Made by a program: the position numbers and the translations under genes. The notes under the pieces are model-generated. The model had not been told where the DNA came from. It saw only the letters and a program-made list of their open reading frames with translations, and made no database searches. Below are positions 1 to 64,000 of a stretch of 64,000 nucleotides of DNA, piece by piece (within the stretch, counting starts at the first letter, position 1; every line of letters begins with the position of its first letter). The stretch is from positions 1,174,501 to 1,238,500 of the forward strand of contig NZ_CP050313.1 of NCBI RefSeq assembly GCF_011765625.1. Direction: 5' to 3'. This DNA is from Shewanella aestuarii (lineage in GTDB: Bacteria > Pseudomonadota > Gammaproteobacteria > Enterobacterales > Shewanellaceae).

Positions 1-1200
1 GTTCACAGGCATGCTGCCTAAAACCGTTGCCACACTTTGAGCCAAATTTTGCGCTTTAGAAGTACTAAGCTGAGAGCTACTACTTGGTACCTCGTTAGCG
101 ATTGAAGAGGGATGTTTAGCTGCAGCCAATTTGGCTAATCCATTGACACTAGCAACAGTTACTTTTTGAGCTAATTGATTATTGCTTGAACCGTCAGCAC
201 CATTAGCTTTTATATTATTGCCATCAAGTGGCCATGTTTTGGGCACTGGAATAGCTTCAAGCTTTTTAAAAAGTTGAGTGATTATTTGTGCCGGCTCTAG
301 CTTACTGATGACCACTTGAGCATGGTCTTTGTTTATACCTTCAAGATTAGGGTTACTTTTGGCAATCAAGTCGACGCTGATTTCTGCTTTTATTGGAATA
401 AGTTTCAAAGCCAATTGTTGATTAATTTTATTGATACTGACTAGGTATTGACCGTTACTTAATTGCACTTTGTCTAATTGTGCTTTGTCTAGCTGAATAG
501 TTGGACCATCAACAAATAATAACTGTTTATTAGCCACTATCGCATTGGGTAATGGATACCCTTGAGGCCTTGATGCTAATTGAGTTAACTGCTCGGTTGA
601 TACCCCATTTTGATTGGCAAGACTCATTAATGAGTTGGGTAATTTGATTTGAATTGTTTGAGCAAGCAGTAACAGTTTAGTTTGTATCGAGGTATTTGTG
701 GACGTTTGTTGGTTCGGATTTTCCGACGTGTGTGTTTGTGCAGGTGCTTTATGATTTGCAGCTTGATTAAGCAGCTCTAACTTCGCCATTGTTTGCAGAG
801 TTAGTTGCTTAAATGAATCGCTAGAAATAATAACTTGTTGAGTGTTAGCCAATAATTTTTGCAACTCGGCAGTCAAGTTAAGTTGGTACTCTTGTTTTGC
901 TATGGTCACATTAACCATGGTATTTGTCGGTGTGGCGGGGTAACTGATAACAACCGGTTGTGCTTGTTGGATTGCAACTATAGGTTTATGGGGTGCCGAG
1001 GATAAATTTGAGGCGAATGGTTTATTGATATCAGGCTGTTGGCTATTTTTGCTGTTAGATGTTGAATCGGTCTCTGACGTTAGGTGTTTTTGACTCGCCA
1101 CAGCCTGATTCGTCCCTATGATTTTGTTAGGCACAGACTTTGATTCTGCTTTAATAGATGCAGGCATAGAAGACTTAATATTATAAGGTGGCGTGGTCAT
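1..1200 (-). CDS. Partial Ser/Thr/Gln-rich protein, possibly FliK-like (C-terminus outside window)
   Basis: An uninterrupted minus-strand reading frame runs from an ATG at 1200 to the window edge, giving about 400 residues with no stop codon. The protein starts MTTPPYNIKSSMPASIKAES and is rich in Ser, Thr, Gln, Asn and Lys, with low-complexity stretches and no signal peptide or membrane segment. That composition is typical of the variable N-terminal part of flagellar hook-length control (FliK-type) proteins, whose conserved domain lies at the C-terminus and would be off the window. A weak AGG lies 8 bases before the start. It is divergent from mlaA. The coding call is firm; the FliK assignment is an inference from composition only. 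Confidence 0.6.
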   Translation of the reverse strand, partial: MTTPPYNIKSSMPASIKAESKSVPNKIIGTNQAVASQKHLTSETDSTSNSKNSQQPDINKPFASNLSSAPHKPIVAIQQAQPVVISYPATPTNTMVNVTIAKQEYQLNLTAELQKLLANTQQVIISSDSFKQLTLQTMAKLELLNQAANHKAPAQTHTSENPNQQTSTNTSIQTKLLLLAQTIQIKLPNSLMSLANQNGVSTEQLTQLASRPQGYPLPNAIVANKQLLFVDGPTIQLDKAQLDKVQLSNGQYLVSINKINQQLALKLIPIKAEISVDLIAKSNPNLEGINKDHAQVVISKLEPAQIITQLFKKLEAIPVPKTWPLDGNNIKANGADGSSNNQLAQKVTVASVNGLAKLAAAKHPSSIANEVPSSSSQLSTSKAQNLAQSVATVLGSMPVN

Positions 1201-1471
1201 ATATCGGCCTGTATATCGCGAGAGTGTTAAAATCAAATTGCATAAAGTTAATATATTTTACAATTTGATAATTGCTATTATCTATTGCTGCAGTATCCTT
1301 AGCAAATTGATGTTGTCGTCCATTAAAGTCCTTAGCGGCAGATCCATCAGACATCATTTAACGTAGATTCTAATTAATAACTTATCGACTTAACCAATCA
1401 TTGCTTTAATAAAGAATAACATTTAAACGTTTGTTTAGGCTTATGAGTTTGTGTTGTTTAAAGAGAATTTT

Positions 1472-2254
1472 ATGAAGAAGTATCAGGGAATATTACTTTC
1501 TTTTTCGTTAGTTGCAGCTAACGGCGCTACTGCTGAGCCGCAAACAAGTGAGCCTGAGCTAATCGACCCACCTACTGTGACCATGACATACCAAGATCCT
1601 CGTGACCCTTTTGAGAGCTTTAACCGGGTTATGTGGGATTTCAATTACTTATACTTTGATAAATATCTATTTCGTCCTATCGCACACGGCTATAACGATT
1701 ATGTACCCCTACCAATGAAAAGCGGTGTAAATAATTTTGTGCGTAATTTTGAAGAACCCAGTGCCATGGTAAACAATGCGTTACAAGGTAAGTGGGGCTG
1801 GTCAGCTAACGCGGGTGGGCGTTTTGTTATTAATAGTACCTTAGGGATTGTTGGGTTGATTGATGTGGCTGAAATGATGGGTATGTCACGTAAGCATGAC
1901 GATTTTAGTGAGGTTTTAGGCTATTACGGCGTGCCGAATGGCCCTTATTTTATGGCCCCATTTTTAGGTCCCTATGTGACTCGAGAACTCGCAACAAACT
2001 GGGTTGATAGTCTATACTTTCCTTTGTCAGAGTTTACTTTGTGGCAGTCAGCATTAAAGTGGGCATTAAAAGGGCTTCATTCTCGTGCTTCAGCCATTGA
2101 TCAAGAGAGACTACTTGATAATGCTCTTGATCCCTATACTTTTGCAAAAGAAGCTTACTTGCAGTATGTGGATTATAATGTGTATGATGGAAATGTACCG
2201 CAGATTCAAGAAGATGACGCGCTTTTAGATGCCTATATGGATGAGTTAGAATAG
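1472..2254 (+). CDS. mlaA: MlaA/VacJ family outer-membrane lipid-asymmetry protein, without a lipobox
   Basis: MlaA family proteins sit in the outer membrane with porins and remove misplaced phospholipids from the outer leaflet for return by the Mla pathway. The family signature DPFESFNR is near residues 46-53 and is followed by the expected conserved body (NNFVRNFEEPSAMVNNALQG, then a VLGYYGVPNGPY segment). The start chosen is the ATG at 1472, with AAGAGA about 8 bases upstream and an N-terminal signal peptide directly after it; a GTG at 1451 would only add seven residues. Most MlaA proteins are lipoproteins, but this one has no Cys anywhere, so its signal peptide should be cleaved by signal peptidase I after Ala (GATA|EPQ). 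An RssB-like gene follows 45 bases downstream. Confidence 0.88.
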   Translation: MKKYQGILLSFSLVAANGATAEPQTSEPELIDPPTVTMTYQDPRDPFESFNRVMWDFNYLYFDKYLFRPIAHGYNDYVPLPMKSGVNNFVRNFEEPSAMVNNALQGKWGWSANAGGRFVINSTLGIVGLIDVAEMMGMSRKHDDFSEVLGYYGVPNGPYFMAPFLGPYVTRELATNWVDSLYFPLSEFTLWQSALKWALKGLHSRASAIDQERLLDNALDPYTFAKEAYLQYVDYNVYDGNVPQIQEDDALLDAYMDELE

Positions 2255-2268
2255 CTGGATGTTGATCT

Positions 2269-2292
2269 CTCCAGCAGTATTCTGCTGTGGAG
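2269..2292 (+). promoter_or_regulatory. Hairpin sequestering the Shine-Dalgarno of the RssB-like gene
   Basis: CTCC plus AGCAG (2269-2277) can pair with CTGCT plus GGAG (2282-2292) across a TATT loop, with a two-base bulge. The GGAG in the 3' arm is the ribosome binding site for the ATG at 2300 (7-base spacing), so the fold would hide it. This suggests translational control of the response regulator, or translational coupling to mlaA; inference from sequence only. Confidence 0.45.
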
Positions 2293-2299
2293 AAGTCGC

Positions 2300-3433
2300 A
2301 TGGCCTTAACTGATGTATCTGTGCTTTTAGTCGAAGATGATCCTGTATTTAGTCAATTAATGAGAGACTTTCTAGATACGCAAGGAGCAAGGGTTGAGTT
2401 TGCCATTGATGGACTCCAGGGACTTAAGCTATTTAATGAACATGTATTTGATGTTGTGATTGCCGATTTAAATATGCCTAAAATGGGTGGTTTGCCTATG
2501 CTACGGCAAATGATGACCATTAATCCTCAGTTACCCGCTATTGTTATTTCTGCAAATGATGTTATGTCAGATGTGATCGAGGCCCTTAGAATTGGTGCAT
2601 CGGATTACTTAATTAAACCTGTAACAGATTTATTTGTAGTTGAAGCTGCAATTCAACAAGCATTAGCAAGTGCAAAAAGCGAGTTTGCGGCTAAAGCTAA
2701 TGATGGCAGTGATGATTTTTCGCAGCAATTTGCCGATTTATCTTATTATGAACTCAATCAAAATTTATTGCTGCTTGAGCAAAATTCCCAAGCCGCTAAA
2801 AATGTCCAACAGCAATTGTTTCCCGCCTCTCACATTCAATATCCTAATGCAGCCATAAATTACAGCTTGTTTAAAAATAATGATGTTAGTGCTTATTTTA
2901 TTGACTCGACTATGGTAGATGATGATCATTTAGTGATGTATATGGCGCACTTTTTACCTGAAGATAACAGATCGGCTTTTGGATGTGTGCTGCTGAGTAG
3001 TTTCGTTAATGATAAGTTGAAAAGATTCCGAATAGGACAAAGTAGTATCTTACTCAATCCCGCCGAAATGTTAACTTATCTCAATGATAAAATGATGAAT
3101 TCTGGCTTACATCTTTTCGCTAATATGGTTTATGTGTGTATTGATTTGCGTTCTTTTGATACAACAATTGCTCAAGCAGGTGAAGGTTTGCGGTGTTATT
3201 TACGCAATGTATCAGGTTTAGCCCCATTAGCATTGCCCAAATGTCAGCCCATTGGTTCTGTGTTGTGTAAAGTGCAAATGACTCATGAGCGGCGATTGAT
3301 GCCTGGAGAATCTATTTGTATTGGCACCTGTGAACAACAGCATCAGCAATTGTTACTCGATGATCAATTTAAAGGTTTAGTATTTGATAAAACCATTGTT
3401 GCTGGTGGTTTTATGCAACTTGATGTTAGTTGA
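2300..3433 (+). CDS. rssB: RssB-like response regulator (receiver plus degenerate PP2C-type domain)
   Basis: Residues 5-120 form a CheY-like receiver with the acidic pair E12-D14, the phosphoacceptor D56 in VVIADLNMP and the conserved K106 in LIKP. A helical linker (about 117-170) leads to a C-terminal domain resembling the phosphatase-like fold of RssB; the metal-binding Asp motifs of active PP2C/SpoIIE phosphatases are not evident. In Escherichia coli, RssB delivers the sigma factor RpoS to ClpXP; a role in general stress sigma-factor control is therefore likely but inferred. No partner kinase is adjacent. The 377-residue length is slightly longer than E. coli RssB. A hairpin covers its ribosome binding site and a strong terminator follows. 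Confidence 0.72.
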   Translation: MALTDVSVLLVEDDPVFSQLMRDFLDTQGARVEFAIDGLQGLKLFNEHVFDVVIADLNMPKMGGLPMLRQMMTINPQLPAIVISANDVMSDVIEALRIGASDYLIKPVTDLFVVEAAIQQALASAKSEFAAKANDGSDDFSQQFADLSYYELNQNLLLLEQNSQAAKNVQQQLFPASHIQYPNAAINYSLFKNNDVSAYFIDSTMVDDDHLVMYMAHFLPEDNRSAFGCVLLSSFVNDKLKRFRIGQSSILLNPAEMLTYLNDKMMNSGLHLFANMVYVCIDLRSFDTTIAQAGEGLRCYLRNVSGLAPLALPKCQPIGSVLCKVQMTHERRLMPGESICIGTCEQQHQQLLLDDQFKGLVFDKTIVAGGFMQLDVS

Positions 3434-3460
3434 AGTAACAGATAATTAGCCATAAAAGTT

Positions 3461-3494
3461 AAAGGCCGTTTCATCTATAGATGTAACGGCCTTT
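3461..3494. terminator. Bidirectional intrinsic terminator
   Basis: AAAGGCCGTT at 3461-3470 is complementary to AACGGCCTTT at 3485-3494, with T/A-rich flanks on both sides. It separates the RssB-like gene from the convergent minus-strand gene ending at 3523 and can serve both. Confidence 0.85.
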
Positions 3495-3522
3495 AAAATA
3501 AAAAATCGACTAATCTGGCAGA

Positions 3523-3888
3523 TTAATCGATTTTAGTAATTCTTTGCTGGTAGTCTTTAATCAGGTATTCCATCACTTCGTTAACAGACACATCTTGGCA
3601 GCAATTGTCTAAGAAAACCTTGAAGGTCACTAGGCCGTGTCCATCGTGTTTCAATCGGCTGCTTTGCATGGCAAAGTAAGCTTCTTCCTTGTCTGCTTTT
3701 CTGATCGTGATGCCATCAATTTCAAATAACTTACTGCCGGCATTGTTATGCCATTTAGTGATTCTATTTAACGCAATTTCGCAAGAGTGGTTAACTTCAA
3801 TATGATTATGCCAGTCAGCAGGCTTTTGATTTTCTTGGTAATGAGGGCAACGAACAGTGTAATTGTGAACATGAGTAATAGCTGTCAT
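3523..3888 (-). CDS. Hypothetical protein, 121 aa
   Basis: I do not recognise this family. The product is soluble-looking, without a signal peptide or membrane helix, and rich in His and Cys (HVHNYTVRCPHY near the N-terminus, HNHIEVNHSC around residues 27-36, and DNCCQD near residue 95), which could indicate metal binding. The ATG at 3888 is preceded by AAGG about 9 bases upstream, supporting a real gene. It converges on the RssB-like gene and shares the terminator at 3461-3494. No functional claim is made. Confidence 0.6.
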   Translation of the reverse strand: MTAITHVHNYTVRCPHYQENQKPADWHNHIEVNHSCEIALNRITKWHNNAGSKLFEIDGITIRKADKEEAYFAMQSSRLKHDGHGLVTFKVFLDNCCQDVSVNEVMEYLIKDYQQRITKID

Positions 3889-3999
3889 ATGTAACTACCT
3901 TTTCTTTATTAGTTGTTTCATCATAGACTCAATTTTCAACGGGGGTCAATGGTTATTCTCAGAACTGAGAGCTAGGTTCGCTTTTACTAATGTAACCAT

Positions 4000-4215
4000 T
4001 TAATGGGGTTGTAAACGGTTATTAAACAGCCATTTATCGTACATTTTTTGCTTAAAACATTGACAGTGAGCTTGTTTGTAATCCACAACACTGGCTTGGA
4101 TAAACAAGACATACTTGATTAGACTGATGTGGGCTTGAGGTGATATTTGGCTGCCATATGTGATTTCAACTTGCTTAAAAGCCTCCTTAAAAGCTTCCTG
4201 AGTAACTGCTAACAT
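4000..4215 (-). CDS. Hypothetical small protein, 71 aa
   Basis: A short frame encoding a soluble, Lys/Gln-rich protein starting MLAVTQEAFKEAFKQVEITY and containing CQCFKQKMYDKWLF near its end. Its ATG lies only 14 bases past the terminator hairpin that ends the upstream alcohol dehydrogenase transcript, and no clear ribosome binding site is visible. It would need its own promoter in a cramped space, so it may be spurious. Confidence 0.4.
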   Translation of the reverse strand: MLAVTQEAFKEAFKQVEITYGSQISPQAHISLIKYVLFIQASVVDYKQAHCQCFKQKMYDKWLFNNRLQPH

Positions 4216-4228
4216 TAGAATAAAGCAA

Positions 4229-4252
4229 AAAGCTCACCCAATGGTGAGCTTT
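4229..4252 (-). terminator. Intrinsic terminator of the alcohol dehydrogenase gene
   Basis: Ten-base perfect arms AAAGCTCACC and GGTGAGCTTT enclose a CAAT loop. Read on the minus strand it is followed by TTGCTTTA, about 75 bases beyond the stop codon of the upstream minus-strand gene. Confidence 0.75.
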
Positions 4253-4324
4253 GAAACTGTGATTGATGCAATGCCTTTTGGTCTATATAAGAATAATTGC
4301 GTCAACTATCTTGCATTCGCTGGC

Positions 4325-5473
4325 TTATAAAGCTGCTAGATAAATTTGGCTAATTTCTTCTAAGCTGGCTTGCTTAGGGTTTGTTAAGCCACAAGCATCT
4401 TTCAATGCGTTTTCTGCTAATGTTGGAATATCTTCAGCTTTAACGCCTAACTCGGTTAATGTTGCAGGAATATCAACAGCAACAGATAAACTCTTGATAG
4501 CTTCAATGGCGGCCTCAGCGGCAAGTTCAGTTGATAAGCCATTGACGTTTTCACCCATTGCGACGGCAATATCAGCTAAACGTTGTGGCACAACTTGAGC
4601 GTTATATTGCTGTACATGGGGCAGTAAAATTGCGTTACATACCCCATGTGGGAGATCGTAAAATCCACCTAACTGATGCGCCATGGCATGAACATAGCCC
4701 AAACTTGCGTTATTAAAGGCCATGCCAGCTAAAAATTGTGCATAAGCCATTTGCTCTCGGGCTTCAATATTTTGACCATCTTTAACTGCATTCACTAAAT
4801 TGGCTTTAATGAGTTCAATGGCTTTAATTGCGCATGCATCGGTGATGGGGTTGGCGGCGATGGATACATAAGCTTCCACAGCATGGGTGAGTGCATCCAT
4901 TCCGGTTGCCGCAGTTAATGATTTAGGTTTATCTAGCATTAATTCTGGGTCATTAACTGATAAAATCGGAGTGGTATTTTTATCAACAATCGCCATTTTA
5001 ATATGTCTGGCTTCGTCAGTAATAATGCAAAAGCGCGTCATTTCACTGGCGGTGCCTGCGGTGGTATTGATGGCAACCAAGGGGAGTTGCGGCTTAGCGG
5101 ACATATCTACGCCTTCATAATCTTTAATGCTGCCGCCATTGGTGGCAACTAATGCAATCCCTTTTGCACAGTCATGGGGTGAACCGCCGCCCAATGACAC
5201 AATAAAGTCGCAGGCATCTTTATTTAATATGGCTAAACCCGCTTCAACATTAGCGGTAGTTGGGTTGGGTTGCACACCATCAAAAATGCTGACAGCGATA
5301 TCTTCGGTTTGCAGTTTATCGGCAACTTTTGCTACTAGCCCGATTGAAACTAATGGTTTGTCGGTAACAATTAGTGCCCGCTTAAAACCGAATGCTTTGA
5401 TATCCTTTACGGCTTCTTCAACACTGCCTTGGCCTAAGATGTTAACGCTTGGAATAAAAAATTTTGTCGCCAT
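4325..5473 (-). CDS. adhB: Iron-containing alcohol dehydrogenase (AdhB/YiaY type)
   Basis: This is a group III, Fe-dependent, NAD(P)-linked alcohol dehydrogenase, which interconverts primary alcohols and aldehydes in the cytoplasm. From the start used here the protein has 382 residues, the usual length. The nucleotide-binding loop GGGSPHD is near residues 95-101. The four metal ligands of the family are visible: D193 and H197 in [13 protein letters not shown]262 in VHAMAHQ and H276 in DLPHGVCN. I chose the ATG at 5473 because GGGG lies about 8 bases upstream and the family start MATKFFIP follows; a TTG further out at 5509 only adds 12 residues. It is monocistronic, with a strong terminator downstream. 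Confidence 0.92.
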
Positions 5474-5648
5474 GGTATTACCCCAGTCGATTATTTTGTC
5501 TGAAGCCAACTTACCAATCCTGATGCGTATCGTTTGTGAGAAACCTCAAATAAATCGAGGATTAATACCTATTTAGGAGTATAACTGTTATGGGGGTCGA
5601 ATATCTGCAATAAAATCAATAGTTACTGTAATTTTGGCAGAGAAATTG

Positions 5649-5670
5649 AAAGGCTACCTAGGTAGCCTTT
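5649..5670. repeat. 22-base perfect palindrome
   Basis: AAAGGCTACCT joined directly to its reverse complement AGGTAGCCTTT. It lies between the alcohol dehydrogenase promoter and repeat copy A. It may be the original terminator of the cyclophilin gene, now separated from it by the repeat, but the T tract is weak. Confidence 0.5.
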
Positions 5671-5679
5671 ATGGTAACT

Positions 5680-5843
5680 AAAACCAATCACGATAAGTAA
5701 GTGATCAAAAATAATGTAGGAAAAACGCTTGAGAACAAGGCAGATTTTTTCGATAAGTAGTTATTCTACAATTAAAAAATCTAACGCTGTTATCGAGTGT
5801 TTTAACAAGCTAGGAGGAACAGTTATTTATTACGATTAGTATA
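5680..5843 (-). repeat. Dispersed ~160 bp repeat, copy A (inverted)
   Basis: On the minus strand this closely matches copy B at 24804-24962 over nearly its whole length, including the core ATTGTAGAATAAC, CTTATCGAAAAA and the ends. The termini are imperfect inverted repeats (ACCAATCACGATAAGTAAGTG against AATCGTAATAAATAACTG). It has no coding capacity and lies just downstream of the cyclophilin stop codon. A non-autonomous MITE-like element is the best description. Confidence 0.75.
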
Positions 5844-5862
5844 ATTGCTCAGATCAAAAGAG

Positions 5863-6483
5863 TTAATCGGGGCAACTGATATCAGATACTTGTGTTACCA
5901 CAATATTCTCAACTGGGACATTTGAATAGATGAAACCATCTTTGAAGGTTTTATTTGTTGTATTCACTGCATTCATCATATCAACAACCTCCATGCCTGC
6001 CACTACTTTACCAAACACGGCATAACCACCTTGGTTTGGGTAGTCCAAATCGTCATTGTCGCTAATATTGATAAAAAACTGCGAGGTAGCAGAATCTAAT
6101 ACTTGAGTTCGCGCCATGGCAATTGTGCCGTATTCATTTTTGAGTCCAACAGAAGATTCATTCTTAATTGGCCCGTGGGTGGCTTTTTTGTCTAAATCAG
6201 CGCTAAAGCCACCACCTTGATTAACAAAGTTATTTACGATGCGGTGGAATATGGTGTTGTTGTAAAATCCTTCATCTACATAACGGCTGAAGTTTTCAGA
6301 AGTTATTGGCATATTGACATTGTCGATACCCACAACAAAGTCGCCCATAGTGGTTTCAAAGTTGTAGCATTGGCTAATGACCATGTCTGGTGTAGTGGGT
6401 TCAACTGGCGCAGTGTCGCTTGAGTCTGATCCGCCACAGGCTGTTAATCCTAATAGTGCCATAGCTGATAAATACGGTTTCAT
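5863..6483 (-). CDS. Lipoprotein peptidyl-prolyl cis-trans isomerase, cyclophilin type
   Basis: The protein catalyses proline cis/trans isomerisation during folding, here in the periplasm. The first 16 residues form a lipoprotein signal with lipobox LTAC followed by GGS, so it should be anchored by a lipid; residues +2/+3 are Gly-Gly, not Asp, consistent with outer-membrane sorting. A short Ser/Thr/Pro linker precedes the cyclophilin domain (about 38-200), in which the catalytic FHRI motif and the SATSQFFINISDN segment are visible. AAAGGA sits about 6 bases before the ATG. It stands alone, with repeat copy A directly downstream. Confidence 0.9.
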   Translation of the reverse strand: MKPYLSAMALLGLTACGGSDSSDTAPVEPTTPDMVISQCYNFETTMGDFVVGIDNVNMPITSENFSRYVDEGFYNNTIFHRIVNNFVNQGGGFSADLDKKATHGPIKNESSVGLKNEYGTIAMARTQVLDSATSQFFINISDNDDLDYPNQGGYAVFGKVVAGMEVVDMMNAVNTTNKTFKDGFIYSNVPVENIVVTQVSDISCPD

Positions 6484-6686
6484 ATATTCCTTTAATTAAA
6501 AGCAGTAAATTTGCCCATATAGTTACCAAGTTGTGAGCTGATATCAACATAAACCACCAGGGTGATACAAAGTGTTACGCTTCAGGCTTTTGCAATTAAG
6601 TCACTGAACTATTCGATTAAAGGTAAACCAAGGCGAGAATTCGTTATACAATAGCACCTTTGTTGATCTAGCCTTATGAGCGACTT

Positions 6687-7979
6687 ATGTCTTTTTCTGC
6701 CCTTGGTTTAATGCCAGAACTTGTAAACACCTTGACTCAAATTGAGTATCTCAAGCCAACACCTATTCAAGCTGAGGTAATCCCTTTGGTATTGGAAGGA
6801 AAAGATATTTTAGCGAGCGCGGAAACCGGAACCGGTAAAACAGCCGCATTTGCATTACCTTTATTGCAAATGTTGGCGCAACGCTTGCCTGTTCAACCTC
6901 AAACCGAGAAGACTAATATTCAGGTGTTGATCATGACGCCAACTCGTGAGCTAGCAATTCAAATTGATGAAAATATTCAGCAATATAGCCAAGGCTTAAC
7001 TATTGCTAGTGTGGCTGTGTATGGCGGCGCCAGTATTCGACCACAAATGACGGCAATTAAGCAAGGTGTCGATATTTTGGTTGCGACACCTGGACGGTTA
7101 TTCGATATCGTTGGTCAGCACGATGTAGACCTTTCAAACGTGTCCTATCTAGTGATTGATGAAGCTGACAGAATGCTGGATTTAGGGTTTGTTAAAGACA
7201 TCGAAAAGGTAAAACGCTTAGTCAATCGTCAGCATCAAACCATGATGTTTTCGGCAACGTTGTTTTCTGATGAGATTAAAGTCTTAGCTGAAAAAATGTT
7301 ACTGACTCCAGCGCTGATCAATGTGGCCACTCACACCACCGCCGCCACGGTATCGCAAATTGGTTATCAAGTTGATCAGCGCCGTAAAGCGGAGTTGTTA
7401 TCAGAGCTAATCGGTAAACATAATTGGCAACAGGTTATGGTGTTTACGAGCCGAAAAGAAACGGCGGATCATTTGCAGCGTGAACTTTCCCTTGATGGCA
7501 TTAAAAGTTCTGTGTTTCATGGTGATAAGTCACAAGGCGCGCGCAACAAAGCGCTAGAAGAATTTAAAGCAGGTCAGCTCAGGGTATTAGTGGCAACTGA
7601 CTTAGCCGCACGAGGCTTAGATATTCAGGCTCTGCCTAGGGTGATTAACTTTGAGCTTCCTGAAGAGCCAGAGGATTATGTGCATCGCATTGGCCGCACA
7701 GGACGTGCTGGTTTATCAGGTGAAGCGATCTCGCTGGTGAGCCCACAAGAGAAAGGCTTTCTTGAGGCGATCGAGGCGGTAATTAATCAATCACTCACAC
7801 TGCAAACCGTAAAAGGTTATGAAGAGGGCGCACCGCTTCCTGCTCGATATCGTGATGTTGGCGCTGACAATAAAGCCAACAAAGCGGTTAAAAAGTTTAG
7901 CCGTTCGGGGGCAAAGTTTAAGTCGGCAGATAAATCAAAACCGACTCGTCAAGGTAAGTACAGCAAAGCTAAAAAATAA
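6687..7979 (+). CDS. rhlE: DEAD-box ATP-dependent RNA helicase, RhlE-like
   Basis: RhlE-type helicases unwind RNA in ribosome maturation and RNA turnover. All core motifs are present in order: the Q motif (KPTPIQ, 23-28), Walker A AETGTGKT (45-52), PTREL (85-89), TPGR (134-137), DEAD (158-161), SAT (189-191), then the second domain with ARGLDIQ and HRIGRTGRAG. The C-terminal tail beyond about residue 385 is short, basic and rich in Lys/Ser, typical of RNA-binding extensions. The length (430 aa) fits the RhlE group. The stop codon overlaps the start of the CobW gene (TAATG), indicating translational coupling. Confidence 0.88.
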   Translation: MSFSALGLMPELVNTLTQIEYLKPTPIQAEVIPLVLEGKDILASAETGTGKTAAFALPLLQMLAQRLPVQPQTEKTNIQVLIMTPTRELAIQIDENIQQYSQGLTIASVAVYGGASIRPQMTAIKQGVDILVATPGRLFDIVGQHDVDLSNVSYLVIDEADRMLDLGFVKDIEKVKRLVNRQHQTMMFSATLFSDEIKVLAEKMLLTPALINVATHTTAATVSQIGYQVDQRRKAELLSELIGKHNWQQVMVFTSRKETADHLQRELSLDGIKSSVFHGDKSQGARNKALEEFKAGQLRVLVATDLAARGLDIQALPRVINFELPEEPEDYVHRIGRTGRAGLSGEAISLVSPQEKGFLEAIEAVINQSLTLQTVKGYEEGAPLPARYRDVGADNKANKAVKKFSRSGAKFKSADKSKPTRQGKYSKAKK

Positions 7980-9040
7980 TGATCACTAAACCCATTAAAA
8001 CCAATGTTATTACTGGATTTTTAGGCGTCGGTAAAACCAGCTTAATTAAGCAGTTACTTGCTAATAAGCCCAATGATGAAACCTGGGCTGTTTTGGTGAA
8101 TGAATTTGGTGAAATCGGCGTAGACGCCAGTTTAATCAATAAAACCAGTCGCAATGATGTGTTTATTAAAGAGGTGGCTGGTGGCTGTTTGTGCTGTGCG
8201 GCGGGCGTGCCAACTCAAGTGGCCATAAACCAGATTATTCAACGTGCAAAGCCAGATAGAATATTAATCGAACCGACAGGTATTGGTCATCCGCAACAAA
8301 TCATCAAGGTGCTTAAGGCACCTCACTATCAACAGGTTATTGATTTAAAAGCGACGCTTTGTTTAGTTGACGCGCGAAAAGTGGCCGATCCACGTTATCA
8401 TCAACATCCTATCTTTATTGAGCAGCTGTGCATTGCTGATGTAGTTATTGCTAATAAAAGTGAGTTGTATGAGACTAAAGACCAGCAAGCACTAAATGAT
8501 TTTTTACAACAACTTCAACTTCGTCCAGTGGTAGTTGAGGCCAGAGCGCATTTTAGCGCGCCAGGCTTAATCCATTCATTGCTTGAACAACTCGATAAGC
8601 CGCAAAAAATGCGTATCAATGCTGATGTGCAATTAGTCAATAAATCTACTTTACCAAAACCAAGTTTATTAAGTGCTAAATCCGCTATGTGGGAGGGGGA
8701 AGATAAATCTTCACCCAAACCGCTAACCGCCAACGAAATACGCTGTAAAACCAATCAAGGCGATGATTTTTACAGTGTGGGCTGGCTAACGGGAGTGGCC
8801 TACTGCTTTGAGTTTGAAAAACTGATGAGCTGGTTTGAATCTTTTAAAAGGCCTTGGGTATTAAGGGTTAAAGCAGTGATGATAACCGCTGATGGTATAT
8901 TGGCAGTTAACATGGTTGATGGCCAATTAACCTTAGCGGAATTAGATGAAACCATGGACTCTCGAGTCGAAATTATCAGTTCAACCCAGTTAGATGCACA
9001 GCAATTGCAAGCGCAATTGTTAGGTTGTTTAGTTGTATAA
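7979..9040 (+). CDS. CobW/COG0523 family GTP-dependent metal chaperone
   Basis: G3E-family GTPases of this type deliver metals such as zinc to client proteins. Walker A is GFLGVGKTS (13-21); the family metal-binding motif GGCLCC has Cys at 70, 72 and 73; the switch region IEPTGIGHP and the guanine-specificity motif NKSE are visible. A CobW C-terminal domain follows from about residue 250. It is coupled to the helicase gene by a one-base overlap, so the two share a transcript. The exact client and metal cannot be told from sequence, and no Zur-type operator is evident because it lacks its own promoter. Confidence 0.87.
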   Translation: MITKPIKTNVITGFLGVGKTSLIKQLLANKPNDETWAVLVNEFGEIGVDASLINKTSRNDVFIKEVAGGCLCCAAGVPTQVAINQIIQRAKPDRILIEPTGIGHPQQIIKVLKAPHYQQVIDLKATLCLVDARKVADPRYHQHPIFIEQLCIADVVIANKSELYETKDQQALNDFLQQLQLRPVVVEARAHFSAPGLIHSLLEQLDKPQKMRINADVQLVNKSTLPKPSLLSAKSAMWEGEDKSSPKPLTANEIRCKTNQGDDFYSVGWLTGVAYCFEFEKLMSWFESFKRPWVLRVKAVMITADGILAVNMVDGQLTLAELDETMDSRVEIISSTQLDAQQLQAQLLGCLVV

Positions 9041-9143
9041 TTAAAAGTGCCTATCAGCTCCCTTGTTAATGTTTACTCTGACCCAACTAATTTATCGTTT
9101 GTTGACTGCTTCAGACTTATTCGAAAATGCTAACGCTTCCGAT

Positions 9144-9188
9144 GGTGCATCCATGCACCGCGAAAGCTGTGCTCACATCCATGTGAGC
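9144..9188. repeat. Pair of short palindromes with CATCCATG centres
   Basis: GGTGCAT-CC-ATGCACC at 9144-9159 and GCTCACAT-CC-ATGTGAGC at 9171-9188 are near-perfect hairpins sharing the same CATCCATG centre, in the style of REP-type intergenic repeats. Confidence 0.6.
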
Positions 9189-9289
9189 ATCACGCTATTT
9201 TCTTCAACGTCCTCAATTCAAAGTGAGTCTGAAAATTTTATGTCGAATTAGTTACAAACATGGTCAAATCGAAGATGCGAAAATTTCGG

Positions 9290-9379
9290 GTGTAAGCGCG
9301 GCCGTGACCGTCCATGACATGGACGTCATGGCCGAGCTTTCAGGGACGAACTTTCAGCGTGTCACGGTCGTGCTTGCAC
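9290..9379. repeat. 90 bp GC-rich inverted-repeat element
   Basis: The outer 19-base arms at 9290-9308 and 9361-9379 match at 16 of 19 positions when one is reverse-complemented. Directly inside the left arm is a perfect palindrome CGTCCATG-A-CATGGACG (9309-9325). It is clearly more GC-rich than its surroundings, suggesting a mobile palindromic element. Confidence 0.6.
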
Positions 9380-9545
9380 ATAGGCCTGCGGCAGGCAATT
9401 GATTAGATTTAAGCTATGGTCTTCTGTGCCTGCTCAAAGATAAATGAATTAAAAAGTGGGTGCTCGTAACACATTTATGATTCGAAACTTGTTAGCCTTC
9501 AAATTAGCCTCGAGCACTTAGTTGCCATCTTTTCGTATTTTACTT

Positions 9546-9642
9546 TTCGTTATGTCATTCAAAAAACTCGGCTTATGGTTTGTAACAACACTAAACTACT
9601 GATTTTGAATAAAAGTTGTAGATTTTAAGAAGGCATAACGAA
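9546..9642. repeat. 97 bp element bounded by inverted repeats
   Basis: TTCGTTATGTC at 9546-9556 and GGCATAACGAA at 9632-9642 are inverted repeats matching at 10 of 11 positions, enclosing AT-rich non-coding DNA. It could be a cassette-border or a small non-autonomous element; the assignment is open. Confidence 0.4.
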
Positions 9643-9838
9643 GCAAATGATTCACGGTTATTTAGATCATTGCCATCAGATTGATTGAAATAAAATTGAT
9701 TCAAGGCTATTGGGCTGATAAGTTACTAAAAGTATTAGTAATTAAAGCTATTTTGCGAATCACATATTGATGTGTACCTCATGGCGTTTATCGGAATTAT
9801 CGTTAATACGCATTTATGTGCAGGAATAGGAGTAGATA

Positions 9839-10129
9839 TTGAGTTCAAATTTCAATTACCGAATTGATGCTCCATTTAGTGAAAAGAATCGCTTTTTTAG
9901 GGTATGCGTTTATCTTGTCTTATTGCCATTGTTTACCGGATTAAGCGCAGGAGTGATCAATGTATTAGGTAACTTGATGAATTACGACATCAATGAACCT
10001 ATTCGCAGTAGTGAGTTATCAGCTATAGAAATCACCATGTTTTTCGGTGCATTTGGTCTTGTTTTGTTAATGCTTTTCGGATTGATGCTATTTATCGCAA
10101 AAAATGCGTTTCAGAGGCTCAAAATTTAA
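9839..10129 (+). CDS. Hypothetical inner-membrane protein, 96 aa
   Basis: A small protein with two predicted membrane helices (about residues 23-44, VCVYLVLLPLFTGLSAGVIN, and 66-90, ending in a Leu/Phe/Met-rich helix). The start is TTG at 9839, supported by AGGAG about 8 bases upstream. The family is not recognised. It is the first of three same-strand small genes in an islet between the CobW gene and the lactate module. Function unknown. Confidence 0.55.
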   Translation: MSSNFNYRIDAPFSEKNRFFRVCVYLVLLPLFTGLSAGVINVLGNLMNYDINEPIRSSELSAIEITMFFGAFGLVLLMLFGLMLFIAKNAFQRLKI

Positions 10130-10150
10130 TGTAATCGTATAAATGATGCA

Positions 10151-10183
10151 AAGGCAAAGCTAGGCTTTTAAGGAGCTTGCCTT
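10151..10183 (+). other. Bulged hairpin between two orphan genes
   Basis: AAGGCAAAGCT (10151-10161) pairs with AGCTTGCCTT (10174-10183) with one extra-helical A. It is followed at 10188 by GTTAGGT. It may be a terminator without a T tract or a degenerate recombination site; undecided. Confidence 0.35.
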
Positions 10184-10192
10184 GACCGTTAG

Positions 10193-10549
10193 GTGTTTTT
10201 AGGAATTGAGCCAGCAATGGGTAGAGTTGAAGATAATTACAAAGAAAAGATCAGAAACCAAGTTGCTAATATTGCAGTTGTTGTAGCGATAAATATCGGA
10301 TTCGCTCTCTTTAATTTAGCAATATTAATTGATGTAGCAACAATCACTTTTCTCGGCGGACTTATTTACATATACAACTCGAGAATTGCCTCATTGGGAG
10401 TTGTGGTATTTGGTTGTATTGCATTGTTTTTTCAGTTGCCGCATTTTAATGACGCAAGTGGTTGTAGGTTGGCCGCTTTTGTGTGGTTAGTTATTGCAGG
10501 TATGATTTCGCTCTATTATTCACTTAAATATCATGCAAAACACACCTAA
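10193..10549 (+). CDS. Hypothetical inner-membrane protein, about 110-118 aa
   Basis: The protein has three to four hydrophobic helices (NIAVVVAINIGFALFNLAIL, then TFLGGLIYIY, SLGVVVFGCIALFF and a C-terminal LAAFVWLVIAGMISLYYS), so it is probably an integral inner-membrane protein. The start is uncertain: GTG at 10193 lacks a well-spaced ribosome binding site, and ATG at 10217 (MGRVEDNYKEK) gives a natural charged N-terminus. The family is not recognised. It lies in a run of same-strand small genes with 9839 and 10607. Confidence 0.5.
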   Translation: MFLGIEPAMGRVEDNYKEKIRNQVANIAVVVAINIGFALFNLAILIDVATITFLGGLIYIYNSRIASLGVVVFGCIALFFQLPHFNDASGCRLAAFVWLVIAGMISLYYSLKYHAKHT

Positions 10550-10606
10550 TAAGTACAATCAAAACCAACTCAAACTTCCCATTAAGCTTGCAGGGTTGGA
10601 GACGCG

Positions 10607-11035
10607 ATGATTACGTATCAAAAAACAGATGATTTATCTGCTTCGGCTAAGATTACCTATTTAAATATGCGTCCATACTATGAACGCTACTCTGTTGATT
10701 GGGATTGCGAAAAAATTGAACAGCAAATACATGATTTAGTTAATTTCGATATATTGCTCAACGGTGAGATTGTTGGCGCAATTCGTTTAGCATTTGATAA
10801 CGATGGTTGCTACATTCGTGACTTGCAAGTCAGTGAGCAATTTCAAAGTAAGGGTATTGGTGCACTAGCACTTGCTGAATGTGAGAGGTTAGCTATTGAT
10901 TCAGGCGTCAATACACTTAGATTGCGTGTATTTAAAATCAGTCCTGCTTTTCACCTATATAAAAGAGTTGGATTTGTGGTGGATCATTCAGACGACAGGT
11001 TTTACAACATGTCGAGAACAATCGCCAACAAATAA
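10607..11035 (+). CDS. GNAT family N-acetyltransferase
   Basis: GNAT enzymes transfer an acetyl group from acetyl-CoA to an amine. The diagnostic acetyl-CoA-binding motif A is present at about residues 87-105 (RDLQVSEQFQSKGIGALAL, containing the Q/R-x-x-G-x-G/A loop), followed by the C-terminal LYKRVGF motif B. The length of 142 residues is normal for a single-domain GNAT. GGAG lies about 7 bases before the ATG. The substrate cannot be inferred. It ends the islet; a bidirectional terminator follows at 11195. Confidence 0.78.
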   Translation: MITYQKTDDLSASAKITYLNMRPYYERYSVDWDCEKIEQQIHDLVNFDILLNGEIVGAIRLAFDNDGCYIRDLQVSEQFQSKGIGALALAECERLAIDSGVNTLRLRVFKISPAFHLYKRVGFVVDHSDDRFYNMSRTIANK

Positions 11036-11194
11036 TTTAAGAATGATTCTTTGCGCGTGACATTTTTAAATGTGTTGGTTTTCGTGGGTAAGGTGGTATG
11101 CAGTTGCACCTTAAATGAATAGCTAAACATTGACTGAGCCTACTGTTCACTTTTGCGCTTACATAAGCCCATGTGTTCAAAATGCCCTTAACAA

Positions 11195-11221
11195 AAAGGC
11201 CAATCGATTCGATTGGCCTTT
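11195..11221. terminator. Bidirectional intrinsic terminator
   Basis: AAAGGCCAATCGA and TCGATTGGCCTTT are perfect 13-base arms around a single T, with A/T-rich flanks on both sides. It separates the islet from the convergent D-lactate dehydrogenase gene. Confidence 0.85.
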
Positions 11222-11254
11222 GTTTTACTTATTGATTTGACGTTAATTCAATAA

Positions 11255-14065
11255 TTAACGCGTACATTCTTCAAGTAAATATGCAAGGTGGCGGTACGAA
11301 ATACCACTGTGCTGAGTTAAGCCCACTTCACACATTCTGTTGGCGTAGTAACCTTCTTTGGTTTGTGCCGGAATGAGCTTTTTGATATTACGTAGCGCGC
11401 TGGCATTAATTTCAGGCTTATAAAGGCCTTTTTCACCCGCATAGCCACAACAAGTAATACCGTCAGGCAATACAATGTGCTCAGCACAAGCATCTGCAAT
11501 GGCTTGTAGTGTTGGCTCAAGTTTCATCTTGCGGGCACTACAACCTTGGTGCAGAGTAATACTCGGCTTTTTAGTGATGCTATCTTTAACCTTAGGTAAC
11601 ACCTTGTCATGCATAAACTCAACTAGGTCAAGAATATCCACTTTTGGATTACCGGTTAAGGCACGGTAAGTACAAGATAATGCATCAACTACAACTGGCA
11701 CTTTACCGTTGTCACTTAGCTTGCTTAATGTATCAATTAGCTCATCACGCTTCATATCTGCGTTTTTAAAGTCGCCTTTTGATTCCCACATTTGACCACA
11801 ACATAACTCACGGGTGTTATCTGGTGTTACCACGTTATAACCTGCACGCTCAAGCAAAGTGATAACCACTTCTGCTAAGGTGCGATTGTCTGGATCTTTT
11901 GGTGTCGGGCCAAAAGTACGACCGCCACAAGCTGGGAAGTATAATACCGTTGGTTGACCTGGCACATGTGCAGAAGGCTTACCTACGTTACCCCCTTTAG
12001 GGAAATCAGGATTCCAATAAGGCACTTCTTTGGTGATCATTCGGCCTACATTCATAATCGAATTGGTGATAGTGTCACCGGTGATTTTATGAATGATGCC
12101 CAAGGTATCAAAACCTGTGCTGATCACTTGGTTAACTACACCAAAATGCTTAGCTTGGAAATCAAGTACTTTTTGTTCTGTAGAGGTAATGTATGGCGTA
12201 CGTAACTTACGCACTAAATTACCCATGCTGTTGTCAACAGGACAAGCAATAGTACATAGTTGGCAAGCGGCACAAGTATCGATAACGTCATATTTTGAGC
12301 TTGCACGCATTTCAGCGGCGGCTTGTTTGTCGCCAGATTGCTCTAAACGCTCAATTTCACGTAACGTTGCAATACGTTGGCGTGGTGAGAAGTTAAGTGC
12401 TGATGTCGGACAGGTTTTTTCACAGAAACCACATTCAATACAACGGTCTACAAAGTCATCAACCACTGGACATGGTTTGATATTTTTAACATGCACTTCG
12501 GCATCATCATTTAAAATAACACCTGGATTTAATAAGCCGGTTGGGTCAAAAATATGCTTAATTTGTTTCATTAACGTGTAAGCATCTGCGCCCCATTCCA
12601 TTTCAACAAATGGCGCTACCGCGCGACCAGTACCATGCTCAGCTTTCATTGAACCATCGTACTTATCAATCACCATCTCCGCCACATCTTGCATAAATGC
12701 GTGGAAGCGATCGATATCAGCTTGGGTAGAGAAGGTTGGTGTGATAATAAAATGGAAGTTCCCCGCAAGTGCATGGCCATAAATCACCCCTTCAGGGTAA
12801 TCGTGTTTATGGAATAATGCAGTTAAGTCCGCTGCGGCAGACGCTAAGTGTTGTAACTCAAATGCTACATCTTCAATAATTACCGACGTACCTTTAGGGC
12901 GTGCGCCACCAATAATGGGGAATAATCCAGAACGCATGGCCCAGTATTTACCAAATACCGCAGGATCATCACTGAAGGTAATAGGGCGTTCGGTTTCAAT
13001 ATGGGCAATTTTTTCATTCACTGTTTCAGTGTATTGAACTAGCGTTTCGGCATCATTTGCACGACACTCAATCAATAAAATTGCCGCGCCTTCAGGTAAT
13101 GATGATAGCCAATCAGGCATACCTGGTTTACCGGTTACAGCTTTAATCGATGCCCAGTCAAGTAGCTCAACCGCCGCAACAGCGTCAATATTTAATGGCG
13201 GTACAGCACGAGCTGCATCTTCCATATTGAAAAATACCGCCATGGCTGAAGCTTTAAATTTGGCTTCTTCAACCGTGTGGTAAGTCACTTCATTAACGAA
13301 AGCTAAGGTACCTTCAGAGCCAACAATCAGGTGGTTAATGATGTCAAATGGATCGCTATAATCAATTAACGCATTGATGCTGTAACCCGTGGTATTTTTG
13401 ATTGAAAACTTTTTCTTAATCCGCGCTGCAAGGGTGGGATTATTCTGGGTCATTTCAGCCAAGTCCATTAACGACTTAAGTAAATCGCCATGGGATGCTT
13501 TAAATGCCGCTTTTGATTGTTCACAGCCGGTATCAAGTTCAGTGCCGTCAGCAAAAATAAGCTTGACTGAGTCAATGGTTTGATATGAGTTTTGCGCGGT
13601 ACCACAACACATACCAGAGGCGTTGTTAGCCACAATACCACCAATTTTGGCCGCATTTAGGGTTGCCGGATCAGGACCAATTTTTTTATTTAATGGCTTT
13701 AATGCCGCATTGGCATCCGCACCAATAACCGCAACCCCTAGGGTCACTTTTTGGCCATTTTCGCTGATTTCAATTTTTCTAAAACCATCATGGCCAAGAA
13801 TAAGTAGAATACCTTCACCAATAGCCTGACCTGATAGACTGGTGCCTGCAGCACGGTAGGTAACCGGGGCTTTATGCTTGTTTGCGATTTCAAGAGTGGC
13901 TTTTACTTGGTCGATGTCATCAGCATGAACAACGATTTCGGGGACAATTCTGAAGTAACTTGCGTCAGTTGACCAAGCGAAACGACGGACAGGATCGTTA
14001 CTAACGGCATCTTTGCCTAATTTGGCTAATAACTCATCCATGACAATTTGATAATTAATAGTCAT
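11255..14065 (-). CDS. dld: FAD/Fe-S D-lactate dehydrogenase (Dld-II type)
   Basis: This enzyme oxidises D-lactate to pyruvate and feeds electrons to the quinone pool. The 936-residue protein combines an N-terminal FAD-binding oxidase domain (VTYRAAGTSLSGQ at about 66-78; GGIVANNASGMCCG) with a ferredoxin-like centre (CIECGFCEKTCP and CAACQLCTIACP) and a C-terminal CCG-type heterodisulfide-reductase-like region (ELCCGQMW, ITCCGYAGEKG). That architecture matches the Shewanella Dld-II D-lactate dehydrogenase rather than the flavoprotein of E. coli. GAGAG is about 8 bases before the ATG. It is 68 bases downstream of the lactate permease gene on the same strand, with a hairpin in the gap, so they probably form one operon. 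Confidence 0.9.
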   Translation of the reverse strand: MTINYQIVMDELLAKLGKDAVSNDPVRRFAWSTDASYFRIVPEIVVHADDIDQVKATLEIANKHKAPVTYRAAGTSLSGQAIGEGILLILGHDGFRKIEISENGQKVTLGVAVIGADANAALKPLNKKIGPDPATLNAAKIGGIVANNASGMCCGTAQNSYQTIDSVKLIFADGTELDTGCEQSKAAFKASHGDLLKSLMDLAEMTQNNPTLAARIKKKFSIKNTTGYSINALIDYSDPFDIINHLIVGSEGTLAFVNEVTYHTVEEAKFKASAMAVFFNMEDAARAVPPLNIDAVAAVELLDWASIKAVTGKPGMPDWLSSLPEGAAILLIECRANDAETLVQYTETVNEKIAHIETERPITFSDDPAVFGKYWAMRSGLFPIIGGARPKGTSVIIEDVAFELQHLASAAADLTALFHKHDYPEGVIYGHALAGNFHFIITPTFSTQADIDRFHAFMQDVAEMVIDKYDGSMKAEHGTGRAVAPFVEMEWGADAYTLMKQIKHIFDPTGLLNPGVILNDDAEVHVKNIKPCPVVDDFVDRCIECGFCEKTCPTSALNFSPRQRIATLREIERLEQSGDKQAAAEMRASSKYDVIDTCAACQLCTIACPVDNSMGNLVRKLRTPYITSTEQKVLDFQAKHFGVVNQVISTGFDTLGIIHKITGDTITNSIMNVGRMITKEVPYWNPDFPKGGNVGKPSAHVPGQPTVLYFPACGGRTFGPTPKDPDNRTLAEVVITLLERAGYNVVTPDNTRELCCGQMWESKGDFKNADMKRDELIDTLSKLSDNGKVPVVVDALSCTYRALTGNPKVDILDLVEFMHDKVLPKVKDSITKKPSITLHQGCSARKMKLEPTLQAIADACAEHIVLPDGITCCGYAGEKGLYKPEINASALRNIKKLIPAQTKEGYYANRMCEVGLTQHSGISYRHLAYLLEECTR

Positions 14066-14097
14066 ATTTTGCTCTCATTTTACAATTTAGTGATTGA

Positions 14098-14120
14098 GCA
14101 AGTAGCCGTTGGCTACTTGC
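14098..14120 (-). promoter_or_regulatory. Intercistronic hairpin between lldP and dld
   Basis: GCAAGTAGCC and GGCTACTTGC are perfect 10-base arms around a three-base loop. No T tract follows on the minus strand, so it is more likely an mRNA-stability or partial attenuation element than a full terminator. Confidence 0.55.
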
Positions 14121-14133
14121 TATGAGTTAAATA

Positions 14134-15780
14134 TTAGAAGCCGCCCCAGACAAATGCGATTGTTCCTGCTGTGAATGCATACAATAGTGCCACTGGCATG
14201 GTTTTACGAATAATTTCAGATTCCCTACCTGCCATGCCAACTACGGTTGCAGCAGCAACAACGTTCATTACACACATCATGTTACCCGCGTTAGCACCAA
14301 TACCTTGTAAAGCAAGTGCCACAGCGTGGTTCATGCCAATGTTATCTGCTACAGAATATTGTAAGCCTGAGAACATCATGTTTGAGAAGGTTGCCGAACC
14401 TGACAAGAATGCACCAAAAATACCCACAACAGGTGACACCCAATACCAAACAGAACCCATGGTATTAGCCAGTAAATCAGCTAAAGCAACAGGCATAGAC
14501 GCTAAACCAGAGGCATTAGCACCCGAGTTTAAGAAGATTTTTACCATAGGTACTGATGCACCTAATGAAATAATAGTAGGTAACATCGATGTGCATGAAA
14601 CTGTGATCGACTGTTTAATCGCTTTTGGTTTCATTTTGAATAAGAAGAAACCAAATACACACACAAGCACAAAGAAAATACCAGGAGCATAGAAAGTAGC
14701 AAAACTGGCTTTTAGTTCTGTGCCCATTAAGCCTGTCCAGCTGATGTTGAAGCTGTTTAACCATGTTTTAAATGGTGTCACTACACGAGAAAGTACTAAT
14801 AGTGCTGCCATAATGATATATGGAGACCAAGCGGCAACTTGCGAGAATTTAACGGGTTCAGTGGTAACGGCTTTATCCGCTTTGCTATCATTCTCAGCAA
14901 AGTCATTCCAAGGTGTAGCGGGTAGTAACCAACCTTTTTTAGCCACAGGAATAACAATTGCCATACCCACTAACGCACCAATAACGGATGGGAATTCAGG
15001 GCCTGCAACATAGTTAATTAACCATGCTGGAAGGGTGAATGCGAAACCGGCAAAAAGGGCAAATTTCCAGATTTGTAAACCTTCTTTAAACGAGCGATTA
15101 CGTCCAAAGAAACCCGTCAATACCGAAACTAGAACGAGTGGAATTAGCGAGCCAGTAATTAAGTCGATGGTGATCATGTGCATTGCAATGAACTGTGCGT
15201 AATCAACAAAGCTACCGCCATGCTGTGCAATTTGTGCCGATGCCATCGACACGCCATTTTCCATCAAACCTTGTTCCATACCAAATAGAACCGGTAAGCC
15301 AATCGCACCAAATGATACTGAGGTTGAGTCAGCAATCAAGGCAACAACGGCTGCTGCAATGGGTGGCACGCCTAGTAATACTAGAAGAGGTGCACCAATA
15401 GCCGCTGGTGTACCGAAGCCTGCTGAGCCTTCAATGAATGAACCAAATAACCAACAGATAATGATGACTTGAACACGGGCGTCTGCACTGATGTTCGTGA
15501 AGCCTGCACGAATCGTGTCCATTGCGCCTGAAAATTTAAGCGTGTTGAGTAAGAATACGGCACCAAAAATGATTGATAATGGTGTTAATGCTGAAAGTAA
15601 ACCTTCAACTACAGAAGCGGCTAAAATAGTTGAGTCCATTTGCCAAATGAACAGCGCGGCTAAACCGGTCGCCACCATAGATATAGGCATTGCTTTGGAT
15701 GCCGGGAGTTTGAGTAAAACAAGAAACAACATAACGCTTATAATAGGCGTTAAGCTAGCGAGTAGCTGTAACGTTGACAT
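14134..15780 (-). CDS. lldP: L-lactate permease family transporter LldP
   Basis: LldP imports lactate with protons across the inner membrane. The 548-residue protein is almost entirely hydrophobic with a dozen or more predicted helices and carries the family segments GSFIEGSAGFGTPAAIGAPLL and, near the C-terminus, GANAGNMMCVMNVVAA. The ATG at 15780 is preferred, with GAGG about 7 bases upstream; a GTG at 15786 would add only two residues. It is the first gene of the lactate operon with dld. Candidate FNR/EtrA and CRP sites lie upstream at 15910 and 16061, fitting carbon and respiration control. Confidence 0.92.
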   Translation of the reverse strand: MSTLQLLASLTPIISVMLFLVLLKLPASKAMPISMVATGLAALFIWQMDSTILAASVVEGLLSALTPLSIIFGAVFLLNTLKFSGAMDTIRAGFTNISADARVQVIIICWLFGSFIEGSAGFGTPAAIGAPLLVLLGVPPIAAAVVALIADSTSVSFGAIGLPVLFGMEQGLMENGVSMASAQIAQHGGSFVDYAQFIAMHMITIDLITGSLIPLVLVSVLTGFFGRNRSFKEGLQIWKFALFAGFAFTLPAWLINYVAGPEFPSVIGALVGMAIVIPVAKKGWLLPATPWNDFAENDSKADKAVTTEPVKFSQVAAWSPYIIMAALLVLSRVVTPFKTWLNSFNISWTGLMGTELKASFATFYAPGIFFVLVCVFGFFLFKMKPKAIKQSITVSCTSMLPTIISLGASVPMVKIFLNSGANASGLASMPVALADLLANTMGSVWYWVSPVVGIFGAFLSGSATFSNMMFSGLQYSVADNIGMNHAVALALQGIGANAGNMMCVMNVVAAATVVGMAGRESEIIRKTMPVALLYAFTAGTIAFVWGGF

Positions 15781-15909
15781 GGACACACCTCTTTGCTTGT
15801 AAAAGTGATTTTTTGGTCAGTTTTATATATTAGTATTTTAAATTTTGTTCAGTCATTTCGTCGGATTTAACCGAGGTACGTAATAGACTGCATTTCACGA
15901 CAATGAAAC

Positions 15910-15923
15910 TTGATCAAGATCAT
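15910..15923. promoter_or_regulatory. Candidate FNR/EtrA box
   Basis: TTGATCAAGATCAT matches the FNR consensus TTGAT-N4-ATCAA at 9 of 10 defined positions. It lies 130 bases upstream of the lldP start codon. EtrA is the Shewanella FNR homologue; site use is inferred. Confidence 0.5.
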
Positions 15924-16060
15924 CTAAATCTAATACTCGTGTTCCTTGAGTTGATATTGAGACGTGTGTCAAAAATGCAAACTAGCTAACGAGATGTAGA
16001 TCACCATTTATGTGCAGCTCAGTTAACATGGGAATTCTAGCGTATATTAGCTGTGTCGAA

Positions 16061-16076
16061 TGTGAGGTTGCTCACG
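16061..16076. promoter_or_regulatory. Candidate CRP site
   Basis: TGTGAGGTTGCTCACG fits TGTGA-N6-TCACA with one mismatch. It lies about 280 bases upstream of lldP. CRP control of D-lactate use is, as I recall, reported for S. oneidensis; here it is inferred from the motif. Confidence 0.5.
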
Positions 16077-16141
16077 AGATTCTAACGTCGATGAGTTGAA
16101 TTTTGTTGTTGATTTGTTGTGTATGTTGTTGTCTTGAAAGC

Positions 16142-16163
16142 AAAAAAATACAACTTGTGTATT
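16142..16163 (-). terminator. Small terminator overlapping the nadK stop codon
   Basis: On the minus strand a six-base stem AATACA/TGTATT with a five-base loop is followed by a run of T. It overlaps the stop codon of nadK. Confidence 0.45.
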
Positions 16164-17040
16164 AAAATAGTTTGCTTCCCCAGCCAAGTTTGTTCCTTAA
16201 CACGTGGAAATAATTATGGCCTTTAGGGTGAATAAGGCGTAATCGCTCACTTGAGCGTCGAATAATAATTTCATCGCCAGGTAAGACGGCTAAATGGACA
16301 TGACCATCACAACTGACCTCTAAGTTTTCACCATTGTCCGGCGATACCACAAGTTTAATGGTGCTGCAGGCATCGACCACTATGGGTCTACAGGATAAGG
16401 TATGAGGAAACATGGGGACTAAAATTAACGCTTGAAGGTTTGGTGTTAAAATAGCGCCGCCAGCAGAAAGCGAGTAGGCTGTAGAGCCTGTTGGCGTAGA
16501 TACAATCATCCCATCAGCACGTTGGCTGTACATGAATTGATCGTCAATATAAACCTCAAATTGGATCATGTGGGCAATTTTACCCGGATGCAAAACGGCT
16601 TCATTCACTGCGGTATTACTTGAGGTTATTTTGCCATGACGATGAACTTCAGCTTCTAATAAGAAGCGATATTCTGTTTCAAATGCACCATCGAGTACAT
16701 CTGCCAGCTGATCTTCAAAATTATCTGGTGGAAGATCGGTTAAAAAGCCTAAATTACCGCGGTTAACCCCAATCACTGCCACATCAAAACGCGCTAATAC
16801 TCTTGCTGCGCCAAGCATGTTGCCATCACCACCAACAACAATGGCTAAGTCACAGTGTGCGCCCATATCGAGCAAATCCATCGATAAAATATCACTACCA
16901 AGTTCAGTAGACACGCGAGACTCTACAATCACTTTATAACCTTGAATGGTTAACCAGTGATGCAAACGCTTCAAGGTTAAATTTGTTCCTTGGTGATGAG
17001 GTTTGCCGATCAGCCCGATTGTATTAAACTTTTTGGTCAT
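16162..17040 (-). CDS. nadK: NAD kinase
   Basis: NAD kinase phosphorylates NAD to NADP in the cytoplasm. The signature GGDGN ([13 protein letters not shown]) and the second conserved block ([20 protein letters not shown]) are both present, and the 292-residue length from the ATG at 17040 is the family norm. That start begins [19 protein letters not shown]; the longer frame begins with TTG at 17103 and adds an implausible hydrophobic stretch. There is no strong ribosome binding site. It is divergent from grpE, with only 150 bases between the two start codons. Confidence 0.93.
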
Positions 17041-17190
17041 ATTATTAATTTGCTGGGCGCAGAGGCCTTGAAACGCTAGAATTGATCCCCATAATATACC
17101 CAAACTAATTGAAAGTGTGAGTATCGAGGCGAATTAATCTCGTGCTGACCTATTTACTGAAAGAAATCGCATTTTTTAGCTGGAGTGAAA

Positions 17191-17820
17191 ATGAGCAACG
17201 AGCCGAATACTAATCCGCAAAATATTGAGCCACAAGACGCAGAGCTACAACAGGAAGTGGAACAAGGTGCAGAAGTAGAAGCGAGCGAAGCAAGCTTGAT
17301 GGATGAGTTAACCCAAGCTAATTTTCGCATTGAAGAATTAGAGCAACAACTTGCAGAAAGTGAGGCCGCATTAGCTGAGCGTAAAGATGTAGAAATGCGT
17401 GCCGCTGCTGAAACACAAAATATTCGTACCCGCGCTGCCAAAGATGTAGAGCAGGCGCGTAAGTTTGCTTTAGAAAAGTTCGCTAACGAGTTATTACCCG
17501 TGATTGACAATTTAGAGCGCGCTTTACAAGGTTCATCAGCTGAAGATGAGGCCACTAAAGCCATCTATGAAGGTGTTGAATTAACCATGAAAGGATTCTT
17601 AGCCAGTGTTGAGAAGTTTGGTGTCGTTCAAGTTAATCCAATTGGTGAAGCATTCAACCCTGAAAATCATCAAGCCATTGGGATGCAGCCCAGTGCAGAG
17701 TTTCCAGCAAACACGGTGATGATGGTAATGCAAAAAGGTTACATTTTAAATGATCGCCTATTACGTCCTGCTATGGTTATGGTGTCACAAGGTGGCGCGA
17801 GTGTTGATACTCAAGCATAA
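17191..17820 (+). CDS. grpE: Nucleotide exchange factor GrpE
   Basis: GrpE releases ADP from the DnaK chaperone during the folding cycle. The protein has an acidic N-terminal tail, a long coiled coil (about residues 35-110, [20 protein letters not shown]) and the conserved C-terminal beta domain with NPENHQAIG and [20 protein letters not shown] lies 5 bases before the ATG at 17191; a GTG two codons earlier is less likely. The usual partner dnaK is not adjacent, so grpE is a single transcription unit ended by the strong terminator at 17833. Confidence 0.95.
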
Positions 17821-17832
17821 CTGTTGAGATGT

Positions 17833-17864
17833 AAAAAAGGGGCTGATTTTTCAGCCCCTTTTTT
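17833..17864 (+). terminator. Intrinsic terminator of grpE
   Basis: AAAAAAGGGGCTGA and TCAGCCCCTTTTTT are perfect arms around a TTTT loop, directly after the grpE stop. Confidence 0.92.
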
Positions 17865-17963
17865 ATTTGCTTATGTTTAGTGTTATCAATTTGGGAAATA
17901 GCATTTATCGTTAATAGCGCTAACTAAACTCATCTGTGCTTAACAGGTTTTTGAGTCGCTCGT

Positions 17964-19829
17964 TTAGCTCAAATAGTCACGAATTTGCTGCTCAATCCCT
18001 TCAGCATCTAGCTTTAACTCGTGGGTAATTTCTTCTGGTGAGCCATGTTTGATAAATTCATCAGGTAAACCGATTTGTAAAACAGGCTTGATGATTTTCA
18101 GCTTTTGTAATGCTTCCATTACGCCAGTACCTGCGCCGCCCATTATCGCGTTCTCTTCAACGGTCACAATAACGTCATGGCTAGTCGCTAGTTCAGAAAG
18201 TAAATTAATATCAAGTGGCTTAACAAAGCGCATGTCAGCAACTGTCGCATCTACAGCTTCTCCGGCTGCTAATGCTGCGGCTAAAGTGGTACCAAAATTA
18301 ACAATCGCTATTTTACTGCCTTGACGTTTTATAATGCCTTTACCTATGGGTAATGCGGTCATTTGTTCAATTTGCTGAGCTCCGGTGGCACTACCACGAG
18401 GGTAACGCACTGCCGATGGACCATCTTGGTAGCAGTATCCGGTGTAAAGCATTTGGCGACATTCGTTTTCATCTGATGGCGCCATAATGACCATATTCGG
18501 GATGCAGCGCATAAAGCTTAGATCAAAAGCACCTTGGTGAGTTGGGCCATCGGCGCCCACAATACCACCACGATCAATAGCGAATAAGACTGGTAATCTT
18601 TGCAGAGCCACATCATGAATTAATTGATCATAACCTCGCTGCAAGAAGGTTGAATAAATAGCAACAACTGGCTTTAACCCTTCTGTAGCCATTCCAGCAC
18701 CGAGTGTGACAGCATGTTGCTCTGCAATCGCCGCATCAAAGTATTGACTCGGGAAACGCTGTGAAAATTCAACCATGCCAGAGCCTTCACGCATAGCAGG
18801 GGTGATCCCCATTACCTTGGGATCTTTTGCGGCAACATCACATAGCCATTTGCCAAATACTTGTGAAAAGGTAGGTAAACCGGGTTTGGTGGCGGGTTTT
18901 TTAAATTTGCTTGGGTCAAATTTAGGGACAGCATGCCATCCAATCGGGTCTTTTTCGGCTGGTTCATAGCCGCGACCTTTTTTGGTCATTATGTGTAAAA
19001 TTTGTGGGCCTTTTAAGCCACGCATATTACGCAAAGTTTCAACTAGGGCATCAACATCATGGCCATCGATTGGACCTATATAGTTAAATCCAAGCTCTTC
19101 AAATAGTGTGCCTGGAACAACCATGCCTTTGAGGTGTTCTTCGGTGCGCTTAGCCATTTCTTTGATGACAGGCATGCCTTTAAGCACTTTTTTGCTGCTT
19201 TCACGAATGGTGGTGTAAAAGCGACCAGACATTAATTGGGCAAGGTGATTGTTGAGTGCGCCAACATTTTCAGAAATTGACATTTCATTGTCATTAAGCA
19301 CAACCAGCATGTCGTTATGAAGATCACCTGCATGGTTTAAGGCTTCAAACACCATGCCGCCAGTCATTGCACCATCACCAATAACAGCAACAACTTTACG
19401 ACCTAATGCTTCTTTTTCGGCCGCAATTGCCATGCCTAATGCAGCACTAATAGATGTGCCTGAATGACCAACGCTGAAGGTATCGTATTGACTTTCTTCA
19501 CGCCAAGGAAAAGGATGTAAGCCATTCTTTTGTCTGATGGTGTGCATTTTTTCGCGGCGGTCAGTCAAAATTTTATGAGGATAGGCTTGATGGCCTACGT
19601 CCCAAACTAACCGGTCAAAAGGGGTGTTATAAACATAATGCAAGGCAACTGTTAATTCGACCGTGCCTAAACCTGACGCAAAATGACCACTAGAGTTACC
19701 TACAGACTGCAACAAGAATTGGCGTAATTCATTGGCCACCTGAGGTAAAAGCCCTTGAGGTAACTTTTTTAAATCTTCTGGCGTATTAGCCTGAGCTAAC
19801 ACTGGGTATTGTGAATTATCGAAACTCAT
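17964..19829 (-). CDS. dxs: 1-deoxy-D-xylulose-5-phosphate synthase
   Basis: DXS condenses pyruvate and glyceraldehyde 3-phosphate, the first step of the MEP isoprenoid pathway; its product also feeds thiamine and pyridoxal synthesis. The 621-residue length is typical. The thiamine-diphosphate motif [18 protein letters not shown] lies near residues 150-167, and the transketolase pyrimidine-binding and C-terminal domains follow ([28 protein letters not shown]). The ATG at 19829 ([13 protein letters not shown]) is chosen; the longer frame overlaps ispA by 41 bases. It lies 19 bases downstream of ispA as the last gene of xseB-ispA-dxs. Confidence 0.96.
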
Positions 19830-19848
19830 AGTGAGATATTCTTTCTTC

Positions 19849-20730
19849 TTATAATCTTCGCGCGATAATGTAGCGTGCAAAGTCGGCAATTAACTGGGTA
19901 TTGTATGGCAATTTAGTCAGCACTGATAGTGCTTCATCAACAAGTTGTTGAGATGTTGCTTTAGCGCCTTCAAGCCCTAATAACCTTGGAAAGGTGCTTT
20001 TGTTCGATTGTTCATCACTGCCCTGAGGTTTGCCCAATTCTTCTGTACTGGAGGTGATATCTAAAATATCATCTTGCACCTGAAAGGCGAGCCCGATTTG
20101 ATGAGCGTAATGCATCAATGCCTGATGTTCATCTTGACTGGCATTGGCAGCAATTAATGCCATTTCAACAGCACAGCTGATAAGTGCACCAGTCTTTTTG
20201 TTGTGTAATTCGGTTAATCTTGCCAGTTCAATACGCTGGTTTGTTGCGCTAAGATCAATCGCCTGTCCTCCACACATACCTTGGTAACCTGAAGCTTTGG
20301 CTAAGAGACCGACAATCGATAATTGTTGTTGTGGCGTAAGGCCATCGATAGGTTGGCTGATAATATCAAAAGCTAATGTTTGCAGCGCATCACCAGCTAA
20401 AATTGCACTGGCTTCATCAAAGGCAATATGGACTGTGGGTTGACCGCGGCGCAGTGCGTCATCATCCATGGCGGGTAGGTCATCGTGGATGAGCGAATAA
20501 GCATGAATACATTCAATTGCTGCGGCAAGATTGTCTAATGTTGGCAATGGAACCGAGAGTATCTCACCAATGCTGTAGACTAAAAAAGGCCTGATGCGTT
20601 TACCACCAAGTAATGCACCATGACTCATGGCGGCTTTTAATCTAGGGGCGGCATCATCAAGATTTTCGATATGATGTCGTAATACATTATCAACACGTTG
20701 TTGATAAGACTTCATTGCATCAGATAGCAC
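19849..20730 (-). CDS. ispA: Farnesyl diphosphate synthase (geranyltranstransferase)
   Basis: IspA adds isopentenyl diphosphate to dimethylallyl and geranyl diphosphate to make farnesyl diphosphate, precursor of ubiquinone and undecaprenyl chains. The first Asp-rich motif DDLPAMDDD and the second, QDDILD, are both present, with the GGKRIRP substrate-binding segment near residue 42. The GTG start at 20730 is supported by GAGG 9 bases upstream. It sits between xseB and dxs in the conserved isoprenoid operon. Confidence 0.95.
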
Positions 20731-20763
20731 TTTAAATTACCTCAAAAGCTGCAAAGGCAGTAT

Positions 20764-20994
20764 TTAGTCTTCTAGTTTTAATGGCGCTAGGGTGTCAGTA
20801 TCATCAAGTAATATTGATACTTTTTGTTGCGCTTGTTCTAGTTTAGCTTGGCTTTGGCGTACCAGCTTAATTCCACGCTCAAATTGTTTAAGTGCATCAT
20901 CAAGTGACACTTCACCTTGTTCTAGACTGCTTACGATGGTTTCAAGCTCATTTAATGATTGCTCAAAACTAAGACTTTCAGGTTTTTTGGCCAC
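20764..20994 (-). CDS. xseB: Exodeoxyribonuclease VII small subunit
   Basis: XseB binds several copies to XseA to form exonuclease VII, which degrades single-stranded DNA. The 76-residue protein is a helical hairpin with the family core SFEQSLNELETIVSSLEQGE and LEQAQQKVSIL. A GTG start at 20994 has GAGGAA about 9 bases upstream. It is the first gene of the xseB-ispA-dxs operon; the large subunit is not in the window. Confidence 0.95.
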   Translation of the reverse strand: MAKKPESLSFEQSLNELETIVSSLEQGEVSLDDALKQFERGIKLVRQSQAKLEQAQQKVSILLDDTDTLAPLKLED

Positions 20995-21125
20995 GTTTGC
21001 AATTCCTCTTGTTCAGCGTGTGACAAGGTATATCAGCCAAGCTTTTGGGTCAAATATAGACGCAGGATATTTGCTCAATAGCACGCTTTGTTACTGAATT
21101 TTGTTCAGAATATTGAAATTCGCGC

Positions 21126-21152
21126 TAAACTAGAAACGTTTTTGACCGATAA
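21126..21152 (+). promoter_or_regulatory. Sigma-28 (FliA) promoter for pomAB
   Basis: TAAA at 21126-21129, exactly 15 bases, then ACCGATAA at 21145-21152. This fits the flagellar sigma-28 pattern TAAA-N15-GCCGATAA with one mismatch and lies about 80 bases before pomA. Confidence 0.72.
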
Positions 21153-21231
21153 TGTTATAAGATTAGATAAAGTTACCCTTTAAAAAGCAATTGGGTTATC
21201 GAGCAGATTGAACTGCATTTGAGGAGAAGTT

Positions 21232-21999
21232 GTGGATTTAGCAACCCTGATAGGAATACTAGGTGCATTTGCATTTGTTATTGGCGCCATGGTCACTAGT
21301 GGTGGCATCTCTATTTTTATCGATGTGGCTTCACTGTTGATTGTGGTTATGGGGTCATTATTTGTTGTGATGATGAAATTCAATCTCAAGCAATTTTTAG
21401 GCGCAGTGAAAATTGGTATCAAAGCCTTTATGTTTAAGATTGATAAGCCTGAAGATTTGATTGAACAATCAGTTAATATGGCTGACGCTGCCCGCAAAGG
21501 GGGATTTTTAGCATTAGAAGAGGCACAAATTAGCAATACCTTTATGCAAAAAGCCGTTGATATGCTGGTAGATGGGCATGATGGTGATGTGGTGCGTAAT
21601 GCGCTTGAGAAAGACATTGCTTTAACTGAAGAGCGTCACAGGTTGGGAATTGGCATTTTTAAAGCCATGGGCGATGTGGCGCCAGCAATGGGCATGATTG
21701 GTACGCTTGTGGGATTGGTGGCCATGCTATCAAACATGGATGACCCCAAATCCATTGGGCCGTCTATGGCTGTGGCGTTATTAACAACCTTGTATGGTGC
21801 GGTAATTGCCAACATGATTGCGATTCCAATGGCTGATAAGTTGACACTGCGTATGAGTGAAGAGTTATTAAACCGTAATTTGATTATGGATGCTGTACTT
21901 GCCATTCAAGATGGGCAAAACCCACGGGTAATCGAGGGGTTCTTAAAAAATTATTTGGCCGAAAAACAGCGTAACATTGATACCACGGACGGAGAATAA
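21232..21999 (+). CDS. pomA: Sodium-driven flagellar stator protein PomA
   Basis: PomA and PomB form the sodium channel that powers flagellar rotation in the inner membrane. The 255-residue protein shows four membrane segments: two at the N-terminus (LIGILGAFAFVIGAMV and VASLLIVVMGSLFVVMM) and two after the large cytoplasmic loop (the Gly/Met-rich helix around residues 145-170, then AVALLTTLYGAVIANMIAIP). The cytoplasmic loop carries the charged residues that meet the rotor (KDIALTEERH). The GTG start has GAGGAG just upstream. pomB begins 2 bases after its stop, so they are co-translated, and a FliA promoter lies upstream. Confidence 0.94.
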   Translation: MDLATLIGILGAFAFVIGAMVTSGGISIFIDVASLLIVVMGSLFVVMMKFNLKQFLGAVKIGIKAFMFKIDKPEDLIEQSVNMADAARKGGFLALEEAQISNTFMQKAVDMLVDGHDGDVVRNALEKDIALTEERHRLGIGIFKAMGDVAPAMGMIGTLVGLVAMLSNMDDPKSIGPSMAVALLTTLYGAVIANMIAIPMADKLTLRMSEELLNRNLIMDAVLAIQDGQNPRVIEGFLKNYLAEKQRNIDTTDGE

Positions 22000-22001
22000 C
22001 C

Positions 22002-22934
22002 ATGGCTAAGGCCAAGTGCAATTGTCCGCCACCCGGTGCGCCCATGTGGCTAGCAACCTTTGCCGATCTCATGTCGCTGTTGATGTGTTTCTTTGTTTTA
22101 CTATTGGCATTTTCTGAAATGGATGTCATGAAGTTCAAGCAAATTGCCGGTTCAATGAAATACGCATTTGGGGTGCAAAATAAAGTAGAAGTAAAAGATA
22201 TCCCTAAAGGCACCTCGGTCATAGCCTTGGAATTCAGGCCTGGTCGGCCAGATCCCACTCCAATTGAAATTATTAATCAGCAAACCAATGAAATGACACA
22301 GCAAACCATTGAGTATCAAGCTGGTGAAGATGCCAGTGCTGGCGGCGTGCAGAAACAAAGTGGTGAACAACGTGGTGGTAATGCCAGCGCGACAGCGCAA
22401 CAAAAAGCAGAAGCGGTTAAAAATGAAGCTTCATCATCACAAGAGAATATCAATGAACAATTAAAGAAAATGGCCGAACAACTAAACGAGCAAATCGTTG
22501 ATGGTGCCATTGAGCTGGAATCATTAGGTCAGCAAATTATTATTCGAATTCGTGAAAAGGGATCATTTGCATCAGGCTCTGGTTTTTTACAACCTAAGTT
22601 CAGACCGATTATTCGTGAGATTGGCCTGTTATTGAAAGATGTGCCGGGCATTATTACGGTATCGGGTCATACTGACGGCGCGCATATCAGTAACGAACTT
22701 TATAGTTCAAATTGGGATTTATCCAGCAAGCGAGCTGTGTCTGTCGCCCATGAGCTTATGAAGGTTCCCGGTTTTGATGAAAGCAGAATGAAAGTCATGG
22801 GTGAGGCGTCAAATAATCCATTAGTGCCTAATGATAGCAATGCAAATCGAGCTAGAAATCGCCGTGTTGAAATTGCTATTGAGCAGGGTAAGCCTAAAGA
22901 ATCAGACGAAATTAAAGTCATCCAAGGGCCTTAG
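22002..22934 (+). CDS. pomB: Sodium-driven flagellar stator protein PomB
   Basis: PomB carries the ion-conducting Asp of the stator and anchors it to peptidoglycan. A single helix (about 15-38, MWLATFADLMSLLMCFFVLL) contains D22, the channel residue. A Gln/Glu/Ala-rich linker is followed by the OmpA/MotB peptidoglycan-binding domain (about 175-300) with VSGHTDGAHIS and NRARNRRVEI. The Cys pair C6/C8 before the membrane helix is seen in PomB homologues. At 310 residues it is a normal length. It pairs with PomA directly upstream and is followed by a terminator. Confidence 0.94.
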   Translation: MAKAKCNCPPPGAPMWLATFADLMSLLMCFFVLLLAFSEMDVMKFKQIAGSMKYAFGVQNKVEVKDIPKGTSVIALEFRPGRPDPTPIEIINQQTNEMTQQTIEYQAGEDASAGGVQKQSGEQRGGNASATAQQKAEAVKNEASSSQENINEQLKKMAEQLNEQIVDGAIELESLGQQIIIRIREKGSFASGSGFLQPKFRPIIREIGLLLKDVPGIITVSGHTDGAHISNELYSSNWDLSSKRAVSVAHELMKVPGFDESRMKVMGEASNNPLVPNDSNANRARNRRVEIAIEQGKPKESDEIKVIQGP

Positions 22935-22955
22935 CTAAATATTAAAAACCGACAA

Positions 22956-22983
22956 AACGTTACCACAAGGTAGCGTTTTTTTA
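22956..22983 (+). terminator. Intrinsic terminator of pomAB
   Basis: AACGTTACC and GGTAGCGTT pair with one mismatch around ACAA, followed by seven T. Confidence 0.8.
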
Positions 22984-23241
22984 TGGCTAAAATAAGCCGA
23001 ATAAGAGATGCATAATATGTGAGCGAATGCTGTTACAACCTGAATCAAATTTGGTATAATCGCCAAATTGCTGCTTGTTTTACGCCGCTTACAGGTGTTT
23101 ATTGCCATCTTATCTTGAGGATGTAGTAAATACAAAGTCGCTAAAAATTAAGTCTTTATCTAATTAAATCAAATCATTAATATGAAGTTTAGCTGAGCTA
23201 CTGAGTAGTTTCGGCCGCTAATTAATGTTGTCGGAACCGCT

Positions 23242-24696
23242 ATGAAGTTTATCGTTAAGTTATACCCTGAAATCATGATGAAGAGTAAATCGGTAAGATT
23301 ACGTTTTACTAAAATGCTCGAAACCAATATTCGTAATGTGCTTAAAAAGGTAGATGAAGACGCTAAGGTACAGCGCTTATTTGACCGTATCATTGTTAAG
23401 GTGCCTGAGGGTAAGCCTGAACTTGTAGACACATTTGCACAACGATTAGCCTGTATTCCTGGTATTGCGCATGTTGTACAGGTGAGTGAATATCCATTTG
23501 ATACAGTAGACAGCATTTATCAACTAGCCTTGCCTCGATATCGTGATGAGATTGCCGGTAAAACGTTTTGTGTGCGGGTAAAACGCTCTGGTAAGCATGA
23601 TTTTAACTCAATTGACGTTGAACGTTATGTTGGTGGTGGTTTAAATCAGCATACTGACGCACTTGGCGTAAAACTTAATAATCCTGATGTGACAGTTAAT
23701 TTAGAGATTGATAACAACAAATTATATATGGTCGAGCGTCGAATTGAAGGTTTAGGCGGCTTCCCGATGGCGACTCAAGAAGATGTGTTATCCTTGATTT
23801 CTGGTGGTTTTGACTCTGGCGTATCTAGTTTTCAGTTTATTAAAAAGGGTGCGCGAACCCATTACTGTTTCTTTAACTTAGGTGGCGCACAGCACGAAAT
23901 AGGGGTTAAACAAGTGGCTTTCCATTTATGGAAAACCTACGGTGAATCACATAAAGTCCGCTTTATTTCAGTGCCATTTGAGCCTGTGGTTGAGCAAATT
24001 CTAGAGCGCATCGATAATGGCCAAATGGGCGTTGTACTTAAACGTATGATGATGCGCGCAGCAGCCAAAATTGCTGAGAAGTATGGCATTCAAGCATTAG
24101 TAACAGGTGAAAGCTTGGGGCAGGTGTCTAGCCAAACGTTAACCAACTTAAATGTGATTGATCGCTGCACTGATTTATTGATTATGCGTCCTCTTATTGC
24201 GATGGATAAGCAAGATATCATCAATCAAAGTCGTGTGATTGGCACTGAAGACTTTGCTAAAACCATGCCCGAGTATTGCGGTGTGATCTCGCAAAAACCA
24301 ACGGTAAAAGCTGTACTGTCAAAGATTGAAGCCGAAGAGAAAAAGTTTGATGAAGATCTTATCGAGCGTATTGTAGCCTCTGCAAAAGTGATCGACATAA
24401 GAGATATTGAGTCTGAAATGAATCAACAAATTACCGAAACAGAAACTGTCTCTGACATCGCTAGTGGTGAAGTGGTGATTGATGTTCGCGCCCCAGAAGA
24501 GGAAGAAAGAAAGCCTTTGGAGATTGACGGCGTTGAAGTGAAGGTTATCCCATTTTTTAAACTAGCAACCCAGTTTGGCGATTTAGATAAAAGCAAAACT
24601 TACTTACTTTATTGTGAGCGTGGCGTGATGAGTAAACTACAGGCATTGTATTTAATTGAGCAAGGCCATCAAAACGTTAAAGTATATCGTCCATAA
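23242..24696 (+). CDS. thiI: tRNA 4-thiouridine synthetase ThiI with rhodanese domain
   Basis: ThiI transfers sulfur to uridine 8 of tRNA and, with IscS, to ThiS for thiamine thiazole synthesis. Domains in order: ferredoxin-like region and THUMP (about 1-165), the PP-loop ATP pyrophosphatase ([13 protein letters not shown], about 187-199), and a C-terminal rhodanese domain with the catalytic Cys in LLYCERGV (about residue 458). The conserved Cys of the MPEYCGVIS motif is also present. The 484-residue length matches the enterobacterial two-function type. It is monocistronic, with a terminator at 24754. Confidence 0.96.
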
Positions 24697-24753
24697 CCCG
24701 TTCGATTAACCTTAATCTCGATTAGCCCATTTATTGCTTCGTTTGAGGTTAAC

Positions 24754-24791
24754 AAAAATAGCGTTAGTAATGTCATTAACGCTATTTTTTT
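24754..24791 (+). terminator. Intrinsic terminator of thiI
   Basis: AAAAATAGCGTTA and TAACGCTATTTTT are perfect arms around a 10-base loop, with a continued T tract. Confidence 0.88.
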
Positions 24792-24803
24792 AGGTTTCCT
24801 GTC

Positions 24804-24962
24804 ATACCAATTGTAATAAATAACTGTTCACCCTAGCTTGTTACAACGCTCGGTAATAGCTAGATTTTTTGATTGTAGAATAACTGCTTATCGAAAAATA
24901 TGCCTTGTTATCAAGCGTTTTTTCTACGCTATTTTTGATCACTTACTTATCGTGATTGGTAT
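24804..24962 (+). repeat. Dispersed ~160 bp repeat, copy B (most complete)
   Basis: The element begins ATACCAATTGTAATAAATAA and ends in GATAAG-type sequence then CGTGATTGGTAT, so its ends form an imperfect inverted repeat of about 23 bases. The body contains ATTGTAGAATAAC, GCTTATCGAAAAA and GTTATCAAGCGTTTT, found again in copies A, C and D. No coding capacity. It lies between two terminators, downstream of thiI. Confidence 0.8.
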
Positions 24963-24991
24963 TACGGAATAGGTATGAAAAATAACCCACA

Positions 24992-25018
24992 AAAAAACCG
25001 CAATTAATGCGGTTTTTT
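24992..25018. terminator. Bidirectional intrinsic terminator
   Basis: AAAAAACCGCA and TGCGGTTTTTT enclose ATTAA. It ends the minus-strand gene stopping at 25089 and may back up thiI. Confidence 0.85.
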
Positions 25019-25088
25019 GATGAGATGAAAAGTTAGTGCTAACGCTTTATCTCATAAAATGTCAGGCTTGTCGCTGCTTGAAAGTGTA

Positions 25089-25316
25089 TTAATCAGCAAG
25101 TTGAGTTTGAACTGATTTCACTTCTTCATCTGTGTTGCTAACAAGAACATCATTGGCATCTTTTGCTACGTCTTGCTGCATTTTATTCATGCTATCAGTT
25201 AATTCAGCATTAATAGTGGCATACAAATCACTCATATCAATTTCGTTTGCCTGAGCAGTAGAAAGACCAAGTAAAGATACAAAAGCGATTGCAACAACTG
25301 ATTTTAAATTGAACAT
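25089..25316 (-). CDS. Small secreted periplasmic protein, 75 aa
   Basis: The protein starts MFNLKSVVAIAFVSLLGLST with a clear signal peptide cleaved after AQA, leaving an acidic mature peptide of about 52 residues rich in Asp, Val and Met. The ATG at 25316 has GGAGG about 8 bases upstream; a longer frame to 25424 lacks such support and would bury the signal peptide. I do not recognise the family. It is divergent from gcvA, but nothing shows a link. Confidence 0.7.
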   Translation of the reverse strand: MFNLKSVVAIAFVSLLGLSTAQANEIDMSDLYATINAELTDSMNKMQQDVAKDANDVLVSNTDEEVKSVQTQLAD

Positions 25317-25496
25317 AGGGTGGCCTCCGGGCGCAACAATATAGCATTGTCGGACATTCCCGCTTCCATCGTAGAGATTGTCCAACTGGCTTAATTTCGA
25401 TGCTGCTAATTTAACCGAACACACTATTCTTTACAAACGACAAAAAATATCGATAATCATTAGAAAAACTAATTAAAAAACGAGAGATTGATCACC

Positions 25497-26408
25497 ATGT
25501 CTAGACGTTTACCTCCGTTAAATGCGGTTAAGGCATTTGAAGCAGCTGCAAGAAACCTAAGCTTTACGCGTGCTGCAGAGGAGTTGTTTGTTACTCAAGC
25601 AGCCGTTAGCCATCAAATTAAAGCATTAGAAGATTTTTTAGGTTTGAAATTATTTAGGCGTAAAAATAGATCATTATTGTTAACAGAAGAAGGTCAAAGT
25701 TACTTCTTAGATATTAAAGATATCTTTATTCAACTAGGGGAAGCGACCGATCGTTTACTGGCTCGCAGCGCAGTAGGTTCGTTAACAGTAAGTATGTCAC
25801 CAAGTTTTGCTATTCAGTGGTTGGTGCCGCGTTTGGCTAAGTTTAGTGAGAAAAATCCTGACATTGATGTGCGCATTAAAGCTGTGGACAGTGATACTGG
25901 CTCGTTAACCGATGATGTTGATGTTGCGATTTACTATGGCCAAGGTAATTGGCCAGGGTTACGGGCAGATAAACTAAGAAATGAAGTACTGATCCCTGTG
26001 TGCTCTCCCTTATTGCTTAATGGGCCAAAACCATTAAATAGTCCAAGCGACCTTAAACATCACACGCTACTGCATGATTCGAGCCGTCATGATTGGCAAG
26101 CTTGGTTTCGACAATGTGGCATTAGCGATATTAATGTGAATCAAGGTCCTATCTTTAGTCACTCATCACTGGTTTTACAAGCCGCTGCCCACGGTCAAGG
26201 AGTGGCGTTAGGTTATAGCGTATTGGCAAGGCCCGATATTAAAGCTGGGCGTTTAGTGTGTCCATTTCCGGATGTGCTAGTGAGTAAAGATGCTTATTAT
26301 CTTGTTTGTCAGCAAAATCATTCTGAGTTGGGTAAAGTCAGTGCATTTCGTGAGTGGATGGTAGATATGTTTGCAGAGGAGTCGCGCAGTGAGCTGCTTA
26401 CCGGATAA
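25497..26408 (+). CDS. gcvA: LysR-family regulator GcvA
   Basis: GcvA controls the glycine cleavage operon. The N-terminal winged helix-turn-helix (about 5-62, RAAEELFVTQAAVSHQIKAL) and the LysR substrate-binding domain (about 88-295) are complete. The start MSRRLPPLNAVKAFEAAARN is the GcvA signature. The ATG at 25497 is preferred to the TTG three codons earlier. The order gcvA, DUF423 gene, rlmM is the same as in E. coli, supporting the name; a hydrolase gene is inserted here, overlapping gcvA by 20 bases. Confidence 0.92.
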   Translation: MSRRLPPLNAVKAFEAAARNLSFTRAAEELFVTQAAVSHQIKALEDFLGLKLFRRKNRSLLLTEEGQSYFLDIKDIFIQLGEATDRLLARSAVGSLTVSMSPSFAIQWLVPRLAKFSEKNPDIDVRIKAVDSDTGSLTDDVDVAIYYGQGNWPGLRADKLRNEVLIPVCSPLLLNGPKPLNSPSDLKHHTLLHDSSRHDWQAWFRQCGISDINVNQGPIFSHSSLVLQAAAHGQGVALGYSVLARPDIKAGRLVCPFPDVLVSKDAYYLVCQQNHSELGKVSAFREWMVDMFAEESRSELLTG

Positions 26409-27102
26409 TGACAGCCAAGTGGCACAAGATTATCTTCTTGAAGGTAACCCAAATAGTGACACCCTAATTGTGTTAGCCCATGGTGCAGGTGCGAATATGC
26501 ATCATGATTTTATGTGTCAATTAGCGAGTTTATTAGTGGCTCAGGGCTATGGCGTGTATCGTTTTAATTTTTTGTATATGCAAGCTAATATGCAAGATGG
26601 TAAAAGACGGCCGCCGGACCGAGCCCCTAAATTGCTTTCCCATTTAGAAAGCGTTTTGGCTGACATTTATGCCAAGCAAGATCAAGCTGTTATTTCAGCG
26701 AAGCGAATCGTGCTAGTCGGTAAATCAATGGGTTCGCGCATGATGGCTTGGTTAAGCTCCTCATTACATGAATGCGACAATGCTGATGCCAAACAAGCGC
26801 TAGAGCAAGTTTTAGGCGTGGTGTGTTTAGGTTACCCATTTGTACCGCTTAAAGGGGGGGAGCCACGATTGGAACCTTTAAATCAATCCAGTATGCCAAT
26901 ACTGGTTTTACAAGGTGAGCGCGATAAGTTTGGCAATCCTCAGCAAATTAGCCAGTGGCCGCTGCGTGATGGAGTTGAAGTCGTGCCTATTGTCGATGGC
27001 GATCATAGTTTTGTGCCTCGCAAGTCGTCAGGCACTTCATTAAACGCTAATCTCAATGTTGCTGTGTCACAAATCCATGAGTTTATTCGTGATCTCAGTT
27101 AA
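26389..27102 (+). CDS. Alpha/beta hydrolase of the KANL3/TEX30-like family
   Basis: A single-domain alpha/beta hydrolase of unknown substrate. The oxyanion segment LAHGAGANMHHDFM is near the N-terminus, the nucleophile elbow is GKSMGSRMM (Ser in GxSxGS), an acidic residue follows in LQGERDKFG, and the catalytic His is in DGDHSFVP. The start is taken as GTG at 26389 because GAGGAG lies 8 bases upstream; this overlaps the end of gcvA by 20 bases, so the two are likely co-transcribed. The length of about 237 residues fits the family. Confidence 0.82.
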   Translation: MSCLPDNDSQVAQDYLLEGNPNSDTLIVLAHGAGANMHHDFMCQLASLLVAQGYGVYRFNFLYMQANMQDGKRRPPDRAPKLLSHLESVLADIYAKQDQAVISAKRIVLVGKSMGSRMMAWLSSSLHECDNADAKQALEQVLGVVCLGYPFVPLKGGEPRLEPLNQSSMPILVLQGERDKFGNPQQISQWPLRDGVEVVPIVDGDHSFVPRKSSGTSLNANLNVAVSQIHEFIRDLS

Positions 27103-27141
27103 GCTCATTTTTTAACTATCGATATTGAATTCAGGGCAGTT

Positions 27142-27537
27142 ATGAATCATAAACTTTTATCTTTTGCTGCATTGAGCGGTTTTATGGCGGTCGCATTGGG
27201 TGCTTTTGGGGCGCATGGGCTTAAAAATATTGCGCCAGCGGAGCTTGTCAGTATTTTTAACCTTGCTGTGGAATACCAGTTTTATCACACTTTTGCATTA
27301 GTCGTTGTAGCTTTCGGCGCTCAGTGGTTATCACCTAGGTTACTGACTTGGTCGGCAGGATTTTTTATTACTGGTATCGCGCTATTTTCTGGTTCGTTAT
27401 ATTTGTATGCGTTAATTGGTGCTAAATGGATTGGACCTATTACGCCTATGGGAGGCCTATGTTTGTTAATTGGTTGGTTACTGTTAGCAATCGCTGCTTG
27501 GCGCAAGCTGTCAGCACATAATCCTGCTAAGGTGTAA
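27142..27537 (+). CDS. ygdD: DUF423 family inner-membrane protein (YgdD-like)
   Basis: A 131-residue protein with four membrane helices and the family features GAFGAHGL near residue 22 and a conserved YHTFAL segment. Function unknown. It lies between the gcvA unit and rlmM as in E. coli (ygdD), with 39- and 68-base gaps on the same strand, consistent with one operon. Confidence 0.9.
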   Translation: MNHKLLSFAALSGFMAVALGAFGAHGLKNIAPAELVSIFNLAVEYQFYHTFALVVVAFGAQWLSPRLLTWSAGFFITGIALFSGSLYLYALIGAKWIGPITPMGGLCLLIGWLLLAIAAWRKLSAHNPAKV

Positions 27538-27605
27538 TAAACTTGCTATAATCCGCAAAATTTTGCTTTCTCTTAGGTAAAGGTCATTCGACCTTAGGGC
27601 TTTAC

Positions 27606-28703
27606 ATGAAAAACCTATTTTTATTCTGCCGCGCAGGCTATGAAAAAGAATGTGCTGCAGAAATTCAACAACGTGCTGCGGAGCTTAACGTCGGCGGTTT
27701 TGTTAAAACCAACAATAATGATGCTTATGTGATTTATCAGTGCTTTGACGAAAATGGCGCCGATACCTTAGCGTCTGAGTTGTCGTTAAGTTCATTGATT
27801 TTTACTCGTCAAATGTTTGCCGCGTCTGAATTGCTGGTAGATTTGCCTGAACAAGACCGTGTAAGTCCAATTGTTGAAGCGTTATCGCAGCTATCAAAAT
27901 GTGGTGAATTGCGTGTCGAAACCCCTGATACCAACGAAGCAAAAGAGTTATCTGCATTTTGTCGTAAGTTTACGGTACCATTGCGTCAAGGATTGAAAAA
28001 ATCGGGTGCCTTGTTAGGGGCTGAGAATCCTCGCCGCCCCATTATTCATGTATGCTTTATTGGCCCTGGTAAAGCGTATGCGGGTTACTCTTTAAGCCAT
28101 AATAGCTCGCCACATAATATGGGGATCCCAAGGTTAAGAATGGCTGCAGATGCACCTAGTCGCTCAACTTTGAAACTTGATGAGGCCTTTGGGGTTTTTC
28201 TGACTAAAGAAGAACAAGAAAGTCGTTGTCGTAGTGGCTTAAATGCTGTTGATTTAGGCGCTTGTCCAGGTGGTTGGACGTATCAATTGGTGCGTCGTGG
28301 CATGATGGTTGCTGCTGTCGATAATGGCCCAATGAATGAAAAACTAATGGAAACAGGCCAAGTTAAGCATTACCGTGCCGACGGTTTTCGTTTTGAGCCG
28401 CCTCGTAAAAATATCTATTGGTTAGTGTGTGATATGGTTGAAAAGCCATCTCGCGTTGCTGAACTAATAGAAGCATGGGCGATTAATGCGTGGTTTAAAG
28501 AAGCGATTTTTAATCTTAAATTACCCATGAAAAGCCGTTACAAAGAAGTGCGGGTTATTTTAGACACCATGGCGGAAATCTTTAAAGAAAATAATATCGA
28601 TTACCGCATGCAGTGCAAGCATTTGTACCATGACCGTGATGAAGTGACCGTTCACTTATGGTTATTTCCTGAAAAGGGTGTTAACTACGCTGATTTAGGT
28701 TAG
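27606..28703 (+). CDS. rlmM: 23S rRNA 2'-O-ribose C2498 methyltransferase RlmM
   Basis: RlmM uses S-adenosylmethionine to methylate C2498 of 23S rRNA. An N-terminal THUMP-like region (about 1-160) precedes the RrmJ-type methyltransferase domain with the SAM motif VDLGACPGGWTYQLVRRG (about 214-231) and the catalytic-site stretches VCDMVEKP and FNLKLPMKSRY. The length, 365 residues, is the family norm. It closes the gcvA-ygdD-rlmM group and is followed by a strong terminator. Confidence 0.95.
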   Translation: MKNLFLFCRAGYEKECAAEIQQRAAELNVGGFVKTNNNDAYVIYQCFDENGADTLASELSLSSLIFTRQMFAASELLVDLPEQDRVSPIVEALSQLSKCGELRVETPDTNEAKELSAFCRKFTVPLRQGLKKSGALLGAENPRRPIIHVCFIGPGKAYAGYSLSHNSSPHNMGIPRLRMAADAPSRSTLKLDEAFGVFLTKEEQESRCRSGLNAVDLGACPGGWTYQLVRRGMMVAAVDNGPMNEKLMETGQVKHYRADGFRFEPPRKNIYWLVCDMVEKPSRVAELIEAWAINAWFKEAIFNLKLPMKSRYKEVRVILDTMAEIFKENNIDYRMQCKHLYHDRDEVTVHLWLFPEKGVNYADLG

Positions 28704-28719
28704 TCGCGAATGTGTTATC

Positions 28720-28752
28720 AAAAGGCCGAGCAATAATATTGCTCGGCCTTTT
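28720..28752. terminator. Bidirectional intrinsic terminator
   Basis: AAAAGGCCGAGCAAT and ATTGCTCGGCCTTTT are perfect arms around a three-base loop. It separates rlmM from the convergent isocitrate dehydrogenase gene. Confidence 0.9.
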
Positions 28753-28820
28753 GTTTTATTCATCAGATAAAATACAGCCGCTTATGAATCTTTAATTGAA
28801 TTAACAAGAAGATTTAATTG

Positions 28821-29831
28821 TTATCCCAAACGTTCAAGTACAGCTTGCGTGAAATCCGTTGTTCCATGTGTTCCGCCTAAATCACGGGTGGTGCGATCGC
28901 CTTCTTCAATCACTGCTGATACTGCATTACGAATTAATTTAGCTTTGTCTGCCATGCCTAAATATTCCAGCATTTGAATTGAGGCCAAAATTACTGAGGT
29001 CGGATTTGCTAAGTTTTTGCCTGCAATATCGGGGGCGCTGCCATGTACTGCTTCAAAAATTGCTGCATCACGGCCAATGTTAGCACCGGGTGCCATGCCT
29101 AATCCGCCGACTAAACCAGCACATAAATCAGATAAAATATCACCAAATAAGTTGGTGGTGACTATCACATCGAAGTTTTCAGGAGTCATCACTAGCTTCA
29201 TGCAGGTGGCATCAACAATCATTTCTTCAGTGATGATATCTGGATAGCGTTGACTGACCTCACGGGCGACTTTCAAGAATAAGCCTGAAGTGGATTTCAT
29301 GATGTTGGCTTTATGCACGATCGTGACTTTTTTGCGGTTTTCTTTACGGGCAAGCTCATAAGCAAAAGTGGTAATTTGCTCTGCACCTTGGCGAGTAATA
29401 ATACTGGTTGCTTCAGCTGTTGCGCCATCATCAGAGACTTTTTGACCGAACCCTGAATACATTCCTTCGGTGTTTTCACGCACTGTGATGATATCAATAT
29501 CTTCATAGCGGGCTTGTGTGCCTTTAAAGGAGTTGACCGGACGCACATTGGCGTAAAGGCTAAACTTTTTACGTAAGCTCACATTGATAGAAGTAAACCC
29601 TTCACCAACAGGTGTGGTGAGCGGTCCTTTTAAGGTAATGCGGTTTTTTTCGATTAAATCTAGAGTGCGTTGCGGTAATAGTTCACCGTGTTTTTCTAGG
29701 GCGGTTAACCCCGCATCAGCAAATTCATATTCAAAATCGCACCCAGCTTTGTCGAGTATTTTTAATGCTGAATCGATAATACTTGGGCCAATTCCATCAC
29801 CAGGAATTACGGTTATTGTACGTTTTGACAT
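28821..29831 (-). CDS. icd: NAD-type isocitrate dehydrogenase
   Basis: A member of the isocitrate/isopropylmalate dehydrogenase family that oxidises isocitrate to 2-oxoglutarate. The 336-residue protein has PGDGIGP near residue 10, ITVRENTEGMYSG (the NTEG motif is characteristic of isocitrate dehydrogenases rather than LeuB), HKANIMK, and the cofactor segment AVHGSAPDIAGKNLANPT. The short length matches the NAD-dependent type known from Shewanella rather than the E. coli NADP enzyme. The ATG at 29831 has GGAAGGA 7 bases upstream. It is monocistronic. Confidence 0.87.
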   Translation of the reverse strand: MSKRTITVIPGDGIGPSIIDSALKILDKAGCDFEYEFADAGLTALEKHGELLPQRTLDLIEKNRITLKGPLTTPVGEGFTSINVSLRKKFSLYANVRPVNSFKGTQARYEDIDIITVRENTEGMYSGFGQKVSDDGATAEATSIITRQGAEQITTFAYELARKENRKKVTIVHKANIMKSTSGLFLKVAREVSQRYPDIITEEMIVDATCMKLVMTPENFDVIVTTNLFGDILSDLCAGLVGGLGMAPGANIGRDAAIFEAVHGSAPDIAGKNLANPTSVILASIQMLEYLGMADKAKLIRNAVSAVIEEGDRTTRDLGGTHGTTDFTQAVLERLG

Positions 29832-30192
29832 GTATTGTCCTTCCACTATTGTGGTACTGCATTTGTTACACCGCAGGTGTTTGCGGTAACATGACGATAG
29901 ATATCATCTATTTTTCGTGGCGCATTTTAACGATTTTTAATCTTTATTTACAGAAAATAGTGACTTAGTTCACATTAAATCCGGATATTTTACTGTGATT
30001 TACTCTAAAATAGCCGCCCTAAAATGAAGTCTACAAATTTGTGCGACTTAACTTGCTTGATTAATCGGACTTCAATTATTCCGGCCGATGAAGAATGGTT
30101 ATTTGACTCGCTTTTATGGTTGCAGGCTAGACGACCATAGTCGAATATTTAGCAATCTTGACACAATCGATAATTATAATAAGAGGAAGACT
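29832..30192. other. 361 bp divergent intergenic region
   Basis: This holds the promoters of the isocitrate dehydrogenase and the S9 peptidase. An inverted repeat TTAC(AC)CGC/GCGGTAA at about 29866-29889 lies in the leader of the former. No gene is seen; an ATG-started extension of the peptidase frame to 30088 lacks a ribosome binding site. Confidence 0.4.
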
Positions 30193-32978
30193 GTGAGATT
30201 ATCAGACCTAAAACCTTATCTAATGATAGCGATGTTATCGTTATCGAGTTCAATACTTTCAACTGTATCGATATCAGCTCAAGCTAAGTCGCTTGAGCTG
30301 ACAGATATTATGCATTTCGACACTTTGCAAAAGCCTGTATTGGCCGATAATGGCGCCGTTATGGCTGTTGAAGCGCAGCCTGATCGTGGCAATAGTCATG
30401 TTATTGTTAAACACACTGATGGCAGTAATAGCTGGCAAATTGATTTAGGTTCTCAGCCTATGGTGAACCGTGATGGTCAATTTGTGATAGCAACCCTTGC
30501 GCCAAGTTTGTTAGATAAAGAAACCAAAAAGAAGTCAGAATTAACATCCGCCCTTGTATTGTTAAATACAAAAAACGGCAAGCAACAGCGCTTTGAAAAC
30601 GTAAAATCAGCAAGTTTTAATGATAGTGGTGACTATCTGGCCATTTGGTTCGATGAAGATAAAAAGCAAAAGATGAACCAAGCGAGCAAGATGATCCTCA
30701 GCAAATTGAAAAATCAGATAAAGGCACAAAGTTATCGCTGATTCGTTTGAGTAATCAAAAAACACTGTCGTTTGACGGTGTGACTCAATATACATTTGAT
30801 GAATCAGGCATTCATTTTGTGGCGGCAATCAATCAACACAAGGCCAAGCAACATCAAGTCAAAATAGTTAATTTAACTCATCAAACGCAGCGAAATATAT
30901 TTGAATCTACCGTGCAACAAATTGGTGAGCTAGCCCTTAGTAATAACGGTCGTTATGTGGCTTTTACCACTGGTAGCCTTTCTCAAAAACGCGATGCACG
31001 TGAATATCAATTACATACCATTGACGTGGTTTCTGGTAAGACGCGTCAACCTCGCAGTGAGGATTGGACACTTAATCAATATTCTTCGTTAGTGTTTTCT
31101 CGTGATAGTGAGCGCTTATTTGTGGGACGAGTTCCACAGGTTATCGCACCGCAAACATTGGTAGAATACAGCGATGACAGCTCGCTATTTGATATTAACA
31201 TCATTACTGGCAATAAGAATTTACGTGTTTGGCATGGTGATGATCCAAAGATAAAACCTCAACAAGTTAAGCAATATCAAGATGAGTTAAAACGAACTTA
31301 TTTAGCGGTGTATCATCTTCAGGCTGATCAAATTATTCAACTAGCAGATAAAACCGTGCCCACGGTTAATTATGGTGAACAGCAGCGCTATTTAGTGGCA
31401 ACATCTGATGTGCCTTATCAGAAAATGAGTACTTGGGCAGGATTTTTTCACGATGTGTATTTAGTCGATGTGAATACCGGGCGTAAGCAACTCATTTTAG
31501 CGCAGCAGCCAAGTGATGCCATCCCGACTTTGTCTCCCAATGGCCGATTTTTGCGTTATTTTCAGCAAGGGAATGTGCATCTTTATGATATTGCACAAGC
31601 TAGAAGTTATAACTTAACAGCCAAGCTTCCTGTAACATTTGCTGATGAAGACCATGATTATCCAAGTCATGCCCCTGGTTACGGATTTGGCCCATGGTTG
31701 GCAGATGGCTCTGGTTTTATTGCTTATGACAAATTTGATGCTTGGCAATTTAATACCAGTTCACATACTGGCTTTATGCTTACCGATGGCGAAGGGCGTA
31801 AGCAAAGTGTGCAATTTCGGGTAACAGGGCAGGTGGAAGACAAACAGCCTAGTACCGTGATTGATGCGCAAAATTTACTATTACATGGCTACAATGAACG
31901 CAGCAAAGCTGATGGCTTTTATCGAATAAAAGTCGGTGTGGCGGGTGTTAAATCAATTAGTGGTGATAATAAGAGCAAATTATCGTTAGTGGCTAGAGCA
32001 AAACTGTCGGAAAAAATACTATTTACTAAGCAGCGCTATGATTTATATCCTGATATTTATAGTGGAGCATTGTTCAGTACAGATGAGGCAATCCAATTAA
32101 CTCAGCTTGATAAGCAGCGCCAAGCCTTTGATTGGGGGACCGCTGAGCTGGTGCAATGGACTGGACCTGATGGTAAATTAGTGGATGGTGTGCTCATTAA
32201 GCCTAGTAATTATCAACAAGGGCAGCAATACCCTGTTATGGTTTATTACTATCGTTTTATGAGTCAACGATTGCATCACTTTCCAGATATGAAAATCAAC
32301 CATAGGCCTAATTTTGCTTGGTACGCTAATAATGGCTATGCGATTTTTTTACCTGATATTCGATTTGAAATTGGTTATCCGGGAATTTCAGCCGTTAAGG
32401 TATTAACCTCAGGGGTGCAAAAACTGATTGAAATGGGCATTGCCGATCCTAAAAAAATAGGCTTGCATGGACATTCATGGAGTGGTTATCAAACCGCTTA
32501 TGCGGTTACTCAAACCAACTTGTTTGCCGCTGCGGTTGCTGGTGCGCCGGTGACCAATATGACCAGTGCTTATAGTGGGATTCGTCATGGCAGTGGTTTA
32601 GCGCGTCAATTTCAATATGAAACTGGCCAAAGCCGGATAGGTGAGAGGTTGTATAAGGCTCCACAAAAATATATTGAGAATTCGCCAATATTTTATGTTG
32701 AACGTATTCAAACACCTATGATGATTATGTTTGGTGATATTGATGATGCAGTGCCATGGGAGCAAGGCATTGAAATGTATTTAGCAATGCGCAGAGCAGG
32801 AAAAGATGTCGTGTTTTTACAATACGAAGGTGAACCGCACCATCTTAAGAAGTATCCCAACAAATTAGATTACACGATTAAAATGCGCCAATATTTTGAT
32901 CATTATTTATTAGGCAAACCTGCGCCTTTATGGTTAGAGAAAGGCGAAGATTACCAAGAGTTTTCAAAGCCGTCATAA
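30193..32978 (+). pseudogene. S9 family prolyl oligopeptidase, split by a one-base loss
   Basis: A secreted serine peptidase of the prolyl oligopeptidase family (beta-propeller plus C-terminal alpha/beta hydrolase). The GTG at 30193 has GAGGA just upstream and gives a signal peptide ending AQA|KSLE. The first frame stops at 30741 and the rest continues in the -1 frame to 32978. Adding one A in the A runs at 30661-30671 restores a single frame reading KDEPSEQDDPQQIEKSDKG across the break. The catalytic residues are intact: Ser in GHSWSG, Asp in FGDIDDAVP, His in EGEPHHLKKY. With everything else conserved, a sequencing undercall is more likely than real decay. Confidence 0.82.
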
Positions 32979-33039
32979 GTAAGCTGTGATCCGCTTAAGT
33001 TCAACTTTTATCTCAGGTTGAGCTAAGTTATTAACATAA

Positions 33040-33070
33040 AAAATGCAGGCATAAATGCCTGCTTTTTTTA
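33040..33070. terminator. Intrinsic terminator
   Basis: GCAGGCAT and ATGCCTGC around AA, with an A run before and seven T after. It ends the S9 peptidase gene and can serve the convergent DUF3192 gene. Confidence 0.88.
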
Positions 33071-33090
33071 TGACTGATCATGAGCCGATA

Positions 33091-33519
33091 TTAGTGACTT
33101 TGGGTATCATCAGTGCTTATGCCTTGCATATCAGTGGGTAGAATCACTAAATCAAGATATTGCTGGTGGGTTTCAATGCCCCAAGCAATTAAAATGTTAT
33201 TTCTAAAAAGTAGTGGTGTGCATTCATCTTTAGTGGTTTTCCCATCAGAGGTGACATGATGAGTACGATAAAACATAATTTGATACTGACCATCAACCCC
33301 CGTTTTAGCTTCAACAAAATCTGCCCGACCAAACACTTTACGGATATCATCAAGGCTTTGGCCAAAATTTAATTCGCTGATTTTTTGGTGGTTATAGGCT
33401 TGGCGTTCTTCCCAAGCTCTGTCTTCTGGAAGTGGTTCATAAACAAACATGACGACAGCGACAAAAAAAAGGTAGGCGATAAATATTCCGCCAATGATGT
33501 AAGTGGCTTTTGAGTTCAT
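33091..33519 (-). CDS. DUF3192 family membrane-anchored protein
   Basis: A 142-residue protein with one N-terminal membrane helix (about 6-27, YIIGGIFIAYLFFVAVVMFV) and a periplasmic domain in which KISELNFGQSLDDIRKVFG resembles the SmpA/BamE-like fold of the DUF3192 family. No molecular role is known. It lies 58 bases downstream of xni on the same strand, so it may be the last gene of ppnN-xni. Confidence 0.75.
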   Translation of the reverse strand: MNSKATYIIGGIFIAYLFFVAVVMFVYEPLPEDRAWEERQAYNHQKISELNFGQSLDDIRKVFGRADFVEAKTGVDGQYQIMFYRTHHVTSDGKTTKDECTPLLFRNNILIAWGIETHQQYLDLVILPTDMQGISTDDTQSH

Positions 33520-33577
33520 TTACTATCCAGTATTAAGTAAGTACAATGATTTTTAAAGTTAGTCTACTGTATTCAAA

Positions 33578-34348
33578 CTAATTGGACACAACGACATTGT
33601 AACGAAATTGTTTCAAATTAATATTTAAAGGTATATCGCATTGCAGTTGAGCCAATTTATAACTTATCCGAGCTATTTCTTTTCCCTCGGCAAGCTTGCT
33701 GGCTTGTTTGGGGCCGAGGTTTTCTAACGAACGATAGATGTTGGCTAGGCTGCGAAATTTATTGAGTAAATCTGCTGCTGATTTAGGGCCTATTCCCGCT
33801 ATTCCGGGAATTTTATTGCCACTGTCTCCTGCAAGCGCAATAAAGTCTAAAAATTGACTGTGAATAACGCCTAATTTGCGTTCATGTTCTAATAAATCAA
33901 AGGGTTGCTGATTAAAATGATCCCAAATTATCAGCTTGTGTTGCGGCAGTTGACTAAAGCCTTTATCGGTTGAGGCAATGATGGCTTCGCCCTGATTTTG
34001 GGTGATTTTTAATGCTAGCGTGGCAATGACATCATCAGCTTCAGACTCAGCATTTAACGATTGAATATGCTCTGCTTCTAATGCCTTTTTGATACCCTCT
34101 AAGCCTTTTTGTAGGGCTTCAGGCATAGGCTTGCGGCCTTTTTTGTAATCAGGGTATAGCTTTTTTCGCCACGACTCTTGCTCACCATCCCACACAATAA
34201 CCACATGGGTCGGCAGATGGTGAGCCAACATTTTATGGCATGCCGCAAGTGTGCGAACTTTCACACTGTCAATATCGTTTTCATCTGGTAGTACCGCATG
34301 AATGCGGCGAACCAGATTTAATCCATCAATAATGAGTAATCTATTCAT
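33578..34348 (-). CDS. xni: Flap endonuclease Xni (ExoIX)
   Basis: Xni is a stand-alone relative of the 5' nuclease domain of DNA polymerase I and cleaves flap structures in a metal-dependent way. Acidic metal-ligand motifs are visible: LLIIDGLNLVRR at the start, VIVWDGE, AESEADDVIATLA and STDKGFSQL. The helix-hairpin-helix segment IPGIAGIGPKSAADLL binds DNA. The length of 256 residues is right. The start codon abuts the stop of ppnN, showing tight coupling as in many gammaproteobacteria. Confidence 0.92.
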   Translation of the reverse strand: MNRLLIIDGLNLVRRIHAVLPDENDIDSVKVRTLAACHKMLAHHLPTHVVIVWDGEQESWRKKLYPDYKKGRKPMPEALQKGLEGIKKALEAEHIQSLNAESEADDVIATLALKITQNQGEAIIASTDKGFSQLPQHKLIIWDHFNQQPFDLLEHERKLGVIHSQFLDFIALAGDSGNKIPGIAGIGPKSAADLLNKFRSLANIYRSLENLGPKQASKLAEGKEIARISYKLAQLQCDIPLNINLKQFRYNVVVSN

Positions 34349-35704
34349 TTATCTTATAATTTTATAGCAAGGTACGTAGGCACTTCCGGGTAGTTTCATC
34401 CGTTGCTGAGAGACAAAAGCATTCAGCAATTTGTCTAACATGTCCATCAATTGCGGGTCACCATGAATTTGAAAAGGGCCTTTCTTTTCAATTAACTTAA
34501 TGGTGTCAGCTTTAACATTCCCCGCCACTATGCCCGAAAATGCCTTACGTAAATTGGCGGCAAGTTCCGCTTTGTTGTTTTGAAAATACAAGTTTAAATT
34601 TGCCATAACTTCATGGGTGGGATCAAAAGGTAATTGAAATTCAGGCTCAATTTTTAATGACCATTGATATTGGTAGGCATCACCTTTTTGTTTTCGGTAA
34701 GCTTTCACCTGTGCCATGCCTTGCTTCATTATTTGTCCCACTTTTATGGGATTATTAATAATGATCTGATATTTACTTTGCGCTTCCTCTCCTAATGTTG
34801 CACCGATAAAACGATCAATTTCTTCAAAGTATTCGGCGCTTTCTTCTGGGCCGGTGAGGATTAATGGGAAGGGCGTTTGTGCATTTTCTTTGTTCAATAA
34901 GATACCAAGAAAATACAATAGTTCCTCTGCGGTGCCTGCGCCGCCGGGGAAAATGATAATGCCGTGACCGAGGCGAACAAAGGCTTCAAGGCGTTTTTCA
35001 ATATCCGGCAAAATCACTAATTCATTCACAATTTGATTGGGTGGCTCTGCGGCAATAATACTTGGTTCGGTTAAGCCGATATAACGAGCAGTGGTGACGC
35101 GTTGCTTAGCATGGCCAATGGCTGCGCCTTTCATGGGACCCTCCATTGCTCCGGGGCCACAACCCGTGCAGATATCGAGTGCTCTCAAGCCTAATTGATA
35201 GCCCACTTCTCGGGTATATTGATATTCAGTAGGGTTGATGCTGTGGCCGCCCCAACAAACAACCACATTGGGGTCTTTCATGGGGGAAATTGCCCGAGCA
35301 TTTCGCAAAATATCAAAGACCACATTGGTAATGTGGTTGGCATTAGTGAAGTTGATGTGTTTTAAATTATCGTATTTATTGGTGATATAAATGATGTCAC
35401 GGAGCACTGCAAATAAGTGCTCTTGAATTCCCACAATAATGTGGCCGTCAACAAAGGCTTGTTCAGGTGGGTTATGTAATTCCAGCTTGATGCCACGTTC
35501 GCGTTGCAATACTTTAATGTCAAAGTTTGCAAATTTTTTGAATAACGCTTCGGCATCATCACTGATAAGACCGGAAGAAAGCACCGCCAGAGAGCAACTG
35601 CGGTAAAGCTGATAAAGGTCGCTGCTGGCGCCTTGTTTGAGACGGTCGACTTCAAGCTGGGACAGTTGGTCTAAACTGCCTCGTGGACTAATTTGTACAA
35701 TCAT
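34349..35704 (-). CDS. ppnN: Pyrimidine/purine nucleotide 5'-monophosphate nucleosidase PpnN
   Basis: PpnN hydrolyses nucleoside 5'-monophosphates to base and ribose 5-phosphate, and in E. coli is a (p)ppGpp target. The LOG-type catalytic core is present: [20 protein letters not shown] and the [17 protein letters not shown] motif carrying the catalytic Glu. Flanking N- and C-terminal domains bring it to 451 residues, as expected. The ATG at 35704 ([14 protein letters not shown]) has GAGGAG 7 bases upstream. It directly precedes xni. Confidence 0.94.
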
Positions 35705-35752
35705 AAGCAACTCCTCGGACTTAAATGGCAAAGATTTAAGCCCAATGTCTGC

Positions 35753-37309
35753 TTAGATATCAATTACCACTCTGTCTCGGCCATTATTTTTTGCTTTATA
35801 GAGTGCGGCATCGGCTCTTTCGAACGCTTCTTCGATGGTTTCATTTTCCATCACTTGGGCTGCACCTATTGATAATGTAACTGTAATCTTCTGATTTTTA
35901 AACTTAAATGGAATATTTTTAATTTTCTCTCTTACGCGGTTAAGTAATATAGAAATATTTTCTTCAGTAATATCTGGCAATAGTAAAACAAACTCCTCGC
36001 CACCATAACGAGCCACAAACTCACTTTCACGTAGTGAGTTCTTCAGTGCCATTGCAATCACTTGCAAGGTTTTATCGCCAGTACTGTGACCAAAGTTATC
36101 GTTAACCATTTTAAAATGATCAATATCGGTGACCGCTATCCACAGTGGTGTCTTAAAACGGATGTGATTGCGATACTCTTGATCCATTCTGTCTTCTAAT
36201 GCAGTGCGATTAGCTAACTGGGTTAATGGGTCAAGCAAGTTTAGTTTTTGGTGCTCGAATAATTTCTCTTTAAAGCTGTTGGCTTCTTGAGTGATACTGT
36301 TTAGCTCTTTACGCATTGCATTGATTGAATTACGTAATATCGCTTGTTCACGTTGTTCGAGCGCCTCTTTACGAGATAAGGCATCACGTAAAGATGATAA
36401 TTGTACGGTTAACTGTGTTTTTAGGTCTGCAATGTCTTCAATATCTGTGATTAATCCGCCTGCGTTATCAACCCTTAAGTTAATTTCATTATTCAACTGT
36501 TGTTTTAGTTGTGCACTGCGTTCATTACTATTGTGCGAGTTGTTGACGACATCACGGACCACGGTTAAAGCATCATTTAATGCGTATAGGAAATCTTGAG
36601 ATGCCGATTTTTCGCGAGCAATGTTGTCTAATAACAGGCTAATGATGGTTTGGTAAGATTCCAACAGGGTACTTAAGGTGATATCACCTAGCAACACTTC
36701 TTTCATAACCAATACTTGATCGCGTTGATCTTTACGAAATTCAATTTCTGATATTTTGACGGCTAATTCGCGAGCCAATTGAATATGCTGAGGCAAAATA
36801 TCAATATCATCAGGATTGTTGAATTGCAGTTGGAGAATGTCTTCATAGAAACCAATTAATTTCTCAACTTTAGGGATATATTCCCAAACAGTATGAAAGG
36901 GTTTTGATAATTCCTGCTTGAAATAATTGACTTCTTTTTTAACTTTATCTGGTGCAGAGTTAACTCTTTGGATCTGTCTTATGACTTTTGATAGTCCGGT
37001 ACGGCTCTCTTCAAGCTTGGCCATTGTTTGGTTATATTGGCCTTTTAAGAGCCTTTCAATATCAACCAACTCGGGTAAAGCTTCGTCGATTTGATCGAAA
37101 TCGTGAAGGTTGTGACGTAATTTGGCTAATTTATTATCAAGCTCAAGGTTTTGACCTTTACAGGCCAAACTTAACTGGCCAATAAATTGAATTAAGGTTT
37201 TAAGTTTATCATTTCGGTCTTTGTTGAATTCTTCTAATGCGGTACGTGCAGAATGCAGTTTTTGCTTCATTAGCGCGATTTGCGATACTGCGATATCAGA
37301 GTCTTTCAT
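35753..37309 (-). CDS. GGDEF diguanylate cyclase with long helical N-terminus
   Basis: A probable diguanylate cyclase making c-di-GMP from two GTP. The catalytic GGDEF domain occupies about residues 355-518, with the intact active site RYGGEEF at 434-440. The allosteric inhibitory site, normally RxxD a few residues before, reads RESE, so product inhibition may be altered. The first 340 residues contain no known sensor by eye; they are almost wholly helical and coiled-coil in character (LKQQLNNEINLRV, LREQ-rich stretches), without a membrane helix, so the protein is cytoplasmic. It lies 49 bases upstream of ppnN on the same strand and may be co-transcribed. Confidence 0.87.
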   Translation of the reverse strand: MKDSDIAVSQIALMKQKLHSARTALEEFNKDRNDKLKTLIQFIGQLSLACKGQNLELDNKLAKLRHNLHDFDQIDEALPELVDIERLLKGQYNQTMAKLEESRTGLSKVIRQIQRVNSAPDKVKKEVNYFKQELSKPFHTVWEYIPKVEKLIGFYEDILQLQFNNPDDIDILPQHIQLARELAVKISEIEFRKDQRDQVLVMKEVLLGDITLSTLLESYQTIISLLLDNIAREKSASQDFLYALNDALTVVRDVVNNSHNSNERSAQLKQQLNNEINLRVDNAGGLITDIEDIADLKTQLTVQLSSLRDALSRKEALEQREQAILRNSINAMRKELNSITQEANSFKEKLFEHQKLNLLDPLTQLANRTALEDRMDQEYRNHIRFKTPLWIAVTDIDHFKMVNDNFGHSTGDKTLQVIAMALKNSLRESEFVARYGGEEFVLLLPDITEENISILLNRVREKIKNIPFKFKNQKITVTLSIGAAQVMENETIEEAFERADAALYKAKNNGRDRVVIDI

Positions 37310-37658
37310 ATAATGCCTTGTTACTCAAAAAAACGATCAATGTTGATCAATTAACTTAACCAACTTATATCGGCCGAAGTGACTTTTTATCTAGAGCTAA
37401 AAAAGAAGATGGTTTTGTAAGTCTAAAAATACTTACTGCATCAAGTTTAGCAATATTATAACAAAGCGTTAGTTAGGCATATCGAAAATATGCCTATTCT
37501 AAGATTGCTGAGAGCATCTGCTTAATATTTGTTCATATAGTAGGAGGCAGTCAGTGTTAAGGCTTAAAATGTTAAGTAATACTAAAACAGTTTTATAAGC
37601 AATCACTTAATAAGGTGATTCGACTTTATTGGTTATTTCGGTGTTATTAAATTATGGC
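37310..37658. other. 349 bp AT-rich intergenic region
   Basis: No gene seen. It must hold the promoter for the GGDEF gene. A weak hairpin AATCACTT/AGGTGATT at 37601-37620 is a possible terminator for the minus-strand TPR gene read-through from 37659. Confidence 0.35.
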
Positions 37659-39813
37659 TTACTTTGGCCAGTCATCTTCAGTAATCAGCTGATTACTTTC
37701 TGCCTTTATTATTCCTCGTTTCATCGCTTGTGTAAGGTTTAAGTATAAAGGCGCACTAAAAATTGCCGCGGGTGCAAAATTGAGTGTTTTTAATGAGACA
37801 TAGGTACTTTGTTGTTGTGTCATCGCAGTACCTAGCGCAAATTGGGTTGTTTCAAAATGCTGTTCTGGGGAAATATAAACATCATGATTCGCCAACAAGG
37901 GTAAGTGAATGTGGCCAATATAAATGTTGTGAGTTTGATGATGTGAGTGAAAGCTTGGGATAATAGGGTTGCTAAAGGTTGTTTGGCGCAGGTAATCCGT
38001 AACTGTTTGATAAATCATGCTAGCTTCGATGGTATGATTAAAACAGCAAGCGATTTGACCAGGTTTAATCACGTAAATATCTGCATCTAGAAGTTGACTT
38101 AGCTCGCTAATTTTTGTACGTAATACTTGCATTGATTCACTCATTCCCAAGTTAACATCGATATGGGTTAAAGCATCAATTTTGATTAGCGCAAAAGATT
38201 TAATGTCAACATTAGGAGTGTGTTTTAACCTTTGAATACAAGCTCGTAATCCATTTAGCTCTGTCATAGGATCTAATGAATATAGTTTTTTGTATCGACG
38301 TTGTGATTTGATAATTTTTTGCGAGCGGCTCAGGGCGATCAGTAATACCATTGTCATAATAATACAAAGCATGATCAGCAAAATGATAATAAATTGCTTT
38401 TGCTGATTATCATTAATTTTTGGCTTAACTTAGCTTGTTGTAAGCCTAATTCGAACTTTAATTTTTGCTCTGTTAGTTCAGTGTTGTTGTCACTGTTAGT
38501 CTCATGTTTCTGCTTTTCCTGAGCTTGGGTTAACGCAATGATGTTATCAATCACATCAAGGGCTAAATTTAGTTCGCCAGAATTGCGATATGCAGTTGAT
38601 AAATGCTTTAGCGATTCTAACTCTTGCTCAATTAAGCCTTTTTCTCTTGCTATGGCTAATGATTGGTTGGCATGCTCAATAGCTTGTGGCCACATTTGTT
38701 GTTTGATAAGGATTTGAGCATACAAGGACTCATTTGCTACCAAATAATGTTTTACATTTTTGGCTCTAAATATCTCGTTAGCCATATTGATATAGGTCAA
38801 CGCAGCGCTTGGGTTATTTAAGTTGTAGTAGGCTTCAGCAATATTATGATTTGCTAAAGCTTGCGCTAACTCATTACCTAAATCTTCATTTATTTGTTGC
38901 GCATTTAAATAATGATCAATGGCTTTATTCCACTTTTCTTGGGCGGCATAAGTCATGGCGATAACTACAAAGGCTTCCGATACATAGGGGCCCCTGCCGA
39001 GTTCTTGAAAGCTTATCGCAGCATCATGGGCATGCTTGAGCGCTTCATCCCATTGGTCGAGGTCTCGGTAGGTTCTAGCAAGGTTTAATTGTGCCATGGC
39101 TTTTAAACCGGAATAACGAGTGCGGCTACTAACTCTAAATGCTTCGGTGTAATGCTGCAGCGATTTAGCTTGTTCACTGACGCGATTATAGTAGCGTCCT
39201 AGCATTAATTCAGCACTGGCAATAAAGTAGTCATTACGCAATTGATAAGCGATTTCACGATAACGATTTAAATGGGTTAAAGCTGGAGTGGGTTGCAATA
39301 TTAACCCGTGTAAGCTGCTTAAGTGTTCATGAATAGTAAATTTGAATAGCGTTGCGGCTAATGAGACATCGGTACTGACTTTGTTTAATGCATCATTATA
39401 TTGGTTAATTGCATATTGATATTCTTGTGATACACGGGCTTTTATGCGGCCTTTAAGCATGATGACAACGGCTTTATCTAAAGGGTTGTGACCACTATAT
39501 CTAGCTGATCGATTAAGGTTTGGGCATCATCATACTTAGTGTCAATATATAAGTTGGTCTCAAGATTTAATCTTGCCAGTAAAATCATCTGTTGAATAAG
39601 TTCTGTACTGGATAAATTGCGTTGATTAGCCAGTTGTTCAAATTCTGCTAGGTTAGTAAATGAAAAAGGCGGTTGTGCAGAACCCATTAATTGCTCGTAA
39701 AGTGTTTGCGGGTTTTCACGAAACACAATTTCTTGTTGCTCCATATCATTAGCCAATGCATATGTAGTAAACATGATAAAAATCAGCAAACATTGACTAA
39801 TAAACTGCTTCAT
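37659..39813 (-). pseudogene. Secreted TPR protein with membrane helix and degenerate GGDEF domain, two one-base losses
   Basis: Three consecutive minus-strand frames form one protein. 39813-39478 encodes a signal peptide (cleaved after YALA) and the first helices; 39460-38375 encodes TPR repeats (for example AEAYYNLNNPSAALTYINMA); the last part to 37659 has a membrane helix and a GGDEF-like domain. Frame is regained by adding one base in the CCC/TTT run at 39480-39485 and one in the five-base A run (minus strand) at 38417-38421; the latter reads QKINDNQQKQFIIILLIMLC. The GGDEF signature is replaced by KPGQIA, so the domain is not a cyclase. Likely a periplasmic TPR sensor passing signals inward; inference. 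Breaks look like sequencing errors. Confidence 0.72.
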
Positions 39814-39999
39814 AACCCCAAAACCTTCCTTGATACACCGAAATAACTAATAAATTGTAAACTAATGTTGTTTATTGCTGAGGCCAACAGCATACATTGT
39901 TATACTTTTTGATTTAAAGCAAAATATCTTGTTTTTTAGCAGCATAAAAAATTTACTGCTCATCAAAATTTTATAAAATAATATCAGAAGGAAGCAAGC

Positions 40000-41825
40000 G
40001 TGAAACCCTCCGTTATTGCAATCACCACCAGTAGCGCCTTATTTTTTGCCAGTTTGAGTTATTCGGCATGGGCAGATGTAAAATATCATATTGATTTGAC
40101 TCAACCACAACATCATTTAGCTAAGGTTTCGGTAACCTTTCCCAAATCTGATGCGGATAAGCTTATTATTAACTTACCTGTTTGGCGTACTGGCCGCTAT
40201 GAAGTATTACCTATCGCCGATGGGATCCGCTTATTCAATGTCACTGACAGTAAGGGACAGGCCTTACCCTGGACTCGCACTGCCAGTGGTGAATGGCAAG
40301 TTGCATTAACGACACCAACCCAAGTGTCGGTGAGTTATCAAGTGTATGCTAATGAATTAGGTGATCGCTTGCGTCATATCGATAACAGCCATGCTTATTT
40401 AGATGCCAGTGGCATTTTTATGTATAGCCCAAGCTTTCGAGACGAGGCCGTTACCGTAAACATGGACGTGCCCAAAGGATGGAAAAGCCACTCAGGCATG
40501 AAGAACGGCCGTAAAGCACATTCTTTTGTTGCTGATAATTATGATGTGCTGGTCGATTCACCAATCGAAACCGGTATTAATCAATATTTTGAGTTTGAAG
40601 CTAATGATCGCAAATATGAGGTGATATTTTGGGGGGAAGGCAACTACGACACCCAACAAATTGTGACCGATTTAGAAAAAATTAGCCATCAAGCGAGTGC
40701 CATATGGGATGGTTATCCCTTTGAGCGTTATGTTTATATGATCCATGCTACTAGTGGCGCACGTGGTGCGACTGAGCATTTAAATTCTACCGTTATCCAA
40801 TTGCCGCGTTTTAATTTTCGCGAGCGAAAAGACTATTTAAGATTTATTAGTACCGCGTCGCACGAGTTTATTCATACTTGGAACGTTAAAGCATATCGTC
40901 CTCAAGGTTTGGTTCCTTATGATTACCAATCTGAGAATATGACCGAATTACTGTGGGTTGCAGAAGGTTCCACCAGTTATTTTCAAAATCAGTTATTACT
41001 GCGTGCCGATGTTATTAGTGCACAAGAGTTTTTTGAAGATTTAAGTCTTCGTATTACCAATAATCAATTTAATCCTGGCCGTCAGGTGCAATCTATTGCA
41101 GAAGCCAGCCTTGGTCAGTGGAGTAGCACTTGGGGGATTATGCGGTAAACCATAGCGTGAATATATACTCGGAAGGGTATTTAACCTCGTTATCACTTGA
41201 TTTTAGTTTACTGTCTGATACTGATTTAGCCCATTCTTACCGCGATGTGCATAGAAAGCTTTATCAAGATTTTAAAATCCCAATGGGATATAACGTTGAA
41301 GATATCAAATCGATATTGGCAGAATTATCAGGAAAAGATTATCAACCATGGTGGCAGCAAAATGTTGCTCAGCCTGTGAGTTTGGACTTTGATGCCATGT
41401 TACTTAAAGCGGGTTTACAGATCGGCTATGGTGAGAAAGCCAAGTCTGAGATGAGCGCCGGGCTGAAATTAACCGGTAATCATAATGATTTAACGATTGC
41501 GACAGTTTATAAAGATGGCCCTGCTTGGAAAGCGGGCGTTAATGCTGGTGATGAGGTGGTTGCGGTTAACGGTTTAAAAGTAACAGCCAGCGGTTGGGAA
41601 AAGCGTTTAGCCGATTTTAAGGCGGGTGAGTCGATTGAACTAAGCGTATTTAATAATGACAAATTGGTTATGCGAACACTCACTTTGGTCGAGCAGCCTA
41701 AAGGTGAGCAAAAAATTACGCCAGTCGATAATGTAACCGCTGAGCAAAAAGCATTTTTAAAAGCTTGGCTAGGTATAGATTGGCCATTTGATAATGATGG
41801 CAACTATATCGAAACTGATAAGTAA
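40000..41825 (+). pseudogene. M61 family (glycyl aminopeptidase-like) peptidase with PDZ domain, one-base loss
   Basis: A secreted zinc metallopeptidase. The GTG at 40000 has AGAAGGAAG upstream and gives a signal peptide ending AWA. The zinc motif HEFIH is at residues 288-292, with the downstream Glu in LLWVAEGSTSYF. The first frame stops at 41148; the rest continues in the -1 frame and holds the end of the catalytic domain and a PDZ domain (VYKDGPAWKAGVNAGDEVVAVNG). Adding one G to the five-G run at 41132-41136 restores SSTWGDYAVNHSVNIYSEG. All motifs are intact, so this is probably an undercall. The stop codon lies inside the octamer repeat that follows. Confidence 0.83.
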
Positions 41826-41870
41826 ACCTGTAAACCTGTAAACCTGTAAACCTGTAAACCTGTAAACCTG
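41823..41870. repeat. Tandem octamer repeat, six copies of TAAACCTG
   Basis: Six perfect head-to-tail copies of TAAACCTG. The first copy provides the stop codon TAA of the M61 peptidase gene. Such arrays vary in copy number by slippage; here changes would fall outside the coding sequence. Confidence 0.95.
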
Positions 41871-41930
41871 TCAATAATTTGCCCATCAACAGATGGGCAA
41901 TTTATATGTCTATAAAGGGTAATTCTTACC

Positions 41931-42842
41931 TTAAATGCTTTCTTCCATTGGACCAAAGGCACCATGCAAAGCTTGGATAAAGGCAACTAGCTCGCTGCCC
42001 ATTAAGGCAAAGTCTGCATCTAATCGCGCTAATGGATCTTCATTACCTAAATCGTCATTACCCGCTCTGAATTCTTCAGAAAACTTCACGCGTTTTATGG
42101 AGGCATCAGATTGCATCACAAAGGCGACCGATTGAGCAAAATGCAATGCTAATTTATGCACTTGTTTGCCGGTAGCAATATGGGCTAAGACTTCATCTTC
42201 TTGTAAAACCTGTTGTTTAAAGCGCACAATGCCGCCTTCTTCTGAATCAGACTTTAATTCTGCTTCATCTTGCATTTCAAACGGTTGTGGTGCTTCGCCA
42301 GCTTGTAGCCACTCGGTTAAGGTTTGTTCTACAGGTTTAGTGTAGCTCAGCGGGATAACTGGCAGGCTACCTAATGCTTTGCGTAATAAGGCTAATAACT
42401 CTTCTGCTTTGGTTGCACTTGAGCTATCAACTAAGATCATGTCGAGCTCAGGTAAGATTAATGCATGAGTTTGACTACGACGAGAAAATGCACGAGGTAA
42501 TAGCGTGGTTGTGATCTCATCTTTCATGGCATCTTTTTCTTTTTTGGTCACTTTACGGCTTTCTAGCTCTTCAATTTCAGCCACTTTTTCATCAATAGCT
42601 TCTTTGATGACTTGTCCCGGTAGAATTTTCTCTTCTTTTGTCACGCAAATAAGATGACGATTTTCAGCACTATGGACTAATGAATGGCCTTTTTTGCCTA
42701 AAGCATTAGAAAAACCAAACTTGCTGATATCTTGGCTGGTACAAGGAGAGAAAGTGAAATCAGCCAAGGCTTTTTCTAGGGTTTCTGTGTCAGTAGAAAA
42801 CGGTTTATTGAAACGATAAAGGGTGAGATTTTTAAACCACAT
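41931..42842 (-). CDS. rdgC: Recombination-associated protein RdgC
   Basis: RdgC forms a ring dimer on double-stranded DNA and limits RecA loading; it sits on the nucleoid. The start [15 protein letters not shown], the segment [24 protein letters not shown] and the 303-residue length identify the family. A coiled coil is predicted around residues 75-115 ([20 protein letters not shown]). It is convergent with the M61 peptidase and divergent from the porin gene. No operon partner. Confidence 0.95.
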
Positions 42843-42958
42843 AGGAAGACACTCATTGAATAATTAAACATTTGGTCACGCAGTTTACGGCATCTGTTGT
42901 CTGGGGTAAACAGCGGTTTTTGTCTCGTTGAACACTCAATTAGTGAGGTTTAATAAAA

Positions 42959-42987
42959 ATGTCACAAAGCAGTTAAGTGTGAAATTA
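42959..42987 (+). promoter_or_regulatory. Weak candidate Pho box upstream of the porin gene
   Basis: ATGTCAC, CAGTTAA and GAAATTA are spaced at 11-base intervals as in PhoB sites, but only the first resembles CTGTCAT. It is supported mainly by the position next to phoB. Confidence 0.3.
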
Positions 42988-43137
42988 GTCATAAAATTCA
43001 AAAGTTAACATGAACTCAGTTAGGGGTAAATTTTGCTTGGTAGGAGATTTGTTAATAATTGAAATATTTCTGAAACATTCTGAAGGCAAACTTCCGCTCG
43101 TTCCGAAATAACAAACTCATGACGAAATAGCATGTCC

Positions 43138-43156
43138 AAAGGATGAAATGATGAAC
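43138..43156 (+). promoter_or_regulatory. Predicted small-RNA pairing site on the porin mRNA
   Basis: AGGATG and ATGATGAAC, split by two bulged A, are perfectly complementary to GTTCATCAT-CATCCT of the minus-strand small RNA unit at 49094-49214 (15 pairs). The site covers the Shine-Dalgarno and both start codons, where pairing would block translation. Prediction by eye. Confidence 0.55.
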
Positions 43157-44086
43157 TTATTTACTCAAACCCTAATTGCATCAGCAATTGCTGCTACAAC
43201 TGTTTCAAGTGCTTATGCTGCTGATCCACTTCAAGTTTACGGTAAATTAAACATAACAGCTCAATCTAACGATGTTCAAGGTGAGACGGAAACGTCTATT
43301 CAAAGTAATGCTTCTCGCTTTGGTGTTAAAGGAGACTTTGATTTAGGTAATGATTTACAAGCTTTTTACACGATTGAGTATGAAGTAGATACCGGCGATG
43401 ATGCAAAAGAAAATTTTAAAGCCCGTAATCAATTTGTAGGCTTAAAAGGTAACTTTGGTTCTGTATCTGTAGGTCGTAATGATACGGTCTTAAAAGTATC
43501 TCAAGGTAAAGTTGATCAATTTGGTGATCTTGCTGGTGATTTAAAAAATGTGTTTGTTGGTGATAACCGTATGGCACAAACCGCAGCTTATATGACACCT
43601 ATGTTTGCTGACTTCCAATTTGGTGTGACTTATGTTGCGGATGCAGATAGCGATCAAAAAGCGAAATCTGATGGTGACAGTGGTGTGAGCGTTGCCGCTA
43701 TGTACGGTGATGCAAAATTAAAAAATACTCCAGTTTATGCTGCTGTAGCTTATGACTCTAAAGTGAAAGGTTATGACACCTTGCGCGCCACTATCCAAGG
43801 CAAAGTGGTTGGTTTAGTGTTAGGTGGTATGTATCAACAACAAGAGAAGTTAGATTCTAATGTGACTGATAATGGCTATTTATTTAGCGCAGCGTATGAC
43901 ATTGAAGATACAACTTTAAAAGCGCAGTACCAAGATATGGAAAACAAGGGTGATTCATGGTCTGTTGGGGTTGATTACAAGCTAGCCAAGCCAACTAAAG
44001 TATTTGCTTTTTATACCAGCAATACATTTGAGTCAATCGATACTGATGATAGCTATGTTGGTATTGGTTTAGAGCACAAGTTTTAA
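43148..44086 (+). CDS. Gram-negative trimeric porin
   Basis: An outer-membrane general porin of 312 residues. The signal peptide is cleaved after SSAYA, the mature protein starts ADPLQVYGKLN (the usual first beta strand), alternating amphipathic strands run throughout, and the last residue is Phe, as required for BamA recognition. Two ATG codons are in tandem at 43148 and 43151; with AAAGGA at 43138-43143 the second is the better spaced. Its position before phoB-phoR-pstS suggests a phosphate-starvation porin. The start region is complementary to the small RNAs at 48560-49214. A terminator follows. Confidence 0.9.
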   Translation: MMNLFTQTLIASAIAATTVSSAYAADPLQVYGKLNITAQSNDVQGETETSIQSNASRFGVKGDFDLGNDLQAFYTIEYEVDTGDDAKENFKARNQFVGLKGNFGSVSVGRNDTVLKVSQGKVDQFGDLAGDLKNVFVGDNRMAQTAAYMTPMFADFQFGVTYVADADSDQKAKSDGDSGVSVAAMYGDAKLKNTPVYAAVAYDSKVKGYDTLRATIQGKVVGLVLGGMYQQQEKLDSNVTDNGYLFSAAYDIEDTTLKAQYQDMENKGDSWSVGVDYKLAKPTKVFAFYTSNTFESIDTDDSYVGIGLEHKF

Positions 44087-44106
44087 TAACACATTTGATA
44101 CTAACT

Positions 44107-44129
44107 AAAGGAGCTGCGGCTCCTTTTTT
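44107..44129 (+). terminator. Intrinsic terminator of the porin gene
   Basis: AAAGGAGC and GCTCCTTT enclose a TGCG loop and continue into six T. Confidence 0.9.
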
Positions 44130-44226
44130 ACTTGTTCCTAAAATGATTAGTGTTTATTGGTATGCAGCACAATGATATTAGATAAAATAATACCATTGGT
44201 AATAATCATGCTTAGGTTCATAATAC

Positions 44227-44255
44227 TGTCACAAAAGTGACCAATAATAGTCATC
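44227..44255 (+). promoter_or_regulatory. Candidate Pho box upstream of phoB
   Basis: CTGTCAC at 44227 and TAGTCAT at 44249 are exactly 22 bases apart with a weak middle unit at 44238, the 11-base phasing of PhoB direct repeats. This would make phoB autoregulated. Confidence 0.5.
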
Positions 44256-44282
44256 GTGGCAAATAACTGTATAGAAGCGAAT

Positions 44283-44972
44283 ATGACAGCAAGGATTTTA
44301 ATTGTAGAAGATGAATCAGCTATCCGTGAGATGCTGACATTTGTGATGGATCAACATGGATTTACAACCGCTGCAGCAGAAGACTTTGATTCAGCTATTG
44401 AGTTATTAGCTGAACCTTACCCAGATTTGATTCTATTAGATTGGATGTTCCCTGGCGGTAGTGGTATTCAACTGGCTAAGCGTTTAAAGCAAGATGAGTT
44501 TACCCGTCAAATCCCTATTATTATGCTAACAGCCCGCGGGGAAGAGGAAGACAAAGTAAAAGGCTTAGAGGTTGGTGCTGACGATTATATAACCAAGCCT
44601 TTTTCGCCTAAAGAATTGGTCGCACGTATAAAAGCGGTACTTCGTCGTAGTGCCCCCACTCGGTTAGAAGAAACCATTAATGTACAAGGGTTGCAATTAG
44701 ACCCTGTTAGTCATCGTGTTTCTATGGGTGATGAAGTATTGGATATGGGCCCAACGGAATTCAGATTACTGCACTTTTTCATGACCCACCCAGAGCGTGT
44801 CTATAGCCGTGAACAATTGCTTGATAATGTTTGGGGTACCAATGTTTACGTCGAAGATCGCACCGTAGATGTGCATATTCGTCGCTTGCGTAAAGCGGTA
44901 GAGCAAGGTGGTTATGATAAGTTGATACAAACTGTACGTGGCGCAGGGTATCGATTTTCAACCCGTATGTAA
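44283..44972 (+). CDS. phoB: Phosphate regulon response regulator PhoB
   Basis: PhoB binds Pho boxes and activates genes for phosphate capture when phosphorylated by PhoR. The receiver domain (about 1-120) has the acidic pair E9-D10, phosphoacceptor D53 in [10 protein letters not shown] and Lys in [10 protein letters not shown]. The C-terminal winged helix DNA-binding domain carries [20 protein letters not shown] and the RRLRKAVE recognition helix. The ATG at 44283 ([12 protein letters not shown]) is chosen over an upstream GTG at 44256. phoR follows 87 bases downstream, and pstS after that. Confidence 0.95.
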
Positions 44973-45059
44973 TTTGCTAATCTAGCCACATATTTTATGT
45001 TTTTTGTGGCTGCATTTGCCTTATTTTAGCGTAGCATAGGGTGGTGTTATCTATGCTAC

Positions 45060-46373
45060 ATGCCAAATAGGTTGCCTATGTTGGATTCTTATTCAGGCTT
45101 TCGTCTGTTGTTTCGCCTTAGTTTGATGCTGTTATTGCTGGTGTTTGTTGGCTGGTTATTCGACAACATTACCCTTACCGTTTTAATTGGCTCACTGGTT
45201 CTTCTTTATTGGCATTACCGTCAAATTTCTCGTCTAAGTTTTTGGTTATGGAAAGATAAAAAACTGACCCCGCCACAAGGCTTAGGCAGTTGGGAAAGCA
45301 TTTTTAATGGTATTTATCGTTTGCAGGGCAAAAACCGCCGACGAGTAGGGCAATTAGCAGCATTGCTAGGCCGTTTTCGACAAGGGGCCGAAGCCTTGCC
45401 TGATGCTGCTGTGGTGCTTGATGCTGAGCTCAACATTTTGTGGTGCAATAAATTGGCGCAGTTAATTTTAGGCTTTGTATGGCCCCAAGATAATGGTCAG
45501 CGTATTGATAACCTTATTCGACATCCAGATTTTTCCGCTTATTTGCTCGCAGGTAAGTTTATAGAGCCATTAGAGATCCAATCACCAGTATCGGAAAATC
45601 GACTATTAGAGCTACGTTTAATGCCTTATGGTGATGGCCAGTTATTGCTTATGGCACGTGATATAACTCGCATTCACCAATTAGAAAGTATGCGAAAAGA
45701 CTTTGTCGCTAATGTCTCTCATGAACTTAAAACCCCATTAACCGTACTGCAAGGTTATCTTGAAATCATGCAATCCATGGAGGATGAGCAATCTCCCAAC
45801 CAAAAGCCGCTTAAGTTAATGCAACAGCAAGCTACTCGGATGCAATCTATGGTCGAGCAGCTGTTGGCACTGTCTCGTATTGAAGCTGGTGCTAATATAG
45901 ATTTGTCTAAAACGGTGAATATGAGCCATATGATCAGCCAATTGCAGCAAGAAGCCAAAGCGCTGGCAATGGATAACTATCATCTGGTTTTTGAGTGTGA
46001 ACCTCATTTAAATGTGCATGGAGATGAAATGCAGTTATTAAGTGCATGTTCTAATTTGGTATCTAATGCAATCCGTTATACCTCACCGGGCGGCACTGTG
46101 ACCATTCGTTGGCATCGTGTGGCAACGGGAGCTAGATTCTCAGTAACTGATACCGGTGTCGGTATACCACCGCAGCATATTAATCGATTAACAGAGCGGT
46201 TCTATCGAGTAGATAATGCCCGATCTAGTCAAACCGGTGGCAGCGGTCTTGGGTTAGCCATTGTTAAGCATGCATTAAGCCATCATCACAGTGAATTGAA
46301 GGTAAGTAGTGAAATAGGCAAAGGCAGTACATTTAGCTTTGTGATCCCAATGCATTTACTAGAACATATTTAG
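45060..46373 (+). CDS. phoR: Phosphate regulon sensor kinase PhoR
   Basis: PhoR autophosphorylates and passes phosphate to PhoB under phosphate limitation. Two adjacent membrane helices (about 18-35 and 38-52) with almost no periplasmic loop are the PhoR hallmark. A PAS domain (about 107-205) is followed by HisKA with H221 in FVANVSHELKTPL and the ATPase domain with NLVSNAIRYTS, DTGVGIP and GGSGLGLAIVKH. The 437-residue length is standard. Start at 45060; M7 at 45078 is an alternative. A terminator at 46418 separates it from pstS. Confidence 0.95.
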   Translation: MPNRLPMLDSYSGFRLLFRLSLMLLLLVFVGWLFDNITLTVLIGSLVLLYWHYRQISRLSFWLWKDKKLTPPQGLGSWESIFNGIYRLQGKNRRRVGQLAALLGRFRQGAEALPDAAVVLDAELNILWCNKLAQLILGFVWPQDNGQRIDNLIRHPDFSAYLLAGKFIEPLEIQSPVSENRLLELRLMPYGDGQLLLMARDITRIHQLESMRKDFVANVSHELKTPLTVLQGYLEIMQSMEDEQSPNQKPLKLMQQQATRMQSMVEQLLALSRIEAGANIDLSKTVNMSHMISQLQQEAKALAMDNYHLVFECEPHLNVHGDEMQLLSACSNLVSNAIRYTSPGGTVTIRWHRVATGARFSVTDTGVGIPPQHINRLTERFYRVDNARSSQTGGSGLGLAIVKHALSHHHSELKVSSEIGKGSTFSFVIPMHLLEHI

Positions 46374-46417
46374 ATGGGTAACCATTGATATTATTTACCC
46401 TAAAGGGTGAATAACCG

Positions 46418-46446
46418 AATGCCGTCTATGCTGACGGCATTTTTGT
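46418..46446 (+). terminator. Intrinsic terminator of phoBR
   Basis: AATGCCGTC and GACGGCATT enclose TATGCT and are followed by TTTTGTT. Confidence 0.88.
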
Positions 46447-46473
46447 TCCTGTGGTTTTAGATTTTTACTGTCC

Positions 46474-46513
46474 CTGTCATCTAACTGTCATATCAAAGTA
46501 ATAGAGTTGTCAT
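46474..46513 (+). promoter_or_regulatory. Pho box array upstream of pstS
   Basis: CTGTCAT at 46474, CTGTCAT at 46485 and TTGTCAT at 46507 stand on an exact 11-base grid, with a weak unit at 46496. This is the canonical PhoB binding pattern and lies 60-100 bases before the pstS start. Confidence 0.85.
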
Positions 46514-46573
46514 CAATGAAGTTGATACTGACCGTGTTGAAAATATTTAGTACGCTTAATTTGGAGCAATACA

Positions 46574-47545
46574 ATGAAACTTAAAAAACTTGTCGGCGCA
46601 ATTACGTTAACAGCCGCTGGTGTGTTCTCAGCTGCATCTATGGCAGCGTTAGATGAAACTTTACCTGTATATCAAAAAACAAGCGGTGTTTCAGGTAACT
46701 TGTCTTCAGTCGGTTCAGATACGTTAGCTAACATGATGACTCTATGGGCTGAAGAGTTTAAACACATTTATCCAAATGTGAACATCCAAATTCAAGCTGC
46801 GGGTTCTTCTACTGCGCCACCAGCATTAACTGAGGGGACTGCACAGTTTGGTCCAATGAGCCGCAAAATGAAGCCAAATGAGATCGAGTCATTTGAAAAG
46901 CATTTCGGCTATCAACCGACTGCAATTCGTGTCGCTATTGATGCGTTAGCGGTATTTGTTCATAAAGATAATCCAGTAAAAGGCTTGAGCATTGAACAGA
47001 TTGACAGCATTTTCTCCTCTACCAATAAATGTGGTGGACAAGAAATCAATCGTTGGGGCGAGTTAGGTTTAGACGGTAACTGGGCGGCTAAAGATGTGCA
47101 ATTATATGGTCGTAACTCGGTATCAGGTACTTATGGTTACTTTAAAGAAAAAGCCTTATGTAAAGGTGACTTTAAAGCTAACGTAAATGAGCAACCAGGC
47201 TCTGCATCTGTTGTTCAATCAGTTTCACAATCATTGAATGCAATTGGATATTCAGGAATTGGTTACAAAACGGCTGGTGTTAAAGCCATCGCTATCTCTA
47301 AAAATGGCGATAAGTATGTTGAAGCAACAGAAGCTAACGCGGCTAACGGAAGTTACCCATTATCTCGTTACTTATATGTTTATATTAACAAGCATCCAAA
47401 TAAAGATTTATCGCCAATGGATCGTGAATTTATTCGCTATATTTTGTCTAAGCAAGGTCAGCAAGTAGTTGAAAAAGATGGTTATGTCCCGTTACCGACT
47501 AGCGTTGTTGCCAAAGATTTAGAAAAAGCGGGTATTCGTTTGTAA
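46574..47545 (+). CDS. pstS: Phosphate-binding PstS-family protein
   Basis: A periplasmic phosphate-binding protein of the PBP-like superfamily. The signal peptide is cleaved at ASMAA. The phosphate-binding loops [27 protein letters not shown] with the SR segment GPMSRKM, and [14 protein letters not shown] are present. At 323 residues it matches the Shewanella PstS-like protein encoded beside phoBR. The permease genes pstCAB are not in the window; the gene ends with a terminator at 47565, so it is transcribed alone. Strong Pho boxes lie upstream. Confidence 0.9.
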
Positions 47546-47564
47546 ATCAAACATATCAACTTAA

Positions 47565-47589
47565 AAAAGGCCTCTTTGTGAGGCCTTTT
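47565..47589 (+). terminator. Intrinsic terminator of pstS
   Basis: AAAAGGCCTC and GAGGCCTTTT are perfect arms around TTTGT, followed by GCTTTTG. Confidence 0.88.
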
Positions 47590-47637
47590 GCTTTTGTATT
47601 GAGAATAATTGAAAGATGCAGACGGGCGATAAAGGAT

Positions 47638-48465
47638 CTAAATTCTTGCCGTTTTACGGGCTTTGATTGAATAGACCAAGGGGACTTGCTGCCCTTTATA
47701 TCGCATTTGATAGCCATGGTCAGCGACAAACTCTAAGCCATCAAAACAATGGTATGGGCTATAAGGGTATTCAAAGAAACTTTCTATGCTTAGCCCCTCA
47801 TTAACTAAGGCATTGATGACTTCGCTGATGGAGTGAGGCCAAGTTACCATTGTTGATTTTGACCCGTCACAATTTTCGGTATAAGTGCCTTCTTCTTCAA
47901 TATCTGGTTCTCCAGTAGGAAAATAGGAGTAACCATTTAGTAAATCGTTAAAAGGATGAAACTCCACTAGGTGAAATTCACCACCCACTTTTAGCGCATT
48001 GGAAATTGTTTTGGCCCATGCAGATAAATCAGGTAGCCAGCAAAGTACACCATATGAAGTAAACACAATGTCGAATTGTTTCGTATTGTTAACACCAAAT
48101 TGGTAAACATCGCTTTCAATAAAGTTTGCTTTTAAGCCCAGAGACTCTTTGAGTATATTGGCTTGCTCGATGGCGCTGGATGATAAGTCTACACCGACAA
48201 CCTCTGCCCCTAACCTAGACCATGACAGACTATCTAAGCCAAAATGGCATTGAAGGTGTAACAGAGATTTACCGTTAACATTGCCAAGTTGCTGCAATTC
48301 GATAGGGTTAAGTGACGTTTTGCCATTTTTGAACCCATCGACATCATAGAATTTTGAAGCTAGATGAATTCGGGTTCGATTATCCCATCCTAATTTATTA
48401 ATGCTCAAATAATCCATTTTAAAATCCATTGACTGATACATTGACTGATAAATAGTACGCGACAT
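47638..48465 (-). CDS. Class I SAM-dependent methyltransferase
   Basis: The SAM-binding motif I is LLHLQCHFGLDSLSWSRLGA with the acidic residue at the end of strand 2 in VVGVDLSS. FDIVFTSYGVLCWLPDL and LKVGGEFHLVEFHPF follow as motifs II-III. The substrate is unknown. The start is uncertain: the frame opens at 48465, but MDYLSINKLGW at 48417 is the natural domain start, and the intervening codons are a short duplication (MYQSMYQSM). It lies between pstS and the small-RNA array, reading in the same direction as the small RNAs. Confidence 0.82.
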   Translation of the reverse strand: MSRTIYQSMYQSMDFKMDYLSINKLGWDNRTRIHLASKFYDVDGFKNGKTSLNPIELQQLGNVNGKSLLHLQCHFGLDSLSWSRLGAEVVGVDLSSSAIEQANILKESLGLKANFIESDVYQFGVNNTKQFDIVFTSYGVLCWLPDLSAWAKTISNALKVGGEFHLVEFHPFNDLLNGYSYFPTGEPDIEEEGTYTENCDGSKSTMVTWPHSISEVINALVNEGLSIESFFEYPYSPYHCFDGLEFVADHGYQMRYKGQQVPLVYSIKARKTARI

Positions 48466-48559
48466 TTAAGTCTAGTTAGACAGAATATTAGTATCTATGC
48501 TCAATAACATACCAGATTGCAATATGGGAAGTGAGTACAAGTTAAGTCAAATTTCAAAC

Positions 48560-48679
48560 AAAAAAAAGCAACCTAGTTTAGGTTGCTGACACTGCAATTC
48601 GCAATTCTTAAATGATAGCCATAAGGCGTATCGAATGGGGGATGATGATGAACAAAAAACTCAATAAAGATTCGGTTCA
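48560..48679 (-). ncRNA. Candidate sigma-E-dependent small RNA, unit 1
   Basis: On the minus strand a sigma-E-like promoter (48685-48712) is followed by about 120 transcribed bases ending in a perfect 8-base stem GCAACCTA/TAGGTTGC with loop AAC and eight T (48560-48586). The core shared with units 2 and 3 contains GAGTTTTTTGTTCATCATCA and then TCCCCC. The core resembles the target-pairing region of enterobacterial MicA, which is also sigma-E dependent. The opposite strand looks like a tiny gene only because the RNA is complementary to a translation start. The transcription start is estimated, not measured. Confidence 0.7.
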
Positions 48680-48684
48680 CAGTA

Positions 48685-48712
48685 TATGACTGACACTTTT
48701 TAGATAAGTTCC
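48685..48712 (-). promoter_or_regulatory. Sigma-E-type promoter of small RNA unit 1
   Basis: Minus strand: GGAACTT (-35, 48706-48712), 16 bases, TCATA (-10, 48685-48689). The enterobacterial RpoE consensus is GGAACTT-N16-TCNAA-like. Confidence 0.65.
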
Positions 48713-48852
48713 CAAGCAATTTAAAAATAGTCAAAATAATTTATTTTATGGATTATTAGGCGTTCAGCCAGAGTGTAATACGGCAAATCACAATGATGGC
48801 GTTAACATCTCGCCTGATTGCTAATTTACTGATTATCTATGAAGAAAGCGGT

Positions 48853-48971
48853 AAAAAAAAGCAACCTGATTAGAGGTTGCTATCACTGCAATATGCAATT
48901 TTGTTGATAGGATAAAAATACTATCTGAATGGGGATGATGATGAACAAAAAACTCAATAAAGATTCGGTTC
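48853..48971 (-). ncRNA. Candidate sigma-E-dependent small RNA, unit 2
   Basis: Same organisation as unit 1: promoter at 48978-49005, about 119 bases, and a terminator with stem GCAACCT/AGGTTGC and eight T (48853-48880). It shares the core GTTCATCATCATCCCC and, with unit 3, an internal stretch read on the plus strand as TTGTTGATAGGA and ACTATCTGAA. Units 2 and 3 are closer to each other than to unit 1, pointing to successive duplication. Confidence 0.7.
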
Positions 48972-48977
48972 ATATAC

Positions 48978-49005
48978 TAAGACTTAGCGTTGTTGAATTA
49001 GTTCC
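48978..49005 (-). promoter_or_regulatory. Sigma-E-type promoter of small RNA unit 2
   Basis: Minus strand: GGAACTA (48999-49005), 16 bases, TCTTA (48978-48982). Confidence 0.6.
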
Positions 49006-49093
49006 CAAAAAATTAAAAATATTTCAGCCTCATGATGAGTAATTCAATCGATGCGAAATTGAGTTATTAAAATGCAAACGAATAACCATAGGC

Positions 49094-49214
49094 AAAAAAA
49101 AAGCAACCTGGTTAGAGGTTGCTATCACTGCAATATGCAATTTGTTGATAGGACATAAACACTATCTGAAAGGGAGGATGATGATGAACAAAAAACTCAA
49201 TAAAGATTCGGTTC
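49094..49214 (-). ncRNA. Candidate sigma-E-dependent small RNA, unit 3
   Basis: Third unit: promoter at 49221-49248, about 121 bases, terminator with stem GCAACCT/AGGTTGC and nine T (49094-49122). The core GTTCATCATCATCCTCCC gives the best match to the porin start region: nine pairs with ATGATGAAC and six with AGGATG, interrupted by two bulged A on the mRNA. Three tandem near-copies with separate promoters and terminators argue for selection on RNA dose or on several targets. Confidence 0.72.
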
Positions 49215-49220
49215 ATATAC

Positions 49221-49248
49221 TCAGACGCAGCAATTCTCGATAAGTTCA
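49221..49248 (-). promoter_or_regulatory. Sigma-E-type promoter of small RNA unit 3
   Basis: Minus strand: TGAACTT (49242-49248), 16 bases, TCTGA (49221-49225), the closest of the three to the RpoE consensus at its -10. Confidence 0.65.
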
Positions 49249-49372
49249 AAAATAAATAAAAAAATTTTAAGTTTTTATGGAAACTCGCCAAATTCAGCAA
49301 ATTTAGCCCTAAAATGTTATGGTTTGTTCCCTACATTGCAAAATTATATGGCTGATATAAAGCGAGGTTATC

Positions 49373-51184
49373 GTGTTACGATCAACATCATCATGGGATA
49401 ACACCCATGACTACCACTCAAGTGCCAATACTGACGACATAAGAGTCAATCATTTCAAACTCAATTTATTCGTCGACTTTGATCAACAATGTTTATCGGG
49501 TGAAGTGACGTTACAATTCTTTCGTGTTCGCTCAGATCAAAGCAAGATTAATGAGGGCGTGTCGAAGCTTATTGTTGATTGTCGTGATTTAATCATTTTT
49601 GGGGTAACGGACGTCCAAGGCAATCCGCTCAAATCTGAAGTCATCGCCGTAAATGATACTTTAGGGCAAAAGCTGGTGATTGCAATTGATGATCAAATCA
49701 ATGCTGTGACCATCCAATATAAAACGTCAGTGCATGCCCAAGGGTTGCAATGGCTAACGCCACAGCAAACATTAGGTAAGCAGCAGCCATACTTGTTCAG
49801 TCAATCACAGCCAATTAATGCCCGTAGTTGGATCCCGCTGCAAGATACCCCAAAAGCGCGAGTCACATTTGATGCTCAGATAACCGTGACCAATGGCCTG
49901 CGTGCGGTAATGAGTGCGCCAAACAACCCACAAATGCCTGTTGATGGCATGTTTGTCTTTAACATGGATAAACCTATCCCAACCCATTTATTAGCACTTG
50001 CAGTGGGGGATTTAGCCTTTGAAGCAACGGGACCTAGAAGTGGTATTTATACTGAGCCTGGCATGTTAGCCAAAGCGGTTAAAGAGTTTGAAGATACCGA
50101 AGAAATGATTTTAGTGGCCGAATCATTATTAGGGCCTTACTTATGGGGACGTTATGACATGATAGTGTTGCCACCTAGCTTTCCATTTGGCGGTATGGAA
50201 AATCCCATGTTAGCCTTTATGACTCCAACTTTAATAGCGGGTGACAAAAGCTTGGTGTCGACTGTCGCACATGAACTAGCACATTCATGGACGGGTAACC
50301 TAGTCAGTAATGCCACATGGCGAGATTTATGGCTTAACGAAGGCTTTACCACCTATTTTACCAATCGTATTGTTGAAGCCGTTTACGGAAAAGAGCAAGC
50401 CGATATAGAGTGGGTGAATGAATACAATCGCTTACAAGCTGAAATGCAGTCCACGGATTTAGTCGACCAAACTTTGCCTGCAAATGTGCAAACCCGTGAT
50501 CCAAACTTGGCATTTAATCGATTCACTTATGATAAAGCCTCGATGTTTGTTCATGAGTTAGAGCTTCGTCTTGGTCGTGAAGTCTTTGATCAATTCTTAT
50601 TTAACTATGTGAAACACTTTGCCTTTAAAGCCATCACCACAGAAACCTTTTTGGCTTACATGCAGCAAACCTTGTTAACACAACACAGTGACAAGTTATC
50701 AGAAGCAGAGCTTATGGAGTGGCTATATGGCCAAGGGTTACCACAATGGTTTACACCGCCAAGCTCTAATAGCCTAGATAAAGTTGAGTTGGCCTTATCG
50801 GCTTTTGAACAAGGGTGCCAGGCAAATGAGCTGAATGTCAGCGATTGGAGTGTTCATGATTGGCAGTACTTTTTGAATAAATTGCCACAAGTCATCAAAC
50901 AAGCGCAATTAATGGATTTAGATGAGCATTTCCAATTAAGCCAAAGTCAAAATGCTGAAATTGCTTGCGATTGGTTCAGAGTCGCAGTGCGAAATCACTA
51001 CGATCCTGTGTTACCCAACTTAAGTGAGTTTTTAACAACAGTAGGCCGAACTAAATTTGTCAAACCACTTTACACCGAGTTGTTATTAGCAGGGTACTCC
51101 CAAGAGGTTAGGGATATATATTGCGCTGCGCGTGAAGGCTATCACCCGTCTTTACAGGTTCAGTTAGATAAAATATTGAATTAG
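49373..51184 (+). CDS. M1 family aminopeptidase, leukotriene-A4-hydrolase type
   Basis: A zinc aminopeptidase of about 603 residues that releases N-terminal residues from peptides. The exopeptidase motif FGGMEN is at 272-277, the zinc site HELAHSW at 300-306 with the third ligand E323 in LWLNEGFTTYF, and the C-terminal leukotriene A4 hydrolase-like helical domain follows. No signal peptide is seen, so it is probably cytoplasmic. The GTG at 49373 has GCGAGG about 8 bases upstream. The neighbouring POT transporter suggests a peptide-use context. Repeat copy C begins 6 bases after the stop. Confidence 0.9.
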   Translation: MLRSTSSWDNTHDYHSSANTDDIRVNHFKLNLFVDFDQQCLSGEVTLQFFRVRSDQSKINEGVSKLIVDCRDLIIFGVTDVQGNPLKSEVIAVNDTLGQKLVIAIDDQINAVTIQYKTSVHAQGLQWLTPQQTLGKQQPYLFSQSQPINARSWIPLQDTPKARVTFDAQITVTNGLRAVMSAPNNPQMPVDGMFVFNMDKPIPTHLLALAVGDLAFEATGPRSGIYTEPGMLAKAVKEFEDTEEMILVAESLLGPYLWGRYDMIVLPPSFPFGGMENPMLAFMTPTLIAGDKSLVSTVAHELAHSWTGNLVSNATWRDLWLNEGFTTYFTNRIVEAVYGKEQADIEWVNEYNRLQAEMQSTDLVDQTLPANVQTRDPNLAFNRFTYDKASMFVHELELRLGREVFDQFLFNYVKHFAFKAITTETFLAYMQQTLLTQHSDKLSEAELMEWLYGQGLPQWFTPPSSNSLDKVELALSAFEQGCQANELNVSDWSVHDWQYFLNKLPQVIKQAQLMDLDEHFQLSQSQNAEIACDWFRVAVRNHYDPVLPNLSEFLTTVGRTKFVKPLYTELLLAGYSQEVRDIYCAAREGYHPSLQVQLDKILN

Positions 51185-51190
51185 TGCATT

Positions 51191-51355
51191 AATCGTAATA
51201 AAAACTGTTGATGCGAATTTGTAAAAATACTTGATAACAGCGTTTTATTTTTGATTGTAGAATAACGACTTATCGAAACAACTTATCGAAAATAGCCGCC
51301 TCATTATCACGCATTTTCCCTAAGCTATTTCTGTCCAGTTACGTGCTGTTATTTA
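51191..51355 (+). repeat. Dispersed ~160 bp repeat, copy C (degenerate)
   Basis: It starts AATCGTAATAAAAACTGTT, like the left end of copy B, and shares ACTTGATAACAGCGTT (with copy A), GATTGTAGAATAACGACTTA and the following TATCGAA-, with CTTATCGAAA present twice. The right end has decayed. It lies immediately after the aminopeptidase gene, in the same orientation as copy B. Confidence 0.65.
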
Positions 51356-51376
51356 TATAACCATCTGTTATTAAAA

Positions 51377-51407
51377 TAAAAACCTCAACTATGAAGTTGA
51401 GGTTTTT
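51377..51407. terminator. Bidirectional intrinsic terminator
   Basis: AAAAACCTCAACT pairs with AGTTGAGGTTTTT around a short loop. It ends the convergent POT transporter gene and may also serve the aminopeptidase. Confidence 0.85.
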
Positions 51408-51440
51408 ATTTATTACCACTAAAAGATAGTTAATTAAGCA

Positions 51441-52909
51441 CTAACGCTTAATTGCCTCATGTTCAGCGGTTATAGCAATTTCTTCTTCTAATGCTTGTTC
51501 TTCAGTTTCGTTGTGGCCTTCAGCACCGTGCATCCAGTCAACTAACTTGTCAGACATAAAGTATAGAATTACACCAGAAACAGCCGCGGTAATTGCAATA
51601 CCAGCAAAAATAGACATAGCGTTAGCAAGTTGTTCTTCAACTTCACCACCGTGACCGATTAACGAACCAACAACGCCGCCAACCTTGTTTGCAATCGCAA
51701 CAAATAAGAACCATGCGCCCATCATTAATGATGCAATACGTAATGGAGCTAATTTAGTGACCATTGAAAGACCGATTGGTGATAAACATAGCTCGCCCAT
51801 GGTATGGAAGAAATAGGCTCCGACTAACCACCACATGCTTGATTTAGCTGAAGCATCACCGCCCATTTCTAAAACTGCACCAATCATAAATAAGAAACCA
51901 ATGCCTAGTAGTACTAGACCTAGGGCAAATTTAACTGGTGAGTTTGGCTCATTTTTACCTAATCGTACCCAAATAGATGCGATTACAGGCGCGAAAATAA
52001 CAATGAACATAGCGTTCAACGATTGGAACCAAGTGGTAGGCACTTCCCAATCACCAATCATTCGATCAGTAAAGTTATTGGTAAATAGGTTCATTAAGCC
52101 ACCAGCTTGTTCAAAACCCGCCCAGAAGATAATGGTGAACAAACCCATTACCATGATCACTTTAATGCGGTCACGCTCGATTTTGGTGAGTGGCTCTTTG
52201 CGAACTTCGCCTTTAGCGGCATTCTTTTCTCTTTCAAGTTTCGCGGCAGGAACCGTACCAATGTCACCCAGTAACTTTTGTGCGAATAAGAATTGAATGA
52301 TCAACGAAATAATCATACCAATACCCGCACAAATAAAGCCTGCTTGATAGCTACCATCGTATGCGGCAACAACCGAGCCTACAACGATGCCTGACAAGAA
52401 AGCACCCACGTTGATACCCATATAGAAAATGGTAAATGCACCATCACGACGGTGATCACCTTCTTCATATAAATCACCTACCATAGTAGAGATATTTGGC
52501 TTGAATAAACCGTTACCCAAAATTAATGTACCTAAGCCTAGGTAGAACATTTCGGTTTCCATACCCGGAATCCAAGCATGGGGGTACCAAGCATAAATTG
52601 GCCTGCAGCCATTAATGCGCCACCAATATAGATAGCTTTACGTTGACCTAAGTAAGCATCCGCTAACCAACCACCAATAAGTGGTGTTAAATAAACTAAA
52701 CCGGTAAAAGTACCGTATAAAGATAGTGCGTCAGCTTGAGTCCAGCCTAAACCGTGACCGCCTTGACTTTCGACTTTATCGACCAAATAAAGTACTAAAA
52801 TTGCACGCATTGCGTAGTAACTAAAGCGTTCCCATAGCTCGGTTGTAAATAACAGGAACAACCCTTTAGGATGCCCTAGCATCGTTCCGGGTGATTTTGC
52901 TTCACTCAT
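51441..52909 (-). pseudogene. POT family proton-dependent oligopeptide transporter, one-base loss
   Basis: A di/tripeptide-proton symporter of the inner membrane. The N-terminal frame 52909-52538 has the family motif ELWERFSYYAMRAILVLYL (the ExxER proton motif) and the first helices; the remainder, 52562-51441, reads in the -1 frame and contains the second family signature region (FYMGINVGAFLSG) and later helices. One added G in the run 52580-52584 (C on the coding strand) joins them as FMLGTPHAWIPGMETEMFYL. Restored length is about 489 residues, as expected. With both halves intact, a sequencing undercall is likely. A long palindrome lies 30 bases before the start codon. Confidence 0.85.
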
Positions 52910-53532
52910 TAAGTGTCCACCTTAAAGCTTGTGATTGGCTGCAATAAAAGTTTTATTGCAGAATGTTGTTTGCAATATAGAGCCTGCGATACATGTGTTG
53001 TTAAAACAAAATGTTAAAACTTGTCAAAACAACCAACAATGTAATTGCGACCTATTTATTGATTAATTTTTATAATAAATATTATCATTTCAACGCTCGT
53101 TTTGATTAAAACGTCAAAAAGTCCACCTTATATACCCTTTTACAGCCTGATAAGTCAATGTTTGCGCGGGTATCGGTATTATTTTTAGCGCCTCAAAAAT
53201 GATACTTATGTCACAGTGATATACATAGCAACAAACTTGCTTTTTCGAAGGTTCAATAATTTACCGCACTGTCTAAATGACTTAATTGCACTAAGGTATT
53301 TATCAAGTTAGCCGATATCTATGTCGATTAAGTTGTAAGTGATCATATTACTTAAATCAGTCAACCATGACGTCTGAATTTGTGGTTGCAACTTATATTA
53401 ATTTGTTTGCAAAAATGTAACTAAAAGTTAAAATGTGACGATTGGAAATAAGCTTGCTGCAAACAAATGAAAAACAACAAAATGTTGGTGTCAGGGCCTC
53501 TTTTTGACTCTGCCTAATCTCTTGAGGGCATC
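52910..53532. other. 623 bp divergent intergenic region
   Basis: No gene seen. It holds the promoters of the POT transporter and the OmpA-like gene, is strongly AT-rich, and contains the palindrome at 52939-52961. Confidence 0.45.
52939..52961. promoter_or_regulatory. 23-base perfect palindrome upstream of the peptide transporter
   Basis: CTGCAATAAAA and TTTTATTGCAG are perfect 11-base arms around one G. There is no T tract in either direction, so an operator or an mRNA leader hairpin is more likely than a terminator. The cognate regulator is unknown. Confidence 0.5.
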
Positions 53533-54177
53533 ATGAGCTTAATTTCAAACAAATTGCTGATTTTATGTATTGCTGTTATGGCACAAGCCAATGCTTGGCA
53601 GGACAGCGACATGGATGGCGTACCGGATAAAAAAGATGCTTGCCCAGATACGCCGCTGAAAGTGGCTGTTATGGCTAATGGTTGCATCGATCCTGCTAAT
53701 GTTGATGTCCAAAGTTTAGGAGCTGAATTTAATCCTAATCAAAATGAGAACAATGAGATGCTAGCAGGTGAGTTAGCTGCTCACGATTCAACAAGCTTTT
53801 GCAAAGGCAGCGCAGATCCTGTTGCAGATTGTTTACAACAGCAATTGTTGCCAGTGTATTTTGATTTTGGCAAAGATGATGTGCTGCTTACTCAATGGCC
53901 AGCGATTGAAAATGTTCAGCATTTTTTTGCCAATAACGCTCAGTTACGTTTGTTGTTAGTAGGCCATGCCGATTTACTTGGCAGTGAAACATTAAATCAA
54001 GCTTTATCTTTGGCAAGAGCAAATAGCGTTAAACAAGTATTAGTAAACCAGTTTAATTTTGATCCTGTAAACATTTCTGTCAAAGGAATGAGTAACAGTC
54101 AACCCGTTGCTGATAACGCCACAACCGAAGGGCGGCAGCGTAATAGACGGGTCGAATTTATCATATCAGCAGAATAA
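53533..54177 (+). CDS. OmpA family protein with thrombospondin type 3 repeat
   Basis: The signal peptide (cleaved after AQANA) is followed by a calcium-binding TSP3-type repeat DSDMDGVPDKKDACPDTP and, from about residue 105, an OmpA C-terminal domain that binds peptidoglycan (VYFDFGKDDV, LLVGHADLLGSE, NRRVEFIIS). It is a periplasmic or outer-membrane-associated protein without the OmpA barrel. At 214 residues it is a compact version. mscS follows 24 bases downstream with its own ribosome binding site, so the two may form an operon linking envelope and osmotic response. Confidence 0.88.
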   Translation: MSLISNKLLILCIAVMAQANAWQDSDMDGVPDKKDACPDTPLKVAVMANGCIDPANVDVQSLGAEFNPNQNENNEMLAGELAAHDSTSFCKGSADPVADCLQQQLLPVYFDFGKDDVLLTQWPAIENVQHFFANNAQLRLLLVGHADLLGSETLNQALSLARANSVKQVLVNQFNFDPVNISVKGMSNSQPVADNATTEGRQRNRRVEFIISAE

Positions 54178-54201
54178 TCTGCATCTTAAGGGAGTAAAAC
54201 A

Positions 54202-55035
54202 ATGGAAAACCTCGAAGGTTTAGAAGGTTTAATGCAACAAGCACCAGAGTTCTTGATGACTTATGGGCTTAAAGCATTAGCTGCATTGGTTATTTTTATT
54301 GTTGGTAAATATTTTGCTGGTGTTGCAAAGCGCATGACAGACAAAATTTTAACTAATCGTAAAGTAGACCAAACAGTCGTGTCGTTTGTCGCAAATTTAG
54401 CATGGGCAGTGGTTTTTGTATTCACAGTCATCGCAACATTAGGTCAAGTTGGTGTACAAACTGCTTCACTCGTTGCCGTAATTGGTGCAGCGGGTTTAGC
54501 TGTTGGTTTGGCGTTACAAGGCTCATTATCTAACTTTGCCTCTGGTGTGTTGATGGTGTTATTCCGTCCATGTCGAGTTGGTGACTTTGTTGAAGCTGCG
54601 GGTGTTGCTGGTGTGATTGATGAAATTACTATTTTCTCAACTAAAATTCGTACCGGCGACAATAAACTAATTGTGGCACCAAACTCAGCAATCATGAATG
54701 GTACTATCACTAACTATTCTATTATGGAAAAGCGTCGTATCGATTTAGTTATTGGCGTGGGTTATACCTCTGATATCGCCAAAACCAAAAAAGTATTAGC
54801 TGAAGTATTAGACAACAACCAGTTTGTATTGAAAGATCCCGGCTACACCATAGGTTTAGCTGAATTGGCAGATTCATCGATTAACTTTGTCGTTCGTCCT
54901 TGGGTTAACAATGGTGATTACTGGCCTGCACGCTTTGAAGTATTAGAGCAAATCAAAAATGCGCTAGATGCTGCTGAAATTGAAATTCCATTCCCACAAA
55001 TGGATTTACATGTAAAAGAATTAGCATCTAACTAA
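54202..55035 (+). CDS. mscS: Small-conductance mechanosensitive channel MscS
   Basis: MscS opens on hypo-osmotic shock to release solutes. The three membrane helices are visible (about 22-42, 64-85 and 90-120); the pore helix is the Gly/Ala-rich VAVIGAAGLAVGLALQGSLS then NFASGVL. The cytoplasmic beta and alpha/beta domains follow with VGDFVEAAGVAGVID and IVAPNSAIMNGTITNYS. The length of 277 residues is close to E. coli MscS. GGGAG lies upstream of the ATG. A strong terminator is 26 bases downstream. Confidence 0.94.
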   Translation: MENLEGLEGLMQQAPEFLMTYGLKALAALVIFIVGKYFAGVAKRMTDKILTNRKVDQTVVSFVANLAWAVVFVFTVIATLGQVGVQTASLVAVIGAAGLAVGLALQGSLSNFASGVLMVLFRPCRVGDFVEAAGVAGVIDEITIFSTKIRTGDNKLIVAPNSAIMNGTITNYSIMEKRRIDLVIGVGYTSDIAKTKKVLAEVLDNNQFVLKDPGYTIGLAELADSSINFVVRPWVNNGDYWPARFEVLEQIKNALDAAEIEIPFPQMDLHVKELASN

Positions 55036-55060
55036 TCTTTAGGTGCAATCTATTCGTATT

Positions 55061-55087
55061 AAAAACCAGCATCTGCTGGTTTTTTTA
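55061..55087 (+). terminator. Intrinsic terminator of mscS
   Basis: AAAAACCAGCA and TGCTGGTTTTT around TC, extended by further T. Confidence 0.9.
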
Positions 55088-55138
55088 CATCTACACCAAA
55101 CATTTACAGTAAACAAAATCATGTTCACGGAGAACTTC

Positions 55139-55729
55139 ATGAAATTAACCTCAATACTTATTGCAATGGGTTTGTCAGCCACTTTATTGATGAGTAATAG
55201 CTACGGACAAGAAAGTGCCGTGGTAACCATGGGAGGTAAGCAAGTTACCTTGTCAGGATTGCTACCAGCCAACAACCAAGCAGCACCAGACTTTAACGTT
55301 GTCGATGAGAAATTTAATCCAGTTAGCCTAAGTGACTTTAAAGGCAAAACGGTATTGATTAGTGCCGTGCCAAGTTTAGATACTGGAGTATGCGCCCTAC
55401 AAACTAAGCGTTTTAATAGCGAGTTTGCCAAATTTAATCAAGACGTGGTTATGCTAACCATTAGCACTGATTTACCTTTTGCACAAAAGCGGTTTTGTCA
55501 AACCGAGAGTGTAGATAAAATCAGAGTGTTATCAGATTCTGTTTGGCGCAATTTTGCCAATCAATATGGGTTGTTGATTGAAAGCCGTGGTTTACTTGCC
55601 AGAGCGATATTTATTATTGATGCTAATGGTGAGCTTAAGTACCAAGAGTTGGTTAAAGAGGTGAGCGATCACCCAAATTATGATCTTGCATTGGCAGCGT
55701 TAACAAAAATTGCAGCAAGCCAACCTTAA
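55139..55729 (+). CDS. tpx: Secreted thiol peroxidase, Tpx type
   Basis: A 2-Cys peroxiredoxin that reduces peroxides. Unlike the cytoplasmic E. coli enzyme, this one has a signal peptide (MKLTSILIAMGLSATLLMSN, cleaved near SYG) and should act in the periplasm. The peroxidatic Cys lies in PSLDTGVCALQTKRFN and the resolving Cys in RFCQTESVDKIRVLSD. The Tpx N-terminal hairpin (GGKQVTLSG) is present. The ATG at 55139 has GGAG about 6 bases upstream; a longer frame from 55043 runs into the mscS terminator. It lies just after that terminator and must have its own promoter. Confidence 0.9.
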   Translation: MKLTSILIAMGLSATLLMSNSYGQESAVVTMGGKQVTLSGLLPANNQAAPDFNVVDEKFNPVSLSDFKGKTVLISAVPSLDTGVCALQTKRFNSEFAKFNQDVVMLTISTDLPFAQKRFCQTESVDKIRVLSDSVWRNFANQYGLLIESRGLLARAIFIIDANGELKYQELVKEVSDHPNYDLALAALTKIAASQP

Positions 55730-55780
55730 TCGTTATAAACTGCCGGTTATATTGCCATGTGTAAATCGAGATAAGTTTTG

Positions 55781-56793
55781 ATGATTGATTTTAGAAGTGA
55801 CACTGTAACGCAGCCTACTCAAGCTATGCGCCGTGCAATGGCTGATGCGCCTGTTGGAGATGATGTTTATGGTGATGATCCTACGGTAAATGACTTGCAA
55901 GATATGGCCGCTGAGATGTTTGGTTTTGACAGTGCATTATTTGTCAGCTCAGGAACTCAGGCTAATTTGCTTGCATTAATGTCCCATTGTGATCGTGGAG
56001 ATGAATATCTTTGTGGGCAACAAGCGCATAATTATAAGTTTGAAGGCGGCGGTGCTGCAGTGTTGGGAAGTATTCAACCCCAGCCATTAACTAATCAAGC
56101 TGATGGGAGTATTTTATTAGCAGATATAGAGGCCGCCATTAAACCTGATGATGTCCATTTTGCTAGAACAAGGCTTTTAAGCCTTGAAAATACCATTGGT
56201 GGCAAAGTGTTATCACAAAGCTATTTGGCCGAGGCGCAAGCCTTAGCGTTTAATCGTAACCTTAAAATACATCTTGATGGTGCAAGAGTGGCTAATGCGG
56301 CTGTTGCACAAGGTGTATCGATTGCGAAGATAACCCAGTATTTTGATTCAGTGTCTATTTGCTTATCTAAAGGTTTATGTGCTCCTGTCGGCTCAATTTT
56401 ATTAGGCGATGAGCGTTTAATTAAAAAAGCGATTCGTTGGCGTAAAATGCTCGGCGGGGGATGCGTCAGGCTGGTATTATTGCGGCTGCAGCAAAGCTTG
56501 CGTTAACAGAGCAAGTCGAGCGTTTAGCGGAAGATCATGATAACGCTCAGTACCTAGCCCAGTTATTAGCCCAGCTCCCTGAGTTTGAGGTCAATATCGC
56601 TGATGTGCAAACTAACATGGTGTTTGCTACGCTCGATCCCCGCATCGATCCACAAAAGCTAACTCATGGCTTATTACATCATGGCATTAAAGTGAGCCCA
56701 AGTCGGCAGTTGCGTTTAGTGACACATGCGGATATCAGTCAAGCAGATATTGATGTGTTTATAAAACGACTCAAGCAAGAATTGGTTAATTAG
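55781..56793 (+). pseudogene. ltaE: Low-specificity L-threonine aldolase, one-base loss
   Basis: A pyridoxal-phosphate enzyme that splits L-threonine/allo-threonine to glycine and acetaldehyde. The start MIDFRSDTVTQPT at 55781 and the motifs VGDDVYGDDPTVN, SSGTQANLLAL and HLDGARVANAAV are typical; the PLP-binding Lys is in SICLSKGLCAPVGS. The first frame stops at 56506 while the C-terminal part continues in another frame from 56461. Adding one G to the five-G run at 56456-56460 joins them as KMLGGGMRQAGIIAAAA, a conserved segment of the family. The restored length is about 337 residues. A sequencing undercall is likely. Confidence 0.86.
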
Positions 56794-56821
56794 TGTTAAG
56801 CTTGCTATAAAAAGCCGACAT

Positions 56822-56850
56822 AAAGCCTACAAAAATGTAGGCTTTATTGT
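56822..56850 (+). terminator. Intrinsic terminator of ltaE
   Basis: AAAGCCTACA and TGTAGGCTTT enclose AAAA, followed by ATTGTTTTT. Confidence 0.85.
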
Positions 56851-57027
56851 TTTTAGTGATTATTTAACTGCCGCATAATAGTGCATACAAGGTCTCCTTT
56901 AAGTGCAGAAGTTATATTAGCTATAGCTTAATATTATGATTTATTTAGATTAAATTTTTGGCTTGATGCTTGCTACCTATTTAGAGGTATGCGTTATCGT
57001 ATCCCCTATTTAGTGAGTGAGGTTTAT

Positions 57028-57396
57028 ATGAAATATTACAGTCGTCAGCTGGTATTACCGGTTAATTTAAACAGTTGCCAAACGCTGTGCTGTGGTCAGT
57101 TGCTCAGTTGGATAAACGAGCAAGCTACCATTTTTGCAAGTTGCCAAATGAAGAGTCAGTGTCATGTTGCTAAAGTTATTTCTGAGATTAACTTTATGAC
57201 GCCTGCTGTGGTGGGGGACATACTCGAGTTTGGTTTTGATAGTGTTAGTTTAGGTCAAAGCTCGGTAACCATTCGTTGTAAGGTGCGCAATAAAATTAAT
57301 CAAGCACCCATTGCCAGTATCGATAAAATGGTATTTGTGAATATCAATGAAAGAGGTTTACCTATTCCACATGGTATGCGAGCCAATGCGGCTTAG
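57028..57396 (+). CDS. Hotdog-fold acyl-CoA thioesterase (YciA-like)
   Basis: A single hotdog domain of 122 residues likely to hydrolyse acyl-CoA. The family pattern is visible: GGQ-like CCGQLLSWINEQATIFAS near residues 19-36 containing the helix acidic residue, then INFMTPAVVGDILEFGFDSVSLGQSSVTIRC, with the strand ending in VFVNI. The ATG at 57028 has GTGAGG about 7 bases upstream; an upstream ATG at 56989 adds 13 residues without a ribosome binding site. Substrate unknown. No operon partner. Confidence 0.8.
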   Translation: MKYYSRQLVLPVNLNSCQTLCCGQLLSWINEQATIFASCQMKSQCHVAKVISEINFMTPAVVGDILEFGFDSVSLGQSSVTIRCKVRNKINQAPIASIDKMVFVNINERGLPIPHGMRANAA

Positions 57397-58044
57397 TTTT
57401 GCTTTCTGTAATAAACTATAACCCAAGCCATGCCATTAAATTGAAGCGCTGATGTTCAAACTGGCATGGCTTGTTAGCTAGCAGCTTTATCGGTTACGTT
57501 TTAAAACGCTCACAGTAAAATAATATCTTCATAAAATTTGATGGTGCGGCAAATGCCGCTGCATAATCATCAACACATCCCAATGTTTTTTATTTTTTTC
57601 AGTCTTTTTAAATTCATTAATAACAGCATGTTGGTATTTGGCGTTTAAATTAGATAGGCGTACTGTGGGCAGTTTTGTGTATTGTTGTATGGGTAATTGA
57701 CATTGAAATAATATCTAACGTTATGTTTTTATTTATCTAAAATTTAAAAAGTTATTTGAGAAAACATAAATCATTATCTCAATTTAGCGTCTATATTTTT
57801 ATAGGTTATGCATGTCTTGTTTGACATTCTGTTAGTGGTGTTTTTGTGGATTGTTACAGTGCTAAAAATAGTAATACAAAGTCATATATTTTAGTGTTAA
57901 TGCAGTGTATATTGCGCGAAATTTTGCTTCGCAGCAATGTAAGTTAGCTGCCGTTAGCATATGTTAAAGTTTTTTATGTTGAATCATGTTACGGTAGTTG
58001 GATTCATAATTAATTGTAAACCCTTAATAATCTAAGGATATACC
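57397..58044. other. 648 bp AT-rich region with a long-stem hairpin
   Basis: CAAGCCATGCCA at 57424-57435 and TGGCATGGCTTG at 57462-57473 are perfect 12-base arms; nested TTGAA/TTCAA extends the fold. It probably ends the thioesterase transcript. The remaining 550 bases are very AT-rich, hold no gene I can support, and must include the promoter of the RimK cluster. Confidence 0.5.
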
Positions 58045-58476
58045 ATGAGTACACAAACCCTCGGTATAGTGGGCTGGCGCGAATGGGGCCAATTTCCTGA
58101 AATTGATAATGAAAAAGTCAAAATTAAGGTAGATACAGGAGCGAAAACCTCTTGTTTACATGCTTTTAAAATAAAGCCATTTCAAAAAGAAAAACAGAAA
58201 TGGGTTCGAGTTTGGCTTCATCCTGAGCAAGATTCTGATCGAGAGGTTGTTTGTGAGTTTCCGATATTTGATCGCCGCAAAGTGAGTGACTCAGGCGGTC
58301 ATATTACAAATCGTTATGTAATTAAAACGCCAATTATTATTGGCGATAGTCAGTTTGATGTTGAGTTAACTTTAACCAACAGAGATAACATGAAATTTCG
58401 GATGTTGTTAGGGCGTCGTGCATTAGAAGGCCGATTTTTAGTGGATTCAGCTGCGTCCTATTTACAAGGTGAATAA
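58045..58476 (+). CDS. RimB-like retropepsin family protein (putative zinc/aspartic protease)
   Basis: A 143-residue single-domain protein of the DUF785/RimB family, annotated in many genomes as an ATP-dependent zinc protease. The aspartic-protease-type motif [12 protein letters not shown] is at residues 29-40 (D30-T-G32), and [14 protein letters not shown] closes the domain. The next gene, rimK, starts one base after its stop codon, so they are co-translated. In Pseudomonas, RimB partners RimK in modifying ribosomal protein S6; the same role is likely here but inferred. Confidence 0.85.
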
Positions 58477-58477
58477 A

Positions 58478-59383
58478 ATGCATATTGCAATTATGTCGCG
58501 GAATAAAAATCTTTATTCCACAAACCGTTTGAAACAGGCTGCCGAAGCTCGTGGCCATCATGTTAGTGTTGTTGATCCACTAAAATGTTATATGAACATC
58601 AACATGAACGCGCCAAGTATTCATGCGCGTGGTGAAGAGTTGCCAACATTTGATGCGGTTATCCCTCGCATTGGCGCATCTGTGACTTTTTATGGTACAG
58701 CGGTATTGCGTCAGTTTGAAATGATGGGAACTCACCCATTAAATGAATCGGTTGCGATCACTCGCTCGCGAGACAAATTGCGATCATTACAGTTATTATC
58801 TCGTAAAAACATTGGTTTACCAGTAACAGGCTTTGCAAACAAACCCGCAGATGTCCCTGATTTACTTGACATGGTCGGTGGTGCTCCTTGCGTGATTAAA
58901 CTGCTAGAAGGTACCCAAGGTATTGGAGTGGTACTGGCTGAAACCCGTAAAGCGGCTGAATCAGTGATTGAAGCTTTTATGGGCTTAAAAGCTAACATCA
59001 TGGTGCAAGAGTATATTGCAGAAGCGGGTGGTGCTGATATTCGTTGTTTTGTGATTGGCGATAAAGTCATTGCGGCGATGAAGCGTCAAGCGTTAGCAGG
59101 TGAATTTAGATCAAATTTACACCGTGGTGGTTCAGCAACTATTGTTAAATTGACGCCTGAAGAGCGCTCAACAGCGATTAGAGCAGCTAAAACAATGGGT
59201 CTGAATGTAGCGGGTGTTGATATTTTACGCTCTAGACATGGTCCATTGGTTATGGAGGTTAATTCCTCACCTGGCCTTGAAGGCATAGAAAAAGCGACGG
59301 GTATTGATGTCGCAGATAAAATTATTCAGTTTCTTGAAAAGAACCTTAAAAAAACCAGCGCTAAGACGAAAGGAGTAGGTTAA
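58478..59383 (+). CDS. rimK: RimK, ATP-grasp glutamate ligase for ribosomal protein S6
   Basis: RimK adds glutamate residues to the C-terminus of ribosomal protein S6. The 301-residue protein begins [20 protein letters not shown] and has the ATP-grasp core: the [15 protein letters not shown] loop, [20 protein letters not shown] and the metal-binding GVDILRS and [11 protein letters not shown]. The ATG at 58478 (one base after the preceding stop) is the natural start. It sits between the retropepsin-like gene and an aspartoacylase-like gene with one-base overlaps, forming a three-gene operon. Confidence 0.94.
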
Positions 59384-60393
59384 TGGCCAAAAAGCGCGAA
59401 GCTTTCACCTTAGGTGAAGTGAGCGTCAAAGCAGGCACGCAGGAAAGCGTTAAGCTTCCTGCAGCAAGACTTTATAACGACACGCCAATGGAATTGCATG
59501 TTGAAGTCTTCCATGGCACTAAACCAGGCCCGACATTATTAGTGTGTGCGGCCATTCATGGTGATGAGCTTAATGGTGTTGAAATATGTCGACGTCTATT
59601 AAGTAAAATCAATGCCAAAACATTAGTGGGTACTTTGCTGGTGGTGCCCATTATTAATGTGTTTGGTTTTATTCAGCAATCAAGATACTTACCTGATCGG
59701 CGCGACTTAAATCGTTGCTTTCCTGGTTCATCAAAAGGGGCGTTAGCAAGTCGATTGGCCTATTTGGTATCGCATCAGTTAGTTGACAGAGCAACCCATA
59801 TTATTGATTTGCATACAGGTGCGATCCATCGTGATAATTTACCGCAAATACGATGTGATACCGATGATGAAGTGATGTTTGCTATGGCAAACGCCTTTGG
59901 CGCACCGGTGATTATGACCTCTAAAAATGTCACAGGCTCTATGCGAGGTTATGCCAATAGTAAAGGGATCCCGTGTATTTTGTACGAAGCCGGTGAGGCG
60001 CTACGATTTAGTGAAATGTCGATTAAATCGGGTGTTAAAGGTGTGCAAAATGTCATGCGTTACCTTGAAATGATTAAAGGACGCATTACAAATAAAGGCA
60101 GCGTTAATGCTAGTCGTAGCTATTGGGTACGCAGTGAAACCGATGGTTTAATTAATATTAAGCTTAAGTTGGGGGAAAGAGTAAATAAAGGCAATATTTT
60201 AGCTTATGTTGTTAACCCTCATGGTGGTGAGACGGTAGCGTTACGCGCGCCCACAGATGGGATTATTATTGGTAATAGTAATATTCCGGTAACTAATGAA
60301 GGTGAAGCGCTATTTCACATTGCCCAATTTACAGGTGATGAAATCGAAATGGTTAACGATAGCCTAGATGATTTTATGGCCGAATACGCTTAA
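59383..60393 (+). CDS. Succinylglutamate desuccinylase/aspartoacylase family protein
   Basis: An M14-type zinc hydrolase of 336 residues. The zinc ligands are in AAIHGDELNG (H and E) and IIDLHTGAIHRDN (H); the catalytic Glu is expected in CILYEAGEA. A C-terminal barrel of about 80 residues resembles a biotinyl/lipoyl-like domain. The start overlaps the rimK stop (TAATG). The enzyme could remove amino-acid groups, possibly as a counterpart to RimK ligase activity; that is inference from operon context only. Confidence 0.85.
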   Translation: MAKKREAFTLGEVSVKAGTQESVKLPAARLYNDTPMELHVEVFHGTKPGPTLLVCAAIHGDELNGVEICRRLLSKINAKTLVGTLLVVPIINVFGFIQQSRYLPDRRDLNRCFPGSSKGALASRLAYLVSHQLVDRATHIIDLHTGAIHRDNLPQIRCDTDDEVMFAMANAFGAPVIMTSKNVTGSMRGYANSKGIPCILYEAGEALRFSEMSIKSGVKGVQNVMRYLEMIKGRITNKGSVNASRSYWVRSETDGLINIKLKLGERVNKGNILAYVVNPHGGETVALRAPTDGIIIGNSNIPVTNEGEALFHIAQFTGDEIEMVNDSLDDFMAEYA

Positions 60394-60414
60394 GCGTATT
60401 GATAGTCAGTCAAT

Positions 60415-60478
60415 AAAAATGCCGCTTAACTAGAAATGTCCAACTTTATGGGGTCACTTCAAATTTAGCGGCATTTTT
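60415..60478 (+). terminator. Long-loop terminator of the rimK operon
   Basis: AAAAATGCCGCT (60415-60426) and AGCGGCATTTTT (60467-60478) are perfect 12-base arms around a 40-base loop, ending in T. Confidence 0.75.
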
Positions 60479-60495
60479 ATAGGTGTTTTGCAGTC

Positions 60496-60657
60496 AATTA
60501 CTTACATCAATCGCTATAGATGCTCATTATCGCTTGCGACAATACCAGATAACAAGATTATATTTTTCCATTGTAGTAAAGACTTATTGAAAAATTGGCC
60601 CTGTTATCACGTATTTTGTCAACGCTAATTCTGTTTACTTATTTACTGTGATTACGA
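60496..60657 (+). repeat. Dispersed ~160 bp repeat, copy D (degenerate)
   Basis: It shares CATTGTAGTAAAGACTTATT, GAAAAATTGGCC, TGTTATCACGTATTTTG and a terminal ACTTATTTACTGTGATTACG with copies A-C, in the orientation of copy B. Its right end abuts the stop codon of the minus-strand acyl-CoA dehydrogenase gene. Confidence 0.65.
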
Positions 60658-62448
60658 TTAAAAATAATCTTCAGCAAAGTCGACTATTTGTTGGCTGCTG
60701 GCTTCAATTTGCTTACGCAAACTGCGAGTCTGACTGACCCAGTATGTCATATAAAAAGCCGCTGTTTTTAATTTAGCTTGATAGAATGCCTCGTCTTCTG
60801 AGCCATTATCTAATGCTGCTAGTGATGTCGCTGCAATACGAGCCCACATCCAGGCTAGTGAACTGATCCCAAATAATTGCATGTAAGCAAATGATGCAGC
60901 ACCAATGATGTCAGGGTTGGTTGGCCCATTTTTAGCAATATATCCTGTGGCGCGTTCTAAATCACCGGCAGCATCCATTAAGCCTGCAATAAATGGCTTC
61001 ATTTTCTCATTGGCGCTGTTGTCTGCAATAAATTGTTTCACCATTTCAGACCATAGATTTAACGTCGCGCCTTTATCAGCAAGCAGTTTGCGCCCCACCA
61101 AATCTAAGGCTTGCACACCATTGGTGCCTTCATAAATCATTGCAATACGGATATCACGTACATATTGCTCCATGCCCCATTCATTGATGTAACCATGACC
61201 GCCATAAACTTGTTGAGCATCAACACAGGCTTTAAACCCTTGGTCGGTTACAAAGCCTTTTACGACCGGAGTAAATAAGGCCGCAAGCGCAGAAGCTTGT
61301 TTTGCTTTTACCGGATCGCTTTCACGCTCGGCTTGATCAAGCCACAGGGCTTGTTGACCCATTAATGCGCGTGTTCCTTCATTAAAAGCTTTTTGTGATA
61401 GCAGCATACGGCGCACATCGCCGTGGACTAAAATGGAATCGGCAGCTTTATCGGCTTGTTTAACACCACTGAGTGCACGGCCTTGAATGCGATCTTTAGA
61501 GTAAACTAGCGCATTTTGATAAGCGATTTCAGATACACCTAAACCTTGAATGCCAACGCCCAATCGTGCTTGGTTCATCATGGTGAACATGGCCCGTAAC
61601 CCTTGATGTGGTTCACCGACTAATTCACCTACTGCATTGTCAAAATGCATCACACAGGTTGAGTTGCCATGAATCCCCATTTTATGTTCAAGGCCGGTTG
61701 CAGCTAGTGAATTGGCTTCGCCAATGCTGCCATCTGGATTCACTAAAAACTTAGGTACAGCAAATAATGAAATCCCTTTAACGCCTTCAGGTGCATCGGG
61801 TAAGCGTGCGAGTACTAAATGAATAATGTTTTCGGCTAAGTCGTGATCGCCTGATGAAATGAAGATTTTCTCGCCACTGATAGCAAATGTATCATCACCC
61901 AGTGGTTTGGCTTTGGTGCGCAGTAAGGCTAAATCAGTGCCTGCATGAGACTCAGTTAAGTTCATGGTGCCTGTCCATTCACCACTCACCAGTTTGGCAA
62001 GGTACTTTTGCTTTAGTGCGTCACTTCCATGAGTATGAATCGCGGCATAAGCACCATGAGTTAACCCAGGATACATGGCAAAAGCCATATTGGTGGCAGT
62101 TTTCATTTCGGTAGCAAAGGTGCCAACCACTTCCGGCAGCCCTTGGCCACCAAATTCTGGGTCACAGGTTAATGTTGCCCAGCCATTATCCACATATTGT
62201 TGATAGGCTTCTTTAAAGCCTTTAGGAGTGATCACTTTACCATCGATAAGTTGGCAACCTTCTAAATCGCCACTGGCATTAAGTGGAAGCATCACTTCGG
62301 TAGTGAAATCAGCTACGCCTTGTAAGATTGCATCGACGAGTTCAGGGTCGACTTCATCAAAACCGGCCAGATCTTGATACTGATAGATATTAAGCAGTTC
62401 AGATAAAATAAACTGATAGTCACGAAGAGGGGCTTGATAAATTGGCAT
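60658..62448 (-). CDS. Acyl-CoA dehydrogenase, 596 aa type
   Basis: A FAD enzyme that introduces the alpha-beta double bond of acyl-CoA in fatty-acid breakdown. The 596-residue length and extended N- and C-terminal parts mark the long-form acyl-CoA dehydrogenases with a C-terminal DUF-type domain, not the compact short-chain form. FAD/substrate motifs MNLTESHAGTDLALLRTKA and GEKIFISSGDHDL and the catalytic Glu in MIYEGTNGVQALDL are visible. AAGGAA lies about 9 bases before the ATG. It stands alone. Substrate chain length cannot be told. Confidence 0.92.
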   Translation of the reverse strand: MPIYQAPLRDYQFILSELLNIYQYQDLAGFDEVDPELVDAILQGVADFTTEVMLPLNASGDLEGCQLIDGKVITPKGFKEAYQQYVDNGWATLTCDPEFGGQGLPEVVGTFATEMKTATNMAFAMYPGLTHGAYAAIHTHGSDALKQKYLAKLVSGEWTGTMNLTESHAGTDLALLRTKAKPLGDDTFAISGEKIFISSGDHDLAENIIHLVLARLPDAPEGVKGISLFAVPKFLVNPDGSIGEANSLAATGLEHKMGIHGNSTCVMHFDNAVGELVGEPHQGLRAMFTMMNQARLGVGIQGLGVSEIAYQNALVYSKDRIQGRALSGVKQADKAADSILVHGDVRRMLLSQKAFNEGTRALMGQQALWLDQAERESDPVKAKQASALAALFTPVVKGFVTDQGFKACVDAQQVYGGHGYINEWGMEQYVRDIRIAMIYEGTNGVQALDLVGRKLLADKGATLNLWSEMVKQFIADNSANEKMKPFIAGLMDAAGDLERATGYIAKNGPTNPDIIGAASFAYMQLFGISSLAWMWARIAATSLAALDNGSEDEAFYQAKLKTAAFYMTYWVSQTRSLRKQIEASSQQIVDFAEDYF

Positions 62449-62774
62449 ACGGTCGTTCCTTGTGTTGATACCTTCTATTGCAAATGAGACAGCAACAGAA
62501 TTGATGTTATTTTTATGATTTTAATAAGTACAATAACCTAATTGGAGTAAAAACTCAGTAATTTTGTTGCAGTGCTTTTTTGCCATTACAATTGGCGATT
62601 TTGAGCTCGCTTACCATGAGTTTAGTCAATGTTAACCATTGTTGCCGCTTGCCCTTGAATTGCGTTATTTATGGGATATTGATCTTAATTTTAGTTAAAT
62701 ATTCGTGCTTGCTGAATTAACTGTGTTAAATTTGAAACACTGAGTTTTATTTTTTAATCTAGTGAGGCTTTATT
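62449..62774. other. 326 bp divergent intergenic region
   Basis: It contains the promoters of the acyl-CoA dehydrogenase and the DUF1097 gene. I see no convincing FadR-type operator, repeat or small gene. Confidence 0.35.
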
Positions 62775-63281
62775 ATGCAGCATCGTTGGCAAATTGCTTT
62801 ATCTGCAGGTTTTTTAGCGGCGCTTTGGGCTGGTGTTGCTGATGTATTTCAGTTAGTCACTTGGATTGGCTTCTTAGGCTGTAGCACTTTCTTTGCTCAG
62901 ACTGAATCAGGCTTTAAAGGCATGATGATGGCGATGACCACTAATTTGTCTGGTGTGTTTTGGGGGTGGACAATTATTGCGGGTAGTCAAATGTTTACCT
63001 CGCCGTTAGTCAGCTACGCGTTAACCGGAATAGTCACTTCAATCATGTGCTTACAGGCAAGCTATCGTAAGTTAGCATTTATTCCTGGTGCTTTTATTGG
63101 TTGTTGTATTACGTTTGCTATGAATGCTGATATCAGCGCGATTTTACCACCGTTGATGCTTGGAGCTATGCTGGGTTATAGCATGAGTTTACTTACAGAG
63201 CAGCTAATTATCCTTACTCAAAAATTGCAAACTATTAGTCAAGCTAGTGCAACAACCCACACTTCAAATTCAGATTTATAA
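62775..63281 (+). CDS. DUF1097 family inner-membrane protein
   Basis: A 168-residue protein with about five membrane helices (including FLAALWAGVADVF, then FWGWTIIAG, SYALTGIVTSIMC, LAFIPGAFIGCCITFAM and a C-terminal PPLMLGAMLGYSMSLL), matching the DUF1097 family. No function is known. It is a single gene followed by an inverted repeat. Confidence 0.83.
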   Translation: MQHRWQIALSAGFLAALWAGVADVFQLVTWIGFLGCSTFFAQTESGFKGMMMAMTTNLSGVFWGWTIIAGSQMFTSPLVSYALTGIVTSIMCLQASYRKLAFIPGAFIGCCITFAMNADISAILPPLMLGAMLGYSMSLLTEQLIILTQKLQTISQASATTHTSNSDL

Positions 63282-63293
63282 TTCCTTTATAAG

Positions 63294-63338
63294 TATGTTT
63301 AACGCTCTAAATTTATAATTCTTAGGGTGTTAAACATA
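63294..63338 (+). terminator. Inverted repeat downstream of the DUF1097 gene
   Basis: TATGTTTAAC and GTTAAACATA are perfect 10-base arms, with nested CTAA/TTAG inside a 25-base loop. There is no clear T tract, so terminator function is tentative. Confidence 0.45.
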
Positions 63339-63366
63339 GTCATTTCTAATTTATGTTTTGGTAATG

Positions 63367-63381
63367 TTGTCATAATGACAA
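63367..63381. promoter_or_regulatory. 15-base palindrome upstream of the lipoprotein gene
   Basis: TTGTCATAATGACAA is a perfect palindrome about 170 bases before the start codon at 63554. It could be an operator; the regulator is unknown. Confidence 0.4.
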
Positions 63382-63553
63382 ACCTAAAATTAACAAATTT
63401 GGGTTCGGTTTAACCGAGCGTTAACCATCTTCGCTCTGCAGCCAACCTTTTGTTAAAATTGGCTATTTATATTTGATGAATGCTCGGCCTACTGTTTAGA
63501 ATCCCTGTTAGCTTCCAAGAAAGGAGGCATAAATCAATAATAAAGGGGTTCAA

Positions 63554-64000
63554 ATGAAATTATTAAAAACAGCTGCAGCTATGGCCGTTGGTGTAGCATT
63601 ATTAACAGGTTGTAATGACGAAACTAATTACTATCATCCCGTTGATCCTGCACCTAAGGTAACGGATGTCAAAATTGGCGTTTATAATTTATCTTTCGAT
63701 CGTAATACTTATGAAGATCTCGTGGCTGAGTTGAAGTTAACACCTGCTGAACAGCAAGTGCTAATGGATAAATGGTTTGACGGCACGTTAACAAGCAATG
63801 AAAAAACCATCGCAGAGAAAGTCATTCAGATCAAAAACGTGGCTGCAATTATTCAAACTGAGCGTCCAGCCGTTTTATTGATGGCTGAATTTAATAATGA
63901 TGGTACAGGTGAAGATTTAGATGCCATTCAAGCATTTCGCTTAAATTACCTTGCTGTGCCACAAAATGCACTTGGTTCAACGTCTGATGAAGTTAAATTA
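63554..64000 (+). CDS. Partial lipoprotein, endonuclease/exonuclease/phosphatase-like
   Basis: The frame opens at ATG 63554 with AAGGGG upstream and runs off the window end (149 residues seen). A lipoprotein signal with lipobox LTGC is followed by Asn-Asp-Glu, then KIGVYNLSFDRNTYEDLVAE and later IIQTERPAVLLMAEFNNDG. The pattern of an N-terminal G-x-x-N-L strand and a later P-x-x-LLxAEF strand is that of the endonuclease/exonuclease/phosphatase fold, where the Asn and Glu bind metal. The product is probably a secreted phosphoesterase; the rest of the active site is outside the window. Confidence 0.7.
   Translation, partial: MKLLKTAAAMAVGVALLTGCNDETNYYHPVDPAPKVTDVKIGVYNLSFDRNTYEDLVAELKLTPAEQQVLMDKWFDGTLTSNEKTIAEKVIQIKNVAAIIQTERPAVLLMAEFNNDGTGEDLDAIQAFRLNYLAVPQNALGSTSDEVKL

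Follow-up and report, generated by a model that had tools for sequence, protein, structure and literature searches.

The window analysed here, a 64,000-nucleotide stretch of the Shewanella aestuarii genome, carries three repeated units on its minus strand, at 49248-49094 (unit 1), 49005-48853 (unit 2) and 48712-48560 (unit 3). The array is flanked by a methyltransferase gene (47638-48465) and, on the plus strand, by an M1 peptidase gene (49373-51184), as assigned with Pfam. Each unit combines a sigma-E-type promoter with a terminator and would be transcribed into an RNA of about 120 nt. The three similar minus-strand units proposed in an earlier sequence-only reading of this DNA are confirmed. 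That reading had put the start-to-start distances of the promoters at 291 and 243; the second is correct, and the first measures 293. Pairwise identities of the full units are 88, 78 and 78%, whereas the DNA between and beside them is 49-57% identical in gapped global alignments, which for AT-rich DNA is about no similarity. Promoter spacing and terminators have thus been kept while the intervening DNA drifted, as had been claimed. The core GTTCATCATCATCC is exact in all three units, at 49176-49189, 48933-48946 and 48640-48653, and lies within an invariant 40-nt block, TGAACCGAATCTTTATTGAGTTTTTTGTTCATCATCATCC, that is likewise identical in the three; this shared block and the target complementarity described below mark the core as the proposed mRNA-pairing region.

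On the minus strand of each unit, GAACTT or GAACTA is followed by 16 bases and TCNNA; the 16 bases are counted from the seventh −35 base and correspond to a spacer of 17 counted after GAACT. Recognised by motif and spacing, the promoters read TGAACTT-16-TCTGA in unit 1 (49221-49248, with a spacing shared with relatives), GGAACTA-16-TCTTA in unit 2 (48978-49005) and GGAACTT-16-TCATA in unit 3 (48685-48712), and predict transcript starts near 49214, 48971 and 48679. The pattern has four matches in the 128,000 strand positions of the window (both strands), three of which are the units. Markov shuffles of an 800-nt stretch gave three matches in none of 20,000 cases and two matches in 2. Across 20 relatives' loci, chosen because they hold the family, the strict pattern occurs 86 times at a spacer of 17, while counts at the other spacers between 11 and 23 range from 1 to 19. 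Since the sequences behind our covariance model had been picked by the promoter pattern, we also checked promoters in other rows. A looser pattern was present in 14 of 16 rows read without promoter selection, where L133 and L135 are places used before and L028 and L034 near-copies of such places; among the 12 new rows it was present in ten and missing from L138 and L322. By comparison, the looser pattern occurs in 344 of 20,000 random 160-nt stretches of the window. The sequence-only reading had staked its claim on conservation of the −35 and −10 elements in relatives, and in relatives these elements are conserved.

Each unit ends in AGCAACCT..AGGTTGCT followed by eight or nine T. The resulting intrinsic terminators lie at 49102-49123 (unit 1, with a T9 tail to 49094), 48860-48881 (unit 2) and 48567-48587 (unit 3), and are the only three terminator-like sites that a scan of 48000-49800 returned, against 1.1 ± 1.2 in shuffles. 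Over 54 distinct family sequences the terminator stem is 100% paired and five of its six pairs have changed on both sides, a result reached by none of 500 shuffles, in an alignment that had been fitted to that stem. These compensatory changes agree with the earlier claim that the terminators are conserved. The three predicted sRNAs (49094-49215, 48853-48972 and 48560-48679) also fold better than shuffled sequences, with z scores of −2.7, −3.5 and −3.7, respectively. In unit 1 the predicted layout is a 5' hairpin, an exposed core, two small hairpins and the terminator.

In the predicted folds the 5' hairpin is closed by UGAAC/GUUCA and the rest of the core is single-stranded. The conserved 5' end, UGAAC, thereby pairs with GUUCA of the core itself (49215-49176 and its counterparts), and some of the core may stay inaccessible until the fold is opened by a target or by Hfq. 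The 5' stem never showed a two-sided change and is hence without covariation support; RNAalifold, run on 23 sequences, returned this stem and the terminator only, with a two-sided change in none of 12 pairs. The second hairpin varies from ATTGC/GCAAT to ATTCC/GGAAT. For ten hand-picked 15-mers all cells of this hairpin were paired (100%; 6 of 500 shuffles as high), and one pair showed a two-sided change, which 187 of 500 shuffles also reached; its covariation is modest evidence.

The units are members of a genuine RNA family. Searched at the DNA level, 129 Shewanella genomes showed arrays of up to four copies. The covariance search envisaged in the sequence-only reading was carried out with a model, R1, that covers only core to terminator and was built from 38 sequences; R1 scores the window's units at 89.3, 97 and 88.1 bits and matches 89 of the 129 genomes with 1-4 copies each (four copies in 4 genomes, three in 3 including S. 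aestuarii, two in 2 and one in 80). The triple array as such did not stand as a fixed arrangement, being one state of a family that varies in copy number. Among 197 Enterobacterales genomes R1 matched ten, all of them Shewanella, and three listed Shewanella were without a match; the filters used for many-genome searches lose weak matches, so that absence outside the genus is provisional. A pattern scan of contigs gave 20 stretches in other bacteria, which we take to be chance. In a tree of 46 units, in which many forks are weak, units 1 and 2 of the window are joined (97/82), unit 3 groups with the single, long-branched copy of another genome (99/97), and in three genomes with four copies the last copies form one group (100/100). 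These groupings indicate that some duplications are common to several species and others recent. Nothing in the window reached an Rfam 15 gathering score, and no family member did so in 20 relatives' loci; in the twenty further loci scanned, six tRNAs, all in the locus L318, were the only matches.

Gene order around the array is shared with relatives. In eight of the 20 relatives' loci (L064-L070, L076) it runs phoB-phoR-pstS, units, M1 peptidase, class C, class B, glutathione peroxidase, where classes B and C are related RNAs described below; the remaining loci show part of that order, L072 being without the peptidase and L073 and L074 without units like those of the window. The M1 peptidase, glutathione peroxidase and PstS-like binding protein were checked by Pfam, while the names phoB, phoR and pstS are what we take these genes to be from their sequences. 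In the window the gene at 47638-48465, which encodes a SAM-dependent methyltransferase, stands between pstS and the array; the relatives' array loci L058-L063 have no methyltransferase gene at that place.

Class C carries the same core followed by CTAGCGC and a GGCAACC..GGTTGCC-like terminator, in 1-5 copies per locus. A promoter lies up to 350 nt upstream in 34 of the 38 class C rows listed, a list in which two units are entered twice and one row is class-B-like; all four rows without a promoter are in L074. Upstream of the core, several class C units in L065, L066, L068 and L070 carry a further motif resembling CTTCTCCCCCGGAG, which may be an additional pairing site, and in the rows listed the promoters of units of this type stand 117-199 nt before the core. 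The pattern of core plus CTAGCGC matches 108 of 129 Shewanella genomes, with four matches in all for a reversed control pattern; some matches are chance, for example L315, which has no promoter. One genome, G042, has seven such matches about 230 nt apart, and another, G093, possibly eight copies, counted by the pattern alone. The S. aestuarii genome gave no match to this pattern. Class B is a single gene whose promoter stands 53-67 nt before the core in eight rows. The S. aestuarii class B gene, with promoter TGAACTTTTATACAGATGATGACTCAAA, lies 43 kb from the array, near C1:1267205 and beside a glutathione-peroxidase-like gene. Its 3-kb locus (L107/L318) also holds six tRNA genes, all on the same strand and four of them spaced 195 nt apart. 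Other short direct repeats occur near both sRNA loci, at about 48450-48425 of the window and about 1345-1190 of L107 (TATCAGTCAATG twice; GTAGAATNACNACTTATC twice).

Given the sequence-only suggestion that the core resembles the seed region of MicA, we fetched the Escherichia coli micA sequence for comparison. MicA aligns with the units as TTTGTT-ATCATCATCC, and in unit 2 the alignment runs on to CCC..ATTCAGA (TTTGTT-ATCATCATCCC..ATTCAGA). Alignment scores for units 1, 2 and 3 are 27, 33 and 29, equalled by 4, 0 and 1 of 2000 dinucleotide shuffles of MicA, respectively, and for class B by 2 of 2000; the resemblance of the core to the MicA seed is thus significant. It is also wider than first noted, extending to the promoter-proximal sequence, the trinucleotide repeat of the core and the target families. 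Unit 1 and micA, both with a sigma-E-type promoter, share an identical 15-mer, GTCTGAGTATATGAA, running from the −10 element into the transcript, and the commonest sequence after the −10 is NTATATGAA, found in 30 of 44 promoter-bearing units, three of which are the window's. Both RNAs have a TTTGTT(C)ATCATCATCC core with a trinucleotide repeat and a U-tract terminator, and the predicted outer-membrane targets of the units include Tsx and OmpW. The number of ATC repeats differs between units; variation of repeats in the mRNA-binding region of MicA is noted in the excerpted text of a review (PMC4618604), which gives the range of MicA as Enterobacteriaceae plus a partial match in Lactobacillus.

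There are clear differences from MicA as well. Its 5' pairing region, TTTGTTATCATCATCCC, is found in the units too, but with one inserted base and at a greater distance from the 5' end. The units are about 120 nt long against 73 for MicA, differ in their hairpins, one of which is an additional 5' hairpin that engages GUUCA of the core, and occur in 1-4 tandem copies. They stand beside methyltransferase/pstS and M1 peptidase genes, in contrast to the order luxS-micA-gshA in E. coli. The Rfam MicA model, RF00078, matched none of 60 Shewanella genomes at an E value of 0.001 with a positive E. coli control, had no match in the window at gathering score, and was absent from the 13 Rfam matches obtained at E values up to 10 in 48500-49300. 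Because the Rfam model is unmatched, the genomic place differs and the RNA is longer, we use for the units the term MicA-like, which is neutral on descent.

Candidate targets were sought by searching the S. aestuarii genome for the complement of the core with at most two mismatches. Of the 77 sites found, three belong to the array. From the remaining 74 we read 68, among them the class B gene itself, and excluded six that lie on two small contigs. Sites at believable translation starts belong to genes for a porin, a Tsx-like channel (PF03502), a lipoprotein, an exported protein, a CymA-like protein (assigned by Pfam family) and two proteins that we take to be CcoN-like and CtaD-like. Most other sites are inside genes or antisense to them. 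As this list was itself selected by complementarity, outer-membrane protein genes were chosen independently by Pfam (PF13505 and PF00593; 38 rows, 36 used, with one start beyond the fetched DNA and one duplicate) and compared with 308 background genes from twenty 20-kb stretches (314 minus six in the outer-membrane set). In this test, which covered a single genome and used a simple rule to pick the starts, the duplex energy of the core is lower at the 36 outer-membrane starts, by a median of 2.6 kcal/mol (shift −2.6; p = 0.0014), a shift matched by none of 150 mononucleotide-shuffled cores. The class B core gave p = 0.03, and neither the 5' block (p = 0.62) nor the 3' part (p = 0.85) gave a shift. 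The extreme tail is weaker, with 5 of 36 starts passing the 5% line and 11 of 150 decoys doing as well. Exported proteins as a whole showed no shift (p = 0.42); among the top 30 starts seven are exported, where decoys average 3.4 and 6 of 200 are as high.

At individual starts, the predicted duplex reaches −26.2 kcal/mol at Tsx (equalled by none of 500 mononucleotide decoys; rank 1-2 of 200 dinucleotide decoys), −25.0 kcal/mol at the best porin site (0 of 500 and 0 of 200), −21.1 kcal/mol at a TonB-dependent receptor and −19.9 kcal/mol at OmpW (PF03922), the last two each equalled by 1 of 500 mononucleotide decoys. The window holds a further candidate site, AAGGATGAAATGATGAAC, at 43123-43165 on the plus strand, over the translation start of a porin gene (43148-44086; PF13609). 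Its duplex of −19.1 kcal/mol was equalled by none of 500 mononucleotide decoys, 7 of 200 dinucleotide decoys and one of 314 background starts. This porin gene lies five kb from the array, before the phoB/phoR/pstS-like genes. A Tsx gene was found in 7 of 45 genomes, and the 12 bases before its start codon are identical in all seven loci while the DNA further upstream varies. R1 matches six of these genomes; in the seventh, G048, only the pattern of core plus CTAGCGC was matched. Tsx and OmpW are listed as MicA targets, with repression of tsx by MicA in E. coli, in excerpts of two papers (PMC4618604, PMC3551931). Several candidates were dropped, CcoN and CtaD among them. The porin with the −25.0 kcal/mol duplex was dropped as a genus-wide target, since against 200 dinucleotide decoys it ranks 0 in S. 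aestuarii but 6-173 in the 29 other loci (L198 being read two codons inside the gene), and CymA ranks 11-105 of 200 in 30 loci, not above decoys (one of them, L233, not being read at the start codon).

A 62-codon open frame overlaps unit 1, the methyltransferase gene follows unit 3 on the same strand, and Rfam gives weak matches to a Phe leader (RF01859; 26.1 and 24.0 bits against a cut-off of 55), all of which would suit a cis-acting leader or attenuator, or a small protein gene (MNRIF...HHHP), in place of a trans-acting RNA. We think this very unlikely, given that the frame from ATGAACCGA stops after four or five codons in L009:187, L010:1971, L011:1710 and L012:734 and differs in length among other relatives, that, wherever relatives' loci were read, the array faces the 3' end of an oppositely oriented pstS, and that units 1 and 2 each have another unit downstream. 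Still harder to credit is that the units are tandem repeats without function, the remains of a recent duplication; some genomes do have recent duplications, but promoter, core and terminator have outlasted the drift of the DNA between them, and the terminator has undergone compensatory change. The units could also be real sRNAs driven mainly by housekeeping sigma factors or by another ECF sigma factor, for sigma-E is named here from motif evidence and a TATACT stretch lies near the −10 of unit 3. This, too, is improbable, since a sigma-70 scan found nothing above chance (6 sites against 7.2 expected) and none at the predicted starts, and the spacing of the sigma-E-type promoter is fixed across the three RNA classes.

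How the units came by their likeness to MicA is a closer question. If, as we tentatively infer, they share common descent with MicA, the locus could represent a diverged MicA branch in Shewanella, with three classes built on one core (a form of about 120 nt, a shorter single-copy form and a longer form of about 190-260 nt) and arrays, of up to seven copies in one genome and possibly eight in another, that would set the strength of outer-membrane shutdown in each species; this is plausible at a little under even odds. It is also possible, though rather more doubtful, that a Shewanella-specific sigma-E family of independent origin and the same function converged on a MicA-like core, as might happen if the starts of outer-membrane protein genes favour complementarity to a GGAUGAUGA-like sequence. 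The failure of the Rfam MicA model, the unlike location and length, and the precedent of Vibrio VrrA, a functional analogue that, according to an excerpt of its description (PMC2628432), is no homologue of MicA, speak for convergence. Against it, the similarity spans both the −10/start region (the 15-mer being identical in unit 1 only, with NTATATGAA in many relatives) and the core, in the same order, includes a trinucleotide repeat, and reaches ATTCAGA in unit 2 and the single-copy class B.

Other known systems resemble the array in part. RybB is also a sigma-E RNA acting on outer-membrane proteins, and it has no similarity to the units above shuffles (868-934 of 2000 equal; 1215 for class B). 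PrrF, Qrr and OmrA/B are multicopy sibling sRNAs, as are LhrC1-5 of Listeria according to the excerpted source, and the units, being several paralogous copies with the same pairing region, belong with them by that measure. To our knowledge none of these is a sigma-E RNA, and unlike them the Shewanella RNAs vary in copy number and, in several species, bring together at a single locus three classes built on one core. VrrA and MicV of Vibrio cholerae, which are like the units by description only, are sigma-E RNAs that repress OmpA/OmpT and have a seed in common, as excerpts of two papers report (PMC2628432, PMC7602753). Outside the Enterobacteriaceae, CT_532 of Bordetella pertussis has been likened to MicA, with a proposed action on outer-membrane mRNAs; the excerpted report (PMC12235514) calls it a MicA homolog, about 60% identical to the final 46 nt of MicA, lacking the ompA-pairing sequence and apparently RpoE-independent. 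Compared by that description, the Shewanella units share the MicA core and promoter region instead.

Together these computational results, from the reality of the family and the conservation of its promoters and terminators to its structure, its MicA-like core and its target complementarity, support a reading of the locus as a tandemly amplified family of MicA-like, trans-acting sigma-E sRNAs, each with its own promoter and terminator, that would repress outer-membrane proteins. We assign this reading a probability of about 0.82, in which transcription, dependence on sigma-E and Hfq, repression and dosage are what we infer. Under envelope stress, sigma-E would transcribe all three genes into RNAs of about 120 nt each. 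The 5' hairpin (UGAAC/GUUCA) and the downstream hairpins would leave the middle of the core, UCAUCAUCCYC, single-stranded, and the exposed core would pair with the Shine-Dalgarno/start region of outer-membrane protein mRNAs, the best candidates being those of the Tsx-like channel, OmpW, porins and a TonB-dependent receptor. With the help of Hfq this pairing would block translation and so lower outer-membrane protein synthesis, as MicA does in E. coli. Dependence on sigma-E and Hfq is carried over by analogy with MicA; a terminator with eight or nine U is compatible with Hfq dependence, no more. As the copies share one core, dosage should be the main way in which the array acts.

Most work on sigma-E RNAs has been done in enterobacteria and vibrios. 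Among the literature matches listed, which include few subscription papers, there is no Shewanella sigma-E RNA family or array; 193 trans sRNA candidates are reported for S. piezotolerans in the excerpted text of one study (PMC5471319). A sigma-E RNA directed against outer-membrane proteins is an already known kind, as are multicopy siblings. What is new, as far as we have seen, is that tandem amplification varies, that three classes share a single core and that the family is widespread in the genus. An Rfam-based annotation would miss the family, given that Rfam 15 has no gathering-score match to it in the loci scanned. The natural series of copy numbers, with drifting spacers and a fixed core, makes an experiment on sRNA gene dosage possible and offers a way to study how a seed stays fixed across paralogues. 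The array would be a dosage-based variant, and an unusual one, of a control RNA familiar from gut bacteria. A genus-wide family of this kind would show how the control of envelope stress is wired in Shewanella, which serves as a model for extracellular electron transfer across the outer membrane.
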